Shown here: in pieces, positions 1-64,000 of the stretch | Position numbering within the stretch: the first letter of the stretch is position 1 | Layout of the letters: each line of letters starts with the position of its first letter | Assembly (NCBI GenBank): GCA_017642695.1 | Contig: JAEPQD010000001.1 | Coordinates: 1,497,701 to 1,561,700, forward strand | DNA from: Parvibaculum sp. | Lineage (GTDB): Bacteria > Pseudomonadota > Alphaproteobacteria > Parvibaculales > Parvibaculaceae | DNA length: 64,000 nucleotides | Direction: 5' to 3' | The notes under the pieces: model-generated | What the model was told of the DNA's origin: nothing | Databases searched by the model: none | The model's input: the letters and a program-made list of their open reading frames with translations, nothing else | Translations under genes and position numbers: made by a program

Positions 1-418
1 TGCCTGCGAAGATTTCCGCATGGGTGCGCCGGAAGAAGCTGCGTTCCTCGGCAAGGTTCACATCAAGGGGTTCGGCGAGCAGCGCATAGGAAAGTCGGCG
101 TCCGCGCACGGCGCGTCCGGCGAAGGTCCGAAGCACTTTCACGAGCCGCTCGCTTGCAGCCTCGTCGCCTGCCGCGATCTCCGCGAGCATGCCCATTTCC
201 CGAGCGGAGACTTCGCGGAAGACCTGGCGGCACAGGGCCTCCTTGGAGGAGAAGTAGCGGTAAAGCGTGCCCGTGGCGACGCCCGCCTTCTTCGCAACCT
301 CGGTCATCTGCACCGCGGCGAAACCGCCGGTGGACACGAGTTCGCGCGCGGCATCGAGAATGCCGCGCCGGGTATCGGCGAGCCGCGCTGCCACCCTGTC
401 TGTCTTGCGATAGACCAA
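1..418 (-). CDS. TetR/AcrR family regulator, C-terminus beyond the window
   Basis: The N-terminal ~139 residues of a TetR-type repressor. A helix-turn-helix is clear: residues of the form TEVAKKAGVATGTLYRYF follow a first helix (RRGILDAARELV), the classic TetR DNA-binding domain. The ligand-binding half runs off the left edge. The frame has a stop just upstream and no ATG; I place the start at a TTG (416-418) because a GGAGG lies 9 bases upstream. Longer ATG frames on this strand are out of frame with the HTH. Two palindromes lie directly upstream, so it probably represses itself; the regulated partner may lie left of the window. Ligand unknown. Confidence 0.85.
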   Translation of the reverse strand, partial: MVYRKTDRVAARLADTRRGILDAARELVSTGGFAAVQMTEVAKKAGVATGTLYRYFSSKEALCRQVFREVSAREMGMLAEIAAGDEAASERLVKVLRTFAGRAVRGRRLSYALLAEPLDVNLAEERSFFRRTHAEIFAG

Positions 419-422
419 GAAG

Positions 423-475
423 TGAACCTCCGTTCATTCTCAAGAAATGAACCATTGTTCACCCGCATTCGTCAA
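423..475 (-). promoter_or_regulatory. tetR promoter with two tandem palindromic operators
   Basis: Two copies of TGAAC-N4-GTTCA (423-436 and 448-461), with centres 25 bp apart. On the minus strand a -35 TTGACG (470-475) and a -10 GTTCAT (447-452) are 17 bp apart; the upstream palindrome covers the -10 and the other lies between it and the Shine-Dalgarno. This is the expected layout for TetR autorepression. The palindromes are seen; the binding protein is inferred. Confidence 0.65.
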
Positions 476-498
476 GCGGCACGAGCGGAAGTACAGGC

Positions 499-545
499 AA
501 AAAACCCGCCTCCTCGCCTTTCATGAAGGCATGGAAACGGGCTTT
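499..545 (-). terminator. Possible intrinsic terminator of the small gene at 566-733
   Basis: Reading the minus strand, CCCG (541-538) pairs with CGGG (508-505), an inner hairpin GCCTT-N5-AAGGC sits inside (516-530), and a run of six T follows. The outer stem is short, so termination is only likely. Confidence 0.45.
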
Positions 546-565
546 GTAGCCTGATGCTTTGCTAC

Positions 566-733
566 TTAGTCGGCGGCGCGAAGCGCGCCGAAGTCGGCTT
601 CACGCTCGGCTTTCCGGGGCACGCGCGCAGCGGCGGCGGGTTCGGCGGTTGTCGCGTACCAATGCGCCTGGCCGGTGAAAACCTCGGCGGCAAGCGCGGC
701 GCTATGCAGCCATTGTTTGAAAATCTTCTTCAT
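566..733 (-). CDS. Hypothetical small protein, 55 aa
   Basis: Starts MKKIFKQWLHSAALAAEV and ends in an Arg/Ala-rich tail (..FGALRAAD). I chose this ATG because a strong AAGGAGC lies 5 bases upstream; the longer in-frame extension (to 862) has no such site. The N-terminus is basic and amphipathic, without a long hydrophobic stretch, so it is not an obvious membrane or secreted protein. A possible terminator follows. I do not recognise the family. The good ribosome site is the main argument that it is real. Confidence 0.5.
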   Translation of the reverse strand: MKKIFKQWLHSAALAAEVFTGQAHWYATTAEPAAAARVPRKAEREADFGALRAAD

Positions 734-891
734 CTTCAGCTCCTTACGGAGAATGTTGCGTTGCAGCATATGTAACGCCGCCATGAAGGGATTCAAGCTG
801 CGGCAGCTGCGGCAAAACGACTTGCATGGAAAGATCGCGACTTGGTCAACGGCTTGCGGCATAAACCGCGAAAACGGCAGGCCGCTTCCCG

Positions 892-2145
892 ATGACCGAC
901 ATTCCGAAGGACGAAGACACGACGCGCGCGCTGTTCCGGCTGCGCGACTTCCGGTTCTATATTTCGGGCAGGTTCCTCGGCACGCTCGGCATGCTGATCC
1001 AGTCGGTCGCGGTCGGCTGGCAGGTCTACGACATCACGGAAAGCCCGCTCGCGCTCGGCTATGTCGGCCTTGCGCAGTTCCTGCCCATGGTGCTCCTGAC
1101 GCTGCCCGCGGGCGACATCGCCGACCGCATCGACCGGCGCTACATCGTGGCGGTCGCGGGCCTTCTCGAAGCGGCGGCGGCCGGCTGGCTCATCCTCCTT
1201 ACACTGACGCATACGGGCGACGTGACGTGGTTCTACGCCGCGCTCGCCCTCTTCGGCAGTGCGCGCGCGCTGATGGCGCCTGCCTCGCGCTCCTTCGTGC
1301 CACTGCTCGTGTCGCCGCTGCAGCTTCCCCGCGCGATCGCGGTGAGCTCGTCCACCTTCCAGGTTGCGGTGATCTCGGGCCCGGCCATCGGCGGCGGGCT
1401 CTACCTCTTCGGCCCGGTGTTCGTTTACTCGGTATGCGTCGCGCTTTTCCTTGCGGTGACGCTCGCCTTCCTCGCGATCCGCACGCGCCCGCCGGTGCAG
1501 ACGGAAGCCCTTGTCACGACGGCCTTCCAGCGCGTGACGGCCGGCATCTCCTACATGCGCCGAACGCCCATCGTGCTCGGCGCTGTCTCGCTCGATCTCT
1601 TCGCGGTGCTGCTCGGCGGCGCGGTGGCGCTGCTGCCGATCTATGCGCGCGACATATTGCATGTCGGTCCCGAAGGTCTCGGCGTGATGCGTTCGGCTCC
1701 CGCCGTCGGCGCCATCATCATCAATCTGCTGATCATCTGGCGCCCGATCCGCGCGCGCACCGGCCACATCATGTTTGCCTGCGTCGCCCTGTTCGGTGTC
1801 GCCACCATCGTCTTCGGCCTGTCGGAAAATTTCTGGCTGACGCTCGGCGCCCTCGCCGTGATGGGCGCGTCCGACATGGTGAGCGTCAACATCCGCTCGA
1901 CGCTGATCCCGCTCGCGACGCCGCGGCAGATGCTCGGCCGCGTGACGGCGGTGGAGATGCTCTTCATCGGCGCCTCGAACGAACTCGGCGAATTCGAATC
2001 GGGTGTCACGGCCGCATGGTTCGGCACAGTGCCGGCGGTCGTGATCGGCGGCCTCGGCACGCTCGGTGTCGTCGGGATATGGATGTGGCTCTTCCCGGAC
2101 CTCCGCAAGGTCGACAAGCTCTCCGACGTAAAACCGCAGCAATGA
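892..2145 (+). CDS. MFS transporter, EntS/MFS_3-like exporter
   Basis: 417 residues with about 12 hydrophobic segments and a short soluble N-terminus. It starts with the pattern of the MFS_3 (enterobactin exporter-like) group: LFRLRDFRFYISGRFLGTLG, then SVAVGWQVYDITESPLALG in the first helix pair and a loop A-like motif GDIADRIDRRYIV near residue 80. Proteins of this group export small molecules with proton antiport; the substrate cannot be told. It ends 7 bases before the stop of the convergent ubiA. The start follows a weak ribosome site. No neighbour suggests a siderophore pathway. Confidence 0.85.
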   Translation: MTDIPKDEDTTRALFRLRDFRFYISGRFLGTLGMLIQSVAVGWQVYDITESPLALGYVGLAQFLPMVLLTLPAGDIADRIDRRYIVAVAGLLEAAAAGWLILLTLTHTGDVTWFYAALALFGSARALMAPASRSFVPLLVSPLQLPRAIAVSSSTFQVAVISGPAIGGGLYLFGPVFVYSVCVALFLAVTLAFLAIRTRPPVQTEALVTTAFQRVTAGISYMRRTPIVLGAVSLDLFAVLLGGAVALLPIYARDILHVGPEGLGVMRSAPAVGAIIINLLIIWRPIRARTGHIMFACVALFGVATIVFGLSENFWLTLGALAVMGASDMVSVNIRSTLIPLATPRQMLGRVTAVEMLFIGASNELGEFESGVTAAWFGTVPAVVIGGLGTLGVVGIWMWLFPDLRKVDKLSDVKPQQ

Positions 2146-2152
2146 CGGGTTT

Positions 2153-3076
2153 TTAAGCCACTTGCCCCGCGACGATGGCAACGAAGACGATGAGGCCGAA
2201 GTCGCGGTTCGAGCGGAAGAGGCGGAGGCAGCGCGCCGGATCGTCGATGTCGAGCGTGACGATCTGCCAGACGAGAAGCGCAAGCGCGAGGGCGGCGACC
2301 GGATAAAAGAAGAAGCCGAGCCCCGCCGCGGCGCCCGCCGCGACGAGCGCGACGGCCATGACACCGTAGAAGAACCAGAGCCATTTCTTCGTCGAGGCGC
2401 CGAACTTGAGCGCGGTCGACTTCACGCCGATCAGCGCATCGTCTTCGCGGTCCTGATGCGCATAGATCGTGTCGTAGCCGACGGTCCAGGCGATGGCGCC
2501 GAGATAGAGAAGGACGGGTGCTGCGGACAGCGACCCCTCGACCGCGGCCCATCCCATCAGCGCCCCCCAGTTGAAGGCGAGGCCGAGCACGAATTGCGGC
2601 CAGTAGGTGATGCGCTTCATGAAGGGATAGATCGCGACGAGAAGAAGCGACGAGAAGCCGAGCGCGATGGCAAAGGAATTGAAGGTGAGAAGGACGGCGA
2701 GGCCGGCGAGGCATTGCACCAGAAGGAAGGTCCATGCCGCAGCGACGCTGACGGCGCCGGACGGGATGGGACGCGAGCGCGTGCGCGCGACGGCCGCGTC
2801 AATGTCGCGGTCGACGATGTCGTTCCAGGTGCAGCCCGCGCCGCGCATGGCGACGGCGCCGATGAAAAAGAGGACGAGCAGCGCGAGCGATGGCCAGCCC
2901 TCGCTTGCGAGCGCGACCGACCACCAGCAGGGCAGCAGCAGCAGCCACCAGCCGATCGGTCGGTCGAGCCGCGCGAGCCGCGCATAGGGACGGAAGAAGG
3001 CGGGTGCGTGGGTGTCCACCCAGTTCTCGGGCGGTGCATCGGCGACGCGGTTTTCCTCCTCGGCTCTCTGTTTCAT
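2153..3076 (-). CDS. ubiA: 4-hydroxybenzoate polyprenyltransferase
   Basis: 307-residue membrane protein of the UbiA prenyltransferase family, which attaches the polyprenyl tail to 4-hydroxybenzoate in ubiquinone synthesis. The first aspartate motif is clear (NDIVDRDIDAAVARTRSRP) and the second is YAHQDREDD, both Mg-diphosphate binding. About eight or nine membrane helices. The opening LDRPIGWWLLLLPCWW is typical of bacterial UbiA. A TATACT box (3094-3099, minus) ends 17 bases upstream of the ATG, so the leader would be very short and there is no strong Shine-Dalgarno. It stands alone, tail to tail with the MFS gene. Confidence 0.95.
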   Translation of the reverse strand: MKQRAEEENRVADAPPENWVDTHAPAFFRPYARLARLDRPIGWWLLLLPCWWSVALASEGWPSLALLVLFFIGAVAMRGAGCTWNDIVDRDIDAAVARTRSRPIPSGAVSVAAAWTFLLVQCLAGLAVLLTFNSFAIALGFSSLLLVAIYPFMKRITYWPQFVLGLAFNWGALMGWAAVEGSLSAAPVLLYLGAIAWTVGYDTIYAHQDREDDALIGVKSTALKFGASTKKWLWFFYGVMAVALVAAGAAAGLGFFFYPVAALALALLVWQIVTLDIDDPARCLRLFRSNRDFGLIVFVAIVAGQVA

Positions 3077-3215
3077 GATCGATCCGGAAATACAGTATAC
3101 GGATGATCGGCCTTTTCAGCGGCCGGTTTCGCCCGCGAGACTAGCCCCTCGCAGGGCGCTTTGCACCTGCGAGAAGGCGGCCGAACCGGGGATAAACCGG
3201 CCTCGAATCGGGCGA

Positions 3216-3244
3216 CCGTCACCGAACTGTCATCGAAACGTCAC
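3216..3244 (+). repeat. Pho-box-like triple direct repeat, copy 1
   Basis: Three heptamers at an exact 11-bp period: CCGTCAC, CTGTCAT and ACGTCAC, separated by CGAA and CGAA. This matches the architecture of a PhoB box (CTGTCAT-N4 direct repeats). It lies between the 5' end of ubiA and the 3' end of the Nudix gene, with the orientation pointing rightward, away from ubiA. A similar ~40-bp stretch occurs inside mutY (49132-49160), so this may be a dispersed repeat rather than a dedicated promoter element. Confidence 0.6.
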
Positions 3245-3264
3245 AAACGAATCCGGTACCCGTT

Positions 3265-3759
3265 TCAGGGTGCGACTGCGAAGGGCGAGGCGGGGATATC
3301 TCCCGCGGCGAGGGCGGGCATATGTTGCGGCAGCGAAGTCGGGAATATCGTTTCGGATGTGGAACGTAGCTCCGAGGGGCTCCACCACTTCATGTCGTGG
3401 ATGACCTCGCGCTCGAGATCGGTCCACCCGTCCCGGTTGAGGGCGGTTATCCCCGTCCAGGCGACGAGGAAGGTCTCGACGAGGAGCCGGTCCTCGCCCT
3501 TGATCTTCAGCACATGCTCCGTGGTCCAGACGGGCGGACCGAGGCGGACGTCCGTGAGTCCCGTTTCCTCCAAGAGTTCGCGCCGCGCGGCCGAGGCGAG
3601 GTCCTCGCCCGGCTCCACCTCGCCGCCGATGGTGACCCAGTAAGGGTCGCGCAGGACCTTGCCGGATGCATCGCCGACCTGCGGGTCGTGCATGCGGACG
3701 AGAAGGAGACGGTTGTCGCCGTCGAAAAGAAGGACGCGGGCGGTTTTACGGGTGAGCAT
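3265..3759 (-). CDS. Nudix hydrolase
   Basis: 164 residues with a complete Nudix box, G-x5-E-x7-REUxEExGU, seen as GEVEPGEDLASAARRELLEETGL around residues 46-69. Nudix proteins hydrolyse nucleoside diphosphates linked to another moiety; the substrate cannot be read from the sequence. Upstream (RVLLFDGDNRLLLVRMH) is the usual first strand pair. The Pro/Ala-rich tail after ~150 is probably unstructured. It is monocistronic: ubiA starts 190 bases further on, and a family B repeat lies upstream. Confidence 0.9.
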   Translation of the reverse strand: MLTRKTARVLLFDGDNRLLLVRMHDPQVGDASGKVLRDPYWVTIGGEVEPGEDLASAARRELLEETGLTDVRLGPPVWTTEHVLKIKGEDRLLVETFLVAWTGITALNRDGWTDLEREVIHDMKWWSPSELRSTSETIFPTSLPQHMPALAAGDIPASPFAVAP

Positions 3760-3801
3760 GAGAGGACTCGTTTTGGTTTCTTCCCGACATCAAACAGAGA
3801 T

Positions 3802-3885
3802 TGTCATTCCGGCGAAAGCTGGAATCCATGAGCGGTGCGGTGATTGCCGCGAGTCAGATGGACCCCGGCTTTCGCCGGGGTGACA
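3802..3885. repeat. Intergenic palindromic repeat, family B copy 1
   Basis: Begins TGTCATTCCGGCGAAAG and ends CTTTCGCCGGGGTGACA, an imperfect inverted repeat of ~84 bp. The two arms pair (TGTCA...TGACA, with CCGGCGAAAG-type stems), so RNA would fold into a long hairpin. Similar elements lie at 5681-5769 and 10951-11039. It fills the divergent gap between the Nudix gene and rsmE. Confidence 0.75.
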
Positions 3886-3946
3886 GGTTTTGTGTTGGCT
3901 GCCTCATCGAAATGACGGGCGAGGGAAAAGAAGCAATACTCCGCTG

Positions 3947-4753
3947 ATGAAGAATCGCGGCGAAATATCCGAAGCGGAAGACCCCGACGACAACCCGCGC
4001 TGCGCGAGCGGGAAGGCGCGGCTCTATATAGAAGAGAGCCTGAGCGCCGGCGCGACGCTAACGCTCGAAAAGGAACAGTCGCATTACCTCGTCAACGTGC
4101 TGCGCATGGGGAAGGGAAGCCAGGTGCTGCTCTTCAACGGGCGCGACGGCGAATGGGCGGCGGAGATCACCGAACCGCACAAGAAGAACTGCGTGCTGAC
4201 GCTTGCGCGGCAGACGCGGAAGCAGGAGCCGCTCCCCGACATCTGGCTCCTCTTCGCGCCGGTGAAGAAGGCGCGGCTCGACTTTATCGCGCAGAAGGCG
4301 ACAGAGATGGGCGCGGCCGTGATCCAGCCCGTCTTCACGGAGCGCACCGTCGTGACGCGGCTGAAGGACGAGCGGTTGCAGGCGAACGCGGTGGAGGCGG
4401 CGGAGCAATGCGGCCTCGTCGCCGTGCCGGACGTGCGCGAGGCGGCGAAGCTCGCCGACCTTCTTGCGAAATGGGACGAGATCGCGCCCGGCCGCACGAT
4501 CCTCTTCTGCGACGAGAACGAGGGACCGGGGGCGACGCGCGAGGCGCTCGAAAATCTCGCGCGCGAGGGAAGGAAGGGTGCGCCACTCGCCGTTCTCGTC
4601 GGACCGGAAGGCGGCTTTTCGCCGAAGGAGCGCGACATGTTGCGCGCCCGGACGGATACGCTCGCCATTTCGCTGGGGCCGCGCATCATGCGCGCGGATA
4701 CGGCCGCCATTGCCGCGCTCGCCGTCGTGGGTTTGGTGCTGGGGGATTGGTGA
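3947..4753 (+). CDS. rsmE: 16S rRNA (uracil-1498-N3)-methyltransferase
   Basis: 268 residues. N-terminal PUA-like part (ARLYIEESLSAGATLTL, SHYLVNVLRMGKG) followed by a SPOUT methyltransferase domain with the knot motif VGPEGGFSPKERDML and, near the end, LGPRIMRADTAAIAAL. RsmE methylates U1498 of 16S rRNA using SAM. I prefer the ATG at 3947 over the one at 3890, which lies just past the end of a repeat and would add 19 odd residues; even from 3947 the protein has a ~20-residue acidic extension. The link to gshA, often seen in alphaproteobacteria, is broken here by a flavoprotein gene and repeats. Confidence 0.93.
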   Translation: MKNRGEISEAEDPDDNPRCASGKARLYIEESLSAGATLTLEKEQSHYLVNVLRMGKGSQVLLFNGRDGEWAAEITEPHKKNCVLTLARQTRKQEPLPDIWLLFAPVKKARLDFIAQKATEMGAAVIQPVFTERTVVTRLKDERLQANAVEAAEQCGLVAVPDVREAAKLADLLAKWDEIAPGRTILFCDENEGPGATREALENLAREGRKGAPLAVLVGPEGGFSPKERDMLRARTDTLAISLGPRIMRADTAAIAALAVVGLVLGDW

Positions 4754-4765
4754 GAGAATATTGCT

Positions 4766-4901
4766 TTCCCACCCTCCCCTCGGGGAGGGTCGAAATTCGC
4801 ATCGCGAATTTCGGGGCGGGGGCTGAACAAACCACTTTCCCCCGCCCCGAGAAATTCTTCGCAGGCTCGAATTTCTCGACCCGCCCCCAAGGGCGGGTGG
4901 G
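4766..4901. repeat. Nested-hairpin repeat, family A copy 1
   Basis: About 136 bp made of several hairpins: CCCTCCCCTCGGGGAGGG at the left, CGAAATTCGC/GCGAATTTCG, CGGGGCGGGGG/CCCCCGCCCCG in the middle and CCCGCCCCCAAGGGCGGG at the right. The reverse complement of the copy at 7407-7547 matches along most of its length. It fills most of the gap between rsmE and the next gene; I see no other feature in 4902-5058. Confidence 0.85.
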
Positions 4902-5058
4902 TCGTTACGAAAGTTGCTGAGGAACCGCCATGGAACCCTGATGGAACCTTCCACAAGAGGTTGCGTTTAGTCACACGACGCGATTGCTGCCGGCAGCTCG
5001 CCCGGACAAGGATCGCGAAGGATCAAGCGCCGTTCGCAGACACGAGGGAAAACACAGG

Positions 5059-5649
5059 ATGCGTGTGCTCGTCGTTTATTGTCACCCGAAACCCGACAGC
5101 TTCGTTGCGGCGATGCGCGATGCCGTGGTGGACGGGCTCAACCAGGCGGGACACGAACCGCAGGTGGTCGATCTCTATGCGGAGGATTTCGATCCGCGCT
5201 TCAGCCCGGAAGAGCACGCCGACTACGAGAGGCCGGGCGAGAACGGCAAGGGGCTCGAGCACTATGCCGAGCAGCTCCGCTCCGTCGACGGCATCGTCTT
5301 CGTCTTCCCGACCTGGTGGTACGACATGCCGGCCATGCTGAAGGGCTGGCTCGACCGTGTCTGGGTGCCGGGCGTCGCCTTCGATCTCGCGGAAGGCGGC
5401 AAGCGCATCAGGCCGCGGCTTCAGAATGTCCGCGTCATGGCCGGCGTGACGAGTTGCGGCGCACCCTGGTGGTGGTCGAAGCTCGTGGGCGAGCCGCACC
5501 GGCGCATCCTGCTCCGGGGGATGCGGGCGCTTTGCGCGGCCGATTGCAAGCAGATCTGGCTGGGCTGCTACCAGATGGATGGCTCGTCTCAGAAAAAGCG
5601 GGAGGCCTATCTCGCGACGATCCGCCGCCGCTTCGCGCGGCTGGCGTGA
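5059..5649 (+). CDS. NAD(P)H-dependent flavoprotein oxidoreductase, NQO1/MdaB-like
   Basis: 196 residues with a flavodoxin-like fold. The first strand and FMN loop are VLVVYCHPKPDSF (residues 3-15); FVFPTWWYDMPAMLKGWLDRV (~80-100) is the diagnostic segment of the NQO1/KefF/MdaB family, and TSCGAPWWW carries the loop near the flavin. Such enzymes reduce quinones or similar acceptors by two electrons. The ATG follows GGGAAAACACAGG; an earlier in-frame ATG at 4984 would add 25 unlikely residues. It is flanked by repeats on both sides and seems to be transcribed alone. Confidence 0.85.
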   Translation: MRVLVVYCHPKPDSFVAAMRDAVVDGLNQAGHEPQVVDLYAEDFDPRFSPEEHADYERPGENGKGLEHYAEQLRSVDGIVFVFPTWWYDMPAMLKGWLDRVWVPGVAFDLAEGGKRIRPRLQNVRVMAGVTSCGAPWWWSKLVGEPHRRILLRGMRALCAADCKQIWLGCYQMDGSSQKKREAYLATIRRRFARLA

Positions 5650-5680
5650 AGAGGAACAACGGACGCGCCCAATCATTCAG

Positions 5681-5769
5681 TGTCATCCCGGCACGTGTTG
5701 CCGGGACCCAATCCAGCTCCCCGCAAGATCGAAGGCCAATGGGTCCCGGGAATAAATCCCGGGATGACT
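5681..5769. repeat. Intergenic palindromic repeat, family B copy 2
   Basis: Runs from TGTCATCCCGGCACG to ATCCCGGGATGAC with internal stems (GTTGCCGGGACCCA, GGGTCCCGGGAATAAAT). It is close to the copy at 10951-11039 in its arms. A run of T follows on the plus strand, so it could also terminate transcription from the flavoprotein gene. The rest of the 371-base gap, 5770-6020, holds no gene that I can support, only the probable promoter region of gshA. Confidence 0.75.
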
Positions 5770-6020
5770 TTTTTGTTTAACCGGATGCTCCGACTCCTCT
5801 CCGGCTCACCGCAAAATTGAATCCCTCCAAACTTGCCTGCTGCCCTGTCCCTCCACGGTCTCGATCTGTTACTTTTTGAACCGGCATTGGCGCTTGCCAT
5901 GCCGCGACGCCGCTCCTACATCTGGGCGACGCCGGGGAACCGGCGCGTGAAGGGACCGGGGGACGGGGCCAGGGCAATGGCCGCGAACCGAACAAGGTCC
6001 ATGGGAGGAAAGGGGCTCGA

Positions 6021-7385
6021 ATGAGCATTCTCGTTGCCGGGCCCGAGCCCATCACCGACCGCCGCGATCTCGTGGCCGCGCTGGAGCGCGGGAACAAGCC
6101 GCGAGACGAATGGCGCATCGGCACGGAGCACGAGAAGTTTCCCTTCTGCATGGAGAACCTGACGCCGATTCCTTACGGCGGGGACCACGGCATCCGCGCG
6201 ATGCTCGAAGGGCTGACGCGCTTCGGCTGGCGGCCTGTTTATGAGGGCGAGAACATCATCGGCCTCGAAAGCGAGGGCGCGGGCAACATCTCGCTCGAAC
6301 CCGGCGGCCAGTTCGAACTGTCGGGCGCGGCGCTCGAGACGCTGCACCAGACCTGCGCGGAGCTGCACGACCACCTGGCGCAGGTGAAGGAAGTAGGCGG
6401 CGAGCACGGCATCGGCTTTCTCGGTCTCGGCTTCACGCCGAACTGGCGGCGGGACGAGATCCCGGTGATGCCGAAGGGCCGCTACAAGATCATGACCGAG
6501 TACATGAAGAAGGTCGGGACCATGGGTCTCGACATGATGTACCGCTCCTGCACGGTGCAGGTGAACCTCGACTTCGCTTCCGAAGCCGACATGGTGAAGA
6601 AGCTGCGCGTGGGCGTAGCGCTGCAGCCGGTGGCGACCGCCATCTTCGCCAATTCGCCCTTCACCGAAGGCAAGCCCAACGGCTTTCTCTCCTATCGGAG
6701 CCATGTCTGGACCGACACGGACAACCAGCGCGCCGGCATGGTGCCCTTCGTCTTCGAACAGGGCTTCGGCTTCGAGCGCTGGGTCGACTATGCGCTCGAT
6801 GTGCCGATGTATTTCGTCTATCGCGACGGGAAGTATATCGACGCGACGGGGCAGTCGTTCCGCGACTTCCTGAAGGGCAAGCTCCCCGCGCTTCCCGGCG
6901 AGGTGCCGACGCGCGGCGACTGGAACAATCACCTGACGACGATCTTCCCGGAAGCGCGCATCAAGAACTACATGGAAATGCGCGGCGCCGACGGCGGGCC
7001 CTGGGCGCGCATCTGTGCGCTGCCGGCCTTCTGGGTGGGGCTGCTTTACGACGGCTCGTCGCTCGATGCGGCCTGGGACCTCGTGAAGGACTGGACGGCG
7101 GAAGAGCGCCAGCAGCTTCGCAACGACGTGCCGCGGCTTGCGCTGAAAGCGCCGTTCCGCGGCGGCACGCTGCTCGATGTCGCGCGGAAGGCGGTCGCGA
7201 TTTCGCGGGCGGGCCTCGACGCACGCGGGAACGGCGACGGCGTCGGCGCGACCGAGGCGATCCATCTCCGCGCGGTGGAAGAGATCGTCGAGAAGGGCCA
7301 GTCGCCCGCCGAGGACCTGCTCGACCTCTATCACGGGCGTTGGGGCGGCAAGGTCGATCCGGTGTTCCGGGAGTTTGCGTTCTAG
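6021..7385 (+). CDS. gshA: Glutamate-cysteine ligase, proteobacterial/plant-like type
   Basis: 454 residues, the usual length of the alphaproteobacterial/plant GCS2 class of glutamate-cysteine ligase, which makes gamma-glutamylcysteine, the first step of glutathione synthesis. Conserved stretches include [10 protein letters not shown] (residues ~34-43), [13 protein letters not shown] (substrate and metal binding), [14 protein letters not shown] and [18 protein letters not shown]. The ATG is preceded by GGGAGGAAAGGGG. Repeat A2 begins 21 bases after the stop. No gshB in the window. Confidence 0.95.
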
Positions 7386-7406
7386 AGCTTGGTGCTAAGC
7401 AGGTGC

Positions 7407-7547
7407 TTCCCACCCGCCCTTGGGGGCGGGTCGAAAAATCCGGCAGGATTTTTCGGGGCGGGGGCCGGACCCAGCAACTTCCCCCGCCCCGAAATTCGCT
7501 TCGCTATCGCTCGCTAATTTCGACCCTCCCCGAGGGGAGGGTGGGAA
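7407..7547. repeat. Nested-hairpin repeat, family A copy 2, inverted relative to copy 1
   Basis: About 141 bp; its reverse complement aligns with 4766-4901 from CCCACCCTCCCC at one end to GGGCGGGTGGG at the other, differing mainly in the inner loops. The two copies bracket the flavoprotein gene and gshA in inverted orientation. It sits in the convergent gap between gshA and the amidohydrolase and could serve as a bidirectional terminator. Confidence 0.85.
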
Positions 7548-7586
7548 GAGACGCCGGTCGTTGGCCGATCGTCTTCAACATCATTC

Positions 7587-9290
7587 TCACACCATCCCCG
7601 TATCGTGCACAGCCTCGCCGCCGAGAAAGGTGGCGATGACTTTCGTGTCCGCGAGATCCTCGACCGGACAGGACGAAGGATCGCGGTCGACCACGATTAT
7701 GTCGGCATGGAAGCCGGGCACGAGGGCGCCGATGTCGTTCCACTGCATCGCGCGGGCGGCGTTGACCGTATAGGCCTTGAGCGCCTCCTCGCGCGTCACC
7801 CTGTGATGGTGACGGTGGGAGCAGGTGCCCTCATTGCAGAATTCCTGTGTCTCGGCGAACTGCATCTGCTCGAAGGGATTGTCCGGTCCCCAGTCCGAGC
7901 CGAAGGCGACGCTGGCGCCGAGGTCGATGAGTTTTCGCGCGGGCACGAAATGGTCGAGCGCCGCCTCGCCGAGCCGCTCGCGGTAGAGCGCGCCCTTGCC
8001 CCAGACGAAGCCGGGGCTCGTCGTGACGGCGAGGCCGAGTTCCGCGATGCGGCGGCAGTGATCGTCGGTGAGCATCAGCACGTGCTGCACCACCCAGTCG
8101 AGTTCGGGGGCGTCGATGTCCTTGGTAAGCGCGTCCATCGTGGCGAGGAACTCGTCCGCGTCGCGCTCGCCGCCCAGCACCATGTTGAAGCGGAGATCGT
8201 GGTCAAGGCAGTAGCGCACCACGAGCATCTCGACTTCATGAGGCATGAAGGTCTTGCCGCTGGTGAGCCTGCCGTCGGGGCCGGGATAGGGCGCGTTCTG
8301 CCTGAGATAGCCCGGCCAGCACGGGCCGCCGCGCGACAGCGTGATGCCGTTGAAGCGGAACAGCGGATCGCGCTTCTCCTCCCATGACTTCGCGAGATCG
8401 AGGCGGGCGAGGAGCGACGCCTCGTCCGGCACTTTCGTCGGGTCGAAGGCGAGGTCGGCCGCATCCATCGTCGCGGCGATGCGCATGGTGAGCGCGCCGT
8501 CGCCGCGGATCTTGCGGTAGGCCTCGATATGGGCGGGCTCCATCGCGTGGGATTCGTAGCCCGCCGTCAGCCCAAGCGCGTTGTAGGCTTTGAGGCCCGC
8601 AAGCGCACCCGCTTCCCAGAGCCAGTCCGGCGGCGGGCCGACATGGGCCATGACCGAGAGCCAGAAGGGATCGTCCGTGTAGTAGTTGTTGACCGGGCCT
8701 TCGAGATGGCCGGTCGGTTCGCCGTCCTTGTCCTTCACGATGGTGACGCCCGCGACCTGGTCCGGTGTCTCGCGCGTGATGCCTGCCTCGCGGAGCGCGG
8801 CGGAGTTGAGCACGGCGATGTTGGGCGTGACGGGCGCCCAGGCCTGGATGAGCACGGGACGGTCGGGCGCCGCGCGGTCGAGCACATGGCGGTCGGGCAG
8901 CACGCCTTCGGCGAGATCGCGCCAGCTCCGGCGCAGGAAGTAATGCGGTTCGCCGACGGGCGAGCAGAGCGCCCACATGCCGGGCGGGAGGATCGCGCAG
9001 TGATTGCGGATGCGGGTGACGATGTCGTCGTGATCGCGCGCGTCGAAAAGCTGGCAGGTGCCGAGCGCGAGCGAGGAGAAATGGAGGAGATGGGGATGCG
9101 CATCGACGAGGCCGGGCATGAGGGTCGCGCCCGCGAGGTCGATCCGCTTTGCATCCGCGCCCGCCATATCGGTGAGCGTGGCGGCATCGCCCGCGGCGAG
9201 GATGCGGCCGTCCTCGATGAGGACGGCATCGGCCGGCTTCCCCGTCATGGTGAGAACCCTGCCGCCCGAAAGAAACGTCCGTCCGCCCAT
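7587..9290 (-). CDS. Amidohydrolase family protein, YtcJ-like
   Basis: 567 residues of the amidohydrolase_3/YtcJ family, metal-dependent hydrolases that often act on N-substituted amides. The metal-binding HxH is in DAHPHLLHFS (~64-73), later conserved parts are YESHAMEP, VQHVLMLTDDHCRRIAEL and FGSDWGPDNPFEQ with the catalytic Asp, and the C-terminal ARAMQWNDIGALVPGFHADIIVVDRDP is the usual composite-domain closure. I chose the ATG at 9288-9290 because GGGAGGCGGGA lies right upstream; an in-frame extension to 9338 would overlap the operator. It is divergent from a tetR gene with a palindrome between, so it is probably that regulator's target. Substrate unknown. Confidence 0.88.
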   Translation of the reverse strand: MGGRTFLSGGRVLTMTGKPADAVLIEDGRILAAGDAATLTDMAGADAKRIDLAGATLMPGLVDAHPHLLHFSSLALGTCQLFDARDHDDIVTRIRNHCAILPPGMWALCSPVGEPHYFLRRSWRDLAEGVLPDRHVLDRAAPDRPVLIQAWAPVTPNIAVLNSAALREAGITRETPDQVAGVTIVKDKDGEPTGHLEGPVNNYYTDDPFWLSVMAHVGPPPDWLWEAGALAGLKAYNALGLTAGYESHAMEPAHIEAYRKIRGDGALTMRIAATMDAADLAFDPTKVPDEASLLARLDLAKSWEEKRDPLFRFNGITLSRGGPCWPGYLRQNAPYPGPDGRLTSGKTFMPHEVEMLVVRYCLDHDLRFNMVLGGERDADEFLATMDALTKDIDAPELDWVVQHVLMLTDDHCRRIAELGLAVTTSPGFVWGKGALYRERLGEAALDHFVPARKLIDLGASVAFGSDWGPDNPFEQMQFAETQEFCNEGTCSHRHHHRVTREEALKAYTVNAARAMQWNDIGALVPGFHADIIVVDRDPSSCPVEDLADTKVIATFLGGEAVHDTGMV

Positions 9291-9316
9291 TCCCGCCTCC
9301 CGAAACATGTCGCGGG

Positions 9317-9345
9317 AGAATGTAACCAATGGTAACATGAGTCAA
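9317..9345 (-). promoter_or_regulatory. Promoter of the amidohydrolase with an internal palindromic operator
   Basis: Minus-strand -35 TTGACT (9340-9345) and -10 CATTCT (9317-9322) with a 17-bp spacer. A 19-bp near-perfect palindrome, ATGTAACC-AAT-GGTAACAT with one mismatch (9320-9338), fills the spacer. Placed between a tetR gene and its divergent neighbour, it is the likely TetR site. The binding itself is inferred. Confidence 0.6.
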
Positions 9346-9386
9346 GAAGGAGCCGGAATCGGGCTAGGCTCGGGACGGAGGCGGGC

Positions 9387-10034
9387 ATGGCCGAGGCGAA
9401 ACGGAAACAGGCGGATTACCACCACGGGCGGCTCGCGGAGACGCTGATGGCGCTCGCCGTGAGCCGCATCGCGCGGGAGGGCGCACCCACGTTCACGCTG
9501 CGCGAGCTCGCCGCGGAGGCGGGCGTGACGCATGCCGCGACCTACCGCCACTTCGCCTCGCGCGAGGCGCTGCTGGCGGCGATCGCGGCAGCGGGCTACC
9601 GGGAACTGCGCGAACGGGAAGAGGCCGCACAGAAGCGGGCGGGGGACGACCCCTGGGCGCGGCTCCTGGTGCTGCCCGAAACCTATCTCGCCTTCATGGC
9701 CGACGCGCCGGGCGCCTTCCATGTGATGCTCGGCCACCGCTGGCAGGACGGCGAGACCTATGCGGAGGCGCGCGCCGCCCGCGCGGAGAGCTACGCGCTG
9801 CTGGAAGCGACGGCGGCCGAATGCCAGCGCGCGGGCGTGCTGCCGGCGGGCGATCCGTCGCGCCTCATCGCGGCGATGCTCGGCGTGACGCACGGCCTTG
9901 CGAGCCTGTGGCTCAGCGGCCAGCTCGGCGTGGTGGCGGGTGGTGCGGAAATGAACGAACTGGTGCGCGAAACGGTCCGCGCTTCTTTCGAGGCCTTCCG
10001 GGCGAGCGATGGCATAGTGTGGGGCAGCGCATAA
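9387..10034 (+). CDS. TetR/AcrR family transcriptional regulator
   Basis: 215 residues. The HTH is plain: FTLRELAAEAGVTHAATYRHFASREALLAAI (residues ~36-66), after a basic N-terminus. The C-terminal part (WLSGQLGVVAGG...) resembles the TetR_C_33/WHG-type ligand domain. GGAGG lies 6 bases before the ATG. It is divergent from the amidohydrolase, with a palindrome in between, and followed at 20 bases by a VOC protein, so it probably controls the amidohydrolase and possibly its own transcript. Effector unknown. Confidence 0.9.
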   Translation: MAEAKRKQADYHHGRLAETLMALAVSRIAREGAPTFTLRELAAEAGVTHAATYRHFASREALLAAIAAAGYRELREREEAAQKRAGDDPWARLLVLPETYLAFMADAPGAFHVMLGHRWQDGETYAEARAARAESYALLEATAAECQRAGVLPAGDPSRLIAAMLGVTHGLASLWLSGQLGVVAGGAEMNELVRETVRASFEAFRASDGIVWGSA

Positions 10035-10054
10035 CGCAGCCAGAGGGAGGGCAC

Positions 10055-10438
10055 ATGTTCAGTCACGTCACCATCGGCTCGAAGGACCCGGACAAGGCGG
10101 CAGCCTTCTACGACGCGGTGCTGAAGACGCTCGGCATCGAGCCCTTCTTCAAGATGGAAGGCGTCGCCTCCTACGGCACGGCAGCGGGGCCCAAGGTCTT
10201 CATCCTGAAACCCTTCGACGGCGGGCCGCATGTGCCGGGGAACGGGGGACACGTCGCCTTCCTCGCGCCGAGCCGGGCGGCGGTCGACGCGTTTCATGCG
10301 AAGGCGCTGGAGATGGGCGGCAGCGACGAAGGCGCGCCGGGGCTCCGTGCGCATTACCATCCGAACTATTACGGCGCCTATGTGCGCGACCCGGAAGGCA
10401 ACAAGCTGCAGGCGGTGTGCCACAGCTCGAAGGGGTAG
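10055..10438 (+). CDS. VOC (glyoxalase/dioxygenase superfamily) protein
   Basis: 127 residues, one VOC module of two beta-alpha-beta-beta-beta units: MFSHVTIGSKDPDKAAAFYDAVL at the N-terminus with a possible metal His at 4, and YYGAYVRDPEGNKLQAVCH at the end with the usual Glu. Many such proteins are glyoxalase-like or bind small ligands; no reaction can be assigned. AGGGAGG lies upstream of the ATG. It is 20 bases after tetR and 2 bases before the next gene, so the three form an operon. Confidence 0.88.
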   Translation: MFSHVTIGSKDPDKAAAFYDAVLKTLGIEPFFKMEGVASYGTAAGPKVFILKPFDGGPHVPGNGGHVAFLAPSRAAVDAFHAKALEMGGSDEGAPGLRAHYHPNYYGAYVRDPEGNKLQAVCHSSKG

Positions 10439-10440
10439 GC

Positions 10441-10944
10441 GTGCAACGCATCCTCGTCATCGGCTGCTCGGGCGGCGGCAAGTCGACGCTTGCGCGGAAG
10501 CTGGGGCAGCGGCTCGACATTCCCGTGATCCCGCTCGACAGCATCTGGTGGCAGCCGGGCTGGGTGCCGCTCGGGCACGAGAAACTCCGCCCGCTGGTCG
10601 AGAAGATGGTGGCGGAGGAGAGCTGGATCATCGACGGCAATTTTCCCGACACGTTTCCGAAGCGCCTCGCCCGCGCCGATACCGTGATCTGGATCGACCG
10701 GCCGCGCCTCGTCAATTTCGCCCGCGCCTTCGGGCGCTTCCTGAAACTGCGCGGCACGGTGCGCGAGGAGATGGGCGAGGGCTGCCCGGAGAAATTCGAC
10801 CTCGAATTCGCGCGCTACATCTGGACCTACAACCGGGAGGTCGCACCGCGCATGGCGGCGCTGATCCGTCAGCATGGGAGCCATACGGAAGTCGTCCGCC
10901 TGCGGAAGGATTCGGAAATCGCGGAATTTCTCGAGGCGATCTGA
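10441..10944 (+). CDS. P-loop kinase-like protein (adenylate kinase/topology modulation protein type)
   Basis: 167 residues with a Walker A GCSGGGKSTLA at residues ~8-18, then PLDSIWWQPGW and ESWIIDGNF, the pattern of the small AAA_17/FlaR-like putative kinases annotated as topology modulation proteins. The IDRPR segment around residue 82 is the likely Walker B region. Start is uncertain: GTG at 10441 (chosen; the protein then begins just before VQRILVIG) or ATG at 10417, which overlaps the VOC gene by 22 bases. Substrate unknown. Confidence 0.75.
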   Translation: MQRILVIGCSGGGKSTLARKLGQRLDIPVIPLDSIWWQPGWVPLGHEKLRPLVEKMVAEESWIIDGNFPDTFPKRLARADTVIWIDRPRLVNFARAFGRFLKLRGTVREEMGEGCPEKFDLEFARYIWTYNREVAPRMAALIRQHGSHTEVVRLRKDSEIAEFLEAI

Positions 10945-10950
10945 AGCGGA

Positions 10951-11039
10951 TGTCATCCGGGGGTTTGTTCCCGGGACCCATTAGCTTCTCATTTTGCTGC
11001 GGCGGGGATTGAGTCCCGGCAACAAGTGCCGGGACGACA
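10951..11039. repeat. Intergenic palindromic repeat, family B copy 3
   Basis: Starts TGTCATCCGGGGGTTTG and ends GTGCCGGGACGACA; includes CCCGGGACCCATT and GAGTCCCGGCAACAAG, shared with copy 2. It lies between two convergent transcripts and could act as a terminator for either one. Confidence 0.75.
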
Positions 11040-11074
11040 GTCTTGTTTTTCTCGGTGCAGAAAGGTAATCGCGC

Positions 11075-12508
11075 TTATGCCGCCCTTGCCGTGCCGCCGA
11101 CCGTGAGGCCTTTCACGAGCAGCGTCGGCTGGCCGACGCCGACGGGGACGCCCTGTCCGCCCTTGCCGCAGGTGCCGATGCCGGGATCGAGCTTCATGTC
11201 GTTGCCGACCATGGTGACGCGGGTGAGGACGTCAGGGCCGTTGCCGATGAGTGTCGCACCTTTCACCGGCGCACCGATCTGGCCGTTCTCGATCAGGTAG
11301 GCCTCGGTGCAGGTGAAGACGAACTTGCCGGATGTGATGTCGACCTGGCCGCCGCCGAAAGAGACGGCGTAGAGACCCTTCTTCACCGACGAGAGGATTT
11401 CGTCCGCCTCGTGATTGCCCGACAGCATGTAGGTGTTGGTCATACGCGGCATGGGCTGATGCGCATAGCTCTCGCGCCGCCCGTTGCCGGTCGCGGCCAT
11501 GCCCATCAGGCGCGCATTCAATCGGTCCTGCATGTAGCCCTTGAGGATGCCGTCCTCGATGAGGACGGTGCGCGATGTCGGCGTGCCCTCGTCGTCGACG
11601 GTGAGCGAACCGCGCCGATCGGCAAGCGTGCCGTCATCGACCACGGTAATGCCCGGCGCGGCGACGCGCTGGCCGAGAAGACCGGCGAAGGCCGATGTCT
11701 TCTTGCGGTTGAAGTCGCCCTCAAGCCCGTGACCGATTGCTTCATGGAGAAGGATACCGGGCCAGCCGGGGCCGAGCACCACGTCCATCTCGCCGGCGGG
11801 CGCGGGTACCGCTTCGAGATTGACGAGCGCTTGACGGAGCGCCTCGTCCACCTGGGACTGCCAGCGCGCGGGGTCGATATAGAGGTCGTAGCCGGTGCGG
11901 CCGCCGACGCCGAAGGACCCGCTCTCCTGCCGGTCGCCGTCGCCGGCCACGATGGCGACGTTGAGGCGGACGAGGGGGCGGATGTCGCGGAGCGACGAAC
12001 CGTCGGCGCGGACGATCTCGACCGCCTGCCACTCGCCCGCGAGCGAGGCGGAAACCTGCTGCACACGGGGGTCCTTCGCGCGGGCATAGGCGTCGATCTC
12101 GGCCAGCAGCTTCACCTTCTCCTCGAAGCTCTGCGCCCCGAGCGGGTTCTCGTCGGAATAAAGATGCGTGTTGGTGCGCGACGGGCCTTCCGCGGAAACG
12201 CCCGTGTGGCCCGTCTTCACCGCCTGCACGGCATCGCTCGCGCGCTTCAGAGCTGCTTCGGAAAGTTCCGAGGCATGCGCGTAGCCCGTCGCCTCGCCCG
12301 CAACGCAGCGGAGCCCGAAGCCCTGATTGGTGTCGAAGCTTGCCGTCTTGAGGCGGCCATCGTCGAAGCCGAGCACTTCCGACTGGCGGTACTCCATGAA
12401 GAGTTCGCCGTCATCCGCGCCCGACAGCGTGTCGCCGACAAGGGCGGCAACGCGATCGCGGTCGAGCCCGGTGCGGGTGAAGAAAAGATCGTCGGAGGAT
12501 GAGGTCAT
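11075..12508 (-). CDS. tldD: Metalloprotease subunit TldD
   Basis: 477 residues. TldD forms a protease with TldE/PmbA that degrades unfolded peptides and matures some modified peptides. The zinc motif HEAIGHGLEGD (HExxxH) is clear, as are GFGLRCV near the N-terminus and FTCTEAYLIENGQIGAPVKGATLIGNG near the C-terminus. The ATG at 12506-12508 is the third residue-level candidate and gives the usual N-terminus (MTSSSDDLFF); the longer frame to 12601 overlaps the next region without a ribosome site. tldE is not in the window. It lies upstream of the cta operon on the opposite strand. Confidence 0.95.
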   Translation of the reverse strand: MTSSSDDLFFTRTGLDRDRVAALVGDTLSGADDGELFMEYRQSEVLGFDDGRLKTASFDTNQGFGLRCVAGEATGYAHASELSEAALKRASDAVQAVKTGHTGVSAEGPSRTNTHLYSDENPLGAQSFEEKVKLLAEIDAYARAKDPRVQQVSASLAGEWQAVEIVRADGSSLRDIRPLVRLNVAIVAGDGDRQESGSFGVGGRTGYDLYIDPARWQSQVDEALRQALVNLEAVPAPAGEMDVVLGPGWPGILLHEAIGHGLEGDFNRKKTSAFAGLLGQRVAAPGITVVDDGTLADRRGSLTVDDEGTPTSRTVLIEDGILKGYMQDRLNARLMGMAATGNGRRESYAHQPMPRMTNTYMLSGNHEADEILSSVKKGLYAVSFGGGQVDITSGKFVFTCTEAYLIENGQIGAPVKGATLIGNGPDVLTRVTMVGNDMKLDPGIGTCGKGGQGVPVGVGQPTLLVKGLTVGGTARAA

Positions 12509-12578
12509 GATTCTCTGCGTTCGTTTTACGCGCCCGGAAGCGCGCGCGATGACGGCTATGGATATGGCATCGCCGGCG

Positions 12579-12974
12579 CTACCGCGCCAGCCACTCCTCA
12601 ACCGGCACGAGGCGGCGCGGCAGCCCCGAGAGGTCGCAGGGCACGATGTGCGGCGAGCAGCTGTAGAGCGGGTATTGCGTCACCTTGAGCGACTGCAGAT
12701 CGACGAGGAAGACACCGTTGATGCGCCCGAACCAGTCGTCCCACTGGACGAAGCCCCAGTCCGGCCAGTCGTCGGGCGGCGGGGCGACGACATCGCCCAC
12801 GAGATCGGGGTGGGCGGCGCAGAAGCCGACGACGCAGCGGCCGGGATCGCGCGGGCTCAGCCAGGGCGCGGCTTCGGAAATGAGCTCGGGAGCGGCGCCC
12901 CCGTTCTGCGGGAGCAGGAGCCCCGCCGAGATGCGGCGTCCGAGATGGAAATGAATGAGCGCCTCGTCGCGCAT
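12579..12974 (-). CDS. Conserved-looking hypothetical protein, 131 aa
   Basis: 131 residues, starting MRDEALIHFHLGRRIS. GGAGG lies 10 bases before this ATG, which is why I prefer it to the upstream one at 13004. It is rich in Trp and Pro in the middle (PPPDDWPDWGFVQWDDWF) and has four Cys (residues ~52, 57, 109, 116) without a recognised metal motif. No signal peptide or membrane segment. It is 70 bases upstream of tldD on the same strand and may share its transcript. I do not recognise the family. Confidence 0.65.
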   Translation of the reverse strand: MRDEALIHFHLGRRISAGLLLPQNGGAAPELISEAAPWLSPRDPGRCVVGFCAAHPDLVGDVVAPPPDDWPDWGFVQWDDWFGRINGVFLVDLQSLKVTQYPLYSCSPHIVPCDLSGLPRRLVPVEEWLAR

Positions 12975-13393
12975 GACTGCGAATCCTCCGCAACAAATAT
13001 CCAACCGTCACTCTAGGACATTTTGGGCGGCGCGAAAGGGGAGGAACGGGAATTTCACCGATCCGGCGCACGGTCCGGGATTCTCCCGCTTATTGTGGCA
13101 AAACGTCGCAAAACCATGCCCACGCTGTGGTCTGTCGCCGCACCATGACTATACTGCCCGCTGCGAGTCGTCTGCCCGGCGGCGCGCGCCGCAGGGGCGG
13201 TGCGGGCGGGAGGATTGTCCGGGCGGCGCATGGGGATGCCGTCGCTTCAGGAAAACTAACGAAGCAACGAGCGGCGGAACTTGCGGGCGGCTGCGCTTTA
13301 TGGTTTCTGACGGCCATCTGCCGGTGCCGCCGAAGGGGCTTCGGGCGCGGGCCGGGCGGTTCCGGACGTTGAATTGACTAGCTGGGGACAAGC
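12975..13393. other. Intergenic region before the cytochrome oxidase operon
   Basis: A 419-base divergent gap. I see a TATACT box at 13150-13155 (plus) but no convincing -35 with it, and GGGGACAAGC just before the ctaC ATG. Short open frames here have no ribosome site and Arg-rich translations, so I do not call them. Confidence 0.4.
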
Positions 13394-14236
13394 ATGCGGT
13401 TTCTGAACGGATTTGGCCTTTTCGCACTCGCCCTCGCGGCCGGTATTTTCGGTGCCGCGGTTCCGGCCGTGCATGCGATGCCGGTCGATGGCGGCCTCGG
13501 CCTGCAAGAAGCGGTAACGCCGGTGATGCACGACATCATCGCCTTCCACAACCTGCTGCTCTGGATCATCACGGCAATCGTGCTCTTCGTCCTGGCGCTG
13601 CTCATCGTCGTCATGGTGCGCTTCAACCGCCGCGCGAACCCGACACCCTCCAAGACGACGCACAACACGCTGCTCGAAGTGGCGTGGACCGTGCTGCCGG
13701 TGATGATTCTCGTGGTGATCGCAATTCCGTCCTTCCGCCTGCTCTACAAGGAGATCGTGGTGCCGGAAGCGGACCTGACCGTGAAGGCCGTCGGCTACCA
13801 GTGGTACTGGGGATACGAATATCCCGACAATGGCGACATCTCGCTGATCTCGAACATGGTCGAGGACGCCGATCTTGAGCCCGGCCAGCCGCGCCTCTTC
13901 GCCGCCGACGAGGCGATGGTGGTGCCGGTCGACACGACGGTGCGCGTGATCGTGACGGCGGCGGACGTGATCCACGCTTTCGCGGTGCCGCAGTTCGGCG
14001 TCAAGGTCGACGCCATTCCGGGCCGCCTGAACGAGACCTGGTTCCGCGCCGAGAAGACCGGCATGTATTACGGCCAGTGTTCGGAACTCTGCGGCACGCG
14101 GCATGCCTTCATGCCGATCAATGTGCGGGTCGTGACACAGGAAGAGTTCGAGCAATGGACGGAGCAGCAGCAGGCTGACGCTGGCTCCGGCGGCAATATC
14201 AAGGTGGCTGAGGTTGCGGGCGCGGAAGCGCGCTGA
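13394..14236 (+). CDS. ctaC: Cytochrome c oxidase subunit II
   Basis: 280 residues of the aa3-type oxidase. A Sec signal peptide (to about residue 29, ..PAVHAM) is followed by two membrane helices and the periplasmic cupredoxin domain. The CuA site is complete: His in VIHAFAVPQFGVK and QCSELCGTRHAFM with both Cys, Glu, His and Met. The aromatic YQWYWGYEY that guides electron entry from cytochrome c is present. First gene of the cta operon; 56 bases separate it from ctaD. Confidence 0.97.
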   Translation: MRFLNGFGLFALALAAGIFGAAVPAVHAMPVDGGLGLQEAVTPVMHDIIAFHNLLLWIITAIVLFVLALLIVVMVRFNRRANPTPSKTTHNTLLEVAWTVLPVMILVVIAIPSFRLLYKEIVVPEADLTVKAVGYQWYWGYEYPDNGDISLISNMVEDADLEPGQPRLFAADEAMVVPVDTTVRVIVTAADVIHAFAVPQFGVKVDAIPGRLNETWFRAEKTGMYYGQCSELCGTRHAFMPINVRVVTQEEFEQWTEQQQADAGSGGNIKVAEVAGAEAR

Positions 14237-14259
14237 GCGCTCTTTCGTCCACGGGCTGA

Positions 14260-15900
<1,641 letters not shown>

Positions 15901-15905
15901 CAACC

Positions 15906-15935
15906 GTTCCGGCCGGGGTCATTCCCGGCCGGAAC
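15906..15935 (+). other. Perfect 12-bp hairpin between ctaD and ctaB
   Basis: GTTCCGGCCGGG, a 6-base loop GTCATT, then CCCGGCCGGAAC, followed by CCCCTTTC. There is only a short T run, so it may be a partial terminator or an RNA-stability hairpin that keeps ctaC-ctaD expression above the downstream assembly genes. The hairpin is seen; the role is inferred. Confidence 0.75.
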
Positions 15936-15968
15936 CCCTTTCGACCCAGGCACAGATAAAGCGATTTC

Positions 15969-16931
15969 ATGTCGGACACGGCGTATAGCAGCGAGCATGC
16001 GAGGCCCCTGCCGGAAGGCGGGATGGGCAACGCGCGCGATTTCTTCGCGCTGCTGAAGCCGCGTGTCATGTCGCTGGTGATCTTCACGGCGCTGGTCGGC
16101 ATCGCCGTCGCGCCGGGCGGCATCCATCCGGTGATCGCCTTCACGGCGCTGCTCTGCATCGCGGTCGGCGCGGGCGCGTCCGGTGCGCTCAACATGTGGT
16201 ACGACGCCGATATCGACGCGAAGATGGCGCGGACCGCGAACCGGCCGATTCCGGCGGGGCGCGTCACGCCTTCGGAAGCGGCGGGTTTCGGCGCGATCCT
16301 CTCCGTCTTCTCCGTGATGACGATGGGCGTGCTGGTGAACTGGGTCGCGGCCGCGCTCCTTGCCTTCACCATCTTCTTCTATCTCGTCATCTACACGATG
16401 TGGCTGAAGCGGCGCACGCCGCAGAACATCGTGATCGGCGGCGCGGCGGGCGCCTTTCCGCCGATGATCGGCTGGGCCGCGGTGACGGGCGGCGTGTCGA
16501 TCGAAAGCGCCGTGCTCTTTCTCATCATCTTCATGTGGACGCCGCCGCATTTCTGGGCGCTCGCGCTCTTCCGCAACGAGGACTACCGCAAGGTCGGCGT
16601 GCCGATGATGCCGGTGGTCGCGGGCGAGAAGGAAACGCGCCGCCAGATCATGCTGTATTCGCTGGCCCTCGTGCCGGTGACGCTGTTGCCGGGCATTCTG
16701 GGCTTTGCGGGCGCGCTCTATACGGGCGCTTGCGCCGCGCTGGGTGCCGGTTTTCTGGCACTCGCCTTCCGCGTCTGGCGGACGGAGGCGGGACCCGCGC
16801 AGGACAAGGCCGCGAAGGGTCTCTTCGCCTATTCCATTCTCTATCTCTTCCTCGTCTTCTCGCTGCTGCTCGCCGAGAAGATGCTGGGCCTCGAGGGCAT
16901 CGGCGCGCGCGCGCTCGTGCCCGGTCTGTGA
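15969..16931 (+). CDS. ctaB: Protoheme IX farnesyltransferase (heme O synthase)
   Basis: 320 residues of the UbiA-type family. The farnesyl-diphosphate motif is [21 protein letters not shown] near residues 75-95 and the second aspartate region follows [15 protein letters not shown]. It converts heme B to heme O, a precursor of the heme A used by ctaD. About nine membrane helices, with a short soluble N-terminus. Its neighbours ctaD, coxF, ctaE and surf1 fit heme-A oxidase assembly; ctaA is not in the window. Confidence 0.97.
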
Positions 16932-16938
16932 GGCGCAG

Positions 16939-17124
16939 ATGACGGAGGAGAACGACGAAGGCAGGCGGCACGAGATCGAGACGCCGCGCTGGACCGAAGA
17001 ACAGCTGAAGAAGCGGCGGCAGCGGAACCTGGCCATCGCCTGGACGCTTGCGGGGCTGATCGCGCTGTTCTTTGTGGTGACGATTGTGAAGCTGGGAGGC
17101 AATGTGGCGAACCGGCCGATCTGA
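16939..17124 (+). CDS. Small cytochrome oxidase-associated membrane protein, CoxF-like
   Basis: 61 residues, 7 bases after ctaB. Soluble charged N-terminus (PRWTEEQLKKRRQRNLAIAW) followed by one membrane helix (LAGLIALFFVVTIVKLG), the pattern of the short CoxF-like protein that lies between ctaB and ctaG in alphaproteobacterial oxidase operons. Function is not established; position suggests a role in oxidase assembly. The ATG (16939) is in the frame of a longer open frame that starts inside ctaB, so the short form is the sensible call. Confidence 0.75.
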   Translation: MTEENDEGRRHEIETPRWTEEQLKKRRQRNLAIAWTLAGLIALFFVVTIVKLGGNVANRPI

Positions 17125-17237
17125 TGCCGGGCGCCCCGTCGCTTCGAAACGGGTTATTCTTGCCGGTGGAAGCCGGAACTGGATTTGATTGATCGCGCTG
17201 CCCCGGGGGCATCGCGCTGAAGCGGAGAAGAGGGGAC

Positions 17238-18071
17238 ATGGCAGACGCCCACGCCAAACATCACGACTATCACCTCGTAGACCCGAGCCCCTGGCCGGTC
17301 GTCGGCGCCATCGGGGCCTTCGTGCTCGCCGTCGGCGCGGTCAACTGGATGCACGGCTCGGCGCCCTGGGTCATGCTGCTCGGTTTCGCGCTCGTGTTCT
17401 ACACGATGTTCGGCTGGTGGCGCGACGTGATCCGCGAGGCGCACAAGGGCGACCACACGCCCGTCGTGCAGCTTCACCTGCGCTACGGCATGATCCTCTT
17501 CATCGCCTCCGAAGTGATGTTCTTCGTGGCCTGGTTCTGGGCCTTCTTCGATGCGAGCCTTTTCGCGGGCGAGGAAATCCAGGCGGCGCGCTTCGAGTTC
17601 ACCGGCGGCCACTGGCCGCCCCAGGGCGTCGAGGTGTTCGATCCCTGGCACCTGCCGCTCTTCAACACGATCATCCTGCTGACCTCCGGCACGACCGTGA
17701 CCTGGGCGCACCACGCGCTGCAGCATGGCGACCGCAAGGGGCTGGTCCGGGGCCTGACGCTCACCGTCATTCTCGGCCTCTTCTTCACCGGCGTGCAGGC
17801 CTATGAATATGCCCATGCGGCCTTCTCCTTCGGCGGCAGCATCTATGGCGCGACCTTCTTCATGGCGACCGGCTTCCACGGTTTCCACGTGATCGTCGGC
17901 ACGATCTTCCTGATCGTCTGCCTGCTGCGCGCGATGAAGGGCGACTTCACGCCGAAGCAGCATTTCGGCTTCGAGGCGGCGGCCTGGTACTGGCACTTCG
18001 TCGACGTGGTCTGGCTGTTCTTGTTCTTCGCGATCTACATCTGGGGATCGGCGGGCGCGACCTATCACTGA
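17238..18071 (+). CDS. ctaE: Cytochrome c oxidase subunit III
   Basis: 277 residues with seven membrane helices. Conserved pieces include [16 protein letters not shown] at the start, [21 protein letters not shown] and [14 protein letters not shown], and the C-terminal [16 protein letters not shown]. Subunit III stabilises proton uptake in aa3 oxidases. GGAGAAGAGGGGAC precedes the ATG. ctaG would usually lie just upstream; here the gap from coxF is only 113 bases and holds no gene. Confidence 0.97.
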
Positions 18072-18152
18072 GGCCGGTTCGGTCCATAACGAGTTCGGCG
18101 GGGGCGGGTGCGCGGAAAGCGGCCCGCCCTCATGCCTTTCGGGAGAGCGCCC

Positions 18153-18518
18153 ATGAGCGACGGTACGCCATCCTCCATCGAAGTCGGCCTGAAGGGCTGC
18201 TGCCCGCGCTGCGGGAAAGGCAAGCTCTATGATGGCTTCCTCACGCTCGCGCCGGAATGCGACGCCTGCGGGCTCGACTATTCCTTCGCGGATTCGGGCG
18301 ACGGCCCTGCTGTCTTCATCATGATGATCGCGGGCTTCATCATCGTCGGCCTCGTGCTCTGGGTGGAGTTCACCTGGTCGCCGCCCTACTGGGTGCATGC
18401 GGTGCTCTGGATTCCGCTGACGCTCGCCCTCACCATCGGCCTGCTCAGGCCGCTCAAGGGCTGGCTCGTGGCACAGCAGTTCTGCCACCGCGCCGAGGAA
18501 GGCCGTCTCGACAAATGA
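18153..18518 (+). CDS. DUF983 membrane protein
   Basis: 121 residues. Two CxxC pairs (CCPRCGKGKLY at ~14-24 and CDACGLDY at ~37-44) form a zinc-ribbon-like N-terminus, followed by two membrane helices (VFIMMIAGFIIVGLVLWV and WIPLTLALTIGLL). DUF983 genes accompany alphaproteobacterial oxidase operons; the role is unknown. The ATG at 18153 follows GGGAGAGCGCCC; two upstream ATGs would add residues without a ribosome site. It overlaps surf1 by 4 bases. Confidence 0.85.
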   Translation: MSDGTPSSIEVGLKGCCPRCGKGKLYDGFLTLAPECDACGLDYSFADSGDGPAVFIMMIAGFIIVGLVLWVEFTWSPPYWVHAVLWIPLTLALTIGLLRPLKGWLVAQQFCHRAEEGRLDK

Positions 18519-19255
18519 GCCTCGCAACAAACCGGTATTTCCGCCCGCTGCTCTGGCCGACGCTGATGACGCTCGCGGCGCTGCCCGTGCTGATCGGGCT
18601 CGGCGTCTGGCAGCTCGAACGGCTCGAATGGAAAGAGGCGCTGCTGGAGCGCATCGAAACGCGGCTCGCCGCGGCCCCGGCCGCGTTGCCCGAACCGGGC
18701 GAATGGAACGCGCTCGACGTCGCGGCGCATGAATATGCGCGCGTGACGCTCACCGGCCGTTTCCTCGACCGCGAGTTCCACTATTTCACGCAGAGCTCGC
18801 GAGGGCAGGCGGGCTATGCCGTGATCTCACCGCTCGAAGTGGAGACGGGCGCCGTCGTGCTCGTCGACCGGGGCTTCGTGCCCGCGGCGCTGAAGGAAGC
18901 GAACAAGCATGGCGGTGTGCCACAAGGCGAGCTGTCCTTCACAGGTGTTCTGCGCGCCCCGCATGCGCGCGGCCTCTTCGACGGAGCGGACGACCCGGAT
19001 CGAAACGTCTGGATGGTGCGCGACCCCGCGGTCATGGGCGCGGCGCTCGACGGCATGACGGTTGCGCCGTTCATCGTCGAGGCGGAGGAGAGCGCCTTTT
19101 CCGGCGAATGGCCGAAGGCGGGCGCGGCGCGCATCGACATCCCGAACAACCATCTCGACTATGCGCTGACCTGGTTCGGGCTCGCGGCCGTGCTCGTGGC
19201 GATCTATTTTCTCTATCATCGCTCCAATGGGCGGATCGGCCGGGAGAAGTCATGA
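18515..19255 (+). CDS. SURF1 family oxidase assembly protein
   Basis: 246 residues with one membrane helix at each end (LAALPVLIGLGVWQLERL and YALTWFGLAAVLVAIYFLY), the SURF1/Shy1 topology. The periplasmic core includes VTLTGRFLDREFHYF, VDRGFVP and NNHLDYALTWFG. SURF1 helps deliver heme a to subunit I. The start is an ATG overlapping the DUF983 stop (ATGA), and the end overlaps the next gene in the same way, so translation is probably coupled. Confidence 0.95.
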   Translation: MSLATNRYFRPLLWPTLMTLAALPVLIGLGVWQLERLEWKEALLERIETRLAAAPAALPEPGEWNALDVAAHEYARVTLTGRFLDREFHYFTQSSRGQAGYAVISPLEVETGAVVLVDRGFVPAALKEANKHGGVPQGELSFTGVLRAPHARGLFDGADDPDRNVWMVRDPAVMGAALDGMTVAPFIVEAEESAFSGEWPKAGAARIDIPNNHLDYALTWFGLAAVLVAIYFLYHRSNGRIGREKS

Positions 19256-20763
19256 GCGCGCGCAACTCGACGGCGGCCTATGAGGCGCTGAAGGAGCGCT
19301 TCCAGCGTCTTTCGGCGCTCGGCGGCGCGCAGGCCGTGCTGCACTGGGACCGCGCGACCATGATGCCGGAAGGCGGCGCCACCGCGCGCGCCGAACAGCA
19401 GGCGATCCTCTCGCTGATCGCGCATGAGACGCTGACCGCACCCGAGACGGCGGAGCTTCTCGCGAACGCGAGCGAAGCGGCGGAAGCGTTGAGCGACTGG
19501 GACCGCGCCAACCTCGGCGAGATGGCCCGCGTTCACGCCCATGCGACGGCAACGCCCGCCGATCTCGTGACGCGGCTCTCGCGGCAGAAATCCGAAACCG
19601 AGATGATCTGGCGGAAGGCGCGGGCGGCAAACGATTTCGCGAGCCTCGCGCCCGCCCTCGACAAGCTCATCGCTCTCACCCGCGAACAGGCATCGGCGAA
19701 GGCGGATGCGCTGGGGCTCGACCCCTACGACGCGCTGCTCGACAGCTACGATCCCGGCCGCCGGGCGGCGGATGTCGATGTGCTCTTCGCCGATCTCGAG
19801 AGCTTCCTGCCCGCGCTGCTTGGCGAAGTGATGGAACATCAGCGGCAGGCAGAACAGGCGCTGCCCATCGAAGGCCCGTTCCCGGTTGAGCTGCAGGAGC
19901 GGATCGGCCGAGAGGTGATGGGCCTGATGGGTTTCGATTTTGCGCATGGACGGCTCGATGTCAGCCATCACCCCTTCACCGGCGGCGTGCCGGACGACAG
20001 CCGCATTACCACGCGCTACGACGAGCGCGACTTCACCGAAAGCCTGATGGCCACGATCCACGAGACCGGCCACTCGCTCTATGAGCGCGGGCTGCCAAAG
20101 GAATGGCGGACACAGCCGGTCGGCCGGGCGCGCGGCATGACGATCCATGAGAGCCAGTCGCTTCTCTTCGAGATGCAGGCGGGCCGGACGGAACCCTTCA
20201 TCGCCTTCCTCGCGCCGCGCCTGAAGCAGGCGTTCGGCGGCGAGGGCCAAGCCTGGGAGCCGGCCAACATCCTCCGGCACTACCGGCGGGTCGCGCCCGG
20301 CTTCATTCGCGTGCAGGCGGACGAGGTGACCTATCCGCTCCACGTCATGCTCCGCTACCGGCTCGAGCGGGCGATGATCGCGGGCGAGCTGAAGGCGGCC
20401 GACCTGCCCGCCGCCTGGAACGAGGGCATGAAGGAGCGGCTCGGCATCGTGCCGCCGGATGACGACAGGGGGTGCATGCAGGACATCCACTGGCCGGCAG
20501 GCTCTTTCGGTTACTTCCCGACCTACACGCTCGGCGCGCTCGCCGCCGCGCAGATCTTCGCCGCCGCCAAAGAAGCCGTGCCTGGCATCGAAGGCGCGCT
20601 GGGGCGGGGCGATTTCAGGCCGCTGACCAGCTTCGTGCGCGAAAAAGTGCACGGACAAGGCTCTCGCCTGACGCCCGACGGCATCATCGAAGAGGCGACC
20701 GGCAAGCCGCTCGGCACTGCCGCCTTCAAGGCCCATATCGAGGCCCGATATCTCGGTAAATAA
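19252..20763 (+). CDS. Carboxypeptidase Taq-type, M32 family
   Basis: 503 residues of the M32 metallocarboxypeptidase family. The zinc motif is HETGH at residues 270-274 (TIHETGHSLYERGLP), and the downstream Glu in THIHESQSLLFEM-like segment TIHESQSLLFEMQ supplies the third ligand. YPLHVMLRYRLERAMI and HWPAGSFGYFPTYTLGALAA are family-typical. It trims C-terminal residues from peptides with broad specificity. Its ATG overlaps the surf1 stop by 4 bases, so it shares the oxidase operon transcript though it has no known oxidase role. Confidence 0.95.
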   Translation: MSARNSTAAYEALKERFQRLSALGGAQAVLHWDRATMMPEGGATARAEQQAILSLIAHETLTAPETAELLANASEAAEALSDWDRANLGEMARVHAHATATPADLVTRLSRQKSETEMIWRKARAANDFASLAPALDKLIALTREQASAKADALGLDPYDALLDSYDPGRRAADVDVLFADLESFLPALLGEVMEHQRQAEQALPIEGPFPVELQERIGREVMGLMGFDFAHGRLDVSHHPFTGGVPDDSRITTRYDERDFTESLMATIHETGHSLYERGLPKEWRTQPVGRARGMTIHESQSLLFEMQAGRTEPFIAFLAPRLKQAFGGEGQAWEPANILRHYRRVAPGFIRVQADEVTYPLHVMLRYRLERAMIAGELKAADLPAAWNEGMKERLGIVPPDDDRGCMQDIHWPAGSFGYFPTYTLGALAAAQIFAAAKEAVPGIEGALGRGDFRPLTSFVREKVHGQGSRLTPDGIIEEATGKPLGTAAFKAHIEARYLGK

Positions 20764-20879
20764 CTGAAACAAAACAGCTTTTCGGTGCGTCGCTAAGTCC
20801 GTTGCCACCGCGCCCGGGCGGGGATAGGTTACGCCCGTCCGGTTCCGGTTCCTTCCGGCGGCCGGCTATCCTGGAGATT

Positions 20880-22286
20880 ATGGTGAAATACGTCAGCACG
20901 CGGGGTCTCGCCCCGGAGCTTGAATTCGAGGACGCTTTGCTCACGGGTCTCGCCCGGGACGGCGGCCTCTACGTGCCGGCGGAATGGCCGCAGATGAGCG
21001 AGCGCAAGATCAGGGCGCTGGCGGGTGTGTCCTACGAAGAGGCCGCTTTCCGGGTGATGCGTCCCTTTATCGGCGAGAGCATCGCCGACGCCGACCTCCA
21101 GCAGATGATCGCCGCCGCCTATGCCACCTTCCGCCACAAGGCGGTGGTGCCGCTGACACAGACGGGCGCGAATGACTGGCTGCTGGAGCTCTTCCACGGG
21201 CCGACGCTCGCCTTCAAGGACGTGGCGATGCAGATCCTCGCCCGGTTGTTCGATCATGTGCTGGCGGCGAAGGGCCGGCGGATCACCGTGGTCGGCGCGA
21301 CTTCCGGCGACACGGGTTCGGCGGCCATCGAGGCCTTTAAAGGCCGCGACACGACCGACATCTTCATCCTGCACCCGAAGGGCCGGGTTTCGGAGGTGCA
21401 GCGCCGCCAGATGACGACGGTGCTGGACAAGAACGTCCATAACATCGCCATCGAAGGTTCGTTCGACGATTGCCAGGCGCTGGTGAAGGCGATGTTCAAC
21501 GACCATGCCTTCCGCGACGAGGTCAGCCTCGCGGGCGTGAACTCGATCAACTGGGGCCGCGTGATGGCCCAGATCGTCTACTTCTTCACGAGTGCGGTGG
21601 CGCTTGGCGCGCCGTCGCGTCAGGTCGCCTTCTCGGTGCCGACGGGCAATTTCGGCGACATCTTCGCGGGCTATGCGGCGGCCCGGATGGGGCTTCCTGT
21701 TGCGAAGCTCATCGTTGCGACAAATGTGAACGACATTCTGGCGCGCACCATCGACAGCGGCCGTTATGAGGTCGACAAGGTGGTGCCGACGATCAGCCCG
21801 AGCATGGACATTCAGGTCTCGTCCAATTTCGAGCGGCTGCTTTTCGACGCCTATGGCCGCGATGGCGCGGTCGTGACGCGGCTGATGCAGAGCCTCGGCC
21901 AGTCCGGCGCCTTCGAGATCGAACCGGTGAGGCTCGACGCGATCCGGGCGCAGTTCGGTGCGGCCCGCGTCGACGAAAGGGAAACGGCGGCGACCATCAA
22001 GCGCATGCGGGAAGAAACGGGTGAACTTGTCGATCCGCATTCGGCGGTAGGGCTTGCCGCGGCTGCACGGCTGCGTGGCGATGCGTCCGTGCCGATGGTG
22101 ACGCTGGCGACAGCGCATCCGGCGAAGTTCCCCGATGCGGTGAAGGCTGCGACAGGCATTCATCCCGAGCTTCCGCCTTCGATGTCCGGCCTCTTCGAAA
22201 GGGAAGAGCGGCTCGAGCCCTTGCCGAACGATCTGGGCGTCCTGCAGGCCTTTATTCGCGAACGCGCCCGTTCCGTCGCTGCCTGA
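20880..22286 (+). CDS. thrC: Threonine synthase
   Basis: 468 residues, the bacterial/fungal class of this PLP enzyme, converting O-phosphohomoserine to threonine. The PLP lysine is in GPTLAFKDVAMQ (K113), the phosphate-binding loop is TSGDTGSAAIEAF, and NSINWGRVMAQIVYYF-like NSINWGRVMAQIVYFF is conserved. The N-terminus MVKYVSTRG is typical, so I use the ATG at 20880 (CTGGAG just upstream) over earlier frames. thrB lies elsewhere in the window (30053-31018). Confidence 0.97.
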   Translation: MVKYVSTRGLAPELEFEDALLTGLARDGGLYVPAEWPQMSERKIRALAGVSYEEAAFRVMRPFIGESIADADLQQMIAAAYATFRHKAVVPLTQTGANDWLLELFHGPTLAFKDVAMQILARLFDHVLAAKGRRITVVGATSGDTGSAAIEAFKGRDTTDIFILHPKGRVSEVQRRQMTTVLDKNVHNIAIEGSFDDCQALVKAMFNDHAFRDEVSLAGVNSINWGRVMAQIVYFFTSAVALGAPSRQVAFSVPTGNFGDIFAGYAAARMGLPVAKLIVATNVNDILARTIDSGRYEVDKVVPTISPSMDIQVSSNFERLLFDAYGRDGAVVTRLMQSLGQSGAFEIEPVRLDAIRAQFGAARVDERETAATIKRMREETGELVDPHSAVGLAAAARLRGDASVPMVTLATAHPAKFPDAVKAATGIHPELPPSMSGLFEREERLEPLPNDLGVLQAFIRERARSVAA

Positions 22287-22325
22287 ATCCGCGATCGATG
22301 TTGTTGACCCAGGAGTGTGTGCCCC

Positions 22326-23600
22326 ATGTCCGTTGAAGTGACCCGCCTCGATAATGGCCTCACGGTCGTAACCGACAGCATGCCGCATCTTCAGACGACA
22401 TCGGTCGGTGTCTGGGTGAACACGGGCGCCCGTCATGAAAGAGCGCGTCAGCACGGCGTCTCGCACATGCTGGAGCACATGGCCTTCAAGGGTACGGAGC
22501 GCCGCTCGGCGCTCGCCATCGCCGAGGAAATCGAAACGGTGGGCGGGCACCTGAATGCGCATACGACACATGAAGCGACGGCCTACTACGCGCGCGTGCT
22601 GAAGGAAGACCTTCCGCTCGCCGTCGATATTCTCGCCGACATCCTGCAGAACTCGATCTTCGATCCGGAGGAAGTGGAGCGCGAGCGCGGCGTCATCATT
22701 TCGGAAATCGGCCAGGCGCATGACACGCCGGATGACGTGGTCTTCGATGATCTGCTGGAGGCGGCCTATCCGGGCCAGCCGCTTGGCCGCTCGATCCTCG
22801 GCACGGTGGATACCGTATCGGGCTTCGGCCGAGACGATCTCAACGGCTACATGAATGAGCGCTATCTGGCTCAGGGCATGGTGCTTGCGGCGGCGGGTGG
22901 CGTCGATCACAAGGACCTGGTGAAACTTGCCGCGCAGCGCTTCGCCGCCGTGCCATGGCGTCCGGTTACTCATGCGCCGCGCGCCGTCTTCAAGGGCGGC
23001 GAGGTGCGCAAGGAGCGCGACCTTGAACAGGTGCATCTCGCGCTCGCCTTCGAGGGGCCGACCTATCAGGACCCCGACTACTACACGGCGCAGGTCTTCT
23101 CGGGTGTGCTCGGCGGCGGCATGTCGTCCCGCCTGTTCCAGGAAGTGCGCGAGAAGCGTGGCCTCTGCTACTCCGTCTTCGCCTTCTCCTGGTCCTTCGC
23201 GGATACGGGCGTCTTCGGCATCTATGCCGGCACGGCACCTGACGACGTGGCGGAACTGATGCCTGTGCTTTCCGGCGAGCTTGGCCGCATCGGTATCGAC
23301 GCGAGCGAGGACGAGGTCGCCCGCTCCCGCGCCCAGATCAAGGCAGGACTGCTGATGGGACTCGAATCATCGTCGTCCCGTGCGGAACAGATCGCCCGCC
23401 AATACATGATTCATGGACGGGTGCTGCCCGTGGAGGAACTCATCGCGAGGGTCGACGAGGTCGATGCGGACGCTGTCCGCCGCTACGCCGAGCGCCTTGC
23501 CAAGGGGCCTGGACTGGCGCTTTCCGCCATCGGCCCGCTCGGTGGCCAGGGCGGCGGACTTGAATCCTACGACCGGATCGCGGCAAGATTCGCCCATTAG
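22326..23600 (+). CDS. M16 family zinc protease, mitochondrial-processing-peptidase-like
   Basis: 424 residues. The inverted zinc motif HxxEH is at residues 47-51 (HMLEHMAFKG), with the downstream Glu in EEVERERGVIISEI. The C-terminal half carries VREKRGLCYSVFAF, the usual substrate-chamber segment. Bacterial members of this group cleave peptides or process secreted proteins. GGAG lies 10 bases before the ATG; a GTG 9 bases earlier is a less likely start. It follows thrC at 39 bases, an arrangement common in alphaproteobacteria. Confidence 0.95.
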   Translation: MSVEVTRLDNGLTVVTDSMPHLQTTSVGVWVNTGARHERARQHGVSHMLEHMAFKGTERRSALAIAEEIETVGGHLNAHTTHEATAYYARVLKEDLPLAVDILADILQNSIFDPEEVERERGVIISEIGQAHDTPDDVVFDDLLEAAYPGQPLGRSILGTVDTVSGFGRDDLNGYMNERYLAQGMVLAAAGGVDHKDLVKLAAQRFAAVPWRPVTHAPRAVFKGGEVRKERDLEQVHLALAFEGPTYQDPDYYTAQVFSGVLGGGMSSRLFQEVREKRGLCYSVFAFSWSFADTGVFGIYAGTAPDDVAELMPVLSGELGRIGIDASEDEVARSRAQIKAGLLMGLESSSSRAEQIARQYMIHGRVLPVEELIARVDEVDADAVRRYAERLAKGPGLALSAIGPLGGQGGGLESYDRIAARFAH

Positions 23601-23675
23601 GGGCGCGAGGGACGCGATCCCGGGGGAGGGGGCGCGCCGGTAGGGCCGCTCGCCGCAGTCGAGGGCGGTTTCGTA

Positions 23676-24263
23676 ATGGCATTTCTCCGCTCGATGTCGA
23701 AGCCGGACGTAACGCCCATGATTCTCGGGCGGGGCGTCTATCTTCGCAATCCGCAGCCCGGCGACTACGGGACCTGGTCCGACTTGCGGGGGGCGAGCCG
23801 GAGTTTCCTGACACCCTGGGAGCCGACCTGGCCGTCCGACGACCTGACGAGGACCGCATTTCGCCGCCGCCTGCGGCGCTACCAGCGCGAAATCCGGGAG
23901 GACCAGGCCTACCCCTTCTTCATCTTTCGTGAGGAAGATGATGCTTTGCTCGGTGGTTGTACGCTGTCGGGCGTGCAGCGGGGGGTGCAGCAGAGCTGCA
24001 CGCTCGGCTATTGGGCGGGCGAGTGCCATGCGGGCCGCGGTTATGTGACGGCGGCTGTCAGGGCACTCGTTCCTTACGTGTTCGAGGAGTTGAGGTTGCA
24101 CAGGCTGCAGGCCGCCTGTCTGCCGGAGAACGAGCGCTCCCGCGCCGTGCTGCGCAAATGCGGTTTCACGGAAGAGGGAATTGCCCGGGGCTATCTCCGG
24201 ATCAACGGCGCCTGGCGGGATCATGTCGTGTACGCCATTCTGCGCGACGACCCGCGGCTTTGA
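23676..24263 (+). CDS. GNAT family N-acetyltransferase, RimJ/RimL-like
   Basis: 195 residues with the RimJ/RimL fold: [19 protein letters not shown] at the N-terminus, the acetyl-CoA loop in [26 protein letters not shown] (Q/RxxGxG/A-type, residues ~109-133), and [18 protein letters not shown] at the C-terminus. Such proteins acetylate protein N-termini or small amines; the target is unknown. It ends 23 bases before the next gene and begins 75 bases after the M16 gene. Confidence 0.9.
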
Positions 24264-24286
24264 GTTTTGAAGGGAGTTTTCCGAGG

Positions 24287-27244
24287 ATGCGGCGAGGGGG
24301 CCCGAGGACGGCGCGCATGAGAGGCGCGCTCGCAGCACTGTTGCTGACGCTGCCGATCGCCGGATTGCCGGGCGCCGCATTTGCGCTCGACGCGATCGCG
24401 ATGGACGACGCGCATCCCGTGATCGACCTCACGCCTTACGTGGAAACCTACGAGGCCGAAGGCCGTCTCACCATCGAGCCGCCGCAGAACGGCAGCGCCG
24501 ATGTCGAAGCGGATCCCGAGGCGGAGGAAGTCGACGAGAGTGAGCTCGAAGACGGCTCGATCGTTCTTTCGGACGGGGAGACGGAGGAGGCGGGCGTCTG
24601 GCGTGCTTTCGCGCTGCGCAATCGCGGCGAGGAGCAGGTCGTCCGGACGCTGGTCGCGGACCTGCGCGGCGAGGGTCTCATGAACCTGCTCTGGCCGCGC
24701 CCGCAACTGGCCTTCGACCGCGCGCTGACGGCGGGCGGGGAGGATCCGGAGCCGGCAGCCGCGCAGGATTGGCCGGGCTTTGCCGTCTACACGCTGACCG
24801 GCGATGCGCAGAACAGCATGACAGTGGCGCTCCATGCCGACAGGGCCGGCGACGCCGGACTGTATCTCTGGCATGAGGAAGCGTGGACGGCCTTCACGCA
24901 GCGCCTCGCGCTTGTCGAGGGCGGCATGCTCGCGGTGATTGCGGCCTTTGCGGTCTACATGACGGCGCTCGGCATTCTTACCCGCGTGGCGGCCGCCCGC
25001 GCGACCGCGGCCCTTCTCGGCGCAGGCTTTCTCGTTCTCTTCGCCGAGTTCGGTTATCTCGGTGCAATGCTCTCTCTGCCGCCGTGGTGGGACCTTGTCG
25101 CGCGCACCATCGTGCTGGCGCTTTTTGCCTCAGCCGTTTTCATGCTGGAACGGTTCTTCCTCGACAGCGAGCGTCATTCCGCATCGCTTGCGCAAGCGAC
25201 GCGGCTGATGGGCTATGCGGTGCTCGCCGGCATTCCGCTGGCCTTTGTAACCGTCTCCGGCGCGGCGCTCTATGTGCGGGTCTTCCTCGGCATAGCACTG
25301 ATCGGCGGTGCCCCGCTCGTGGTCATGGCGGCGCTTCGCGGCGTCCGCCCGGCGCAACTTCTCATTCCGGGCGCCGCACTCTTCGCGCTGGCGGGTTTTC
25401 TCGCCGCGCTTCATTCGGTGGGCTGGATGCCCGGCACCTTTGTGGGTACGGCTTTCAATGGCGGCGTCTTCACGACGGCCCTGACGCTTTTCGCCTTTGC
25501 CGCAGCCTATCACGCGCAGGGCGGCCGCCGCCGCGCGGACATCGGCACGCTCAGGAGCGAGCAGCGCCACGCATTCGCACTGACCGGTGCGCGAATGGGC
25601 GTCTGGGACTGGGACATCGCGAACGACAAGCTCTATGTCTCGCCATCCGTCGAGGCCATGCTTGGCCTCGACGCGGGCACGCTTGACGGCAACGAAGTCT
25701 CCTGGCGCGAACACATGCATCCCGCCGACCGCGAGACCTATCGCACCGCGCTCAACGCCTATATCGAGCGTGGCAATGTTTCCTTCTCGCTCGAATTCCG
25801 CATGCGCCATTCGGATGGCGTGTTTCGTTGGGTGGCGCTGGCGGCAAGCTGCGTCGCGGGCCCGGAAAACTATGCGACGCGCTGCATTGGCACGGTGCGC
25901 GACATCTCGGCCCAGAAGAACGCCGAAGACCGGCTGATGCACGACAGTGTGCATGACAGTCTGACGGGACTGCCGAACCGCGCGCTCTTCATGGACCGCA
26001 TGGCGCGCGCGATCCGTCGCCGCGGATTGCTGGAACGGCCGCGCGCTGCTCTTCTGCTGATCGACATGGACCGCTTCAAGACCGTGAACGACAGTCTCGG
26101 TCATTCAGGCGGCGATGCGCTTCTGATCGCGATCGCGCGCCGTCTCGAATCGCTCGTCACGCAGGACGACACGGTTGCGCGTATCGATGGCGACGCCTTC
26201 GCTGTGCTGCTTACGACGCGCACGGAGCGTGACGACGCTCTCGCCTTCGCCGAACAGGCAGGCGAATTCCTGCATCAACCCATCGAGGTGGCGGGCCACG
26301 AGGTCTATCCTTCCTGCTCCGTCGGTGTCGCGATCTGCGAGGACGCGCATGAGCATCCGGAAGAACTCTTCACGGAAGCCGAAATCGCGATGTATCGGGC
26401 GAAACGGTCCGGAAAGGCGCGGATCGATCTTTTCGAGCCCGGTATGCGCAAGGAGGCGGACGACCATCTCTCCCTCGACACCGACCTGCGTCACGCCATC
26501 GACCGCAAGGAACTTGAAGTCTATTACCAGCCGATCATGTCGCTGAAGGACGGCACAGTGCGCGGCTTCGAGGCGCTGATCCGATGGAACCATCCCAAGG
26601 AAGGATTGCTGACCCCCGACAGTTTCGTGCCGCTCGCGGAAGAAACCGGGGTCATCACGGAGATCGGCCGCTTCGCGCTTCGCGCCGCAAGCGAGGAACT
26701 GGCGACCTGGCAGAAGCTGTTCCCCATGGAGAAGCCGCTGTTCGCGAGCGTCAACGTATCGAGCCGGCAATTGCTGCGTCATGACCTGATCGAAGACGTC
26801 AAGCGCGTGCTGAACCGCATCGATATCGAGCGCGGCTCACTGAAGCTCGAAGTGACGGAATCGCTCGTCATGGAGAATCCGGAATTCGCCGCCAACATGC
26901 TCGCCCGGATCAAGGCGCTGGGCGCGGGGCTTTCGCTGGACGATTTCGGCACCGGTTATTCGAGCCTTTCCTACCTGCAACGCTTTCCCTTCGATACGCT
27001 GAAGGTCGACCGCTCCTTCGTGGCCGGCATGTCCGCCGACCGGGAAACACCACTCATCATCCGTTCGATGGTGACGCTGGCGCACGACCTCGGCATGGAA
27101 GTCGTTGCGGAAGGCACGGAAAGCGAAACGCAGGCCGCCGACCTTGCACATATGGGCTGCGACTATGGGCAGGGTTATTATTTCGGCCAGCCGATGCGCG
27201 CCGCTGAAGCGCTCGACTTCATCGCGCATTACTGGAAACGCTGA
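24287..27244 (+). CDS. 7TM-PAS-GGDEF-EAL signalling protein (c-di-GMP)
   Basis: 985 residues. A signal peptide ([20 protein letters not shown]) is followed by an extracellular domain of the 7TMR-DISMED2 kind, about seven membrane helices (~200-420), a PAS domain ([19 protein letters not shown], ~435-550), then GGDEF and EAL domains. The GGDEF signature is DGDAF (634-638), so cyclase activity is unlikely. The EAL domain looks intact: FEALIRW (762-764), [10 protein letters not shown] (885-894) and the EGTES segment; phosphodiesterase activity is expected. The ATG at 24287 follows GAAGGGAG; 24317 is an alternative. Confidence 0.9.
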
Positions 27245-27284
27245 CACGTTTCCGGGGCGCATTACTGGAAGCGGTAAGCCGGCT

Positions 27285-27896
27285 TCAGGCGTGACCCGCT
27301 TCGCCGGACAGGAGCGAAATGTTGACGCCGAGTTTCGCCAGCGCCTCGTGATATTTCGCGTCGAGATTGGGGCCGAAGAGAAGGTCCGGGTCCGGCTCGC
27401 AATGGAGCCAGCCATTCGCCTGGATTTCCGCATCGAGCTGACCGGGCGCCCAGCCCGCATAGCCGAGCGCGAGCAGCGCGCGGCTCGGCCCGCAGCCCGT
27501 CGCCATGGCGCGCAGGATGTCGACGCTCGCGGTAAGACCGACATTCTCGTCGACCGGCAGAGTCGATTCCTCGGAGAAGTAGTCCTGCGTATGGAGAACA
27601 AAGCCGCGGCCCATCTCGACCGGGCCGCCCGCGAGCACGGGACAGGCGATGCGGTTCGGCGTGCTGACGTCGGGAACGCGGATCGAAAGCCTGTCGAGCA
27701 GGTCCGGGAAGGTGATGTTTTCGGCGGGCTTGTTGACGACGATGCCCATGGCGCCGTCGGGATTGTGCACACACATGTAGATGACGGTGCGCTCGAACCG
27801 GCTGTCGCCCATTGACGGCATCGCGATCAGCATCTTGCCTTCCAGAAATCCGTCGTCTCCGGGGCGGTAACTCAAATCTGCCGACATAGGGTCCAT
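27285..27896 (-). CDS. YqgE/AlgH family protein (DUF179)
   Basis: 203 residues of the DUF179 family: [38 protein letters not shown] at the N-terminus and the GGPV(E)MGRGFVLHT segment are diagnostic. The biochemical role is unresolved. It lies tail to tail with the EAL protein and divergent from the DsbD-like gene. The YqgE, DsbD-domain and peroxiredoxin neighbourhood is one I recall from other alphaproteobacteria. Confidence 0.92.
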
Positions 27897-28122
27897 GGCA
27901 AAAACATGCCTCCACGTCGCTGGGGCGCAACAGGCGCCGAGTCATGAAATCCTGCACCCTTGCGCGCCCGATGTCACGCCTCGTTGTGGCGGAACATGCT
28001 CACGCTGTTTTGTATCCGTGTGAGCGGCGCAGGATGATAGGCTTGAACAAAATCAAATGGCACGTCCGCGCGCGGAGGCAAGCGCGGCCGGTGCGAAGAA
28101 TGGCGAATACGTGAAGGATCTC

Positions 28123-28962
28123 ATGCGCTCGGGAAGATTTGACGGTTTTCTGCCGCTCGTGCTCGCGGCAATGCTGCTCGGGGGTCTCGCGCTCGTGCCC
28201 CGACCGGTGGCCGCCGCCGTCACGGAAGGGGTGACACGGCTCGCTCTCGTTGCGGAATCCAGCGCACATAATGGCGGGCCGGTGCTGGCGGGAATCGACA
28301 TGGGTCTTGCGCCGGGCTGGAAGACCTATTGGCGCAAACCCGGCGACTCAGGCATAGCGCCGCGATTCGACTGGTCCGCGTCGGAAAATGTCGCGGGCGT
28401 GGAACTGCTCTGGCCCGCACCGTCGCGTTTCGACGATCCGGGCGACATCACCTTCGGTTACAAGAACCACGTGCTGTGGCCCGTGCGCGTCGTGCCGGAG
28501 GATCCGGCGCTACCGGTCACGCTGCGCCTCGACATGCAGTACGGCATCTGTTCCGACATCTGCGTCCCGCGCGAGGCGGCGCTGGAGCTGATGCTTCCGG
28601 CCATGCCGCCTGACTGGCAACTGACCGAGACGGCCAGCGCCGAGCAGCTTGACGCCGCGCTGGCGCGCGTACCCGTGCCGCCCGCCGACCCGGATATTCT
28701 CGACGTGAGCTGGCGCGACGATGTGGCGCCGACGCTCGAAGTGCGGCTGAAGGAATGCGGCGCGGATTGCACGCCCCCCGCACTCATTGCCGAGGGCCCG
28801 CGCAATGTCTGGTTCAGTGCGCCCCGGGTGACGCGCGAAGGGGACAGCGTGGTCTACGTCATGGAGGTGGAGGTGCTCTCGCCTGCCATGCTGGACGGCA
28901 AGGAACTTACCTTCACGCTTTCGGGGCCCGACACGGCACTTTCGATCCGCAAGAAAATGTGA
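28123..28962 (+). CDS. Exported protein with a DsbD N-terminal-type domain
   Basis: 279 residues. A signal peptide (LPLVLAAMLLGGLALVPRPVAAA) precedes a domain like the periplasmic N-terminal part of DsbD: GWKTYWRKPGDSGIAPRFDW, and the paired cysteines in YGICSDICVPREA. There is no membrane domain or thioredoxin domain as in full DsbD, so it cannot carry electrons across the membrane alone. I choose ATG 28123, with AAGGA 5 bases upstream; ATG 28057 is in frame but lacks a ribosome site. A role in periplasmic thiol reduction is an inference. Confidence 0.82.
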   Translation: MRSGRFDGFLPLVLAAMLLGGLALVPRPVAAAVTEGVTRLALVAESSAHNGGPVLAGIDMGLAPGWKTYWRKPGDSGIAPRFDWSASENVAGVELLWPAPSRFDDPGDITFGYKNHVLWPVRVVPEDPALPVTLRLDMQYGICSDICVPREAALELMLPAMPPDWQLTETASAEQLDAALARVPVPPADPDILDVSWRDDVAPTLEVRLKECGADCTPPALIAEGPRNVWFSAPRVTREGDSVVYVMEVEVLSPAMLDGKELTFTLSGPDTALSIRKKM

Positions 28963-29068
28963 CCCTGCTGAGGGCTGGCCCCGCCATCCGTTTAGGGCTT
29001 TAATGCCGCCCAACAAGACGCGCCGTGTCCGGCGCGCTCCGCAATTTCCGAAACAGGAGGAGGCTCGA

Positions 29069-29554
29069 ATGGCCATCAACGTCGGAGACAAGATACCCGA
29101 AGCGACGCTCATGAAGCTGACCGACAAGGGACCTGCGCCCGTAAAGACCGGCGAGTTCTTCAAGGGCCGCAAGGTCGTTGTCTTCGCGCTGCCGGGTGCC
29201 TTCACGCCGACCTGTTCGAACCAGCACCTGCCCGGCTTCATCAAGAGCGCGGACGAGATGAAGGGCAAGGGCGTCGACGAGATTGCCTGCCTGTCGGTGA
29301 ACGATGCCTTCGTGATGGGCGCCTGGGGCAAGCAGCAGGGCGCGGACGGCAAGGTGACGATGCTGGGCGACGGCAATGGCGACTTCACCAAGGCCCTTGG
29401 CCTCGATTTCGACGGCTCGGGCTTCGGCATGGGCACGCGCTCGTTGCGTTATTCCATGCTGGTCGAGGACGGGGTGGTGAAGAGCCTCAACAAGGAACCG
29501 AATCCCGGCGAAGCGAAGGTCTCGGGCGCGGAGAACATGCTCCAGCAGCTCTGA
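29069..29554 (+). CDS. Peroxiredoxin, Prx5/hybrid type
   Basis: 161 residues. The peroxidatic Cys is in PGAFTPTCSNQHLPGF (~residue 49), and the core includes KVVVFALPGAFTPTC and SVNDAFVMGAWGK, typical of the Prx5 (AhpE/PMP20-like) group that reduces peroxides with glutathione or glutaredoxin. AGGAGGAG lies 6 bases before the ATG. A terminator follows. gshA elsewhere in the window would supply glutathione. Confidence 0.95.
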   Translation: MAINVGDKIPEATLMKLTDKGPAPVKTGEFFKGRKVVVFALPGAFTPTCSNQHLPGFIKSADEMKGKGVDEIACLSVNDAFVMGAWGKQQGADGKVTMLGDGNGDFTKALGLDFDGSGFGMGTRSLRYSMLVEDGVVKSLNKEPNPGEAKVSGAENMLQQL

Positions 29555-29577
29555 GCCAACACCTGAAACATGGACGA

Positions 29578-29601
29578 GGGCCTCCAGCCGGAGGCCCTTT
29601 T
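29578..29601. terminator. Bidirectional terminator between peroxiredoxin and rnhA
   Basis: GGGCCTCC-AGCC-GGAGGCCC (29578-29597) followed by TTTT on the plus strand. A perfect 8-bp stem with a tetraloop. It ends at the rnhA stop codon. Confidence 0.85.
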
Positions 29602-30056
29602 CATTTCGGGGTCGGCATGTAGGGCGCCATGCCCTGACGCGCCAATGCGTCTGCGCGGTCGTTTTCCGGATGGTCGGAATGACCCTTCACCCAGTGCCAG
29701 CTGACATCATGGGTTTCGAGCGCCGCTTCCAGCCGCTTCCAGAGTTCGGCGTTCTTGACCGGCTTCTTTGCCGCGTTCTTCCAGCCATTCTTCTTCCAGT
29801 TGTGGATCCACTTGGTGATGCCGTCTTTCACATAATTGGAATCGGTGTGGATGCGTACTTTCGCGTTCCGCTTCAGCGCTTCAAGGGCCTGGATCGCAGC
29901 CATCAGTTCCATGCGGTTGTTGGTCGTGGCCGGTTCGCCGCCGCACAGTTCCTTTTCATTCTCGCCATAGAGCATCAGTACGCCCCAGCCGCCCGGTCCG
30001 GGATTTCCCGAACAGGCACCATCCGTGTAGATGTCGACGATCTTCTCCACGCTCAT
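29601..30056 (-). CDS. rnhA: Ribonuclease HI
   Basis: 151 residues. The four active-site acids are clear: [34 protein letters not shown] and [12 protein letters not shown]. It removes RNA from RNA-DNA hybrids. It overlaps the upstream thrB by 4 bases, so the two are translationally coupled. The ispH-thrB-rnhA order is common in alphaproteobacteria. Confidence 0.97.
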
Positions 30057-31018
30057 GCGTCGAGCCCGTAGCCCGCAGGAGAGGAAACGGCGCGGTGGAA
30101 GCGCAACCGCGTCAGGAATTCCTTCGGGTTCTTCGGTTGCACGAAGGCGCCCGGCGGATGATTGATGAGATCGTAGAGCCGCGTGAGCGCGAAGCGCAGC
30201 GCCGAGCCGCGCGCGAGAAGGGGCAATGCGTCGAGTTCGTTGCGCGCGAGCGGCCGCACCTGCGTGTAGGCCTGTAACAGGCCGCGCGCCTTGGTGATGT
30301 TGAAGGCGCCGTCATGCTCGAAACACCAGGCGTTGAGACAGATCGCCAGATCGTAGGCGAAGGCATCATTGCAGGCGAAATAGAAGTCGATGAGGCCGGA
30401 AAGCCTGTCGCCGATGAAGAAGACGTTGTCCGGAAAGAGATCGGCATGGATCACGCCTGACGGCAGATCGCGCGGCCAGCCTCGCATGAGTTCGGTGAGC
30501 TCCCGGTCGATCTCCTGTGCGAGGCCGGGCTGCCAGGCGTCGACGCCCGCGCGGCAGGAATCGAAAAGCGGACCCCAGCCATCGATATCGAGCGCGTTCT
30601 TTCGCGTAAGATCGAAGTCCGCGCCCGCGAGATGGAGCTGCGCGAGAGCCCGGCCGACCTCGACGCAGTGGCGCGGTTGCGGGCGGCGGATGGAAATACC
30701 CTCAAGAAAGGAGACGATGGCGGCAGGCCGGCCAGCCAGCCTGCCAAGCGTTTCGCCCTTGCGATTGCGGATCGGTGTCGGGCAATTGATGCCGCGCCCG
30801 ACGAGGTGATTCATCAGCCCGAGGAAGAAGGGGAGGTCGCCTTCCTCCACGCGCTTTTCATAGAGCGTGAGAAAGTAGGTGCCCGCATCGGTATGCAGCA
30901 TGAAGTTCGAATTCTCGACGCCCTCTGCGATGCCCTTGTAGGACATCAGCGTGCCGATATCGTAATTGGCGAGGAAGGCTTCGAGTTCCTCGTCGGGCAC
31001 TTCCGTGTAAACGGCCAT
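30053..31018 (-). CDS. thrB: Homoserine kinase, APH-fold type
   Basis: 321 residues of the aminoglycoside-phosphotransferase-fold homoserine kinase, found in alphaproteobacteria and pseudomonads instead of the GHMP type. The catalytic loop is [14 protein letters not shown] (residues ~188-201), followed by the Mg-binding [12 protein letters not shown]-terminal [22 protein letters not shown] and [11 protein letters not shown] are family-typical. It supplies O-phosphohomoserine to thrC. It is 11 bases after ispH. Confidence 0.96.
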
Positions 31019-31029
31019 TGTTCCCCCGG

Positions 31030-31986
31030 TCAGACGGCCAGCGCGCGCGGCAGCTTGAACTGCACGGATTCGCGCCGGACCGGGACTTCCTCGACCGTTA
31101 CGTCGAAGCGTTCGCGGAATGCATCGATGACTTCGTCGACGAGAACGTCAGGCGCGCTTGCACCGGCCGTGAGGCCGACCGACGCCGGATCTCCAAGCGC
31201 CGTCCAGTCGATGTCGGACGCGCGCTGCACGAGCGCGGCGTAGGCGCAACCCGCCCGCTCGGCGACTTCGACGAGCCGCATGGAGTTCGACGAATTGGGG
31301 GCACCGATGACCAGCATCGCATCCGCGCGCGGCGCGATACTCTTCACGGCTTCCTGCCGGTTCGTCGTCGCGTAGCAGATGTCTTCCTTGTGCGGGCCGG
31401 CAATCGCGGGGAACCGCCGCCGGAGCGTCGCCACGATTTCTGAGGTGTCGTCGACGGAAAGCGTTGTCTGCGTGACAAAGGCGAGTTTTTCCGGGTCCTG
31501 CGGCTCGAGCCTTTCGGCGTCGGCGTCGGTCTCGATGAGCTTTACCGCGCCTTCGGGCAACTGACCCATCGTGCCGATGACCTCCGGATGACCCGCATGG
31601 CCGATCAACAGTATTTCGAGGCCGCGCGCATGAAGCCGCTCGGCTTCGACATGGACCTTGGAGACGAGGGGGCATGTGGCGTCGAGATAGAAGAGGTCGC
31701 GCGATTGCGCATCCGCAGGCACCGATTTCGGCACGCCATGCGCGGAAAAGATGACCCGGGCACCGGCCGGCACTTCGTCCAGCTCCTCGACGAAGACGGC
31801 CCCCTTCCGCTCCAGTTCCTCGACGACATAGCGGTTGTGAACGATTTCGTGACGCACATAGACGGGCGGCCCGAATTTTTCGAGCGTTAGTTCCACGATC
31901 TGGATTGCCCGGTCGACGCCCGCGCAAAAGCCGCGCGGGCTCGCCAGCAGCAGTGTCAGGGGGGGCTTGGCCTGTCTCTCGCTCAT
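31030..31986 (-). CDS. ispH: 4-hydroxy-3-methylbut-2-enyl diphosphate reductase
   Basis: 318 residues. IspH makes IPP and DMAPP in the last step of the MEP pathway, with a 4Fe-4S cluster. Three conserved cysteines are in [23 protein letters not shown] and [17 protein letters not shown] and [15 protein letters not shown] are also conserved. It is the first gene of ispH-thrB-rnhA. Its products feed the prenyl tail used by ubiA and ctaB. Confidence 0.97.
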
Positions 31987-32246
31987 GTCATTCGCTCACG
32001 GGCGTCCGGCGGGATCTAGCGTGAATTTCGCCTCCGGGAAGTCCTCTGTCCGCCTTGTGACTTCCGGACCACTCCGATAGAGTTTCGGCGCCGCCGGGGG
32101 GCGCTCCCGGGCCTTGCCTAACCTCATGAAATGCAAGGCTTTAAGACGCCATCCGTGCCCGGTAATAGAGGGGGCTGCCGGGGGAAAGTCAAGAAAGCCC
32201 GCCTTCGCCTTCGGCCCTTGTCCGACAACAGACCGAGTGATCACAG

Positions 32247-32858
32247 ATGCCGCTTCCGACCGCGCTTCGCCGCCCGCTGAAATCCGTTTTCCGAGTCCCG
32301 AACGGCGCGCCTGTTCTCACCGTGCTTGCGGCCCTCGCGCTTGCGGGCTGCAATACCCTCGGCCTGACCGACGAAACGAAGGATGGCGGCACAACGCTCT
32401 ATCCCTGTCCTGCCGTCGGCGTACTGGACGGAACCGACCACGTTACCCTCGTCACCGGCGCAGGCACCGATCTTACGGATATTGTGGCCAAGGCCGAGAT
32501 CGGCAAGGTCGTCTCGAGCTGCAGGTACAACGTTGACGAATCGACCATCACGGTGGACCTCGCCTTCGACGGGCTTGCTGAACTCGGGCCGGCCGCGACC
32601 TCCCGCAATCTGACGCTCAAGACCTTCGTGGCGGTGACGCGCCGCTTCAATGCCTTCGACAAGAAGCAGGTCTATGAGGTGCCCGTGACCTTCGAGGCGG
32701 GACGGCGCCAGATGGGCTTCGTGAAGACGGTGGAGGGGACGGTTCTGCCTTACGGCGGCACGGCGGATGGCCGGATTTACCAGATTCTGATCGGCTTCCA
32801 GCTCACGCCGGATCAGCTCGAATACAACCGGAACGTCTCTTATATTCCGATCCGATAA
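32247..32858 (+). CDS. Hypothetical lipoprotein
   Basis: 203 residues. A signal peptide ends in a lipobox, ALALAGCNT (Cys ~35), so it should be lipid-anchored. The mature part is beta-rich and has two further Cys (PCPAVG and SSCRYN), which could form a disulfide. I do not recognise the family. It starts right after a 260-base divergent gap shared with ispH. No operon partner: the glycine riboswitch promoter follows. Confidence 0.8.
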   Translation: MPLPTALRRPLKSVFRVPNGAPVLTVLAALALAGCNTLGLTDETKDGGTTLYPCPAVGVLDGTDHVTLVTGAGTDLTDIVAKAEIGKVVSSCRYNVDESTITVDLAFDGLAELGPAATSRNLTLKTFVAVTRRFNAFDKKQVYEVPVTFEAGRRQMGFVKTVEGTVLPYGGTADGRIYQILIGFQLTPDQLEYNRNVSYIPIR

Positions 32859-32910
32859 GGAATAATCCCCAGAAATCGGCGCTTTTCGGCGCTTCGCTGC
32901 GCTGCCGCAT

Positions 32911-32938
32911 TTGACTCTGGCGGGGCGGGCCATATTAT
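32911..32938 (+). promoter_or_regulatory. Promoter of the glycine cleavage operon
   Basis: TTGACT (32911-32916) and TATTAT (32933-32938) with a 16-bp spacer, close to the sigma-70 consensus. It lies just upstream of the riboswitch, so the transcript would begin near 32945. Confidence 0.65.
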
Positions 32939-32954
32939 CGCTCATACACAGACG

Positions 32955-33170
32955 AACCCTGCGGGAGAGACCAGACCCGCAAGATGCACAGGGTCCGGCG
33001 CCGAAGGAGCAACCGCCCCGGAAACTCTCAGGCAAAACGGACCGCAGGGGGATGAATCTCTGGAAAGCAGACCGGAACGGATAATCCGGTCTCACCGAAG
33101 GGCGTAAGCGGCGAGCCTTTTCTATCGGCTCAGCGCGAAATCTCTCAGGTTCAGCGACAGAGTGGGGCGC
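32955..33170 (+). promoter_or_regulatory. Tandem glycine riboswitch
   Basis: Two successive glycine aptamers. The first runs from GCGGGAGAGA (32961) through GCCGAAGGAGCAACCGCCCC and GGAAACTCTCAGGCAAAA to GGACCGCAGGGGG. The second follows after a short linker: TCTGGAAAGCAGACC, CACCGAAGGGCGTAAGC and AAATCTCTCAGGTTCAGCGACAGAG. The conserved glycine-aptamer cores are present twice and the four gcv genes follow. The element senses glycine and normally turns on the cleavage genes. A hairpin after it may be the switch. Confidence 0.95.
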
Positions 33171-33198
33171 TACAGGCAGAGCAATCTGCTGGGTAGCG
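33168..33198 (+). other. Possible expression-platform hairpin after the riboswitch
   Basis: CGCTAC (33168-33173) pairs with GTAGCG (33193-33198), with an inner stem GCAGA-GCAA-TCTGC (33176-33189). No T run follows, so control is more likely through translation or a longer alternative fold than by this hairpin terminating transcription. The gcvT start lies 48 bases further on. Confidence 0.5.
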
Positions 33199-33246
33199 GC
33201 CACTTGATTCGCATTTCGTCTCCTCGGGAGACAGCCTGGACGCCCG

Positions 33247-34389
33247 ATGTCGGAACCTGCCGCAGCCGCGGACACCCTCAAGACCACACCGCTTCACGCG
33301 CTCCATGTCGAGCTCGGCGCGAAGATGGTCCCGTTCGCGGGCTACGATATGCCGGTGCAGTATCCCGCGGGCGTGCTGGCCGAGCACCTGCACACGCGCG
33401 AGGCAGCGGGCCTTTTCGACGTTTCGCATATGGGACAAGCTTTCCTTACCGGGCCCGACCATGAGACGGTTGCGGCCGCGATCGAGGCGCTGGTGCCGGG
33501 CGACATTCGCGCGCTTGAGCCTGGCGCGATCCGCTACACGCTGCTGCTGAACGAGCAGGGCGGCATACTCGACGACCTGATGGTGACGCGAACGGCGAAG
33601 GACGGGGTGCTCTTCCTCGTCGTGAACGCGGCCTGCAAGGATGCCGACTTCGCCCACATCGAAAAACATCTGCCGAAGGGCGTGGCGTTGACGCGCCTTG
33701 CGGACCGCGCGCTGATCGCGCTGCAGGGACCGAAGGCGGCAGAGGTTTTCGCGCGCTTTGCACCGGAGGCCGCTACCCAGGCTTTCATGACCGGACAGGA
33801 AATGAGTGTCGCGGGCCTCTCCTGCATCGTGAGCCGATCGGGCTATACGGGCGAAGACGGGTATGAAATTTCTGTACCGCAGGGCGATGCCGCCGCATTT
33901 GCGAAAAAGCTGCTGGCCGAAGCGGAAGTGAAGCCCGTCGGGCTCGGCGCGCGCGATTCGCTGCGCCTCGAAGCAGGCCTCTGTCTCTACGGTCACGACA
34001 TCGACGAGACGACGACGCCGGTCGAAGGTGCGCTCACCTGGACCATCTCGAAGCGCCGCCGCGAGGAAGCGAATTTCCCCGGCGCGAAGATCATTCTCGA
34101 TCAGATCGCAAATGGCGCGCCGAGAAAGCGCGTCGGGTTGCTGCCGGAAGGCAAGGCGCCTGCCCGCGAAGGCACAGAGATCACGGACAAGTCGGGAAGG
34201 AAGATCGGCGTCGTCACGAGCGGCGGCTATGGGCCGAGCGTCGGCGGTCCGATCGCAATGGGTTATGTCGAAACCGGTTCGTCGAAGGCAGATACCGGGG
34301 TCGAATTGATGGTGCGCGGCAAGGGCCGGCCCGCGAAGGTCGCGGCCATGCCGTTCGTCAAGAAACGTTTTCACAAGCCGGGCAAATAG
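33247..34389 (+). CDS. gcvT: Glycine cleavage system T protein (aminomethyltransferase)
   Basis: 380 residues. The T protein transfers the methylene group from the lipoyl H protein to tetrahydrofolate and releases ammonia. Family features: [49 protein letters not shown] and the C-terminal [16 protein letters not shown]. An ~11-residue N-terminal extension precedes the usual start ([21 protein letters not shown]). GGGAGACAG lies upstream. First gene of the gcv operon. Confidence 0.97.
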
Positions 34390-34419
34390 GCCGGCGCGGA
34401 CAAGGACCAGGGGACAGTC

Positions 34420-34797
34420 ATGAGCGACATTCGCTTTACGGATCAGCATGAATGGGTACGGGTCGATGGCGACATCGCGACCATCGGCATCACCGACTAT
34501 GCGCAGGAGCAACTCGGCGACGTGGTTTTCGTCGAATTGCCTGAAGTCGGCAAGGACATTGCTGCTGGCGATGAGGCGGCCGTTGTCGAAAGCGTCAAGG
34601 CCGCGAGCGAGGTCTACTCTCCGGTCAGCGGCGAAGTGGTCGATGTGAACGGGGACATCGAGGCGACGCCGGCCGGCGTCAACGAGGATGCGATGGGCGA
34701 TGGCTGGTTCGTGAAACTTCGCCTCTCGAACCCGGCCGAGCTCGACAAGCTGATGGACGAAGCGGCATACGCCGAATTCGTTGAAGGCCTCCAGTAA
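34420..34797 (+). CDS. gcvH: Glycine cleavage system H protein
   Basis: 125 residues. The H protein carries the lipoyl arm; the lipoylated Lys is K60 in [51 protein letters not shown] and [18 protein letters not shown] are typical. AGGGGACAGTC precedes the ATG. 30 bases after gcvT, 51 before gcvPA. Confidence 0.97.
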
Positions 34798-34848
34798 ACC
34801 AGTATTCAACGATCCCCACCCGCCATCCGGCGAAAGGATAGTGAGATC

Positions 34849-36195
34849 ATGCGTTACCTGCCCCTGACAGACACCGACCGGCGCGAGATGCTGGGCGTCA
34901 TCGGCGCGAAGAGCGTCGATGAGTTGTTCCGCGACGTGCCCGAAAGCGCGCGCCGCGACGGGCTTGTCGATCTGCCGCGCCGGAAGGGCGAACTCGATGT
35001 CGAGCGGGCGCTCGGGCGCATGGCCGCAAAGAATGTGGCGGCGGGCTCCGTTCCCTTCTTCGTCGGCGCGGGTGCCTATCGTCATCACGTTCCCGCGTCC
35101 GTCGATCATCTGATCCAGCGGTCGGAGTTCCTGACGTCCTACACGCCTTACCAGCCGGAGATCACGCAGGGCACGCTGCAGTATCTATTCGAATTCCAGA
35201 CGCAAGTGGCGATGATCACCGGCATGGATGTGGCAAACGCTTCCATGTATGACGGCTCGACCGGTTGCGGCGAGGCGGTGCTGATGGCACATCGCGTGAC
35301 GAAGCGCAGGAAGGCCGTTCTTTCGGGTACGCTTCATCCGCAATATGCGTCTGTCGTGAAAAACCTCTCGGACTTCGCGGACTACGAACTCGAAATCATG
35401 CCGCCTGCGCTGCCGGGTTCGAGCGAGGATATCGCCGCGCATATCGACGACAAGACGAGTTGCGTCGTCGTGCAGACGCCGGGTTTCTTTGGCGAGCTGC
35501 ACGATCTGCGCGCGATCGCGGAAGCCGCCCACGCGAAGGGGGCGCTGTTGATCGCCGTGGTTCCGGAAATCATGTCGCTCGGTGCGGTAACACCGCCTGG
35601 CGAGATGGGCGCCGATATCGTGGTGGGCGAGGGACAGTCCATCGGCAATGGGCTCAATTTCGGCGGACCCTATGTCGGTCTCTTTGCGACGCGAGAGAAA
35701 TATGTCCGCCAGATGCCCGGCCGCCTCTGCGGCGAAACGGTCGACGCGGACGGCAATCGCGGCTTCGTGCTGACGCTCTCGACGCGCGAGCAGCATATCC
35801 GCCGTGAAAAGGCGACCTCGAATATCTGCACCAATTCCGGCCTCTGCTGCCTCGCTTTCACGATCCATATGTCGCTCCTTGGCGAAGAGGGCTACAAGCG
35901 CCTGGCGCGGATCAACCATGCCGCCGCCGTAAGCCTTGCGGAGCGGCTTTCGAAGGTGCCGGGTGTTGAAATCCTGAACCAGGCCTTCTTCAACGAATTC
36001 ACCATGCGGTTGCCGAAGCCGGCAGCCGAGGTCGTCGATGCGCTGGCGGAAAAGGGTGTGCTTGGCGGCGTGCCCGCGTCGCGTCTGCTGCCCGGCGTGA
36101 AGGAGGTCGAAGATCTCCTGATCGTCGCCTCGACCGAAATCAATACCGATGCTGACCGCGCCGCCTACGGCGCGGCGCTGAAGGAGGTGCTCTAG
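34849..36195 (+). CDS. gcvPA: Glycine dehydrogenase (decarboxylating) subunit 1
   Basis: 448 residues, the N-terminal half of the split P protein, which decarboxylates glycine with PLP. Conserved: [53 protein letters not shown] and [19 protein letters not shown]. The active lysine is in the other subunit. Its stop (TAG) abuts the gcvPB ATG. Confidence 0.97.
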
Positions 36196-37776
36196 ATGTC
36201 AGGCATGAACAGGCAGGGTCGCCCGAGCTCCATCGACAATACGGCGCATGGCGGCACGCACAGCACCTTCACCGGCAACAAGGCGCTCGAACTCGAAGAA
36301 CCTCTTCTCTTCGAACTCGACAATCCGGGCGCTTGCGGCGTCGATCTCGACGAGCCTGAACCCTTCTCCTCGCGTCTCGGCAATTTCGAACGGCAGGGCC
36401 GGATTGGCCTGGCGAGCGTGTCGGAGCCGGAAGTCGTGCGCCATTTCGTGCGCCTGTCGTCGAAGAACTATTCGATCGATGCGGGCCTCTATCCGCTCGG
36501 TTCCTGCACCATGAAGCACAATCCACGCCTGAACGAGAAGATGGCGCGCCTGCCGGGCATCGGCGACGTGCATCCGCTGCAGCCGCAGCAGACCGTGCAG
36601 GGCGCCCTTGAACTGATGAGCGAACTTGCGCACTGGTTGAAGGAACTGACCGGCATGCCGGGTGTCGCGCTTTCGCCCAAGGCAGGCGCGCATGGCGAGC
36701 TTTGCGGTATGATGGCGATCCGTGCGGCGCTTATAGCGCGCGGCGAAGACGACCAGCGCTCGCGCGTTCTGGTGCCGGAATCGGCGCATGGCACGAACCC
36801 CGCGACTGCCGCGCTGCTTGGCTACAAGGTGGATTCGATCCCCGCGACCAGGGATGGTCGCGTCGATCTCGAGGCCTTCAAGGCGAAGCTCGGGCCCGAT
36901 GTCGCGGCGATCATGCTGACTAACCCGAACACCTGCGGCCTCTTCGAGCGCGACATCGTGGAAATCGCCGATGCCGTGCATGAAGCGGGCGCCTATTTCT
37001 ACTGCGACGGCGCGAACTTCAACGCCATCGTCGGCCGTGTCCGGCCGGGCGATCTTGGCGTCGACGCCATGCACATCAACCTCCACAAGACCTTCTCGAC
37101 ACCGCATGGCGGCGGTGGGCCGGGTGCGGGCCCGGTGGTCTTTTCGGAAGCGCTGGCGCCCTTCGCGCCGCTGCCCTACGTCGTGAGCGGCAAGGACGGC
37201 TTCCGCGTCGTCGAGACCGAAGAAGCGGCGAAGGCCGACGGCACACAGCCTTTCGGCCGCATGACGGCTTTCCACGGCCAGATGGGCATGTTCGTCCGCG
37301 CGCTCGCCTACATGATGAGCCACGGTTCCGACGGGCTTCGACAGGTCGCGGAAGACGCGGTGCTGAACGCGAACTACGTGCTCGCCTCGCTGAAGGACGA
37401 CATGTCGGCGCCCTTCGAAGGCCCCTGCATGCACGAAGCGCTTTTCGATGACCGTTTCCTGAAGGGAACGGGCGTCGAGACGCTCGACTTCGCCAAGGCG
37501 ATGATCGACGAGGGCTACCACCCGATGACCATGTATTTCCCGCTTGTCGTCCATGGCGCATTGCTCATCGAGCCGACGGAAACGGAATCGAAACAGTCCA
37601 TCGATCTCTTCATCTCTACACTGAAGGATCTCGCGCGCGCCGCGAAGTCGAACGACAAGGACCGTTTCACCGGCGCACCCTACATGTCGCCGCGGCGCCG
37701 GCTCGACGAAACGGCCGCGGCGCGCAAGCCCGTGCTCCGCTGGGCTCCACCCATGCCGGCGCAGGCGGCCGAGTAA
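36196..37776 (+). CDS. gcvPB: Glycine dehydrogenase (decarboxylating) subunit 2
   Basis: 526 residues, the C-terminal half of the split P protein. The PLP lysine is in HINLHKTFSTPHGGGGPGAGP. SLSSKNYSIDAGLYPLGSCTMKHNPRLNEKMA-like text (VRLSSKNYSID, PLGSCTMKHNPR) and SAHGTNPATAAL are family-typical. The N-terminus is ~20 residues longer than common. No Shine-Dalgarno is needed to explain the start: it directly follows the gcvPA stop, suggesting coupled translation and equal subunit levels. Confidence 0.97.
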   Translation: MSGMNRQGRPSSIDNTAHGGTHSTFTGNKALELEEPLLFELDNPGACGVDLDEPEPFSSRLGNFERQGRIGLASVSEPEVVRHFVRLSSKNYSIDAGLYPLGSCTMKHNPRLNEKMARLPGIGDVHPLQPQQTVQGALELMSELAHWLKELTGMPGVALSPKAGAHGELCGMMAIRAALIARGEDDQRSRVLVPESAHGTNPATAALLGYKVDSIPATRDGRVDLEAFKAKLGPDVAAIMLTNPNTCGLFERDIVEIADAVHEAGAYFYCDGANFNAIVGRVRPGDLGVDAMHINLHKTFSTPHGGGGPGAGPVVFSEALAPFAPLPYVVSGKDGFRVVETEEAAKADGTQPFGRMTAFHGQMGMFVRALAYMMSHGSDGLRQVAEDAVLNANYVLASLKDDMSAPFEGPCMHEALFDDRFLKGTGVETLDFAKAMIDEGYHPMTMYFPLVVHGALLIEPTETESKQSIDLFISTLKDLARAAKSNDKDRFTGAPYMSPRRRLDETAAARKPVLRWAPPMPAQAAE

Positions 37777-37815
37777 CGAAGGCCGCAAGGCCTGAAAAAG
37801 AACGGGGAGGGGAGC

Positions 37816-39051
37816 ATGCGTCTCGGCGCGGGGCGCATCGCGCTTGCGGTGCTGGCGGTCGTCATCATTGGCGTTACGATTTTCGGCGTCGCCAAATGGC
37901 GCGAGATCAATCGCGTGCGTTTCGTCTTCAGCATGTTCTCGGGCGTGGAGCAGGTCGACCGTTTCCGCGACATGGGCAGCTATTTCCCTGTGCGGACCTT
38001 TCACCGCTCTGGCGAAGTGAGCGCACTGCCGGAAGGCAGGATGATCGCGTTGCCTGAAACTTTTTCGTGGTCCGGCGAGGCACGGGACACCACATCGTTT
38101 CTCGAAGAAACGGATACAACGGGCCTCCTTGTCGTGAAGGGCGACGGTACACTCGTCTACGAGAACTACTGGCGCGGCAACGACGCCGACACACGCTGGA
38201 TTTCCTGGTCCGTCGGCAAGTCCTTCATCTCCGCTCTGGTCGGCGTCGCCGTCAAGGAGGGGAAGATCGGGAGCATCGGCGACCAGCTCGTAAAGTATGC
38301 GCCGGAGCTTGAGGGCACCGCCTATGACGGCGTGACCGTCAAGGACGCGCTTGAGATGTCCTCCGGTGTCGCATGGAACGAGGACTACAGCGATCCCGAC
38401 TCCGACATCGCCCGTTTCGGCCGCGCGCTGGCGCTCGGCGACTCCATGGTCGACTTCGCGAAGACGCTGAAGCGGAAGCACGAGCCCGGCACGATCAACT
38501 ACTACAACAGCATGGATGCGCAGGTGCTCGGTCTTGTGCTCCAGCATGCGACGGAGATGAGCCCGTCCGAATATCTCGAAGAGAAGATCTGGTCGAAGAT
38601 CGGCGCCGAGCATGATGGCTACTGGATACTGGACGATACCGGCACCGAGCTCGCCGCAGGCGGCGTCAACGTTACGCTCAGGGATTATGCGCGTTTCGGT
38701 CTCCTTTATCTCAATGAGGGGAAGTGGCATGGCGAGCAGATCTTGCCCGCCGACTGGGTGAGAGCGTCCCACAAGCCGAATGCACCGCAGCTCATGCCGG
38801 GCAAGCAGGAGATCTCGGACACGATCTGGGGCTATGGTTATCTCTGGTGGCTGCCCCGTGAGGTCGATGGCCCCTATGCCGCGGTCGGCATCTACAACCA
38901 GTTCATCTATGTCGATCCCGCGCACGACCTCGTCATCGTGAAGATCTCGGCCAACAGCGATTACGGCCAGACCAACGATGAAACAAGCTGGCGTGAGGAC
39001 GAGACGGTCGCGCTTTTCGAGGCGATCGCGGCGAAGGTCGCGGCGGATTGA
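37816..39051 (+). CDS. Serine hydrolase of the beta-lactamase family, NylB-like
   Basis: 411 residues with an N-terminal membrane anchor (IALAVLAVVIIGVTIFGVA). The catalytic SxxK is SVGKSF (residue ~136 on), the Tyr motif is YYNSMDA, and the fold continues in GGVNVTLRDYARFGLLYLNEGKWHGEQILPADWV, close to 6-aminohexanoate-dimer hydrolase (NylB) and related class C-like esterases. The activity may be esterase, amidase or peptidase. AACGGGGAGGGGAGC precedes the ATG. The stop overlaps the next start (TGATG). Confidence 0.88.
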   Translation: MRLGAGRIALAVLAVVIIGVTIFGVAKWREINRVRFVFSMFSGVEQVDRFRDMGSYFPVRTFHRSGEVSALPEGRMIALPETFSWSGEARDTTSFLEETDTTGLLVVKGDGTLVYENYWRGNDADTRWISWSVGKSFISALVGVAVKEGKIGSIGDQLVKYAPELEGTAYDGVTVKDALEMSSGVAWNEDYSDPDSDIARFGRALALGDSMVDFAKTLKRKHEPGTINYYNSMDAQVLGLVLQHATEMSPSEYLEEKIWSKIGAEHDGYWILDDTGTELAAGGVNVTLRDYARFGLLYLNEGKWHGEQILPADWVRASHKPNAPQLMPGKQEISDTIWGYGYLWWLPREVDGPYAAVGIYNQFIYVDPAHDLVIVKISANSDYGQTNDETSWREDETVALFEAIAAKVAAD

Positions 39052-39605
39052 TGGACGAGGAGCGGTTCATCGAGCTCGCGCTGACGAACGAGGTGAACCG
39101 CGAAATCCTCCAGCGGCTGCCCTCCCTCGGGCTTGCCGATGCCTGGCTCGTTTCCGGCTCGCTCTTCCAGACGGTATGGAATGGGCTCACCGGTCGCGCG
39201 CCCGGCTACGGCATCAAGGACTACGACATCTTCTATTTCGACGCGGATACGAGCTGGGAGGCGGAAGACATCGCCATCCGCCGCTGCGCGGAACTCTTCG
39301 CGGATGTCGGGGCCGATGTCGAACTCAAGAATCAGGCGCGGGTGCATCTCTGGTACGAGGAGAAGTTCGGCACCGCCTATCCGCCGCTTCATTCTTCCTG
39401 CGAGGGAATCGACCGCTTCCTTGCGCCGGCCTGCATGGTCGGAATCGCGCCGGACATGACGGTTTATGCGCCGTGCGGCTTCGCCGACATCGAGACCATG
39501 ACCATCCGGCCGAACCGCGCCCTCAATTTCAGTGCCGAGCGCTATGCGGAGAAGGCGGATCGCTGGAAGGAGAAGTGGCCCGAGCTGACGGTGCTTCCTG
39601 CCTAG
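39051..39605 (+). CDS. Nucleotidyltransferase family protein (DUF925/NTP_transf_6-like)
   Basis: 184 residues. VSGSLFQTVWNGLTGR (G-S motif) and GIKDYDIFYFDADTSWEAED (paired acids) match the NTP_transf_6 group of nucleotidyltransferase-like proteins, whose substrate is unknown. The C-terminal TMTIRPNRALNFSAERYAEKADRWKEKWP is also typical. The ATG overlaps the TGA of the serine hydrolase by one base, so the two are cotranscribed. The 3' end overlaps the convergent hydrolase gene by 4 bases. Confidence 0.85.
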   Translation: MDEERFIELALTNEVNREILQRLPSLGLADAWLVSGSLFQTVWNGLTGRAPGYGIKDYDIFYFDADTSWEAEDIAIRRCAELFADVGADVELKNQARVHLWYEEKFGTAYPPLHSSCEGIDRFLAPACMVGIAPDMTVYAPCGFADIETMTIRPNRALNFSAERYAEKADRWKEKWPELTVLPA

Positions 39606-40384
39606 GCCGCAAGCAGCCGCTCCCGGAAGAAGGAGATGACGCGCTTTGCCGCCTCCTTGGTCTGCTCGCCGTCGCTGTCGATCAGATCCACAGTGAGAAC
39701 GCTATGCGGCTTCGGCGCAGGCGAATCGGGATTCGCGACGGAATCCTCGAGTTCGATCCCCTCGAAGGCGTCGCCGAGCTCGCGCCGCAGCGATTCGAAC
39801 CTCTCTGGCGGGCACATCGGATCACCCTTGAAGCGCAGCCCCAGCACCTTGTCGCCGCGCGCGCAGCGGTCCTTTACGCAGGCAAGCTCTTCCGGAGAGA
39901 CGTGAAGCGCGGCCCTGCGCTTCGCGCCGAGCGGCAGTGGCATGGAGGGCTGCGAGAGCACCGGCGCCATGAGCGCGGGCTCCATCATCATGGACAGCGC
40001 GAAATTGCCAGAAAAGCACATGCCGACGGCGCCGACACCCTTGCCGCCCGCCTCGCCATGCGCGTGGCGGGCAAGCGCGCGCAGCCACGTCGTGACCGGG
40101 CTTGACCTGTTCGAGGCGAGGACGTGGAACTCGCGCCGGATGCAGAGCGAAACGATGGAAGAGAAGGCATAAGCCGGCGTGATCGGCTTCCCCGCCTTGC
40201 CGAGCAGGAGCGGCATGTAGACCCGGAAGCCCGCATCCGCCACCCAGTCCGCGAATCGGATCACTTCTGGCGTGATGCCGGGGACCTCGTGGATCACGAT
40301 GACGGCGGGGCCCGTGCCGCGTACGTAGAGGGGTTTTGTCTCCCCCTCATGCATGAAAGCCGTTGCCTCGTATTTCTCGAGCAT
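39602..40384 (-). CDS. Dienelactone hydrolase family protein
   Basis: 260 residues, alpha/beta hydrolase fold. The nucleophile is Cys in GAVGMCFSGNFAL (~residue 125), as in dienelactone hydrolases; VIVIHEVPGITPEVIRFADWVADAGFRVYMP is the standard N-terminal core. The catalytic Asp/His are expected near the end (KPHSVLTVDL carries the His). The ATG at 40384 has GGGAGGTGACG in front; the longer frame to 40483 would run into the atp terminator. Substrate unknown. Confidence 0.88.
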   Translation of the reverse strand: MLEKYEATAFMHEGETKPLYVRGTGPAVIVIHEVPGITPEVIRFADWVADAGFRVYMPLLLGKAGKPITPAYAFSSIVSLCIRREFHVLASNRSSPVTTWLRALARHAHGEAGGKGVGAVGMCFSGNFALSMMMEPALMAPVLSQPSMPLPLGAKRRAALHVSPEELACVKDRCARGDKVLGLRFKGDPMCPPERFESLRRELGDAFEGIELEDSVANPDSPAPKPHSVLTVDLIDSDGEQTKEAAKRVISFFRERLLAA

Positions 40385-40443
40385 CGTCACCTCCCGGGTT
40401 GCCGTCGCATTGAACCGGAGCGGACACTCGAAAAGCAACGAAA

Positions 40444-40475
40444 AACCCCGTCCTGCCTTCCGGCGGGACGGGGTT
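40444..40475 (-). terminator. Intrinsic terminator of the F0 ATP synthase operon
   Basis: AACCCCGTCC (40475-40466 read on the minus strand) pairs with GGACGGGGTT (40453-40444), a 10-bp stem with a 12-base loop, followed by a run of T. It lies 18 bases beyond the atpF stop. Confidence 0.9.
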
Positions 40476-40493
40476 CGATGCAATCAGTGCAGC

Positions 40494-40979
40494 TCAGTGC
40501 AGCTTCGAGGCGAGGTCGGAAATCGATTTCTCGATAAGCTTCGCGTCCTTGCCCGCATCGACCTTGTCGGCGATGACACGGCGGGCGGCGCCGATGGCGA
40601 CCTCCGCGGCAGTGGAGCGAACGTCGTTCACCGCCTGCGTTTCCGCCTGCGCGATCTTGTCCTCGGCGAGCTTCGTGCGGCGCTCGACCTGCGCTTCCAT
40701 ATTGGCGCGGGTCTCCTTCGCAAGTTGCTCTGCCTCGGCCTTCGCCTGGGTGATGATGTCCTCGGCTTCCTTCATCGCCTCGCGCTGCTTGCGCTGGTAG
40801 GAGGCGAGAAGCTGCTGGGCCTCCTCGCGGAGCCGGCGCGCCTCGTCGAGCTCGGCCGCGATATCCGCGGCGCGCTTGTCGAGCATGCTGCCGATCATCC
40901 CCGGCACCTTGTAATAGAGCACGAGCCCGACAAAGCCGAGGAACGACACCAGAACCCAGAATTCAGGGGTAGCAAACAT
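40494..40979 (-). CDS. atpF: ATP synthase F0 subunit b
   Basis: 161 residues. One N-terminal membrane helix (FWVLVSFLGFVGLVLYYKVP) and a long charged helix with heptad-like repeats (ARRLREEAQQLLASYQRKQREAMKEAEDII), the peripheral stalk of ATP synthase. The ATG at 40979 gives MFATPEFW. A longer frame on this strand (to 41276) belongs to another reading frame of the next gene. Last gene of the operon. Confidence 0.95.
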   Translation of the reverse strand: MFATPEFWVLVSFLGFVGLVLYYKVPGMIGSMLDKRAADIAAELDEARRLREEAQQLLASYQRKQREAMKEAEDIITQAKAEAEQLAKETRANMEAQVERRTKLAEDKIAQAETQAVNDVRSTAAEVAIGAARRVIADKVDAGKDAKLIEKSISDLASKLH

Positions 40980-40995
40980 ATGGCCGATCCTTCGC

Positions 40996-41475
40996 TTACT
41001 TGAGTTCGGTGTCGACCGCGCGTTCCGTCGCGGAACGGTCGGCCTCGCCGAGGAGCTGGGCGACGATGGCATCGGCCACGTCGACCGCGACAGTACGCAC
41101 ATTGGCAAGCGCGGCTTCCTTGGTCGTCGCGATCTGCTTTTCGGCTTCCGCGATCTTCTCGGCAAGACGTGCCTCGATGGCGAGCCGCTGACGCTCCGTC
41201 TCTTCATGAAGCCGGTCGCGCGTTTCCTGCGCGATTTCATGCGCCTTCGCGCGGGCTTCCGCCAGCGCCTTTTCATAGGCTTCGATCGCCTCGTCCGTCT
41301 GCCGCTTGAACTGTTCGGCCTGGTCGAGGTCGTCGGCGATGCGGTCGCGGCGCTCTTCCAGCACGGTGGCGATGCGCGGCAGGGCCACGCGCGACATCAT
41401 GACGTAGAGGTAGCCGAAAACGATCACCAGCCAGACGAGCTGGGGAACGAAGGTATGGAACTCTAATTGCGGCAT
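40996..41475 (-). CDS. ATP synthase F0 subunit b'
   Basis: 159 residues. It starts MPQLEFHTFVPQLVWLVIVFGYLYVMM, one membrane helix, then a long alanine- and glutamate-rich coiled coil. A second b-like subunit upstream of b, marked by the opening PQL.F.TF.PQLVWL, is the b' of photosynthetic bacteria and alphaproteobacteria; it forms a heterodimeric stalk with b. It is 16 bases before atpF. Confidence 0.95.
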   Translation of the reverse strand: MPQLEFHTFVPQLVWLVIVFGYLYVMMSRVALPRIATVLEERRDRIADDLDQAEQFKRQTDEAIEAYEKALAEARAKAHEIAQETRDRLHEETERQRLAIEARLAEKIAEAEKQIATTKEAALANVRTVAVDVADAIVAQLLGEADRSATERAVDTELK

Positions 41476-41561
41476 GCCGCTTCTCCCGAAAGCGATAGCT
41501 GGCGCCGCAGCAATTGCGGCGCCAGAATCCTCAAGAACTCTTGAGTGCGTTCGCTAACCGA

Positions 41562-41789
41562 TCAGAACGCGAAGAGGATCAGGAACGCGACGGCGAGGCC
41601 GAACAGGCCCGTGGCTTCTGCGAGCGCGAAGCCGAGCAGCGCGTTACCGAACTGGCCCTGGGCCGCGGCCGGGTTGCGCAGCGCACCGGCAAGGTAGTTG
41701 CCGAAAATCGTGCCGATGCCGACGCCGGCGCCCGCGAGAGCGATACAGGCGATGCCCGCACCGATGAGCTTTGCGGCTTCTGCTTCCAT
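41562..41789 (-). CDS. atpE: ATP synthase F0 subunit c
   Basis: 75 residues, two membrane helices and a polar loop ([11 protein letters not shown]). The proton-binding acid is E58 in [17 protein letters not shown]. The first helix has the [11 protein letters not shown] glycine pattern of the c ring. No sodium-type ligands are seen, so it should be proton-driven. Confidence 0.97.
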
Positions 41790-41876
41790 GGTCTTAAGTC
41801 TCCATTGTCGTAAAGGGCGGGCTGGCGCCCCGTTGCGGTTGATCGGACGGGACGCTTGCCCCGGTTGGCGAACGCC

Positions 41877-42650
41877 TCAATGCATGTGCAAGGCGTCGTT
41901 CAGATAGATGCAGGTCAGAATGGCGAAAACATAGGCCTGGAGCGCTGCCACAAGCACCTCGAGGCCCGTCAGCGCCACCATGAAGGCGAGCGGCAGCAGG
42001 CCCGGCAAATAGCCGAACGCGCCAAGCGCGATCACGAAGCCTGCGAACACTTTCAGCACGGTATGTCCCGCCATCATGTTGGCGAACAGTCGGACCGAGA
42101 GGCTGATCGGGCGGGTAAGGTAGGAAACGACTTCGATCGGAACCACAAGCGGCAACAGATAAGCCGGCACGCCGTGGGGCACGAAGAACTTGAAGAAACC
42201 GAAGCCGTGGACCGCGAAGCCGAGGATCGTCACGCCAATGAAGATGAAGAAGGCAAGCGCGAAGGTGACGATGATATGGCTCGTGACCGTGAAGGAATAG
42301 GGGATCATTCCAAGCAGGTTGAGTGCCAGGATGAACATGAAGAGGGTGAACACGAACGGGAAGAAACGCAGCCCCGCTGTGCCGACATTGTCGCGCAGCA
42401 TGTTCGCGATGAATTCGTAGGAAAGCTCGACGATGGACTGGAGCCTGCCCGGCACCATCGCGCGGCGGCTCATGCCCGCCAGCATCAGGATCGTCAGCAG
42501 CGCTGCCGCGATGACCATGAAGAGCGAGGAATTCGTGAAGGAAGCGTCGATGCTGCCAAGCTGCAGCGGAAAGTAGGTCTTGATCTCGAATTGATGCATC
42601 GGATCGATGGCAAATCCACCGCCGCCATGTTCCGCGTTTTCTACCGACAC
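41877..42650 (-). CDS. atpB: ATP synthase F0 subunit a
   Basis: 257 residues from the start I chose. Five to six helices; the essential Arg is in SLSVRLFANMMAGH, and the C-terminal ALQAYVFAILTCIYLNDA is diagnostic. The start is uncertain: a GTG at 42650 (VSVENAEHGGGGFAIDPMHQFEIK) follows AAAAAGGGCGGCGAGC, while an ATG at 42599 gives MHQFEIK, closer to some family members. The upstream frame to 42815 overlaps atpI and is not credible. Confidence 0.93.
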   Translation of the reverse strand: MSVENAEHGGGGFAIDPMHQFEIKTYFPLQLGSIDASFTNSSLFMVIAAALLTILMLAGMSRRAMVPGRLQSIVELSYEFIANMLRDNVGTAGLRFFPFVFTLFMFILALNLLGMIPYSFTVTSHIIVTFALAFFIFIGVTILGFAVHGFGFFKFFVPHGVPAYLLPLVVPIEVVSYLTRPISLSVRLFANMMAGHTVLKVFAGFVIALGAFGYLPGLLPLAFMVALTGLEVLVAALQAYVFAILTCIYLNDALHMH

Positions 42651-42676
42651 GCTCGCCGCCCTTTTTGAATGGGGCC

Positions 42677-43042
42677 TCAGCCCGAATGATCGCCGCCTGC
42701 GTCCCGCTCGGTCGCTGCGGTAATCTGCTGCGCCGCCCGATACACGTTCAGAATGCCCGCCGCCACGCCGATGAAGAAGAACACCAGCATCAGCCAGGGC
42801 GTCGTACCGAGCCACTGGTCGAGAACCCAGCCAATCGCTCCGCCGACGAAGACGCCTGCCACCAGTTCGGTGGTCAGGCGAAAGGCGATGCCCATTGCCG
42901 TGCCCCGGCCTCTGCCCGGCGCTGGCTTCAGGTGAGCCTGCTGCGTTTTCCGCAGCCGGGCACCGAAATCCGCAAGATCGGAATTCCGTCCCTTTTCCGG
43001 GGAAGTGCCCGAAGGAATTTTGCCGTCCTGATCGTCCGCCAA
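42677..43042 (-). CDS. atpI: ATP synthase assembly protein AtpI
   Basis: 121 residues. Soluble charged N-terminus (ADDQDGKIPSGTSPEKGR) then two membrane helices around TTELVAGVFVGGAIGWVLDQWLG and PWLMLVFFFIGVAAGILNVY, the AtpI/AtpZ form. I chose a TTG start at 43042 because GGAGGT lies 9 bases upstream; no ATG gives a sensible N-terminus. First gene of atpI-B-E-F'-F. F1 genes are not in the window, as usual in this class. Confidence 0.85.
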   Translation of the reverse strand: MADDQDGKIPSGTSPEKGRNSDLADFGARLRKTQQAHLKPAPGRGRGTAMGIAFRLTTELVAGVFVGGAIGWVLDQWLGTTPWLMLVFFFIGVAAGILNVYRAAQQITAATERDAGGDHSG

Positions 43043-43115
43043 AACCCCGAGACCTCCGCGAAAAAGCCCTGCCAAACCGTAAGAAATGGCGCAGAGCCCT
43101 GCCTCAAGCCGCGCG

Positions 43116-43144
43116 CACCCTACTGGCAGGGTCATAACCTGTCA
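43116..43144 (-). promoter_or_regulatory. Possible promoter of the atp F0 operon
   Basis: Minus-strand -35 TTGACA (43139-43144) and -10 TAGGGT (43116-43121), 17-bp spacer. The -35 is consensus and the -10 weak. It would give a leader of ~65 bases before the atpI TTG. Confidence 0.45.
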
Positions 43145-43255
43145 AGGACCGCTGGAGGGAATATAAGTCATTGATTTCAATGGCTTTTAACGCGTCTTTC
43201 GCGCCTGCGGCATTCGGCCTCGCCGTCATCGTCCCGCGAGTCTCTCGTGTCCATG

Positions 43256-43283
43256 AAAAAGGCCTCTGAAACCAGAGGCCTTT
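43256..43283 (-). terminator. Terminator of smc (bidirectional in form)
   Basis: GGCCTCTG-AAAC-CAGAGGCC (43261-43280) flanked by five A on the left and TTT on the right, so a T run follows it in either direction. It lies ~30 bases past the smc stop. Confidence 0.88.
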
Positions 43284-43312
43284 CCCTTGCGTCATGGCGC
43301 GAATGAGCCCCG

Positions 43313-46300
43313 TCAGGAGGCTTCGCGCAGCGTCTCGGCGACGTCGAGATCGACCGAGACGAGGGTCGAGACGCCGCGCTCCTGCATGGTGACGCCGAAC
43401 AGGCGGTTCATGCGGGCCATGGTGAGCGCGTGGTGAGTGATGATGAGGAAGCGCGTATCGGTCGTCCGCGTCATCTCGTCCATCAGATCGCAGAAACGTT
43501 CCACATTGGCGTCGTCGAGCGGCGCGTCCACCTCGTCCAGTACGCAGATGGGCGAGGGGTTCGTGAGGAACACCGCGAAGATGAGCGACATGGCGGTCAG
43601 CGCCTGCTCGCCGCCCGAGAGGAGCGACATCACCTGAAGACGCTTGCCCGGCGGGCGCGCCATGATCTCAAGGCCGGCTTCCAGCGGATCGTCCGATTCT
43701 GTGAGCTTGAGATGCGCCTCGCCGCCGCCGAAGAGATGGGTGAACAGGCGCGAGAAATTCGCGTTCACCTTCTCGAAGGCTTCGAGCATGCGCTCGCGGC
43801 CTTCGCGATTGAGATTGCCGATGCCCTGACGGAGCTTCGCGATCGCACTGACAAGGTCCTCGCGCTCGGCGGTCATGGTTTCGAGCTGCTCGGTGAGCTC
43901 CCGCGCTTCTTCCTCGGCACGAAGGTTCACCCCGCCAAGGCTTTCGCGCTCGCGCTTCAGGCGTTCGAGCTTCGCGTCGATCTGCTCGAGTTCGGGAAGC
44001 TCTGTTCCCTCTTCGAGATTGGCCTGCGCGAGTGCCTCTGCCGGCTCGCATTCGAGCACTTCGCGGATGCGCTCTTCCGATTCCGCGCGCCGTTCCCGTG
44101 CGCCGTCAACGAGACCGTCGATGCGGGCGCGTTCTTCGCGCGTCTCTCCGAGCTGGTGCTGCACATCCTTCGCGTGCTTCACGGCTTCCGCGAGATGTTT
44201 TTCGGCCGTCGCGAGTTCGTCCGCCGCATGGGAGCGTCCCGTTTCGGCTTCGGAAATATAGGTCAACAGAGCGCGGCGCTTTTCGTCAATCTCGGCCGGC
44301 ACGCCTTCAAGCGCCTTGAGTTCGGCTTCCGCTTCACTCTTGCGTTCTTCAAGTGTGCCGATCTGACGTTCGGCATTCGTCGCGCGAAGCTGCCACGCAT
44401 TGCTCTCCTCGCCGATGGCGGCAAGGCGGCGCGTGCGGGCATCTGCCTCGCGGCGAAGACCCTCATGTTCGGCCCGCGCTTCCGAAAGCTCGAGACGGAG
44501 CGCCGCCACACGGTCGCGCAGCTCACCCGCTTTCGCGCGCGGCTCTTCGTCGGGCTTCAGGTTCTGAAGGGCGACTTCGGCTTCCTCGAGCGAGCGGGCA
44601 GCCTCGACCTTGTCGCCGGAAAGCCTTTCCTCGGATTCGGCCAGCGTGTCGAGGCGTGAAAGCTGCGCCGAGGCAGCGCGCTCCGCCGAGGCGAGTGCAT
44701 CCCTGATACGGCTATGCTCGCTCTGCGCCTCGCGAAGTGCCGAGCGGCGCGCCTGCTCCTGCTGCATGGCTTCTTCCGAAGCGACATGCGCCGCATCGAA
44801 AGTGGTGCGGGCTTCGGCCGCCACCGTGCGGGCGTCGGCAAGCTCCCTTTCGAGATCTGCGAGCCGGTTGCGCTGTTCGAGGCGACGTGCGGAAGCGGTC
44901 GGCGCGTCGGCGGCGGCGGTGTAACCGTCCCAGCGCCAGAGCGCGCCTTCCTGGGTGACGAGACGCTGGCCGGGGGCGAGCTGCGGCTGCAAGCGCCGGC
45001 CGTCCTCCACGGAAACGACGATGCCGATCTGCGACAGCCGCCGTCCGAGCGCCGAAGGCCCCTTCACGAAATAGGAAAGCGGCGTCGCGCCTTCGGGGAG
45101 CGCCGGTGTCGCATCGAAGGGCGGCAATGCACTCCAGTGGATCGGGGCCGCCGCGTCGTCCGGCACGGCGAGGTCGTCGCCGAGCGCCGCGCCGAGCGCC
45201 GTCTCGTAGCCATGTTCGACAGATACGGCGTCGATCACCGGCGGCCAGAGATCGCTTTCGCCGACGGCGAGAAGATCGGCCAGTGTTTTCGCTTCTGCGG
45301 CGAGGTCGCCCGCGGCGCGTTCGGCGGCTTGCATCGGCTCCCGCGCGGCCTTCTCGGCCTCCTGCGCGCGGCGGCGTGCTTCTTCCGCGTCGAGTGCAAG
45401 CCGTTCGGCTTCGCTCACGCGGCCCGCGGCCTCTTCGAGTTCGACGGATTGCAGCGCGATCTGCGCTTTCTTTTCTTCGGCACCGGAAAGCGTTTCGCGT
45501 TCGCGTGCGATCTCGGCGAGCTGACGCTCAAGCTTCTCGATCCGCTGGCGTCCCGCCTCGATCGTGCGCGTGAGGCTCGTGCGCTCGGCACTGAGAGCGG
45601 CAATCTCCTGATTGACGGCGTCGAGCTCGCTTTCAGTCGATTCCAGCGCGGTCTGGGTTTCCGCGACGCGCGCCTGTGCGCTGGCCTGCGCTTCGCCCTG
45701 GCCCTCCTCGGCGGCACGAAGCTCCTGCGCTTCCATGTCGAGTCGCGAAATGGCGCCCTGCGTATCCTCGATCAGCTCGCGCTCGCGGCCGAGATCCTGT
45801 CCGATCTGCTGCAGCCGGGCGGTGAGGCGGGAAGCCTGTTCCTTTGCGCGCGCTTCCTCGGCGTCGAGGTTCTCGCGCTCGACCGTTAGGCGGTGCAACC
45901 GCGCGGCGGCTTCCGCTTCCTTCTCGCGGAGCGGGGGCAGGCGGTCGGCAGCTTCCGCTTCCATCGTGCTTGCGGCCGCGGCTTCGCGCGTGAGTTCCGC
46001 GACGCGCACATCCGTCTCGGCGAGCTTCTCCTCAGACTGCTTCAGCGACGTCACCGCCTGCGTCCAGCGCAGGTGGAGAAGGATCGCTTCCGTCTCGCGG
46101 ATCTGGCCCGAAAGGTTGCGGTAGCGCACGGCCTGGCGCGCCTGGCGCTTGAGGCTCGCAAGCTGGGATTCGACTTGTGCCACGACGTCGTCGAGGCGGG
46201 TGAGGTTCGTCTCGGCGGCCTTGAGGCGGAGTTCTGCCTCGTGGCGGCGTGTATAGAGGCCGGTGATGCCTGCCGCCTCCTCGAGAATGCGCCGGCGGTT

Positions 46301-46774
46301 GATCGGCTTCGAGGAAATGAGCTGTGCGATCTGGCCCTGCCGGACGAGGGCAGGCGAGTGCGCGCCCGTCGAGGCGTCGGCGAAAAGAAGCTGCACATCG
46401 CGGGCGCGAACCTCGCGGCCGTTGATGCGATAGGTCGAACCCTGTTCGCGTTCGATCTTGCGCGAAACCTCGATGACGTCGCAGTCGTTATAGGCCGCAG
46501 GTGCGGAACGGTCGCCATTGTCGATGAACAGAACTACCTCGGCGTGGTTGCGCGCGGGCCGTCCCGACGTGCCGGCGAAGATCACGTCTTCCATGCCGGA
46601 GCCGCGCATGTTCTTGAACGAGTTCTCGCCCATCACCCAGCGCATGGCTTCGAGCAGATTCGACTTGCCGCATCCGTTCGGGCCGACGACGCCGGTAAGG
46701 CCCGGCTCGATGATGAGATCCGTCGGGTCGACGAAGGACTTGAAACCTGAAAGCCGGAGGCGATTGAACTTCAC
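43313..46774 (-). CDS. smc: Chromosome segregation protein SMC
   Basis: 1153 residues. Walker A GPNGCGKSN near residue 32; two long coiled-coil arms with a hinge near the middle (~510-630); C-terminal signature LSGGEQALTAMSL and Walker B PICVLDEVDAPLDDANVERF. It organises and segregates chromosomes with ScpA/ScpB. I use the GTG at 46774 (VKFNRLRLSGFKSFVDP), the standard N-terminus; the open frame continues to 46888 in low-complexity sequence. It is 67 bases after the DsbA-like gene, probably one transcript. Confidence 0.97.
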   Translation of the reverse strand: MKFNRLRLSGFKSFVDPTDLIIEPGLTGVVGPNGCGKSNLLEAMRWVMGENSFKNMRGSGMEDVIFAGTSGRPARNHAEVVLFIDNGDRSAPAAYNDCDVIEVSRKIEREQGSTYRINGREVRARDVQLLFADASTGAHSPALVRQGQIAQLISSKPINRRRILEEAAGITGLYTRRHEAELRLKAAETNLTRLDDVVAQVESQLASLKRQARQAVRYRNLSGQIRETEAILLHLRWTQAVTSLKQSEEKLAETDVRVAELTREAAAASTMEAEAADRLPPLREKEAEAAARLHRLTVERENLDAEEARAKEQASRLTARLQQIGQDLGRERELIEDTQGAISRLDMEAQELRAAEEGQGEAQASAQARVAETQTALESTESELDAVNQEIAALSAERTSLTRTIEAGRQRIEKLERQLAEIARERETLSGAEEKKAQIALQSVELEEAAGRVSEAERLALDAEEARRRAQEAEKAAREPMQAAERAAGDLAAEAKTLADLLAVGESDLWPPVIDAVSVEHGYETALGAALGDDLAVPDDAAAPIHWSALPPFDATPALPEGATPLSYFVKGPSALGRRLSQIGIVVSVEDGRRLQPQLAPGQRLVTQEGALWRWDGYTAAADAPTASARRLEQRNRLADLERELADARTVAAEARTTFDAAHVASEEAMQQEQARRSALREAQSEHSRIRDALASAERAASAQLSRLDTLAESEERLSGDKVEAARSLEEAEVALQNLKPDEEPRAKAGELRDRVAALRLELSEARAEHEGLRREADARTRRLAAIGEESNAWQLRATNAERQIGTLEERKSEAEAELKALEGVPAEIDEKRRALLTYISEAETGRSHAADELATAEKHLAEAVKHAKDVQHQLGETREERARIDGLVDGARERRAESEERIREVLECEPAEALAQANLEEGTELPELEQIDAKLERLKRERESLGGVNLRAEEEARELTEQLETMTAEREDLVSAIAKLRQGIGNLNREGRERMLEAFEKVNANFSRLFTHLFGGGEAHLKLTESDDPLEAGLEIMARPPGKRLQVMSLLSGGEQALTAMSLIFAVFLTNPSPICVLDEVDAPLDDANVERFCDLMDEMTRTTDTRFLIITHHALTMARMNRLFGVTMQERGVSTLVSVDLDVAETLREAS

Positions 46775-46841
46775 TGTCTGTCTCGATCTCTGAGTTGTCT
46801 TGTGTCTTCGGACTGCCGCAACAGATGAATGCCTGCGGCGT

Positions 46842-47564
46842 TTACTCTTCTTCGGCCTGCGTGGCTGCGCCCGTCGTGCCGGGGGCAATGGCTTCGCCCG
46901 CCAGCGCCTTCTCGATCAGCGGTTCGAATTCATTCCACGGTATCGCACCCTCGACCTTCTCGCCGTTGATGAAGAAGGTGGGCGTGGAGCGAATGCCGAA
47001 GGTCTTCGCACCCCGCGTCGCAACTTCCTTCACGTGATTGAAGATGCGTTCGTCCTTCATGCACTGGTCGAAGCGCTCTTCCGAAAAGCCGCCCTGCCGC
47101 GCAATTGCCTTCAGGTCTTCCATCGGCGTCTGAGTGAAGGCCCACTGGGTCTGGCGTTCGAACAGCGTGTCGACGAAACCGAAATAGCGCTCGGGCCCCG
47201 CGCAGTGCGACAGCATGAAGCCCGCTGTCGCGATCGGATCGAAGGGGAAGTCGCGCAGGATGTAGTGAACCTTGCCCGTATCGATATAGTTTTCCTCGAG
47301 CTTCGGCAGCGTGTTGGTCGCGAAGTCCGCGCAATGATTGCAGGTCAGCGAGGCATATTCGATGACCGTAACCGGTGCGTCAGGATCACCTTTCGACATG
47401 TCGCCGAGGGGCCCCGCAACCAGCAATTCCTTCTCGAACGCCGTGTCGACCCTGCTGCCTTCCGCCACGTCGCCCCCAGGCGCAAGGAAGAGGTAGCCCA
47501 GATAGCCGAGCACGAGGACAAGTATGGCGGCAGCGCCGACGATAATCGCTCTATTTTGATTCAC
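46842..47564 (-). CDS. DsbA family thiol-disulfide oxidoreductase
   Basis: 240 residues. N-terminal membrane anchor (AIIVGAAAILVLVLGYLGYLFL), then a thioredoxin-like domain with an active-site CNHC in YASLTCNHCADFA and the cis-Pro in GIRSTPTFFINGE. It is of the DsbA_3/4 kind (peri-membrane, Com1-like), forming or breaking disulfides in the periplasm. The DUF721/DsbA/smc cluster is conserved in alphaproteobacteria. Confidence 0.93.
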   Translation of the reverse strand: MNQNRAIIVGAAAILVLVLGYLGYLFLAPGGDVAEGSRVDTAFEKELLVAGPLGDMSKGDPDAPVTVIEYASLTCNHCADFATNTLPKLEENYIDTGKVHYILRDFPFDPIATAGFMLSHCAGPERYFGFVDTLFERQTQWAFTQTPMEDLKAIARQGGFSEERFDQCMKDERIFNHVKEVATRGAKTFGIRSTPTFFINGEKVEGAIPWNEFEPLIEKALAGEAIAPGTTGAATQAEEE

Positions 47565-47667
47565 GAGAACAGGTTCCTACCAGATGTTGGGGCATTATGG
47601 CCTTGGCGGCGGGGGCCCTCAACCAAACCTTTCTGTTGCCTTGGCCCGAGAATCGGGACTCGCAAGG

Positions 47668-48195
47668 CTAGTCTTGGCCGCGCGCGCCGATGATCCTTTC
47701 GCCGAGCTTCTCGAGCGCCTGTTTCAGCGCCGGTTCTTCAATCTTTTCAAGGTCTTGTGCGAGTGCGGCGCGCTCGCCGGTGCTGAGGGCCCGGATCTTT
47801 CTGTAACGCGGACGCGGCTTCGCGGGCAACGGGCCTTGCACGAGCTTGAGGCGGGCGACGGCGCTGTACCCATAATAGGAGTTGATGCGCTCGACGATCT
47901 GCGGCTCGAGATGCCGGATCTCGACCGCGATGGGCCCGTCGACACGGACGGTGAGCGTCGCGCCGCTGCGCTGGCCCTTGCCGCCGGTATCGCCCGAACC
48001 CCTTGGAAAGACGAGCTTTTCCGGCGACGAGAACTCGGCGAGCCCGCCCCCCACGATCTCCGGCCAATGCGCGAGGACATGCGCCTCGCGGAAGCCGCGC
48101 TTGGCGAAGGCCGATTGCGCGGCGGCGAGCACGCGCGCGCCGATGGGCGGCGGGCGGTAGCGCATCGAGGCGACGGGGCGGCCATATCCGGTCAT
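47668..48195 (-). CDS. DUF721 (DciA-like) protein
   Basis: 175 residues. The DUF721 core is KRGFREAHVLAHWPEIVGGGLAEFSSPEKLVFPRG and the later VEIRHLEPQIVERINSYYGYSAVARLKLVQGPLP. DciA-type proteins of this family help load the replicative helicase; whether this one does is an inference. I chose the ATG at 48195 (MTGYGRPVASMRYRPP); other ATGs at 48201 and 48165 are possible and none has a strong ribosome site. It is divergent from mutY. Confidence 0.85.
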   Translation of the reverse strand: MTGYGRPVASMRYRPPPIGARVLAAAQSAFAKRGFREAHVLAHWPEIVGGGLAEFSSPEKLVFPRGSGDTGGKGQRSGATLTVRVDGPIAVEIRHLEPQIVERINSYYGYSAVARLKLVQGPLPAKPRPRYRKIRALSTGERAALAQDLEKIEEPALKQALEKLGERIIGARGQD

Positions 48196-48268
48196 GGCGC
48201 GCATTCTGACTCGAAATCGCGGCCCATGCGAATTGACGGCACGGGGTCTTCCAAGCGATGAGTAGAGG

Positions 48269-49441
48269 ATGGCGGCGAAGAGCAGGAACCTGAGAGAAAA
48301 AACCAGCAAAAACAACGGCAAAGCGGTCGCCGCGCCGCTGCTCGCCTGGTATGACGGGCATGCGCGCGTCTTGCCTTGGCGCGCGCGAAAGGGCGAGCGC
48401 GCGGACCCTTATGCCGTCTGGCTTTCCGAAATCATGCTGCAGCAGACGACGGTGGCGACGGTCGGCCCCTATTTCATGCGGTTTCTCAAGCGCTGGCCGA
48501 CGGTCGAGGCGCTCGCCGCCGCGCCGCAGGAAGAGGTGATGAAGGAGTGGGCGGGGCTCGGCTATTACAGCCGGGCGCGCAACCTCCATGCCTGCGCGAA
48601 GACGGTATCTTCCGACCACGGAGGAAAATTTCCCGATACGGTGGAAGAGCTTGGGAATCTGCCGGGGATAGGTCCCTACACGGCGGCGGCGATTTCGGCG
48701 ATCGCGTTCGGGCGGAACGCGACGGTGGTCGACGGTAACGTGGAGCGCGTGGTGGCGCGGCTCTTCGATTTGCGGACGCCGCTTCCACAGGTGAAGCCCG
48801 AAATCCGGGAAAAGGCCGCGACGTTGACGCCGGAAAAGCGGGCAGGCGACTTCGCGCAGGCGATGATGGACCTCGGCGCGACGGTCTGCACACCGAAGAA
48901 CCCTGCCTGCAATCGCTGTCCGATCAATGACTTGTGCGATGCGAGGGCGGCGGGGACGCAAAGCGTGCTGCCTGCGCGCGCACCGAAGAAGCCGAAACCG
49001 ACAAGGCGCGGCGCCTGCTTCTGGCTGACAAGGGGGAACGAGGTCTGGCTCCGCCGCCGGCCGCAAAAGGGGCTTCTCGGCGGCATGATGGAGGTGCCGG
49101 GCACGCCCTGGGACAGGCGCGAGGCGGCCGACTGTCATCGAACTGTCAATGAAACGTCACAAATGGATTCGGGGGCTCCGGCGCGGGGCGGGGATAACCC
49201 GTTCGGGCATGCGCCGCTCGATGCGACATGGAAACTTGTCCCCGGTTTCGTGAGCCACACCTTCACGCATTTCCATCTGGAGCTCGATGTCTATGTGGCG
49301 GCGACGCGCAGGAAACTTGTCCCCGGGGAGGGAATGTGGGTGCCGCTCGACGAGATCGCGGGCGAGGCGCTGCCGACCGTGATGCGGAAGGTGGCCGCAC
49401 ACGCGATGCCGGACGCGGGATCGCTCTTCGCGAAAAGGTGA
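48269..49441 (+). CDS. mutY: A/G-specific adenine glycosylase
   Basis: 390 residues. MutY removes A opposite 8-oxoG. The catalytic Glu is in WLSEIMLQQTTV, the HhH motif is LPGIGPYTAAAI, the catalytic Asp is in VVDGNVERVVARL, and the 4Fe-4S cluster cysteines are CTPKNPACNRCPINDLC (C-x6-C-x2-C-x5-C). The C-terminal Nudix-like domain includes GLLGGMMEVPGTPW and SHTFTHFHLEL. Between them, residues ~286-313 (ADCHRTVNETSQ...) come from a Pho-box-like repeat inserted in frame and do not look like MutY sequence. Confidence 0.96.
   Translation: MAAKSRNLREKTSKNNGKAVAAPLLAWYDGHARVLPWRARKGERADPYAVWLSEIMLQQTTVATVGPYFMRFLKRWPTVEALAAAPQEEVMKEWAGLGYYSRARNLHACAKTVSSDHGGKFPDTVEELGNLPGIGPYTAAAISAIAFGRNATVVDGNVERVVARLFDLRTPLPQVKPEIREKAATLTPEKRAGDFAQAMMDLGATVCTPKNPACNRCPINDLCDARAAGTQSVLPARAPKKPKPTRRGACFWLTRGNEVWLRRRPQKGLLGGMMEVPGTPWDRREAADCHRTVNETSQMDSGAPARGGDNPFGHAPLDATWKLVPGFVSHTFTHFHLELDVYVAATRRKLVPGEGMWVPLDEIAGEALPTVMRKVAAHAMPDAGSLFAKR
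49132..49160 (+). repeat. Pho-box-like triple direct repeat, copy 2, inside mutY
   Basis: CTGTCAT-CGAA-CTGTCAA-TGAA-ACGTCAC: three heptamers at 11-bp period, nearly the same as 3216-3244, with matching sequence continuing on the right (CAAATGGATTCGG here, CAAACGAATCCGG there). It is read through in the mutY frame. As no promoter is expected here, its presence supports a mobile or dispersed repeat. Confidence 0.75.
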
Positions 49442-49463
49442 AATCGGTCCGTGAGCGGATCGA

Positions 49464-50099
49464 TCAACGCCCCTTCAGCAGTTCCTGTTCCGCCTGCACG
49501 ACCCGGTCGATCTGAAAATAGACGTTGAACGTCTTGCCATGCGGATTGACCGCTGTCAGCACGTCGTAGGAATGACCGCCGTCGGAGAAGAGCGACTGCT
49601 GCTGAGGCTGCAGGCCGAGTGCGCGCAGCATGGCGTATTCCTCGCCGACCGTGATGACGGTGAAGGCCTTTTCGGGCGAAGTGCCGTCGCCGGTTGCGAT
49701 GGAGTTGAAGATGCCCTGGCCGGCGGTGCGATGCAGTTTCGATTTCTTTTCGTCGCCGAGCTTGTCGTAGGCGGCGCCTGCAACGAGGTGCGCATCGAGG
49801 TTTATGTAGGACTGGTCGAGAAGAAGGCCAGCCTGCTTCGCGGCTTCCTTGTAGTTCTCATCCGCCAGCGCCTTGAACATCGCCGTTTGAAACATCATCG
49901 TCTTCGCGCCGAGCAGGTCGAAGCCCGGACTATCGGCATAGGCGAAGCGAAGCGCCGTCCAGTCGGCGTCCTCGACATCACGTTTCGCCTCGGCGAGAAG
50001 CTCTTCGTAGCTGGCTGCCTCGGCGCGGGGGGCGGGCAGGGCCGCGGCCGCGAAGAGAAACGACAGAAAGACCAGAAGCTGAAAGGCGTGACCGCGCAA
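49464..50099 (-). CDS. Exported DUF4919-like protein
   Basis: 211 residues. A signal peptide (FQLLVFLSFLFAAAALPAPRAEA) is followed by YEELLAEAKRDVEDADWTALRFAYADSPGF and a C-terminal half with GDGTSPEKAFTVITVGEEYAMLRALGL and FSDGGHSYDVLTAVNPHGKTFNVYF, which fits my memory of DUF4919. No function is known. I use a TTG at 50099 because GGGAGGAGCGCG stands directly before it; no ATG precedes the signal peptide in this frame. Confidence 0.75.
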   Translation of the reverse strand: MRGHAFQLLVFLSFLFAAAALPAPRAEAASYEELLAEAKRDVEDADWTALRFAYADSPGFDLLGAKTMMFQTAMFKALADENYKEAAKQAGLLLDQSYINLDAHLVAGAAYDKLGDEKKSKLHRTAGQGIFNSIATGDGTSPEKAFTVITVGEEYAMLRALGLQPQQQSLFSDGGHSYDVLTAVNPHGKTFNVYFQIDRVVQAEQELLKGR

Positions 50100-50190
50100 C
50101 GCGCTCCTCCCGAACCGCAATCGACGGAATGAAGCTAACACGCGGGCGGCGAGACGGGATATGCCCGTTTCGGAGGAAGGCCAGCCCGCC

Positions 50191-51343
<1,153 letters not shown>

Positions 51344-51367
<24 letters not shown>

Positions 51368-51439
51368 TAATTCTTTTGAATCAAGAGGTTAACGGATTCG
51401 ACAGATACCATATCGAGTCCCTCGCCGGGAGCGGGACTC
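51344..51439. promoter_or_regulatory. Cluster of six GANTC methylation sites
   Basis: GANTC at 51344, 51355, 51378, 51395, 51415 and 51435 (first base). A random sequence would hold fewer than one in 96 bp. They cover the ccrM promoter and the last ~75 bases of rnhB. A TTAACC half-site on the minus strand (51387-51392) resembles half a CtrA box, but I do not see its partner. Confidence 0.75.
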
Positions 51440-52089
51440 AATATGTTGCGTATCGGCGCGAAGCTGCGGCGGTGGGCGGGCGTCGCGCCGAGACGCGAAA
51501 GCGCATCGAGATGCTCCGGCGTGCCGTAACCCATGTGGCGCTCGAAGCCGTAGCCGGGATGCGCGGCCGAGAGCGCATGCATCAGCCGGTCGCGCGTGAC
51601 CTTCGCGGCGATGGAGGCGGCGGAGATCGAAAGCGCGCGGGCGTCGCCGCCGACGACCGTGCGGGACGCGCAGGCGAGTTTCGGCGAACGGTTGCCGTCG
51701 ATGAGGGCGACATGCGGCGCCCGGGGGAGCGCCGCCACGGCGCGCGTCATGGCGAGCATGGTCGCCTGCAGGATGTTGATGGCGTCGATCTCCTCGACGG
51801 AGGCGATGCCGATGCCGATCTCGGCGCATCTCTCGAGTTCGCAGAGGAGCGCCTCGCGGCGGGCGGCGTCGAGCTTCTTGGAATCGTTGAGGCCGTCGGG
51901 GCAGTTCGACATGTCGAGGATGACGGCGGCGGCGACGACCGGCCCCGCGAGCGGCCCGCGCCCCGCCTCGTCGACGCCGCAGACGAGCCGCGCCGGCGCG
52001 CCCTCTTCCGTCTCGAGCGCGTAGTCGGGCAGGGCGGGCTTCGCCTTCGGCTTCTGCTTTTGCGGCTTCTTTTTCGTGGTGGGCGGCAT
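51364..52089 (-). CDS. rnhB: Ribonuclease HII
   Basis: 241 residues. The active-site motif is [20 protein letters not shown], with further acids in [13 protein letters not shown] and IDGNRSPK. Lys/Pro-rich N-terminal tail (~20 residues) and a C-terminal extension ([19 protein letters not shown]) that runs through the GANTC cluster. The enzyme removes single ribonucleotides from DNA. The rnhB-ccrM pair is common in alphaproteobacteria. Confidence 0.95.
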
Positions 52090-52122
52090 GGGCCGGAGTG
52101 TGCCGCGAGTCAGGCAGAATGG

Positions 52123-52563
52123 CTAGGTAGGAGCGGAACTCTTTATGCGGAGACGCTCTGATGTCGAGGCGCCATAACCATTCACTATCCGCTGAAGACC
52201 TTCCTTGAGAGTAGGTGCTCCAAAATTGATCAGAAGCCCTACAGGAAGATTCAGCAGCCGAAGATATGTGAGAACCTGTTTTGGATGAACAGGTGCCATC
52301 CGCTCGACGGATTTGATCTCCACAACAACTCGTCCTTCGACAAGCAGGTCAATTCTCAGGCAATCCGCAAATGTCATTTCATCGTAGTCGAAGGAGATGA
52401 GCTTCTGCTTCTCTACCTTTAGTCAGCGCCGTTCGAGGTCTCGCGCAAGTACGGCTTCATATACAGATTCCAGCAAGCCCGGGCCGATACCGGTATGCAG
52501 CTTATAAGCGGCATCGACGATCTCGGCTGTGAGGTCTTCGAGGTTTCTTGCCGGACTGTTCAA
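52123..52563 (-). pseudogene. GxxExxY protein gene broken by one stop codon
   Basis: The two halves are in the same frame on the minus strand: LEDLTAEIVDAAYKLHTGIGPGLLESVYEAVLARDLERR, a TGA (52423-52425), then LKVEKQKLISFDYDE...LLVEGRVVVEIKSVE and QVLTYLRLLNLPVGLLINFG. GPGLLESVYE is the GxxExxY motif that names the family. A GGA to TGA change would restore LERRGLKVE, the usual text, so this is one base substitution. The probable start is a TTG at 52563 with AAAGG ahead. Function of the family is unclear. Confidence 0.85.
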
Positions 52564-52586
52564 GCTGCAGCCTTTCAAAAGAGTTT

Positions 52587-52760
52587 GCACACGGAGGCGC
52601 GGAGACACGGAGAAGGTATGCATGCGAACTGGTCGAGCGTGTCACTAGATCCTTTTTCTTGCCGGGCTTCGCCCTGCAAAAATTAGGCGGACTCCATGAT
52701 AGGTGCCCGGGTAGTGCCGTTCTCTTCCTTTTCTCTCCGTGTCTCCGTGCCTCCGTGTGC
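52587..52760. repeat. Inverted pair of a 27-bp CTCCGTG-rich repeat
   Basis: 52587-52613 and 52734-52760 are inverted copies with one mismatch; one arm reads TCTCCGTGTCTCCG followed by YGCCTCCGTGTGC. They are 120 bases apart and stand at the 5' side of the GxxExxY pseudogene. I recall such CTCCGTGTC tracts next to GxxExxY genes in other genomes, but cannot check it here. The bases between hold no gene I can support. Confidence 0.75.
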
Positions 52761-52764
52761 CGAA

Positions 52765-53994
52765 CTAAAGCAGTGCGAGCTGCTTGCCTCTGCCGGGGAC
52801 GCGGAACTGGGAGCAGTCGAGGGTGGTGCCTTCGCGGGAGCGGCGGCCGAGGCCGAGTTTCTTCGTCGCGAGTTCGAAGCGCCGCGCGATCTGCCAGGCG
52901 TAGGGGCCGGTGCCGGACTGGCGTTCGGCCCATTTGGCGTCGTAGTCCTTGCCGCCGCGCATCTGGCGGATGAGCGACATGACGTGATTGGCCTTGTCCG
53001 GCACATGTTCATGCAGCCACTCGACGAAGATGTCGCGGATTTCGAGCGGCAGGCGGAGGATGACGAAGTTTGCGTCTTCGGCACCTGCATAGGCGACGCC
53101 GGTGAGGAGCTTTTCGATCTCCATGTCGTTCAGCGCCGGAATGACCGGCGCGATCATCGCGCCCGTGGGAATGCCGGCATCCGACAGCATCTTGATCGCT
53201 TCGATGCGGCGCGCGGGTGTCGAGGCGCGCGGTTCGAGCGCGCGGGCGAGCTTCGGATCGAGCGTCGTGACCGACAGGGCGACACGGACGAGATTGCGCT
53301 CCGCAAGCGAGGAGAGAATGTCGATGTCGCGCACGATCCGCGCCGACTTCGTCAGGATCGTCACCGGATGATTGTAGGCGGAGAGCACTTCGAGAAGGCT
53401 CCGCGTGATGCGGTATTGCTGCTCGATCGGCTGATAGGGATCGGTGTTCGTGCCCATGGCGATGGGCGCGACCTTGTAGCCGGGCTTCGCAAGCTCCTTT
53501 TCGAGAAGCTGCGCGGCATTCGGCTTCGCGAACAGCTTGCTCTCGAAATCGAGCGCGGGCGAAAGCCCCATATAGGCATGGGTCGGCCGCGCGAAGCAGT
53601 AGACGCAGCCATGCTCGCAGCCCCGATAGGCATTGATCGAGCGGTCGAAGGGAATGTCCGGCGATGAATTGCGCGTGACGATGTGGCGGGCGGTCTCTTC
53701 CGTCACCTGCGTCTTGAGCGCGGGCACGTTGTCGAGACTGTCCCAGCCGTCGTCGATGAGTTCGCGCGACTGCGGCTCGTAGCGGCCGCTCCTGTTGGTC
53801 AGCGCGCCCCGGCCACGGCGGCCGCTCTCGGGCAGAAAAGGCTCGCGGACGCTCGGGGGTACGAGGGTGGCCCCGCGGGGGACGGGGCGTTGGTCCGGGA
53901 GCCCGTGGGACCGCTTGGCCGCGCGGTTGCCGACCGGGGAATCGGCATGTTGCGCGGGGTGGCCGGGGGGCGCTGTTTCGCGACTCGTCGTCAT
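52765..53994 (-). CDS. Radical SAM protein, PA0069/SplB-like family
   Basis: 409 residues. The 4Fe-4S binding CxxxCxxC is in YRGCEHGCVYCFARPTHAYMG (~120-140), and the rest matches the PA0069 family of radical SAM proteins (COG1533, often named DNA repair photolyase): TNTDPYQPIEQQYRITRSLLEVL and TKSARIVRDIDILSSLAERNLV. Reaction not known. The ATG at 53994 has no Shine-Dalgarno; a -10 box ends 7 bases upstream, so the transcript may be leaderless. An SOS box covers the promoter, pointing to a role in DNA damage response. Confidence 0.9.
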   Translation of the reverse strand: MTTSRETAPPGHPAQHADSPVGNRAAKRSHGLPDQRPVPRGATLVPPSVREPFLPESGRRGRGALTNRSGRYEPQSRELIDDGWDSLDNVPALKTQVTEETARHIVTRNSSPDIPFDRSINAYRGCEHGCVYCFARPTHAYMGLSPALDFESKLFAKPNAAQLLEKELAKPGYKVAPIAMGTNTDPYQPIEQQYRITRSLLEVLSAYNHPVTILTKSARIVRDIDILSSLAERNLVRVALSVTTLDPKLARALEPRASTPARRIEAIKMLSDAGIPTGAMIAPVIPALNDMEIEKLLTGVAYAGAEDANFVILRLPLEIRDIFVEWLHEHVPDKANHVMSLIRQMRGGKDYDAKWAERQSGTGPYAWQIARRFELATKKLGLGRRSREGTTLDCSQFRVPGRGKQLALL

Positions 53995-54001
53995 GGGGAT
54001 G

Positions 54002-54040
54002 AGTATATCCAAACACGAGAACAGAACAAGAACATTGTTC
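54002..54040 (-). promoter_or_regulatory. SOS (LexA) box over a leaderless-type promoter
   Basis: GAAC-N7-GAAC at 54019-54033 (GTTC-N7-GTTC on the minus strand), the alphaproteobacterial LexA consensus. A TATACT -10 (54002-54007, minus) stands 7 bases before the ATG, with TTGTTC 16 bases upstream as -35, inside the box. A second small palindrome, GAAC-ATT-GTTC (54030-54040), overlaps it. Confidence 0.7.
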
Positions 54041-54098
54041 CATGGAAGGGCCCCCGCTAGACTGCCCGGAGGGTACGGCGGAACGCAGGGAGGAACCG

Positions 54099-54497
54099 AT
54101 GAGCGTCCGCGAGATAGAGAAGAATCCCATCCATCTCGGGCGGGGCGGGACGGCGCTGGCCGAGCCCGATTTCACCGGCGACCCGGGCTGGTACGAAGCC
54201 TATGGCCAGCGCCACGACGCGGACGGCGCCGACGGACGGCTCGTCTCGATGTTCACCTTCACGAAGCCCTGGGACACATGGGAGATGCACCCGAAGGGCG
54301 CCGAGGTGGTGCTCTGCACGGCGGGACGGATGGTGCTGCATCAGGAAGCGCCGGACGGAACGAAGAAGACCGTGACGCTCAAGGCCGGACAATATGCGAT
54401 CAACGAACCGGGCGTCTGGCACACGGCGGACATCGAGGGGACGGCCACCGCCGTCTTCATCACCTCCGGCCTCGGCACGGAAGTGAAGCCGCGCTGA
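54099..54497 (+). CDS. Cupin-domain protein
   Basis: 132 residues, a single beta-barrel cupin. First motif around DTWEMHPKGAEVVLCTAGRMVLHQ, second around GQYAINEPGVWHTADI; the metal ligands are His and Glu in the first and His in the second, less complete than in a classic cupin. GGGAGGAACCG precedes the ATG at 54099, preferred over 54042. It is divergent from the radical SAM gene and may share the SOS box region. Function unknown. Confidence 0.85.
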   Translation: MSVREIEKNPIHLGRGGTALAEPDFTGDPGWYEAYGQRHDADGADGRLVSMFTFTKPWDTWEMHPKGAEVVLCTAGRMVLHQEAPDGTKKTVTLKAGQYAINEPGVWHTADIEGTATAVFITSGLGTEVKPR

Positions 54498-54557
54498 CGG
54501 GCAAAGGACGCCGCGTCCGATTTTGAAAAACATCGGCCAGCGGCTATCTTGCGCGCC

Positions 54558-55259
54558 ATGTTGAGCGTCGTCATTCCCACACTGAACGCCGAGGAAACCC
54601 TGACCCGGACGCTGGCGCCGCTGGTGCCGGCGGCGGTGCGGGGCGTCGTGCAGGAAGTGATCGTGGTCGATGGTGGCTCGTCCGACCGCACGCTCGAAAT
54701 CGTGGAAGCGGCCGGCGCGAAGCTCGTGACGGCGGCGCGGGGCCGGGGCACGCAGCTCGCGGCGGGCGCGAAAGCCGCGCGCGGCAACTGGCTGCTCTTT
54801 CTGCACGGCGACACGGTGCTGGAACCCGGCTGGGTCGCCGAGGTCGAGAAGTTCTTCGAGCAGATCGAAAGCGGGCGCTTCCGCGACCACGAGATGGCGG
54901 GCGCCTTCCGCTTTGCGCTCGACGATTTTTCGGGCTGGGCGCGTCTCATCGAGCGGATGGTGGCGCTGCGCTGCGCGCTCTTCCGGCTGCCTTACGGCGA
55001 CCAGGGCCTCATCGTGAACAAGCGGCTCTACGACCGGGTGGGTGGCTTCCGCGAATTGCCGCTGATGGAGGATGTCGATCTCGTGCGGCGCATTCCGCGG
55101 CGGCGCCTCATCATGTTCCGCACGCTCGCGGTGACGAGCCCCGCGCGCTACCTCAAGGAAGGTTTCTTCGCGCGCTCCATGCGCAATCTCTTCTGCCTCG
55201 CGCTTTATTATCTGCGCGTGCCGCCGAGGGTGATCGCGAAGATGTACGGCAAGGCCTAG
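54558..55259 (+). CDS. Glycosyltransferase family 2, TIGR04283-like
   Basis: 233 residues. GT-A fold: LSVVIPTLNAEETLTRTL at the start, VVDGGSSDRT and FLHGDTVLEPGW (DxD-like HGD), then GDQGLIVNKRLYDRVGGFRELPLMEDVDLVRRI, the typical text of the TIGR04283 group. It is the first gene of a three-gene cassette with the next two. The donor and acceptor are unknown. An in-frame TTG 9 bases upstream is an alternative start. Confidence 0.88.
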   Translation: MLSVVIPTLNAEETLTRTLAPLVPAAVRGVVQEVIVVDGGSSDRTLEIVEAAGAKLVTAARGRGTQLAAGAKAARGNWLLFLHGDTVLEPGWVAEVEKFFEQIESGRFRDHEMAGAFRFALDDFSGWARLIERMVALRCALFRLPYGDQGLIVNKRLYDRVGGFRELPLMEDVDLVRRIPRRRLIMFRTLAVTSPARYLKEGFFARSMRNLFCLALYYLRVPPRVIAKMYGKA

Positions 55260-55269
55260 GCCGCCGCCC

Positions 55270-55872
55270 GTGTCGCTGGACCCGCAACTCATCATCATGG
55301 CGAAGACGCCGCTCATCGGCGCGGTGAAGACGCGGCTGGCGCGCGACGTCGGCGGCGTCGAGGCGCTCCGCTTCTTTCGCACCGCCGCGCACTCGCTCAT
55401 CCGCCGCGTCGGCCGCGACCCGCGCTGGCGGACGGCGATAGCGGCATCGCCGGACCGCGCCGTCCATGCGCGCGGCATCTGGCCGGAGGACATTCCGCGG
55501 ATCGGGCAGGGGGAAGGCGATCTCGGCCACCGCATGGGCCGCCTCTTCCGCGACCTGCCGCCGGGCCCCGTCGTCATCATCGGCGCCGATATTCCGGGGA
55601 TCGAGCGGCATCACATCGCGGAGGCCTTCGCGGCGCTCGGAAACCACGACGCCGCGATCGGACCGGCGGAGGATGGCGGCTACTGGCTGATCGGCCTGAA
55701 GCGCCGCCCGCGCGTCGCGGAAATATTCCATGGCGTACGCTGGTCGAGCGAGCACGCCATGAAAGACACGCTGAAGAACATCCGTGGACAGAACATGAGC
55801 GTTGCGACGCTCCCCCGGCTGCCCGACATCGACACCGGCGCCGACCTCGCGAAATGGCGGAGGGGCGCATGA
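55270..55872 (+). CDS. DUF2064 glycosyltransferase-like protein (TIGR04282)
   Basis: 200 residues. KTPLIGAVKTRLARDVG, GDLGHRMGRLF, VVIIGADIPGIERHHIAEAF and GPAEDGGYWLIGLKR are the family signature. These resemble nucleotidyltransferases that may activate a sugar for the TIGR04283 enzyme. GTG start, 10 bases after the glycosyltransferase, and 4-base overlap with the methyltransferase. Confidence 0.88.
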   Translation: MSLDPQLIIMAKTPLIGAVKTRLARDVGGVEALRFFRTAAHSLIRRVGRDPRWRTAIAASPDRAVHARGIWPEDIPRIGQGEGDLGHRMGRLFRDLPPGPVVIIGADIPGIERHHIAEAFAALGNHDAAIGPAEDGGYWLIGLKRRPRVAEIFHGVRWSSEHAMKDTLKNIRGQNMSVATLPRLPDIDTGADLAKWRRGA

Positions 55873-56624
55873 GCGAGTTCGATCCCTTCAAGGTGTTTCT
55901 CGAATTGCAGCTCGGCCTGCCGCGGAACGGGCCGGGAAGCCGCGCGGCGACGGAAGCGGCCTTCGCCATGCTGCCTGCGTTGCCGGAAAAGCCGGAGATC
56001 GCGGATCTCGGCTGCGGGCAGGGCGCCTCCACCTTCGAGCTGCTGCGCCTCACGAAGGGCCGCGTGACGGCTGTCGACCTCTTCGAGCCCTTCCTTGAAA
56101 AACTCGGGGAGCGCGCGGAGGAAGAGGGGATCGGCGAGGAGCGCCTCGTCATCATGCGCGGCGACATGACGGCGCTTTCCTTCCGCGACGCGAGCTTCGA
56201 CCTCATCTGGTCGGAAGGCGCGATCTATCTCCTCGGCTTCGAACACGGGCTCGAGACATGGGCGAGGTTCGTGAAGAAGGACGGCTTCGTCGCGGTGTCG
56301 GAATGCACCTGGCTCACGGCGACGCCGTCGGACGAGGCGCGGGTGTTCTGGGAGGAAGCCTATCCATCGATGGGCACCATCGCGTCGAACTGCGAGGCGG
56401 CGGTGCGCGCGGGTTTCGAGATTGTCGGCACGCATGTGCTGACGGATGAGGACTGGCGGGCGGCATATTATTCGCCGATGCAGGCGCGGATCGCGGAGAT
56501 GCGCGAGACCTGGGGCGAGGAGGTGGAGGGCGTACTCTCGGAAGCGGAGGCCGAGATCGCCCTCTTCGAGAACAATCCCGGCCAGTATTCCTACGTGTTC
56601 TACGTGCTCAGGCGGAAGGACTAG
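55869..56624 (+). CDS. Class I SAM-dependent methyltransferase
   Basis: 251 residues. Motif I is [16 protein letters not shown] (~41-56); the acidic end of strand 2 is [25 protein letters not shown] is motif post-II. The last ~100 residues ([26 protein letters not shown]...) suggest a small-molecule methyltransferase. It lacks the cysteine set of arsenite methyltransferases. ATG overlaps the previous stop by 4 bases. Substrate unknown. Confidence 0.85.
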
Positions 56625-57046
56625 CCCTTCGCGCGGAGTGCGTCGCGGATTTCCTCAAGCAGCACTTCCTGGCGCGGCGGCGCGGAAGGCGGCGGCGCCT
56701 CGCCCTTCGCGATGCGGGCCTTCAGCCGGTTCATCTGGCGGATGACGAGAAAGAGCGCGAAGGCGACGATGGTGAATTGCAGGATCGCGTTGATGAACTT
56801 GCCATAGGCGAGAACGGCGATGCCGGCTTCCTTCGCCTCCGCGAGCGTCGCGGCCGCCGTGTCGCCATTGAGCGCGATGAAGTAATTCGAGAAATCGACA
56901 CCGCCGAGCATCACGCCGATGGGCGGCATGATGATGTCGTCGACCAGCGATTTCACGATGGTGGTGAAGGCGGCGCCGATGATGATGCCGACCGCCATGT
57001 CGAGCACATTGCCCTTGAGGGCAAACTCCCTGAATTCCCTGAACAT
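56621..57046 (-). CDS. mscL: Large-conductance mechanosensitive channel
   Basis: 141 residues. [43 protein letters not shown] is the standard MscL N-terminus with the first helix; the second helix is [19 protein letters not shown], then a C-terminal bundle helix ([14 protein letters not shown]). It opens under hypo-osmotic stress. GGGAGAGG lies upstream. Its stop overlaps that of the methyltransferase (CTAG). Confidence 0.96.
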
Positions 57047-57142
57047 GTCCGAAGCCTCTCCCGCGTCTCGTGATTCCCACCCGGAGGGAATCGTGCCGCG
57101 AGAGCCGGAAAGGCACAACGGGAAAAACCGCCGTTGCGTGTC

Positions 57143-57685
57143 CTAGGGCCGCTGCTTGTGCTCTTCGAGGCGCGGCATGATCTCGACGAAATTGCAGGGA
57201 CGGTAGCGGTAGTCGAGCTGGTGGACGAGAATTTCGTCCCAGCCGTCCTTGCACGCGCCGGGCGAGCCCGGCAGCGCGAAGAGGAAGGTGCCGCCGGCGA
57301 CCCCCGCCGTCGCGCGGGACTGGATGGTCGAGGTGCCGATCTTGTCGTAGCTGATGCGGTGGAAGAGCGCCGCGAACCCCTCGATCTCCTTGTCATAGAC
57401 GGACTGAAACGCTTCCGGCGTGACGTCCCGGCCGGTGAGCCCGGTGCCGCCCGTCGAGATCACCGCGTCGATCGACTTGTCGCTGATCCATGCCTGCAGC
57501 GCGCCGCGGATATGGACGCGGTCGTCGGACACGATGCGCCGCGCGGCGACCTTGTGGCCCGCCTTCTCGATGCGCTCGGCGAGCACGTTGCCGGAGGTAT
57601 CGTCCTCGTAGGTGCGCGTGTCGGAAACGGTGAGAACCGCGATGTTGAGAGGGATGAACTCGCGCGTTTCGTCGATGCCGGGCAT
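57143..57685 (-). CDS. moaB: Molybdenum cofactor biosynthesis protein B
   Basis: 180 residues of the MoaB/Mog family: IAVLTVSDTRTYEDDTSGNVLAERI, STGGTGLTGRDVTPEAF and FALPGSPGACKDGWDEILVHQLDYRYRPCNFVEI. MoaB adenylylates molybdopterin in some bacteria. No other molybdenum cofactor gene is nearby. Confidence 0.95.
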   Translation of the reverse strand: MPGIDETREFIPLNIAVLTVSDTRTYEDDTSGNVLAERIEKAGHKVAARRIVSDDRVHIRGALQAWISDKSIDAVISTGGTGLTGRDVTPEAFQSVYDKEIEGFAALFHRISYDKIGTSTIQSRATAGVAGGTFLFALPGSPGACKDGWDEILVHQLDYRYRPCNFVEIMPRLEEHKQRP

Positions 57686-57805
57686 GGGGCTGCCTTTCGC
57701 TCGGGGAAGGAAGGATCATATAGCGGAAAAAACGAAGGGTGTCGCGACGTAAGGTCCGGCGCGCCCGTGCCTGTATCGAGGCTTGTCGAAGACGGCGCCG
57801 CCGGA

Positions 57806-59608
57806 TCAGCGCGCCGGGTTCTCGTAGACGGGCCAGGTGCCGGCCGCCGAGGCGTCGAGCGAGCCGACAGGCTGGCCGAGGCGTTCGCTGTAGATCCAGT
57901 AGTTGGTGACGACGCGCTCGATATAGCCGCGCGTTTCGGCGGCGGGAATGCTCTCGATGAAGAGGAAGGGATCGCCCTTGAAGTCCATGCTGGCGAGCCA
58001 GCGCGAGAGATTGCCGGGGCCGCCATTATAGGCCGTCGTCAACATGAAGAGATTGCCGTAGGGCTCGCCCGATCCCATCAGCTCGGTGAGATAGTCCTGG
58101 CCGAGCGTGAGGTTGAAGGTGGGGTCGAGAAGCTTGTCGCGATTGCCGCGTGCAAGCGAGCGGTCCTGCGTGATGTGGCTCGCGGTCGCCGGCATGATCT
58201 GCATGAGCCCGCGCGCGCCCGCCCATGAGGTCGCGTCGGGCTGGAACTTGCTCTCCTGCCGCATGAAGGCGAGGAGCAGCGCGCGGTCGACCTTGTAGCC
58301 CGTGCTCGGCTTGTAGGCGGGAACGGGAAAGAGGCCGGCATTGAGCGCGATGCGTCCGCCACGTGTCCCCACGGCCGGAAGATGCGCGGCGTTCGCGACC
58401 TGAAGCTCGACGGCGGGAAGGTCGTAGGCTGTGGCAAGCGCGATCAGCGCCTGGTCGAGCGAGGGATCGACCACGCCGTGGGCGCGCAGCAGTTCCTCCC
58501 GCGCCATGTTGCGCTTGCCGACCTGCATCAGCGCGACGGCGCGCGCCACCGCTTCCGTTTCGGTGAGCGCGCGGAACGAGGCCTCGTCGAGCCGCGGCTC
58601 GATCCAGTCGATCCTGAGTTCGCGGCCAAGCTGGCGCGTCGCGAGAATGCCGTAGAAGGTCGCGCCCGTGTCGGCGGCAAGTTCCAGAAGCGGTGCGACC
58701 TTCTCCGGCTTGCCGTCGGCGAGATAGGCGCGCGCGGCCCAGAAGCCGCCCGCCGATTTCGACCAGAGCGTGACGCGTGGCGCCGTCGCCAGCCGCTCGA
58801 AATGCCGCGCGGCGGTCGCGTAGTTTTCCATCCGCCAGGAAGCGAGGCCCGCATACCAGTCCGCCAGCGGTACGTCGCGGGCATGGGACGACAGGATTTC
58901 GGCGGCCAGCCGGTACGCCTTCTCGTCCTCGCCTTCGAGGAAGTAGGAGGCGACGACGCGCTCGCGCACCTTGTCGAATTCGAGGGAGCTCAGCGCATTG
59001 CGGATGTTCTTGCGCCGCAGATAGGCTTCGGTATTGCTGGCGCTGTCGCCGCGAAGCATGCGCCGGATATCGCCGTCGATCTCGCGGAAGCGCGCCGACG
59101 GCGCCTCGATCTCGCCGTCATCGACCGCATAGGTTGCATGGACGGGCTGGCGCCAGCGGCGCGGTTCGGGCCTTGCCGGGTAAGCGGCGGAGCCGCGCTT
59201 GCGGAGCGCGAGCTTGTAGATCTCGGCGGCACCCGGCTGGTCGTTGTATTTCGCGAGCCAGTCCTTCAGCTCGGAATAGCGGGTGGTGTAGTGGGGCCCC
59301 ATATATTTGATGTGGAGCGCGTAGCCCATGAGCCGCTTGTCGCGAAGCCCGGCGGCGAGCTTGTCGGCTTCCGCGAAGCTCCCGCGCTCCATCGCCGCGA
59401 AGAGCTTGCGATAGGTCTCGCGGTCGGCGCCGTTCAGGATTTCCGGGCTCCAGATGCGCGTGGGCTGCTGGCCGCTCGCCTCGGCGACGAGGATATCGGC
59501 CTTCGCGGCGGGAGATGCGGTGAGGAAGAGCGCAGCGCCGAGCGCTGCCGCACAAAAAAATCGTCCCGCCGCGCGTGCGACGGGGAGATATGAAGCCCCC
59601 CGGTTCAT
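57806..59608 (-). CDS. Soluble lytic transglycosylase, Slt-like
   Basis: 600 residues. A signal peptide (AAALGAALFLTASPAAKA) leads to a long alpha-helical superhelix of repeats (~60-440) and a C-terminal lysozyme-like domain. The catalytic Glu is in LAFMRQESKFQPDATSWAGARGLMQIMPATA, with TLGQDYLTELMG and AYNGGPGNLSRWL following. It cleaves peptidoglycan to 1,6-anhydro-muropeptides in the periplasm. It is monocistronic. Confidence 0.95.
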   Translation of the reverse strand: MNRGASYLPVARAAGRFFCAAALGAALFLTASPAAKADILVAEASGQQPTRIWSPEILNGADRETYRKLFAAMERGSFAEADKLAAGLRDKRLMGYALHIKYMGPHYTTRYSELKDWLAKYNDQPGAAEIYKLALRKRGSAAYPARPEPRRWRQPVHATYAVDDGEIEAPSARFREIDGDIRRMLRGDSASNTEAYLRRKNIRNALSSLEFDKVRERVVASYFLEGEDEKAYRLAAEILSSHARDVPLADWYAGLASWRMENYATAARHFERLATAPRVTLWSKSAGGFWAARAYLADGKPEKVAPLLELAADTGATFYGILATRQLGRELRIDWIEPRLDEASFRALTETEAVARAVALMQVGKRNMAREELLRAHGVVDPSLDQALIALATAYDLPAVELQVANAAHLPAVGTRGGRIALNAGLFPVPAYKPSTGYKVDRALLLAFMRQESKFQPDATSWAGARGLMQIMPATASHITQDRSLARGNRDKLLDPTFNLTLGQDYLTELMGSGEPYGNLFMLTTAYNGGPGNLSRWLASMDFKGDPFLFIESIPAAETRGYIERVVTNYWIYSERLGQPVGSLDASAAGTWPVYENPAR

Positions 59609-59692
59609 GCCCCCATCTTAGCGGGCGGAACCGGGCTCACAAGCCCGCCCGGGCCGAATTGTTCCGGAATGGGGCAGAAACGAAAGGAATGG

Positions 59693-60559
59693 TTAACCTT
59701 CGAGCTTCGCCTTGAGCGACAGCAGGTCGCGCCAGGCGAGGCGCTTCTGCGCGGGCTGGCGGAGCAGATAGGCCGGATGCAGCGTCGGCAGGGCCGGAAA
59801 TTCCTTCTCGCCCGCGCGGACCGTTGCCCATTTGCCGCGAAGCCGCATGATGCCGGTATCGGTGCGCAGCATCTGCTTTGCGGAGACGCCGCCGAGGAGA
59901 ACCAGCATCTCCGGGTTCACCAGTTCGACATGGCGCTCGACGAAGGGCATGCAGACCGCGTGTTCGGCGGGCGTCGGGGTGCGGTTGCCGGGCGGCCGCC
60001 AGGGCAGCGTGTTGATGATGTAGACGGAGCTGCGGTCGAGCCCGATCGCGGCGAGCATCCTGTCGAGAAGCTGGCCCGCGCGGCCGACAAAGGGAAGTCC
60101 CTGAAGGTCCTCGTCGCGGCCCGGTGCTTCCCCGATCAGCATCAGGCGCGCTTGCGGATTGCCGTCGGCAAAGACGAGGTTCTTTGCCGTGTAGCGGAGC
60201 GGGCAAGCCTCGAAACTGCCGAGGGCGTCCTTCAGTTCGGCAAGCGTCGTGCAGCGCGCGGCGACGGCGCGCGCCGTTTCGGCGGCCTGCGCATCTTCGA
60301 GCGGAATGGAGGAGGGCACGGCCGCGCGCGGCGCAGGGGCAGGCGCGTCCGCGCCTCTGGGATCGGGACGGGATCCGCGCTGGAGGTCGCGCGTCTCCGC
60401 GGAACGCGGCGCCGGCTGCGGCGTGGCGTCGGCCAGCGCGTAGCGGTTGACCGGTTCGTCGCCGAGAAAGTCCGTGACGCCCGCCTCGACATGAAAGGCG
60501 ATGAGCGCCGCGGCTTCGGCGTTCGACAGTCCGTTTTCCGTGTTGCCCGATCCTGCCAT
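59693..60559 (-). CDS. Uracil-DNA glycosylase, family 4-like, with missing cluster ligands
   Basis: 288 residues. Catalytic motif [20 protein letters not shown] (residues 143-162) and motif [16 protein letters not shown] (261-276) mark the type 4 or related UDG family that removes uracil from DNA. The N-terminal ~100 residues are low-complexity Pro/Ala. Of the four cysteines expected for the 4Fe-4S cluster, C119 and C203 are present, but the second of the CxxC and the one before RPP are replaced (R122 and W187). So the cluster may be lost. Confidence 0.85.
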
Positions 60560-60713
60560 CTGACGTCGCGGTTTCCCGTGTTCGGCGCTGCGCCGGCAAG
60601 GCGCGATTTGACCGTCACAACGCCCGACCTACACTCGTCTTACAATTATGCAAAGGCGCGTCTTGTTGAGAATGATATGCAACTAGCCGCGAGTTTGCCG
60701 AGAGGCCCAATAT

Positions 60714-60743
60714 ATTGACCATACGGGTCAATCACACCATAAC
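60714..60743 (+). promoter_or_regulatory. ETF-QO promoter with palindromic operator
   Basis: Perfect 7-bp inverted repeat ATTGACC-ATACG-GGTCAAT (60714-60732). TTGACC (60715-60720) and CATAAC (60738-60743) are 17 bp apart and would be -35 and -10 of ETF-QO, so the palindrome overlaps the -35. Suggests a dedicated repressor, perhaps of fatty-acid or amino-acid oxidation; none is nearby. Confidence 0.55.
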
Positions 60744-60812
60744 GGAGCCCGGTTTTTTTGCGGCGGTCCGGCGCGGCGAAAGCGCGCGAAAGCCCGGACA
60801 AGGAGAAGAAAA

Positions 60813-62483
60813 ATGAGCGAGGCGGCGGTCGAACGCGAATACATGGAATATGACGTCGTCATCGTCGGCGGCGGCCCGGCGGGTCTGTCGGCGGCGATCC
60901 GCCTGCGCCAGCTTGCGGCGAAGGAAGATTTCGACATCTCGGTCTGCGTGATCGAGAAGGGGTCCGAAATCGGCGCTCATATTCTCTCCGGCGCCGTGGT
61001 CGATCCGATCGGCCTCGATACGCTGATGCCCGACTGGCGCGAAAAGGGCGCCCCCCTGGATACGCAGGTCACCGCCGACCACTTCATCTATCTCGGACCG
61101 GCGGGCGGGCTGCGCATTCCGAACTTCCTGTTTCCGCCGCTGATGCACAATCACGGCAACTACATCGTCAGCCTCGGCAATGTCTGCCGCTGGCTTGCCG
61201 AACAGGCCGAAGCGCTCGGCGTCGAAATCTATCCGGGCTTCCCGGGCGCGGAAGTGCTCTATGGCGAGGACGGATCCGTGCGCGGCGTCGTCACCGGCGA
61301 CATGGGCGTGGCGCGCGACGGCAGCCACAAGGACAGCTACACGCCGGGCATGGAACTGCGCGGCAAGTACACGCTCTTCGCCGAAGGCGTGCGCGGTTCG
61401 CTGTCGAAGGAACTGATCCGCAAGTTCAAGCTCGACGAGGGCCGCGAGCCGCAGAAGTTCGGCATCGGCCTGAAGGAACTCTGGGAGGTCGATCCCTCGA
61501 AGCACAAGAAGGGCCTCGTGCAGCACACGATGGGCTGGCCGCTCGACAACTCGACCGGCGGCGGCTCCTTCCTCTATCACTTCGGCGAGAACCTCGTATC
61601 GGTCGGCTTCGTGGTTCACCTGAACTACAAGAACCCCTACCTCTCGCCCTTCGACGAGTTCCAGCGCTTCAAGCACCACCCCTCGGTCGTCGAGACCTTC
61701 GAGGGCGGCAAGCGCATCGCCTATGGCGCGCGCGCGATCACCGAAGGCGGCTTCCAGTCCGTGCCGAAGCTGATCTTCCCGGGCGGCGCGCTGATCGGCT
61801 GTTCGGCGGGCTTCGTCAACGTGCCGCGCATCAAGGGCAGCCACAACGCGATGCTCACCGGCATCATGGGCGCGGAAGCGGCCTTCGAGGCGGTGAAGGA
61901 CGGGCGCCAGGGCGACGAGCTGACCGCCTATCCGGAAGCCTATGAGAAGAGCCCGGTCTACAAGGACCTGAAGCGCGTCCGCAACGTGAAGCCGCTCTGG
62001 TCGAAGCTCGGCACCTTCCTCGGCATCGGTCTCGGCGCCGTCGACATGTGGATGAACAATCTTGGGCTCGGCCTGCCCTTCACGCTGAAGCACGGCAAGG
62101 CCGACTTCGAGTCGATCAAGGAAGCGAAGGACTGCAAGCCGTACGATTATCCCAAGCCCGACGGGAAGATTTCCTTCGACAAGCTTTCCTCGGTCTTCAT
62201 CTCGGCGACGAACCACGAGGAAGACCAGCCGGTTCACCTGAAGCTGAAGGACCCCGCGATTCCGATCGCCTACAACCTGCCGAAATATGCCGAGCCCGCG
62301 CAGCGCTACTGCCCGGCGGCGGTCTACGAGGTGGTGCGCGACGACGACGGCTCCAATCCGCGCTTCCAGATCAACGCGCAGAACTGCGTCCACTGCAAGA
62401 CCTGCGACATCAAGGACCCGGCCCAGAACATCAACTGGACGGTGCCGGAAGGCGGCGGCGGCCCGAATTACCCGAATATGTGA
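60813..62483 (+). CDS. Electron transfer flavoprotein-ubiquinone oxidoreductase
   Basis: 556 residues. FAD-binding MEYDVVIVGGGPAGLSAAIRLRQL at the N-terminus; LIGCSAGFVNVPRIKGSHNAMLTG and the C-terminal 4Fe-4S ferredoxin part with CPAAVYEV and CVHCKTCDIKDPAQNINWTVPEGGGGP. It passes electrons from ETF to ubiquinone during beta-oxidation and amino-acid breakdown, bound to the inner membrane surface. ETF subunits are not in the window. The gene stands alone with its own promoter and terminator. Confidence 0.97.
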   Translation: MSEAAVEREYMEYDVVIVGGGPAGLSAAIRLRQLAAKEDFDISVCVIEKGSEIGAHILSGAVVDPIGLDTLMPDWREKGAPLDTQVTADHFIYLGPAGGLRIPNFLFPPLMHNHGNYIVSLGNVCRWLAEQAEALGVEIYPGFPGAEVLYGEDGSVRGVVTGDMGVARDGSHKDSYTPGMELRGKYTLFAEGVRGSLSKELIRKFKLDEGREPQKFGIGLKELWEVDPSKHKKGLVQHTMGWPLDNSTGGGSFLYHFGENLVSVGFVVHLNYKNPYLSPFDEFQRFKHHPSVVETFEGGKRIAYGARAITEGGFQSVPKLIFPGGALIGCSAGFVNVPRIKGSHNAMLTGIMGAEAAFEAVKDGRQGDELTAYPEAYEKSPVYKDLKRVRNVKPLWSKLGTFLGIGLGAVDMWMNNLGLGLPFTLKHGKADFESIKEAKDCKPYDYPKPDGKISFDKLSSVFISATNHEEDQPVHLKLKDPAIPIAYNLPKYAEPAQRYCPAAVYEVVRDDDGSNPRFQINAQNCVHCKTCDIKDPAQNINWTVPEGGGGPNYPNM

Positions 62484-62501
62484 ATTAACGGCAGAATTGG
62501 C

Positions 62502-62541
62502 GGCGGCGATGCGGGCTCTTCACCTGTATTCGCCGCCCTTT
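62502..62541 (+). terminator. Intrinsic terminator of the ETF-QO gene
   Basis: GGCGGCG (62502-62508) pairs with CGCCGCC (62531-62537), loop of 22 bases, followed by CTTTT. The large loop lowers confidence, but the position, 20 bases past the stop, fits. Confidence 0.65.
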
Positions 62542-62618
62542 TCTGTGCTCTTATAGCGGCAAGCGATGCCGCCGCGCGGGCGGCGGCTGTACCCTGAGGC
62601 TCGAAGGCAGGCCCCCAG

Positions 62619-64000
62619 ATGAATGTTGCCGATATGGCGCGACCCCGCCCGTCACGGGCACGGCGGCTGACCGGAGCGCTCGCGGTCGCCGCGATGCTCG
62701 CCGTACTCGGCGGCTGCGCCGGCACGAACGGCTTTCCCGGTTTTTCCAAGGGACGCGGCGAGACGCCTTACGGCGCCTATCTTGCGGGGCGCTATGCGGC
62801 CTCCGTCAACGACAGCAGCAAGGCCGCCGACTATTACGACAAGGCGCTGGCGGATGAACCGAACGATCCCGTGATCCTCGAGCGCGCCTTCATGGCGGCG
62901 CTGACGGCGGGCGAGACGAACCGCGCGATCCCGCTGGCGCGGCGGCTCACCGAAATCGAATCCGGCGAACGCATGGCGCGGCTCACGCTGGCGCTCGCCG
63001 CCGTCAAGCGCGGCGACTACGACGACGCGCGCGCCGAGATGGACGCCGCCGCGCCCGGCCCCTTCACCGCGCTGGTCGGCACGCTGACGCTTGCCTGGGC
63101 GGCGGCGGGCGACGGCGACCAGGCGCTGGCGATGGAAAAGATCGGCGCCTTCGAGGGCAGGGCCGCCTTCGCGCTCTTCCGCTCCTATCATCAGGCGCTG
63201 ATGCTCGAACTTCTGAACGATCCCGAAGGCGCGGCCGCAGCCTATCAGTCCGCGATGGAAACGAGCGGCGGCAGCAGCGTGCGCGTCGTGCAGGCCTATG
63301 CGAGCTTCCTGTCGCGTCACGGCAGGACGGAGGAAGCGCGCGAGGTGCTTCGGGCCTTCGTCGAGCTGTCGGCGGACCATCCGCTGGCGCAACACGACCT
63401 GGCCGAGCTTGCCGCAAAGGGAACGCTGCCGCCCTTCATCGACAACGCCTCCGAAGGCGTCGCCGAAGCGCTTTACGGGCTCGGCAGCGCGCTGGCGGCC
63501 GACACGTCGAGCAATCTCGCCGAACTCTATCTGAACCTCGCGCTCTATATGCGGCCCGACTTCGATATCGCCCGCTCGTTGCTCGGCGGCGCCTATGAAG
63601 GGCAGGAGCGCTGGGCGGACGCCGTCGCGGCCTATGAAAAGGTCGGCAAGGAATCGCCTCTCTATCTGAACGCGCGCATCCAGACCGCAATGGCGCTGAA
63701 CGAGATGGACAGGCAGGCGGATGCAATCCGGGTGCTGGAACGCGCGGCGAAGGATCATCCGGCGAGGGTCGAGCCGCTTGTCGCGATGGGCGACATCTAC
63801 AGGGCGGAGGAGAATTACAGGGAAGCCGCCGCGCGCTACGAGCGCGCAATCGCGCTGACCGGCGAACCGGACGAGCGCGACTGGACGCTCTACTACGCGC
63901 GCGGCATCTGCTTCGAGCGTCTCGGTCAGTGGGAGAAGGCGGAGGAGGACCTGACGCTCGCCCTCGAACTCTCCGATGAACACCCGCTGGTGCTCAACTA
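62619..64000 (+). CDS. TPR-repeat lipoprotein, C-terminus beyond the window
   Basis: The first 460 residues of a lipoprotein with many tetratricopeptide repeats. The signal peptide ends in a lipobox, LAVLGGCAG (Cys ~33). TPR-like helices run from ~44 (YGAYLAGRYAASVNDSSKAADYYDKALADEPND) to the end (YYARGICFERLGQWEKAEEDLTLALELS). A protein of this build would be a scaffold at the inner or outer membrane, possibly in envelope assembly. The start could be ATG 62619 or the in-frame ATG at 62634. Its 3' end is missing. Confidence 0.85.
   Translation, partial: MNVADMARPRPSRARRLTGALAVAAMLAVLGGCAGTNGFPGFSKGRGETPYGAYLAGRYAASVNDSSKAADYYDKALADEPNDPVILERAFMAALTAGETNRAIPLARRLTEIESGERMARLTLALAAVKRGDYDDARAEMDAAAPGPFTALVGTLTLAWAAAGDGDQALAMEKIGAFEGRAAFALFRSYHQALMLELLNDPEGAAAAYQSAMETSGGSSVRVVQAYASFLSRHGRTEEAREVLRAFVELSADHPLAQHDLAELAAKGTLPPFIDNASEGVAEALYGLGSALAADTSSNLAELYLNLALYMRPDFDIARSLLGGAYEGQERWADAVAAYEKVGKESPLYLNARIQTAMALNEMDRQADAIRVLERAAKDHPARVEPLVAMGDIYRAEENYREAAARYERAIALTGEPDERDWTLYYARGICFERLGQWEKAEEDLTLALELSDEHPLVLN

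Follow-up and report, generated by a model that had tools for sequence, protein, structure and literature searches.

The arrays described here recall several known DNA elements of bacteria. The E. coli Pho-box consensus consists of CTGTCAY-like heptamers placed every 11 bp; KOPS, Chi and matS are single motifs of 8-13 bp found genome-wide, KOPS and Chi acting in one orientation; and the strand skew of bacterial chromosomes changes at ori and ter. Passages of PMC4331003 and PMC7468209 describe dozens of dispersed, specific DNA sites for Noc and SlmA, and excerpts of PMC4285127 and PMC4468827 portray the Caulobacter origin, Cori, as a set of sites for the response regulator CtrA together with weak DnaA W-boxes, TCCCCA. 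The latter source also states, in the same portion, the prevailing view that bacterial chromosomes replicate from one origin, and skews near yeast origins are reported in part of PMC3459929.

The element taken up here is an oriented array of three Pho-box-like heptamers inside the mutY gene of a Parvibaculum species, one member of a dispersed family. Like a Pho box, it has heptamers at 11-bp steps, and family members at pstS and at a PHO4 transporter gene share one orientation to those genes; unlike a Pho box, it has about 65 further copies, most of them away from promoter positions; these carry satellites, are evenly spaced and go with a one-way skew over 20 kb. The arrays share with Noc and SlmA sites their dispersal as dozens of specific DNA sites but are polar direct repeats with a second motif and a strand skew, and they share with KOPS, Chi and matS the character of genome-wide polar or regional motifs, whereas the skew linked to them is broad over sequence contexts and not that of one motif. 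An upward skew change (on average, in the cultivated surfactant degrader P. lavamentivorans DS-1) and a replication-type G/C signature liken them to replication origins; in contrast to oriC they are one-way, a chromosome that also has an ordinary ori/ter skew carries about 65 of them, and they lack an AT-rich region and almost all canonical DnaA boxes. Cori offers an apparent parallel in that response-regulator-type boxes seem to stand beside TTRTCCCCG satellites, which share TCCCC with the W-box, but the arrays are repeated about 65 times, and the inferred oriC region of DS-1 contains no cluster of arrays or satellites. Among the papers listed from one open-access library, none describes a bacterial counterpart of a skew sawtooth tied on average to oriented arrays.

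The mutY array and its dispersed family

The window, the whole 64-kb stretch of DNA analysed, holds two arrays and their attendant features:

3187-3195, + strand: satellite CGGGGATAA at the preferred left position (-30) of array 1
3216-3244, + strand: array 1, heptamers CCGTCAC, CTGTCAT and ACGTCAC in 11-bp steps, between UbiA and NUDIX genes
3245-49131, + strand: stretch right of array 1, followed for gene-strand-corrected GC skew
3447-3455, - strand: satellite CGGGGATAA on the right side of array 1, within the NUDIX gene
48269-49441, + strand: mutY, 390 amino acids, HhH-GPD plus NUDIX_4; the array codes for about residues 288-298
49132-49160, + strand: array 2, heptamers CTGTCAT (49132-49138), CTGTCAA (49143-49149) and ACGTCAC (49154-49160)
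49189-49197, + strand: satellite CGGGGATAA, 56 bp right of the core start of array 2 (49133)
49236-49244, - strand: satellite CGGGGACAA (reading TTGTCCCCG on the + strand), within mutY
49317-49325, - strand: satellite CGGGGACAA, within mutY

A sequence-only reading of this DNA had described three heptamers with an 11-bp period in the mutY frame, and they are found as described at 49132-49160, in exact 11-bp steps and with the whole array in frame within the open frame 48269-49441. The same reading placed an insert of about 27 residues between the catalytic part of MutY and a Nudix-like domain; the insert is real, but its size and place differ. The array codes for about 11 residues and lies inside the NUDIX_4 Pfam match (residues 250-377), and the protein is extended by about 16-25 residues because its segment from EVP to HTFTH counts 52 residues, against 27-36 in 49 of 50 parsed homologs from other genera (80 homologs were compared, of which 30 were unparsable; one parsed homolog has 59 residues). 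A PDB search with MutY returns MutY homologs. When MutY is aligned across relatives, as the sequence-only reading had suggested, all 12 readable proteins from array-rich species have the array-coded insert and all 12 from array-poor species lack it (the MutY of G008 is cut short, and G022 and G023 gave none that was usable). A gene of the DciA family, a helicase-loader family, stands head to head with mutY at 47668-48204.

The second array, reported earlier as non-genic with the same right flank, is present at 3216-3244 and lies outside any gene called by a codon-usage gene caller made for this analysis; the right flanks of the two arrays are similar, a 53-nt pair being 81% identical. In the window, an 11-bp pair pattern matches four times, at arrays 1 and 2 only (shuffle mean 0.75; 1 of 100 shuffles reaches 4), and all five CGGGGAYAA words fall within about 240 bases of the two arrays (mean 0.85 in the shuffled window; 0 of 100 shuffles reach 5). 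Two other repeat pairs in the window, 4766-4901 with 7409-7547 and 5681-5768 with 10952-11039, have inverted arms (94-97% and 80% complementary, respectively) and, as far as seen, no relation to the arrays.

The sequence-only reading had named, as a finding that would refute it, that the copy at 3216 be the only other one, arisen by chance, and had proposed a genome search; that search instead uncovers a dispersed family. With a 101-base query centred on the array in mutY, BLAST finds 27 places in the source genome, the query place included, and the pattern TGTCAYNNAAMYGTCAYNRAAMYGTCAC with up to three mismatches finds 68 (28 forward, 40 reverse), its reversed control giving 0 matches. The 68 aligned arrays share the core GAC-TGTCAYCGAAC-TGTCAYNRAAA-CGTCAC-AAA, other columns being poorly conserved. 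Their spacing is more even than chance (CV 0.66 on contig 1, C1, p 0.003, and 0.54 on contig 2, C2, p 0.001, for a random expectation of about 0.95), and arrays facing the same way follow one another in longer runs than expected by chance on contig 1 (p 0.012), with no such excess on contig 2 (p 0.32).

With the same gene caller, the 68 source arrays fall into 22 convergent, 30 tandem and 9 divergent positions, 3 in genes and 4 unclassed; the two coding arrays besides that of mutY lie in a citrate-synthase-like and a transglycosylase-like gene, both named from sequence. In DS-1, 64 arrays occupy 23 convergent gaps, 25 tandem and 13 divergent ones and 3 genes, against 9.7, 32.0 and 19.3 expected for the three kinds of gap from their intergenic bp (overall p 1.9e-5). 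This gene context is not as expected of a set of promoters: with 23 of 64 DS-1 arrays in convergent gaps and 13 of 64 in divergent ones, the arrays as a set do not occupy positions upstream of regulated genes. The DS-1 set leaves out the 11-bp-shifted matches at 146444 and 855949 and keeps five matches with three mismatches.

The satellites form a second, array-bound motif. GGGGAYAW and its complement are concentrated at about -150 to +250 bp around arrays, with a handful elsewhere within 1400 bp; near 127 source and DS-1 arrays, CGGGGATAA occurs 140 times for 1.2 expected and CGGGGACAA 94 times for 1.0 expected. At least one satellite lies within -160 to +320 of 50 of 59 source arrays and 49 of 59 DS-1 arrays (arrays with up to two mismatches). 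On the left they are phased, 25 of 33 at -20/-21 or -30/-31 in the source genome and 10 of 13 at -18/-19 or -27/-29 in DS-1; on the right, phasing is weak or absent. ACCGGGGAYAA counts run from 13 to 39 in array-rich congeners and from 0 to 9 in array-poor ones.

Several individual loci merit mention. L321 (C1:1004154), a degenerate array scoring 18.5 and accompanied by satellites, lies where the strong arrays are 259 kb apart and has a right-side skew of +0.156 and a jump of 0.188 over 4 kb. At L186, about positions 3959-4033 (DS-1 15358-15432), two triple arrays stand head to head, forming the long arms of an inverted repeat around a short centre; the end of dnaA is about 12 kb away. A TCCGTRTACGGA-like palindrome lies between the array and the right-hand satellite in the right flanks of L008, L049, L057, L071 and L075 and at several DS-1 loci, and GAGGTATC and GATACCTC words occur left of other arrays; palindrome and words were spotted by eye and are uncounted.

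Distribution, conservation and resemblance to Pho boxes

Counts with a wide pattern divide 27 Parvibaculum genomes into 14 with 52-80 arrays and 13 with 0-13. One of the latter, G010, has 13 arrays in a 74% complete genome while its subclade otherwise has 1-2, and is a possible intermediate in array loss. Matches turn up in 15 of 385 genomes drawn from the class: 59 in the source genome, 55 in one congener and 1-2 in each of the other 13. For 52 of the 68 source arrays, DS-1 has a counterpart next to orthologous genes and no more than 1.5 kb from the corresponding position; 50 of these lie within 150 bp of it and 51 keep the orientation, in a genome of which array loci cover about 12%. The source array L051 maps to the DS-1 piece containing a weak array, 1220931.

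Because 52 of 68 positions and 51 of 52 orientations are kept in DS-1, the arrays appear to be old and maintained, not mobile. The sequence-only reading had envisaged a dispersed element carrying Pho sites into genes; the dispersal stands, and the movement into genes finds no support in positions so conserved, with only 3 of 68 arrays in genes. Over 21 gene rows, which include two overlapping pieces of one gene, proteins of the source species are 80.1% identical to those of array-poor G002 and 78.8% to those of DS-1, with G002 the nearer of the two in 14 of the 21 rows, as array loss in G002 would predict. On a MutY tree of 24 congeners the array label has to change twice, and the distribution may be read as one array gain at the base of a 15-species clade followed by loss in G002, G010 and G012. 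The array consensus shifts in concert between species, orthologous arrays included: the third unit is mostly AACGTCAC in the source genome, mostly ACCGTCAY in DS-1 and mostly AACTGTCAC in G001 and G013. In G013 many arrays agree letter for letter across 28 bp, a uniformity greater than that of the other species compared.

The earlier identification of the motif as Pho-box-like holds up, as judged from CTGTCAY-like heptamers at 11-bp steps and from a weak copy at pstS and another at the PHO4 transporter of G002. The source PhoB scores 364 bits to TIGR02154, and its gene appears to close an operon read as phoR-pstS-pstC-pstA-pstB-phoU-phoB, the names being assigned by order and sequence. The weak copy lies between phoR and pstS (score 14.1; training minimum 24.1), and DS-1 427064, whose right flank is like that of the pstS box, is taken as the pstS box. 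In G002, the 380 kb examined contain one array, before a PHO4 transporter gene (355 bits) and in the same place as source C1:1742220; the wide pattern finds two arrays in the whole G002 genome. At pstS and at the G002 PHO4 transporter alike, the gene stands right of the array.

Of 27 genomes, 24 yielded a PhoB, with 89-100% identity, and the segment that we take to be its recognition helix is unchanged except for one K-to-R substitution in 5 of 24; a PhoB specificity drifting with the array consensus is not supported, the helix being nearly invariant over the 24 genomes. PhoB and DnaA, the two protein families traced across the genus as possible companions of the arrays, are present in array-rich and array-poor species alike. 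A response regulator encoded beside the weak array C2:185558 was considered as the binding protein and rejected, the DS-1 ortholog of that array having no such neighbour gene.

Strand skew at the arrays

Skew was measured as third-codon GC skew corrected for gene strand. In DS-1 it tends to follow the local array orientation, in places even between arrays 10 kb apart, and contiguous stretches show a sawtooth. The mean profile of the 64 arrays is 0.00 at -4 kb, has climbed to 0.17 at 0-0.5 kb and remains at 0.10-0.13 out to +4 kb. Of 60 arrays, 49 have a positive skew on the right (p 7.6e-7), and the right-minus-left jump is 0.076±0.013, exceeding zero at 45 of 60, against -0.009 at 168 control positions; enough third positions were available at 60 of the 64 arrays for the jump test and at 62 for the tests of gene, fork and satellite effects. 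A decay fit to 66 arrays, 427064 and 1220931 having been added, gives an e-fold reach of 20 kb to the right and 3 kb to the left with an R2 of 0.27 of the 1-kb variance, compared with a mean of 0.13 and a maximum of 0.23 for random orientations (60 trials) and a mean of 0.04 and a maximum of 0.12 for shifted positions.

The source genome and G001 agree with DS-1 on average, not at every array. Over 0.3-10 kb of contiguous DNA, all 6 source arrays and 6 of 7 G001 arrays have a positive skew to their right (the exception, over 10 kb, is G001 2966502), and the jump exceeds zero at 4 of 5 source and 4 of 6 G001 arrays, with no jump over 10 kb at source 1216568, G001 2837958 or G001 2918009. Within 1.5 kb, the source mean profile lies at 0.06-0.09 on both sides from -1 kb and has no sharp step at the array. 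In the window, skew right of array 1 reaches +0.13 and +0.15 at 4-12 kb, continues unevenly at 0.05-0.15 to 40 kb, is about -0.03 at 40-48 kb and then rises to +0.16 in the 48-52 kb bin containing array 2 (standard error about 0.03 per bin). By eye, DS-1 shows four jumps without a listed array, near 1153, 1222-1229, 3745-3756 and 3804-3812 kb; one of them led to the weak array at 1220931, and there is no recognisable array near 1153, 3745-3756 or 3804-3812 kb (L259-L260, L253 and L256).

At fourfold sites, G goes up and C down on the array strand while A and T change by 0.03 or less, and the skew is broad over all 32 codon contexts. In array-poor G002, ordinary replication skew shows this G/C signature too; the A/T odds ratios differ, being 0.27 and 0.52 near arrays and -0.29 and 0.17 in G002. 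A field of half-sites or a single polar motif of the KOPS or Chi type was rejected as the cause, the bias being broad over contexts and the control word CTCAC behaving alike. Arrays with more satellites do not have a stronger skew (rho 0.05).

Besides the array skew, DS-1 has an ordinary, weaker ori/ter skew with an amplitude of 0.058 and ori near 1.31-1.40 Mb, and there are arrays to either side of the inferred ori and ter. The array effect remains after adjustment for fork direction, at 0.201 with and 0.064 against the inferred fork; a fork-triggered process is not supported, since the effect is seen at arrays pointing either way. Nor is there an AT-rich unwinding region at the arrays (AT is 0.33-0.41 around the core and 0.50-0.52 within it), and canonical DnaA boxes are almost absent, with one near 59 source arrays and one near 59 DS-1 arrays. 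That the arrays serve as main origins was rejected on the strength of the global ori/ter skew and the missing AT-rich and DnaA features.

Array-poor G002 supplies a comparison. Variation between 4-kb blocks is smaller there (excess sd 0.067 vs 0.114 in DS-1), and at 13 places orthologous to lost sites its right-side skew is lower, 0.040±0.028; at the eight orthologous places that allow a jump to be taken, the jump is 0.036 in G002 and 0.000 in DS-1 itself.

What the arrays may do

We tentatively propose that the arrays start one-way DNA synthesis or strand exposure, a reading we regard as possible and well short of probable. DNA synthesis or strand exposure is favoured over transcription because of the replication-type G/C signature, the one-way reach and the indifference of the skew to genes. 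Against it stand the lack of origin-like DNA features, the modest share of variance explained, the arrays that have no jump, a jump comparison with G002 in which DS-1 itself shows no jump, and the fact that the proteins are candidates only.

A rather doubtful alternative, yet one to be taken seriously, is that the arrays are anchor or loading points of a chromosome-organising complex that folds, segregates or guards the nucleoid in the manner of Noc or SlmA sites, with the skew a side effect of, for example, a one-way motor. Even spacing and the preference for convergent gaps (23 of 64 against 9.7 expected) fit an organiser well, as do the conserved orientation, the left-phased second motif and the wholesale gain and loss of arrays. 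No organising protein was found, however, the inferred ori and ter both have arrays to either side, and we know of no organiser that leaves a 20-kb one-way base skew, which counts against this explanation.

Transcription could produce the skew if the arrays were PhoB-activated promoters whose RNAs ran many kilobases rightward and exposed the non-template strand to transcription-linked damage. The gene right of the array at pstS and at the G002 PHO4 transporter would suit such promoters, and the sign of the skew fits an exposed + strand. We consider this unlikely nonetheless: the skew is alike for arrays followed on the right by a co-directed gene (0.135, n=23) and for those followed by an opposed one (0.120, n=36), arrays prefer convergent gaps, and the aligned array profile has no conserved -10 after the array. 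Transcription through 20 kb of opposed genes would also be unusual, which tells against it.

It is more improbable still that the arrays are ordinary PhoB promoters of about 65 genes, a large Pho regulon, and that the skew is a coincidence of gene layout. The motif does occur at pstS (weakly) and before the PHO4 transporter, and PhoB is 89-100% identical in 24 genomes, with its recognition helix nearly unchanged; but divergent gaps hold 13 of 64 arrays and convergent gaps 23, array number ranges from 52-80 down to 0-13 despite nearly the same PhoB, and a skew already corrected for gene strand still tracks array orientation. A mobile repeat of MITE or REP type spreading Pho-box-like sequence, the idea of the sequence-only reading, could account for 68 dispersed copies, one of them the mutY insert, and for the many letter-for-letter identical arrays of G013, yet it is very improbable given positions and orientations conserved between species (52 of 68; 51 of 52), the lack of fixed ends, with little conserved beyond the core and varying satellite distances, and a consensus that shifts in concert at orthologous sites as well. 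That the arrays are inversion breakpoints, with flipped segments of ordinary replication skew making up the sawtooth, is hardly credible: sign changes at many arrays would suit it, but the local skew of 0.15-0.16 exceeds the global amplitude of 0.058 and decays within about 20-40 kb, and orientation to neighbouring genes is kept across species in 51 of 52 cases.

Under the proposal of one-way synthesis or strand exposure, each array would be an oriented protein-binding site with three Pho-box half-sites, bound probably by PhoB or a PhoB-like regulator, and the CGGGGAYAA satellites, phased on the left, would serve a second protein. The array would mark the start of a process running along its 5'-to-3' direction with an e-fold reach of about 20 kb, and about 3 kb the opposite way, that exposes or re-makes the strands asymmetrically, whether by strand displacement or by DNA synthesis of a fork-like or break-induced kind; trimming back of an end before synthesis ran rightward would account for the short leftward component. 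About 65 such sites, evenly spaced and biased toward convergent gaps, would cover the chromosome. The sites themselves, their spacing, satellites and conservation, and an average skew that follows array orientation are observed; which proteins bind, that DNA synthesis causes the skew and that phosphate is involved are inferences.

With somewhat more doubt, we suggest that besides its ordinary origin the chromosome may carry about 65 evenly spaced polar sites, composed of Pho boxes with satellites, that launch one-way synthesis over tens of kilobases, as accessory one-way origins or as programmed break-induced replication, and that this system may have been gained once in Parvibaculum and may now be undergoing dismantling in one subclade. 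A skew sawtooth with dozens of teeth, tied on average to oriented arrays, is unlike the one-origin view of bacterial replication. The sites are exact and conserved, and array-free congeners provide natural controls, which makes the cause of the skew, be it synthesis, a loaded motor or transcription, directly testable.
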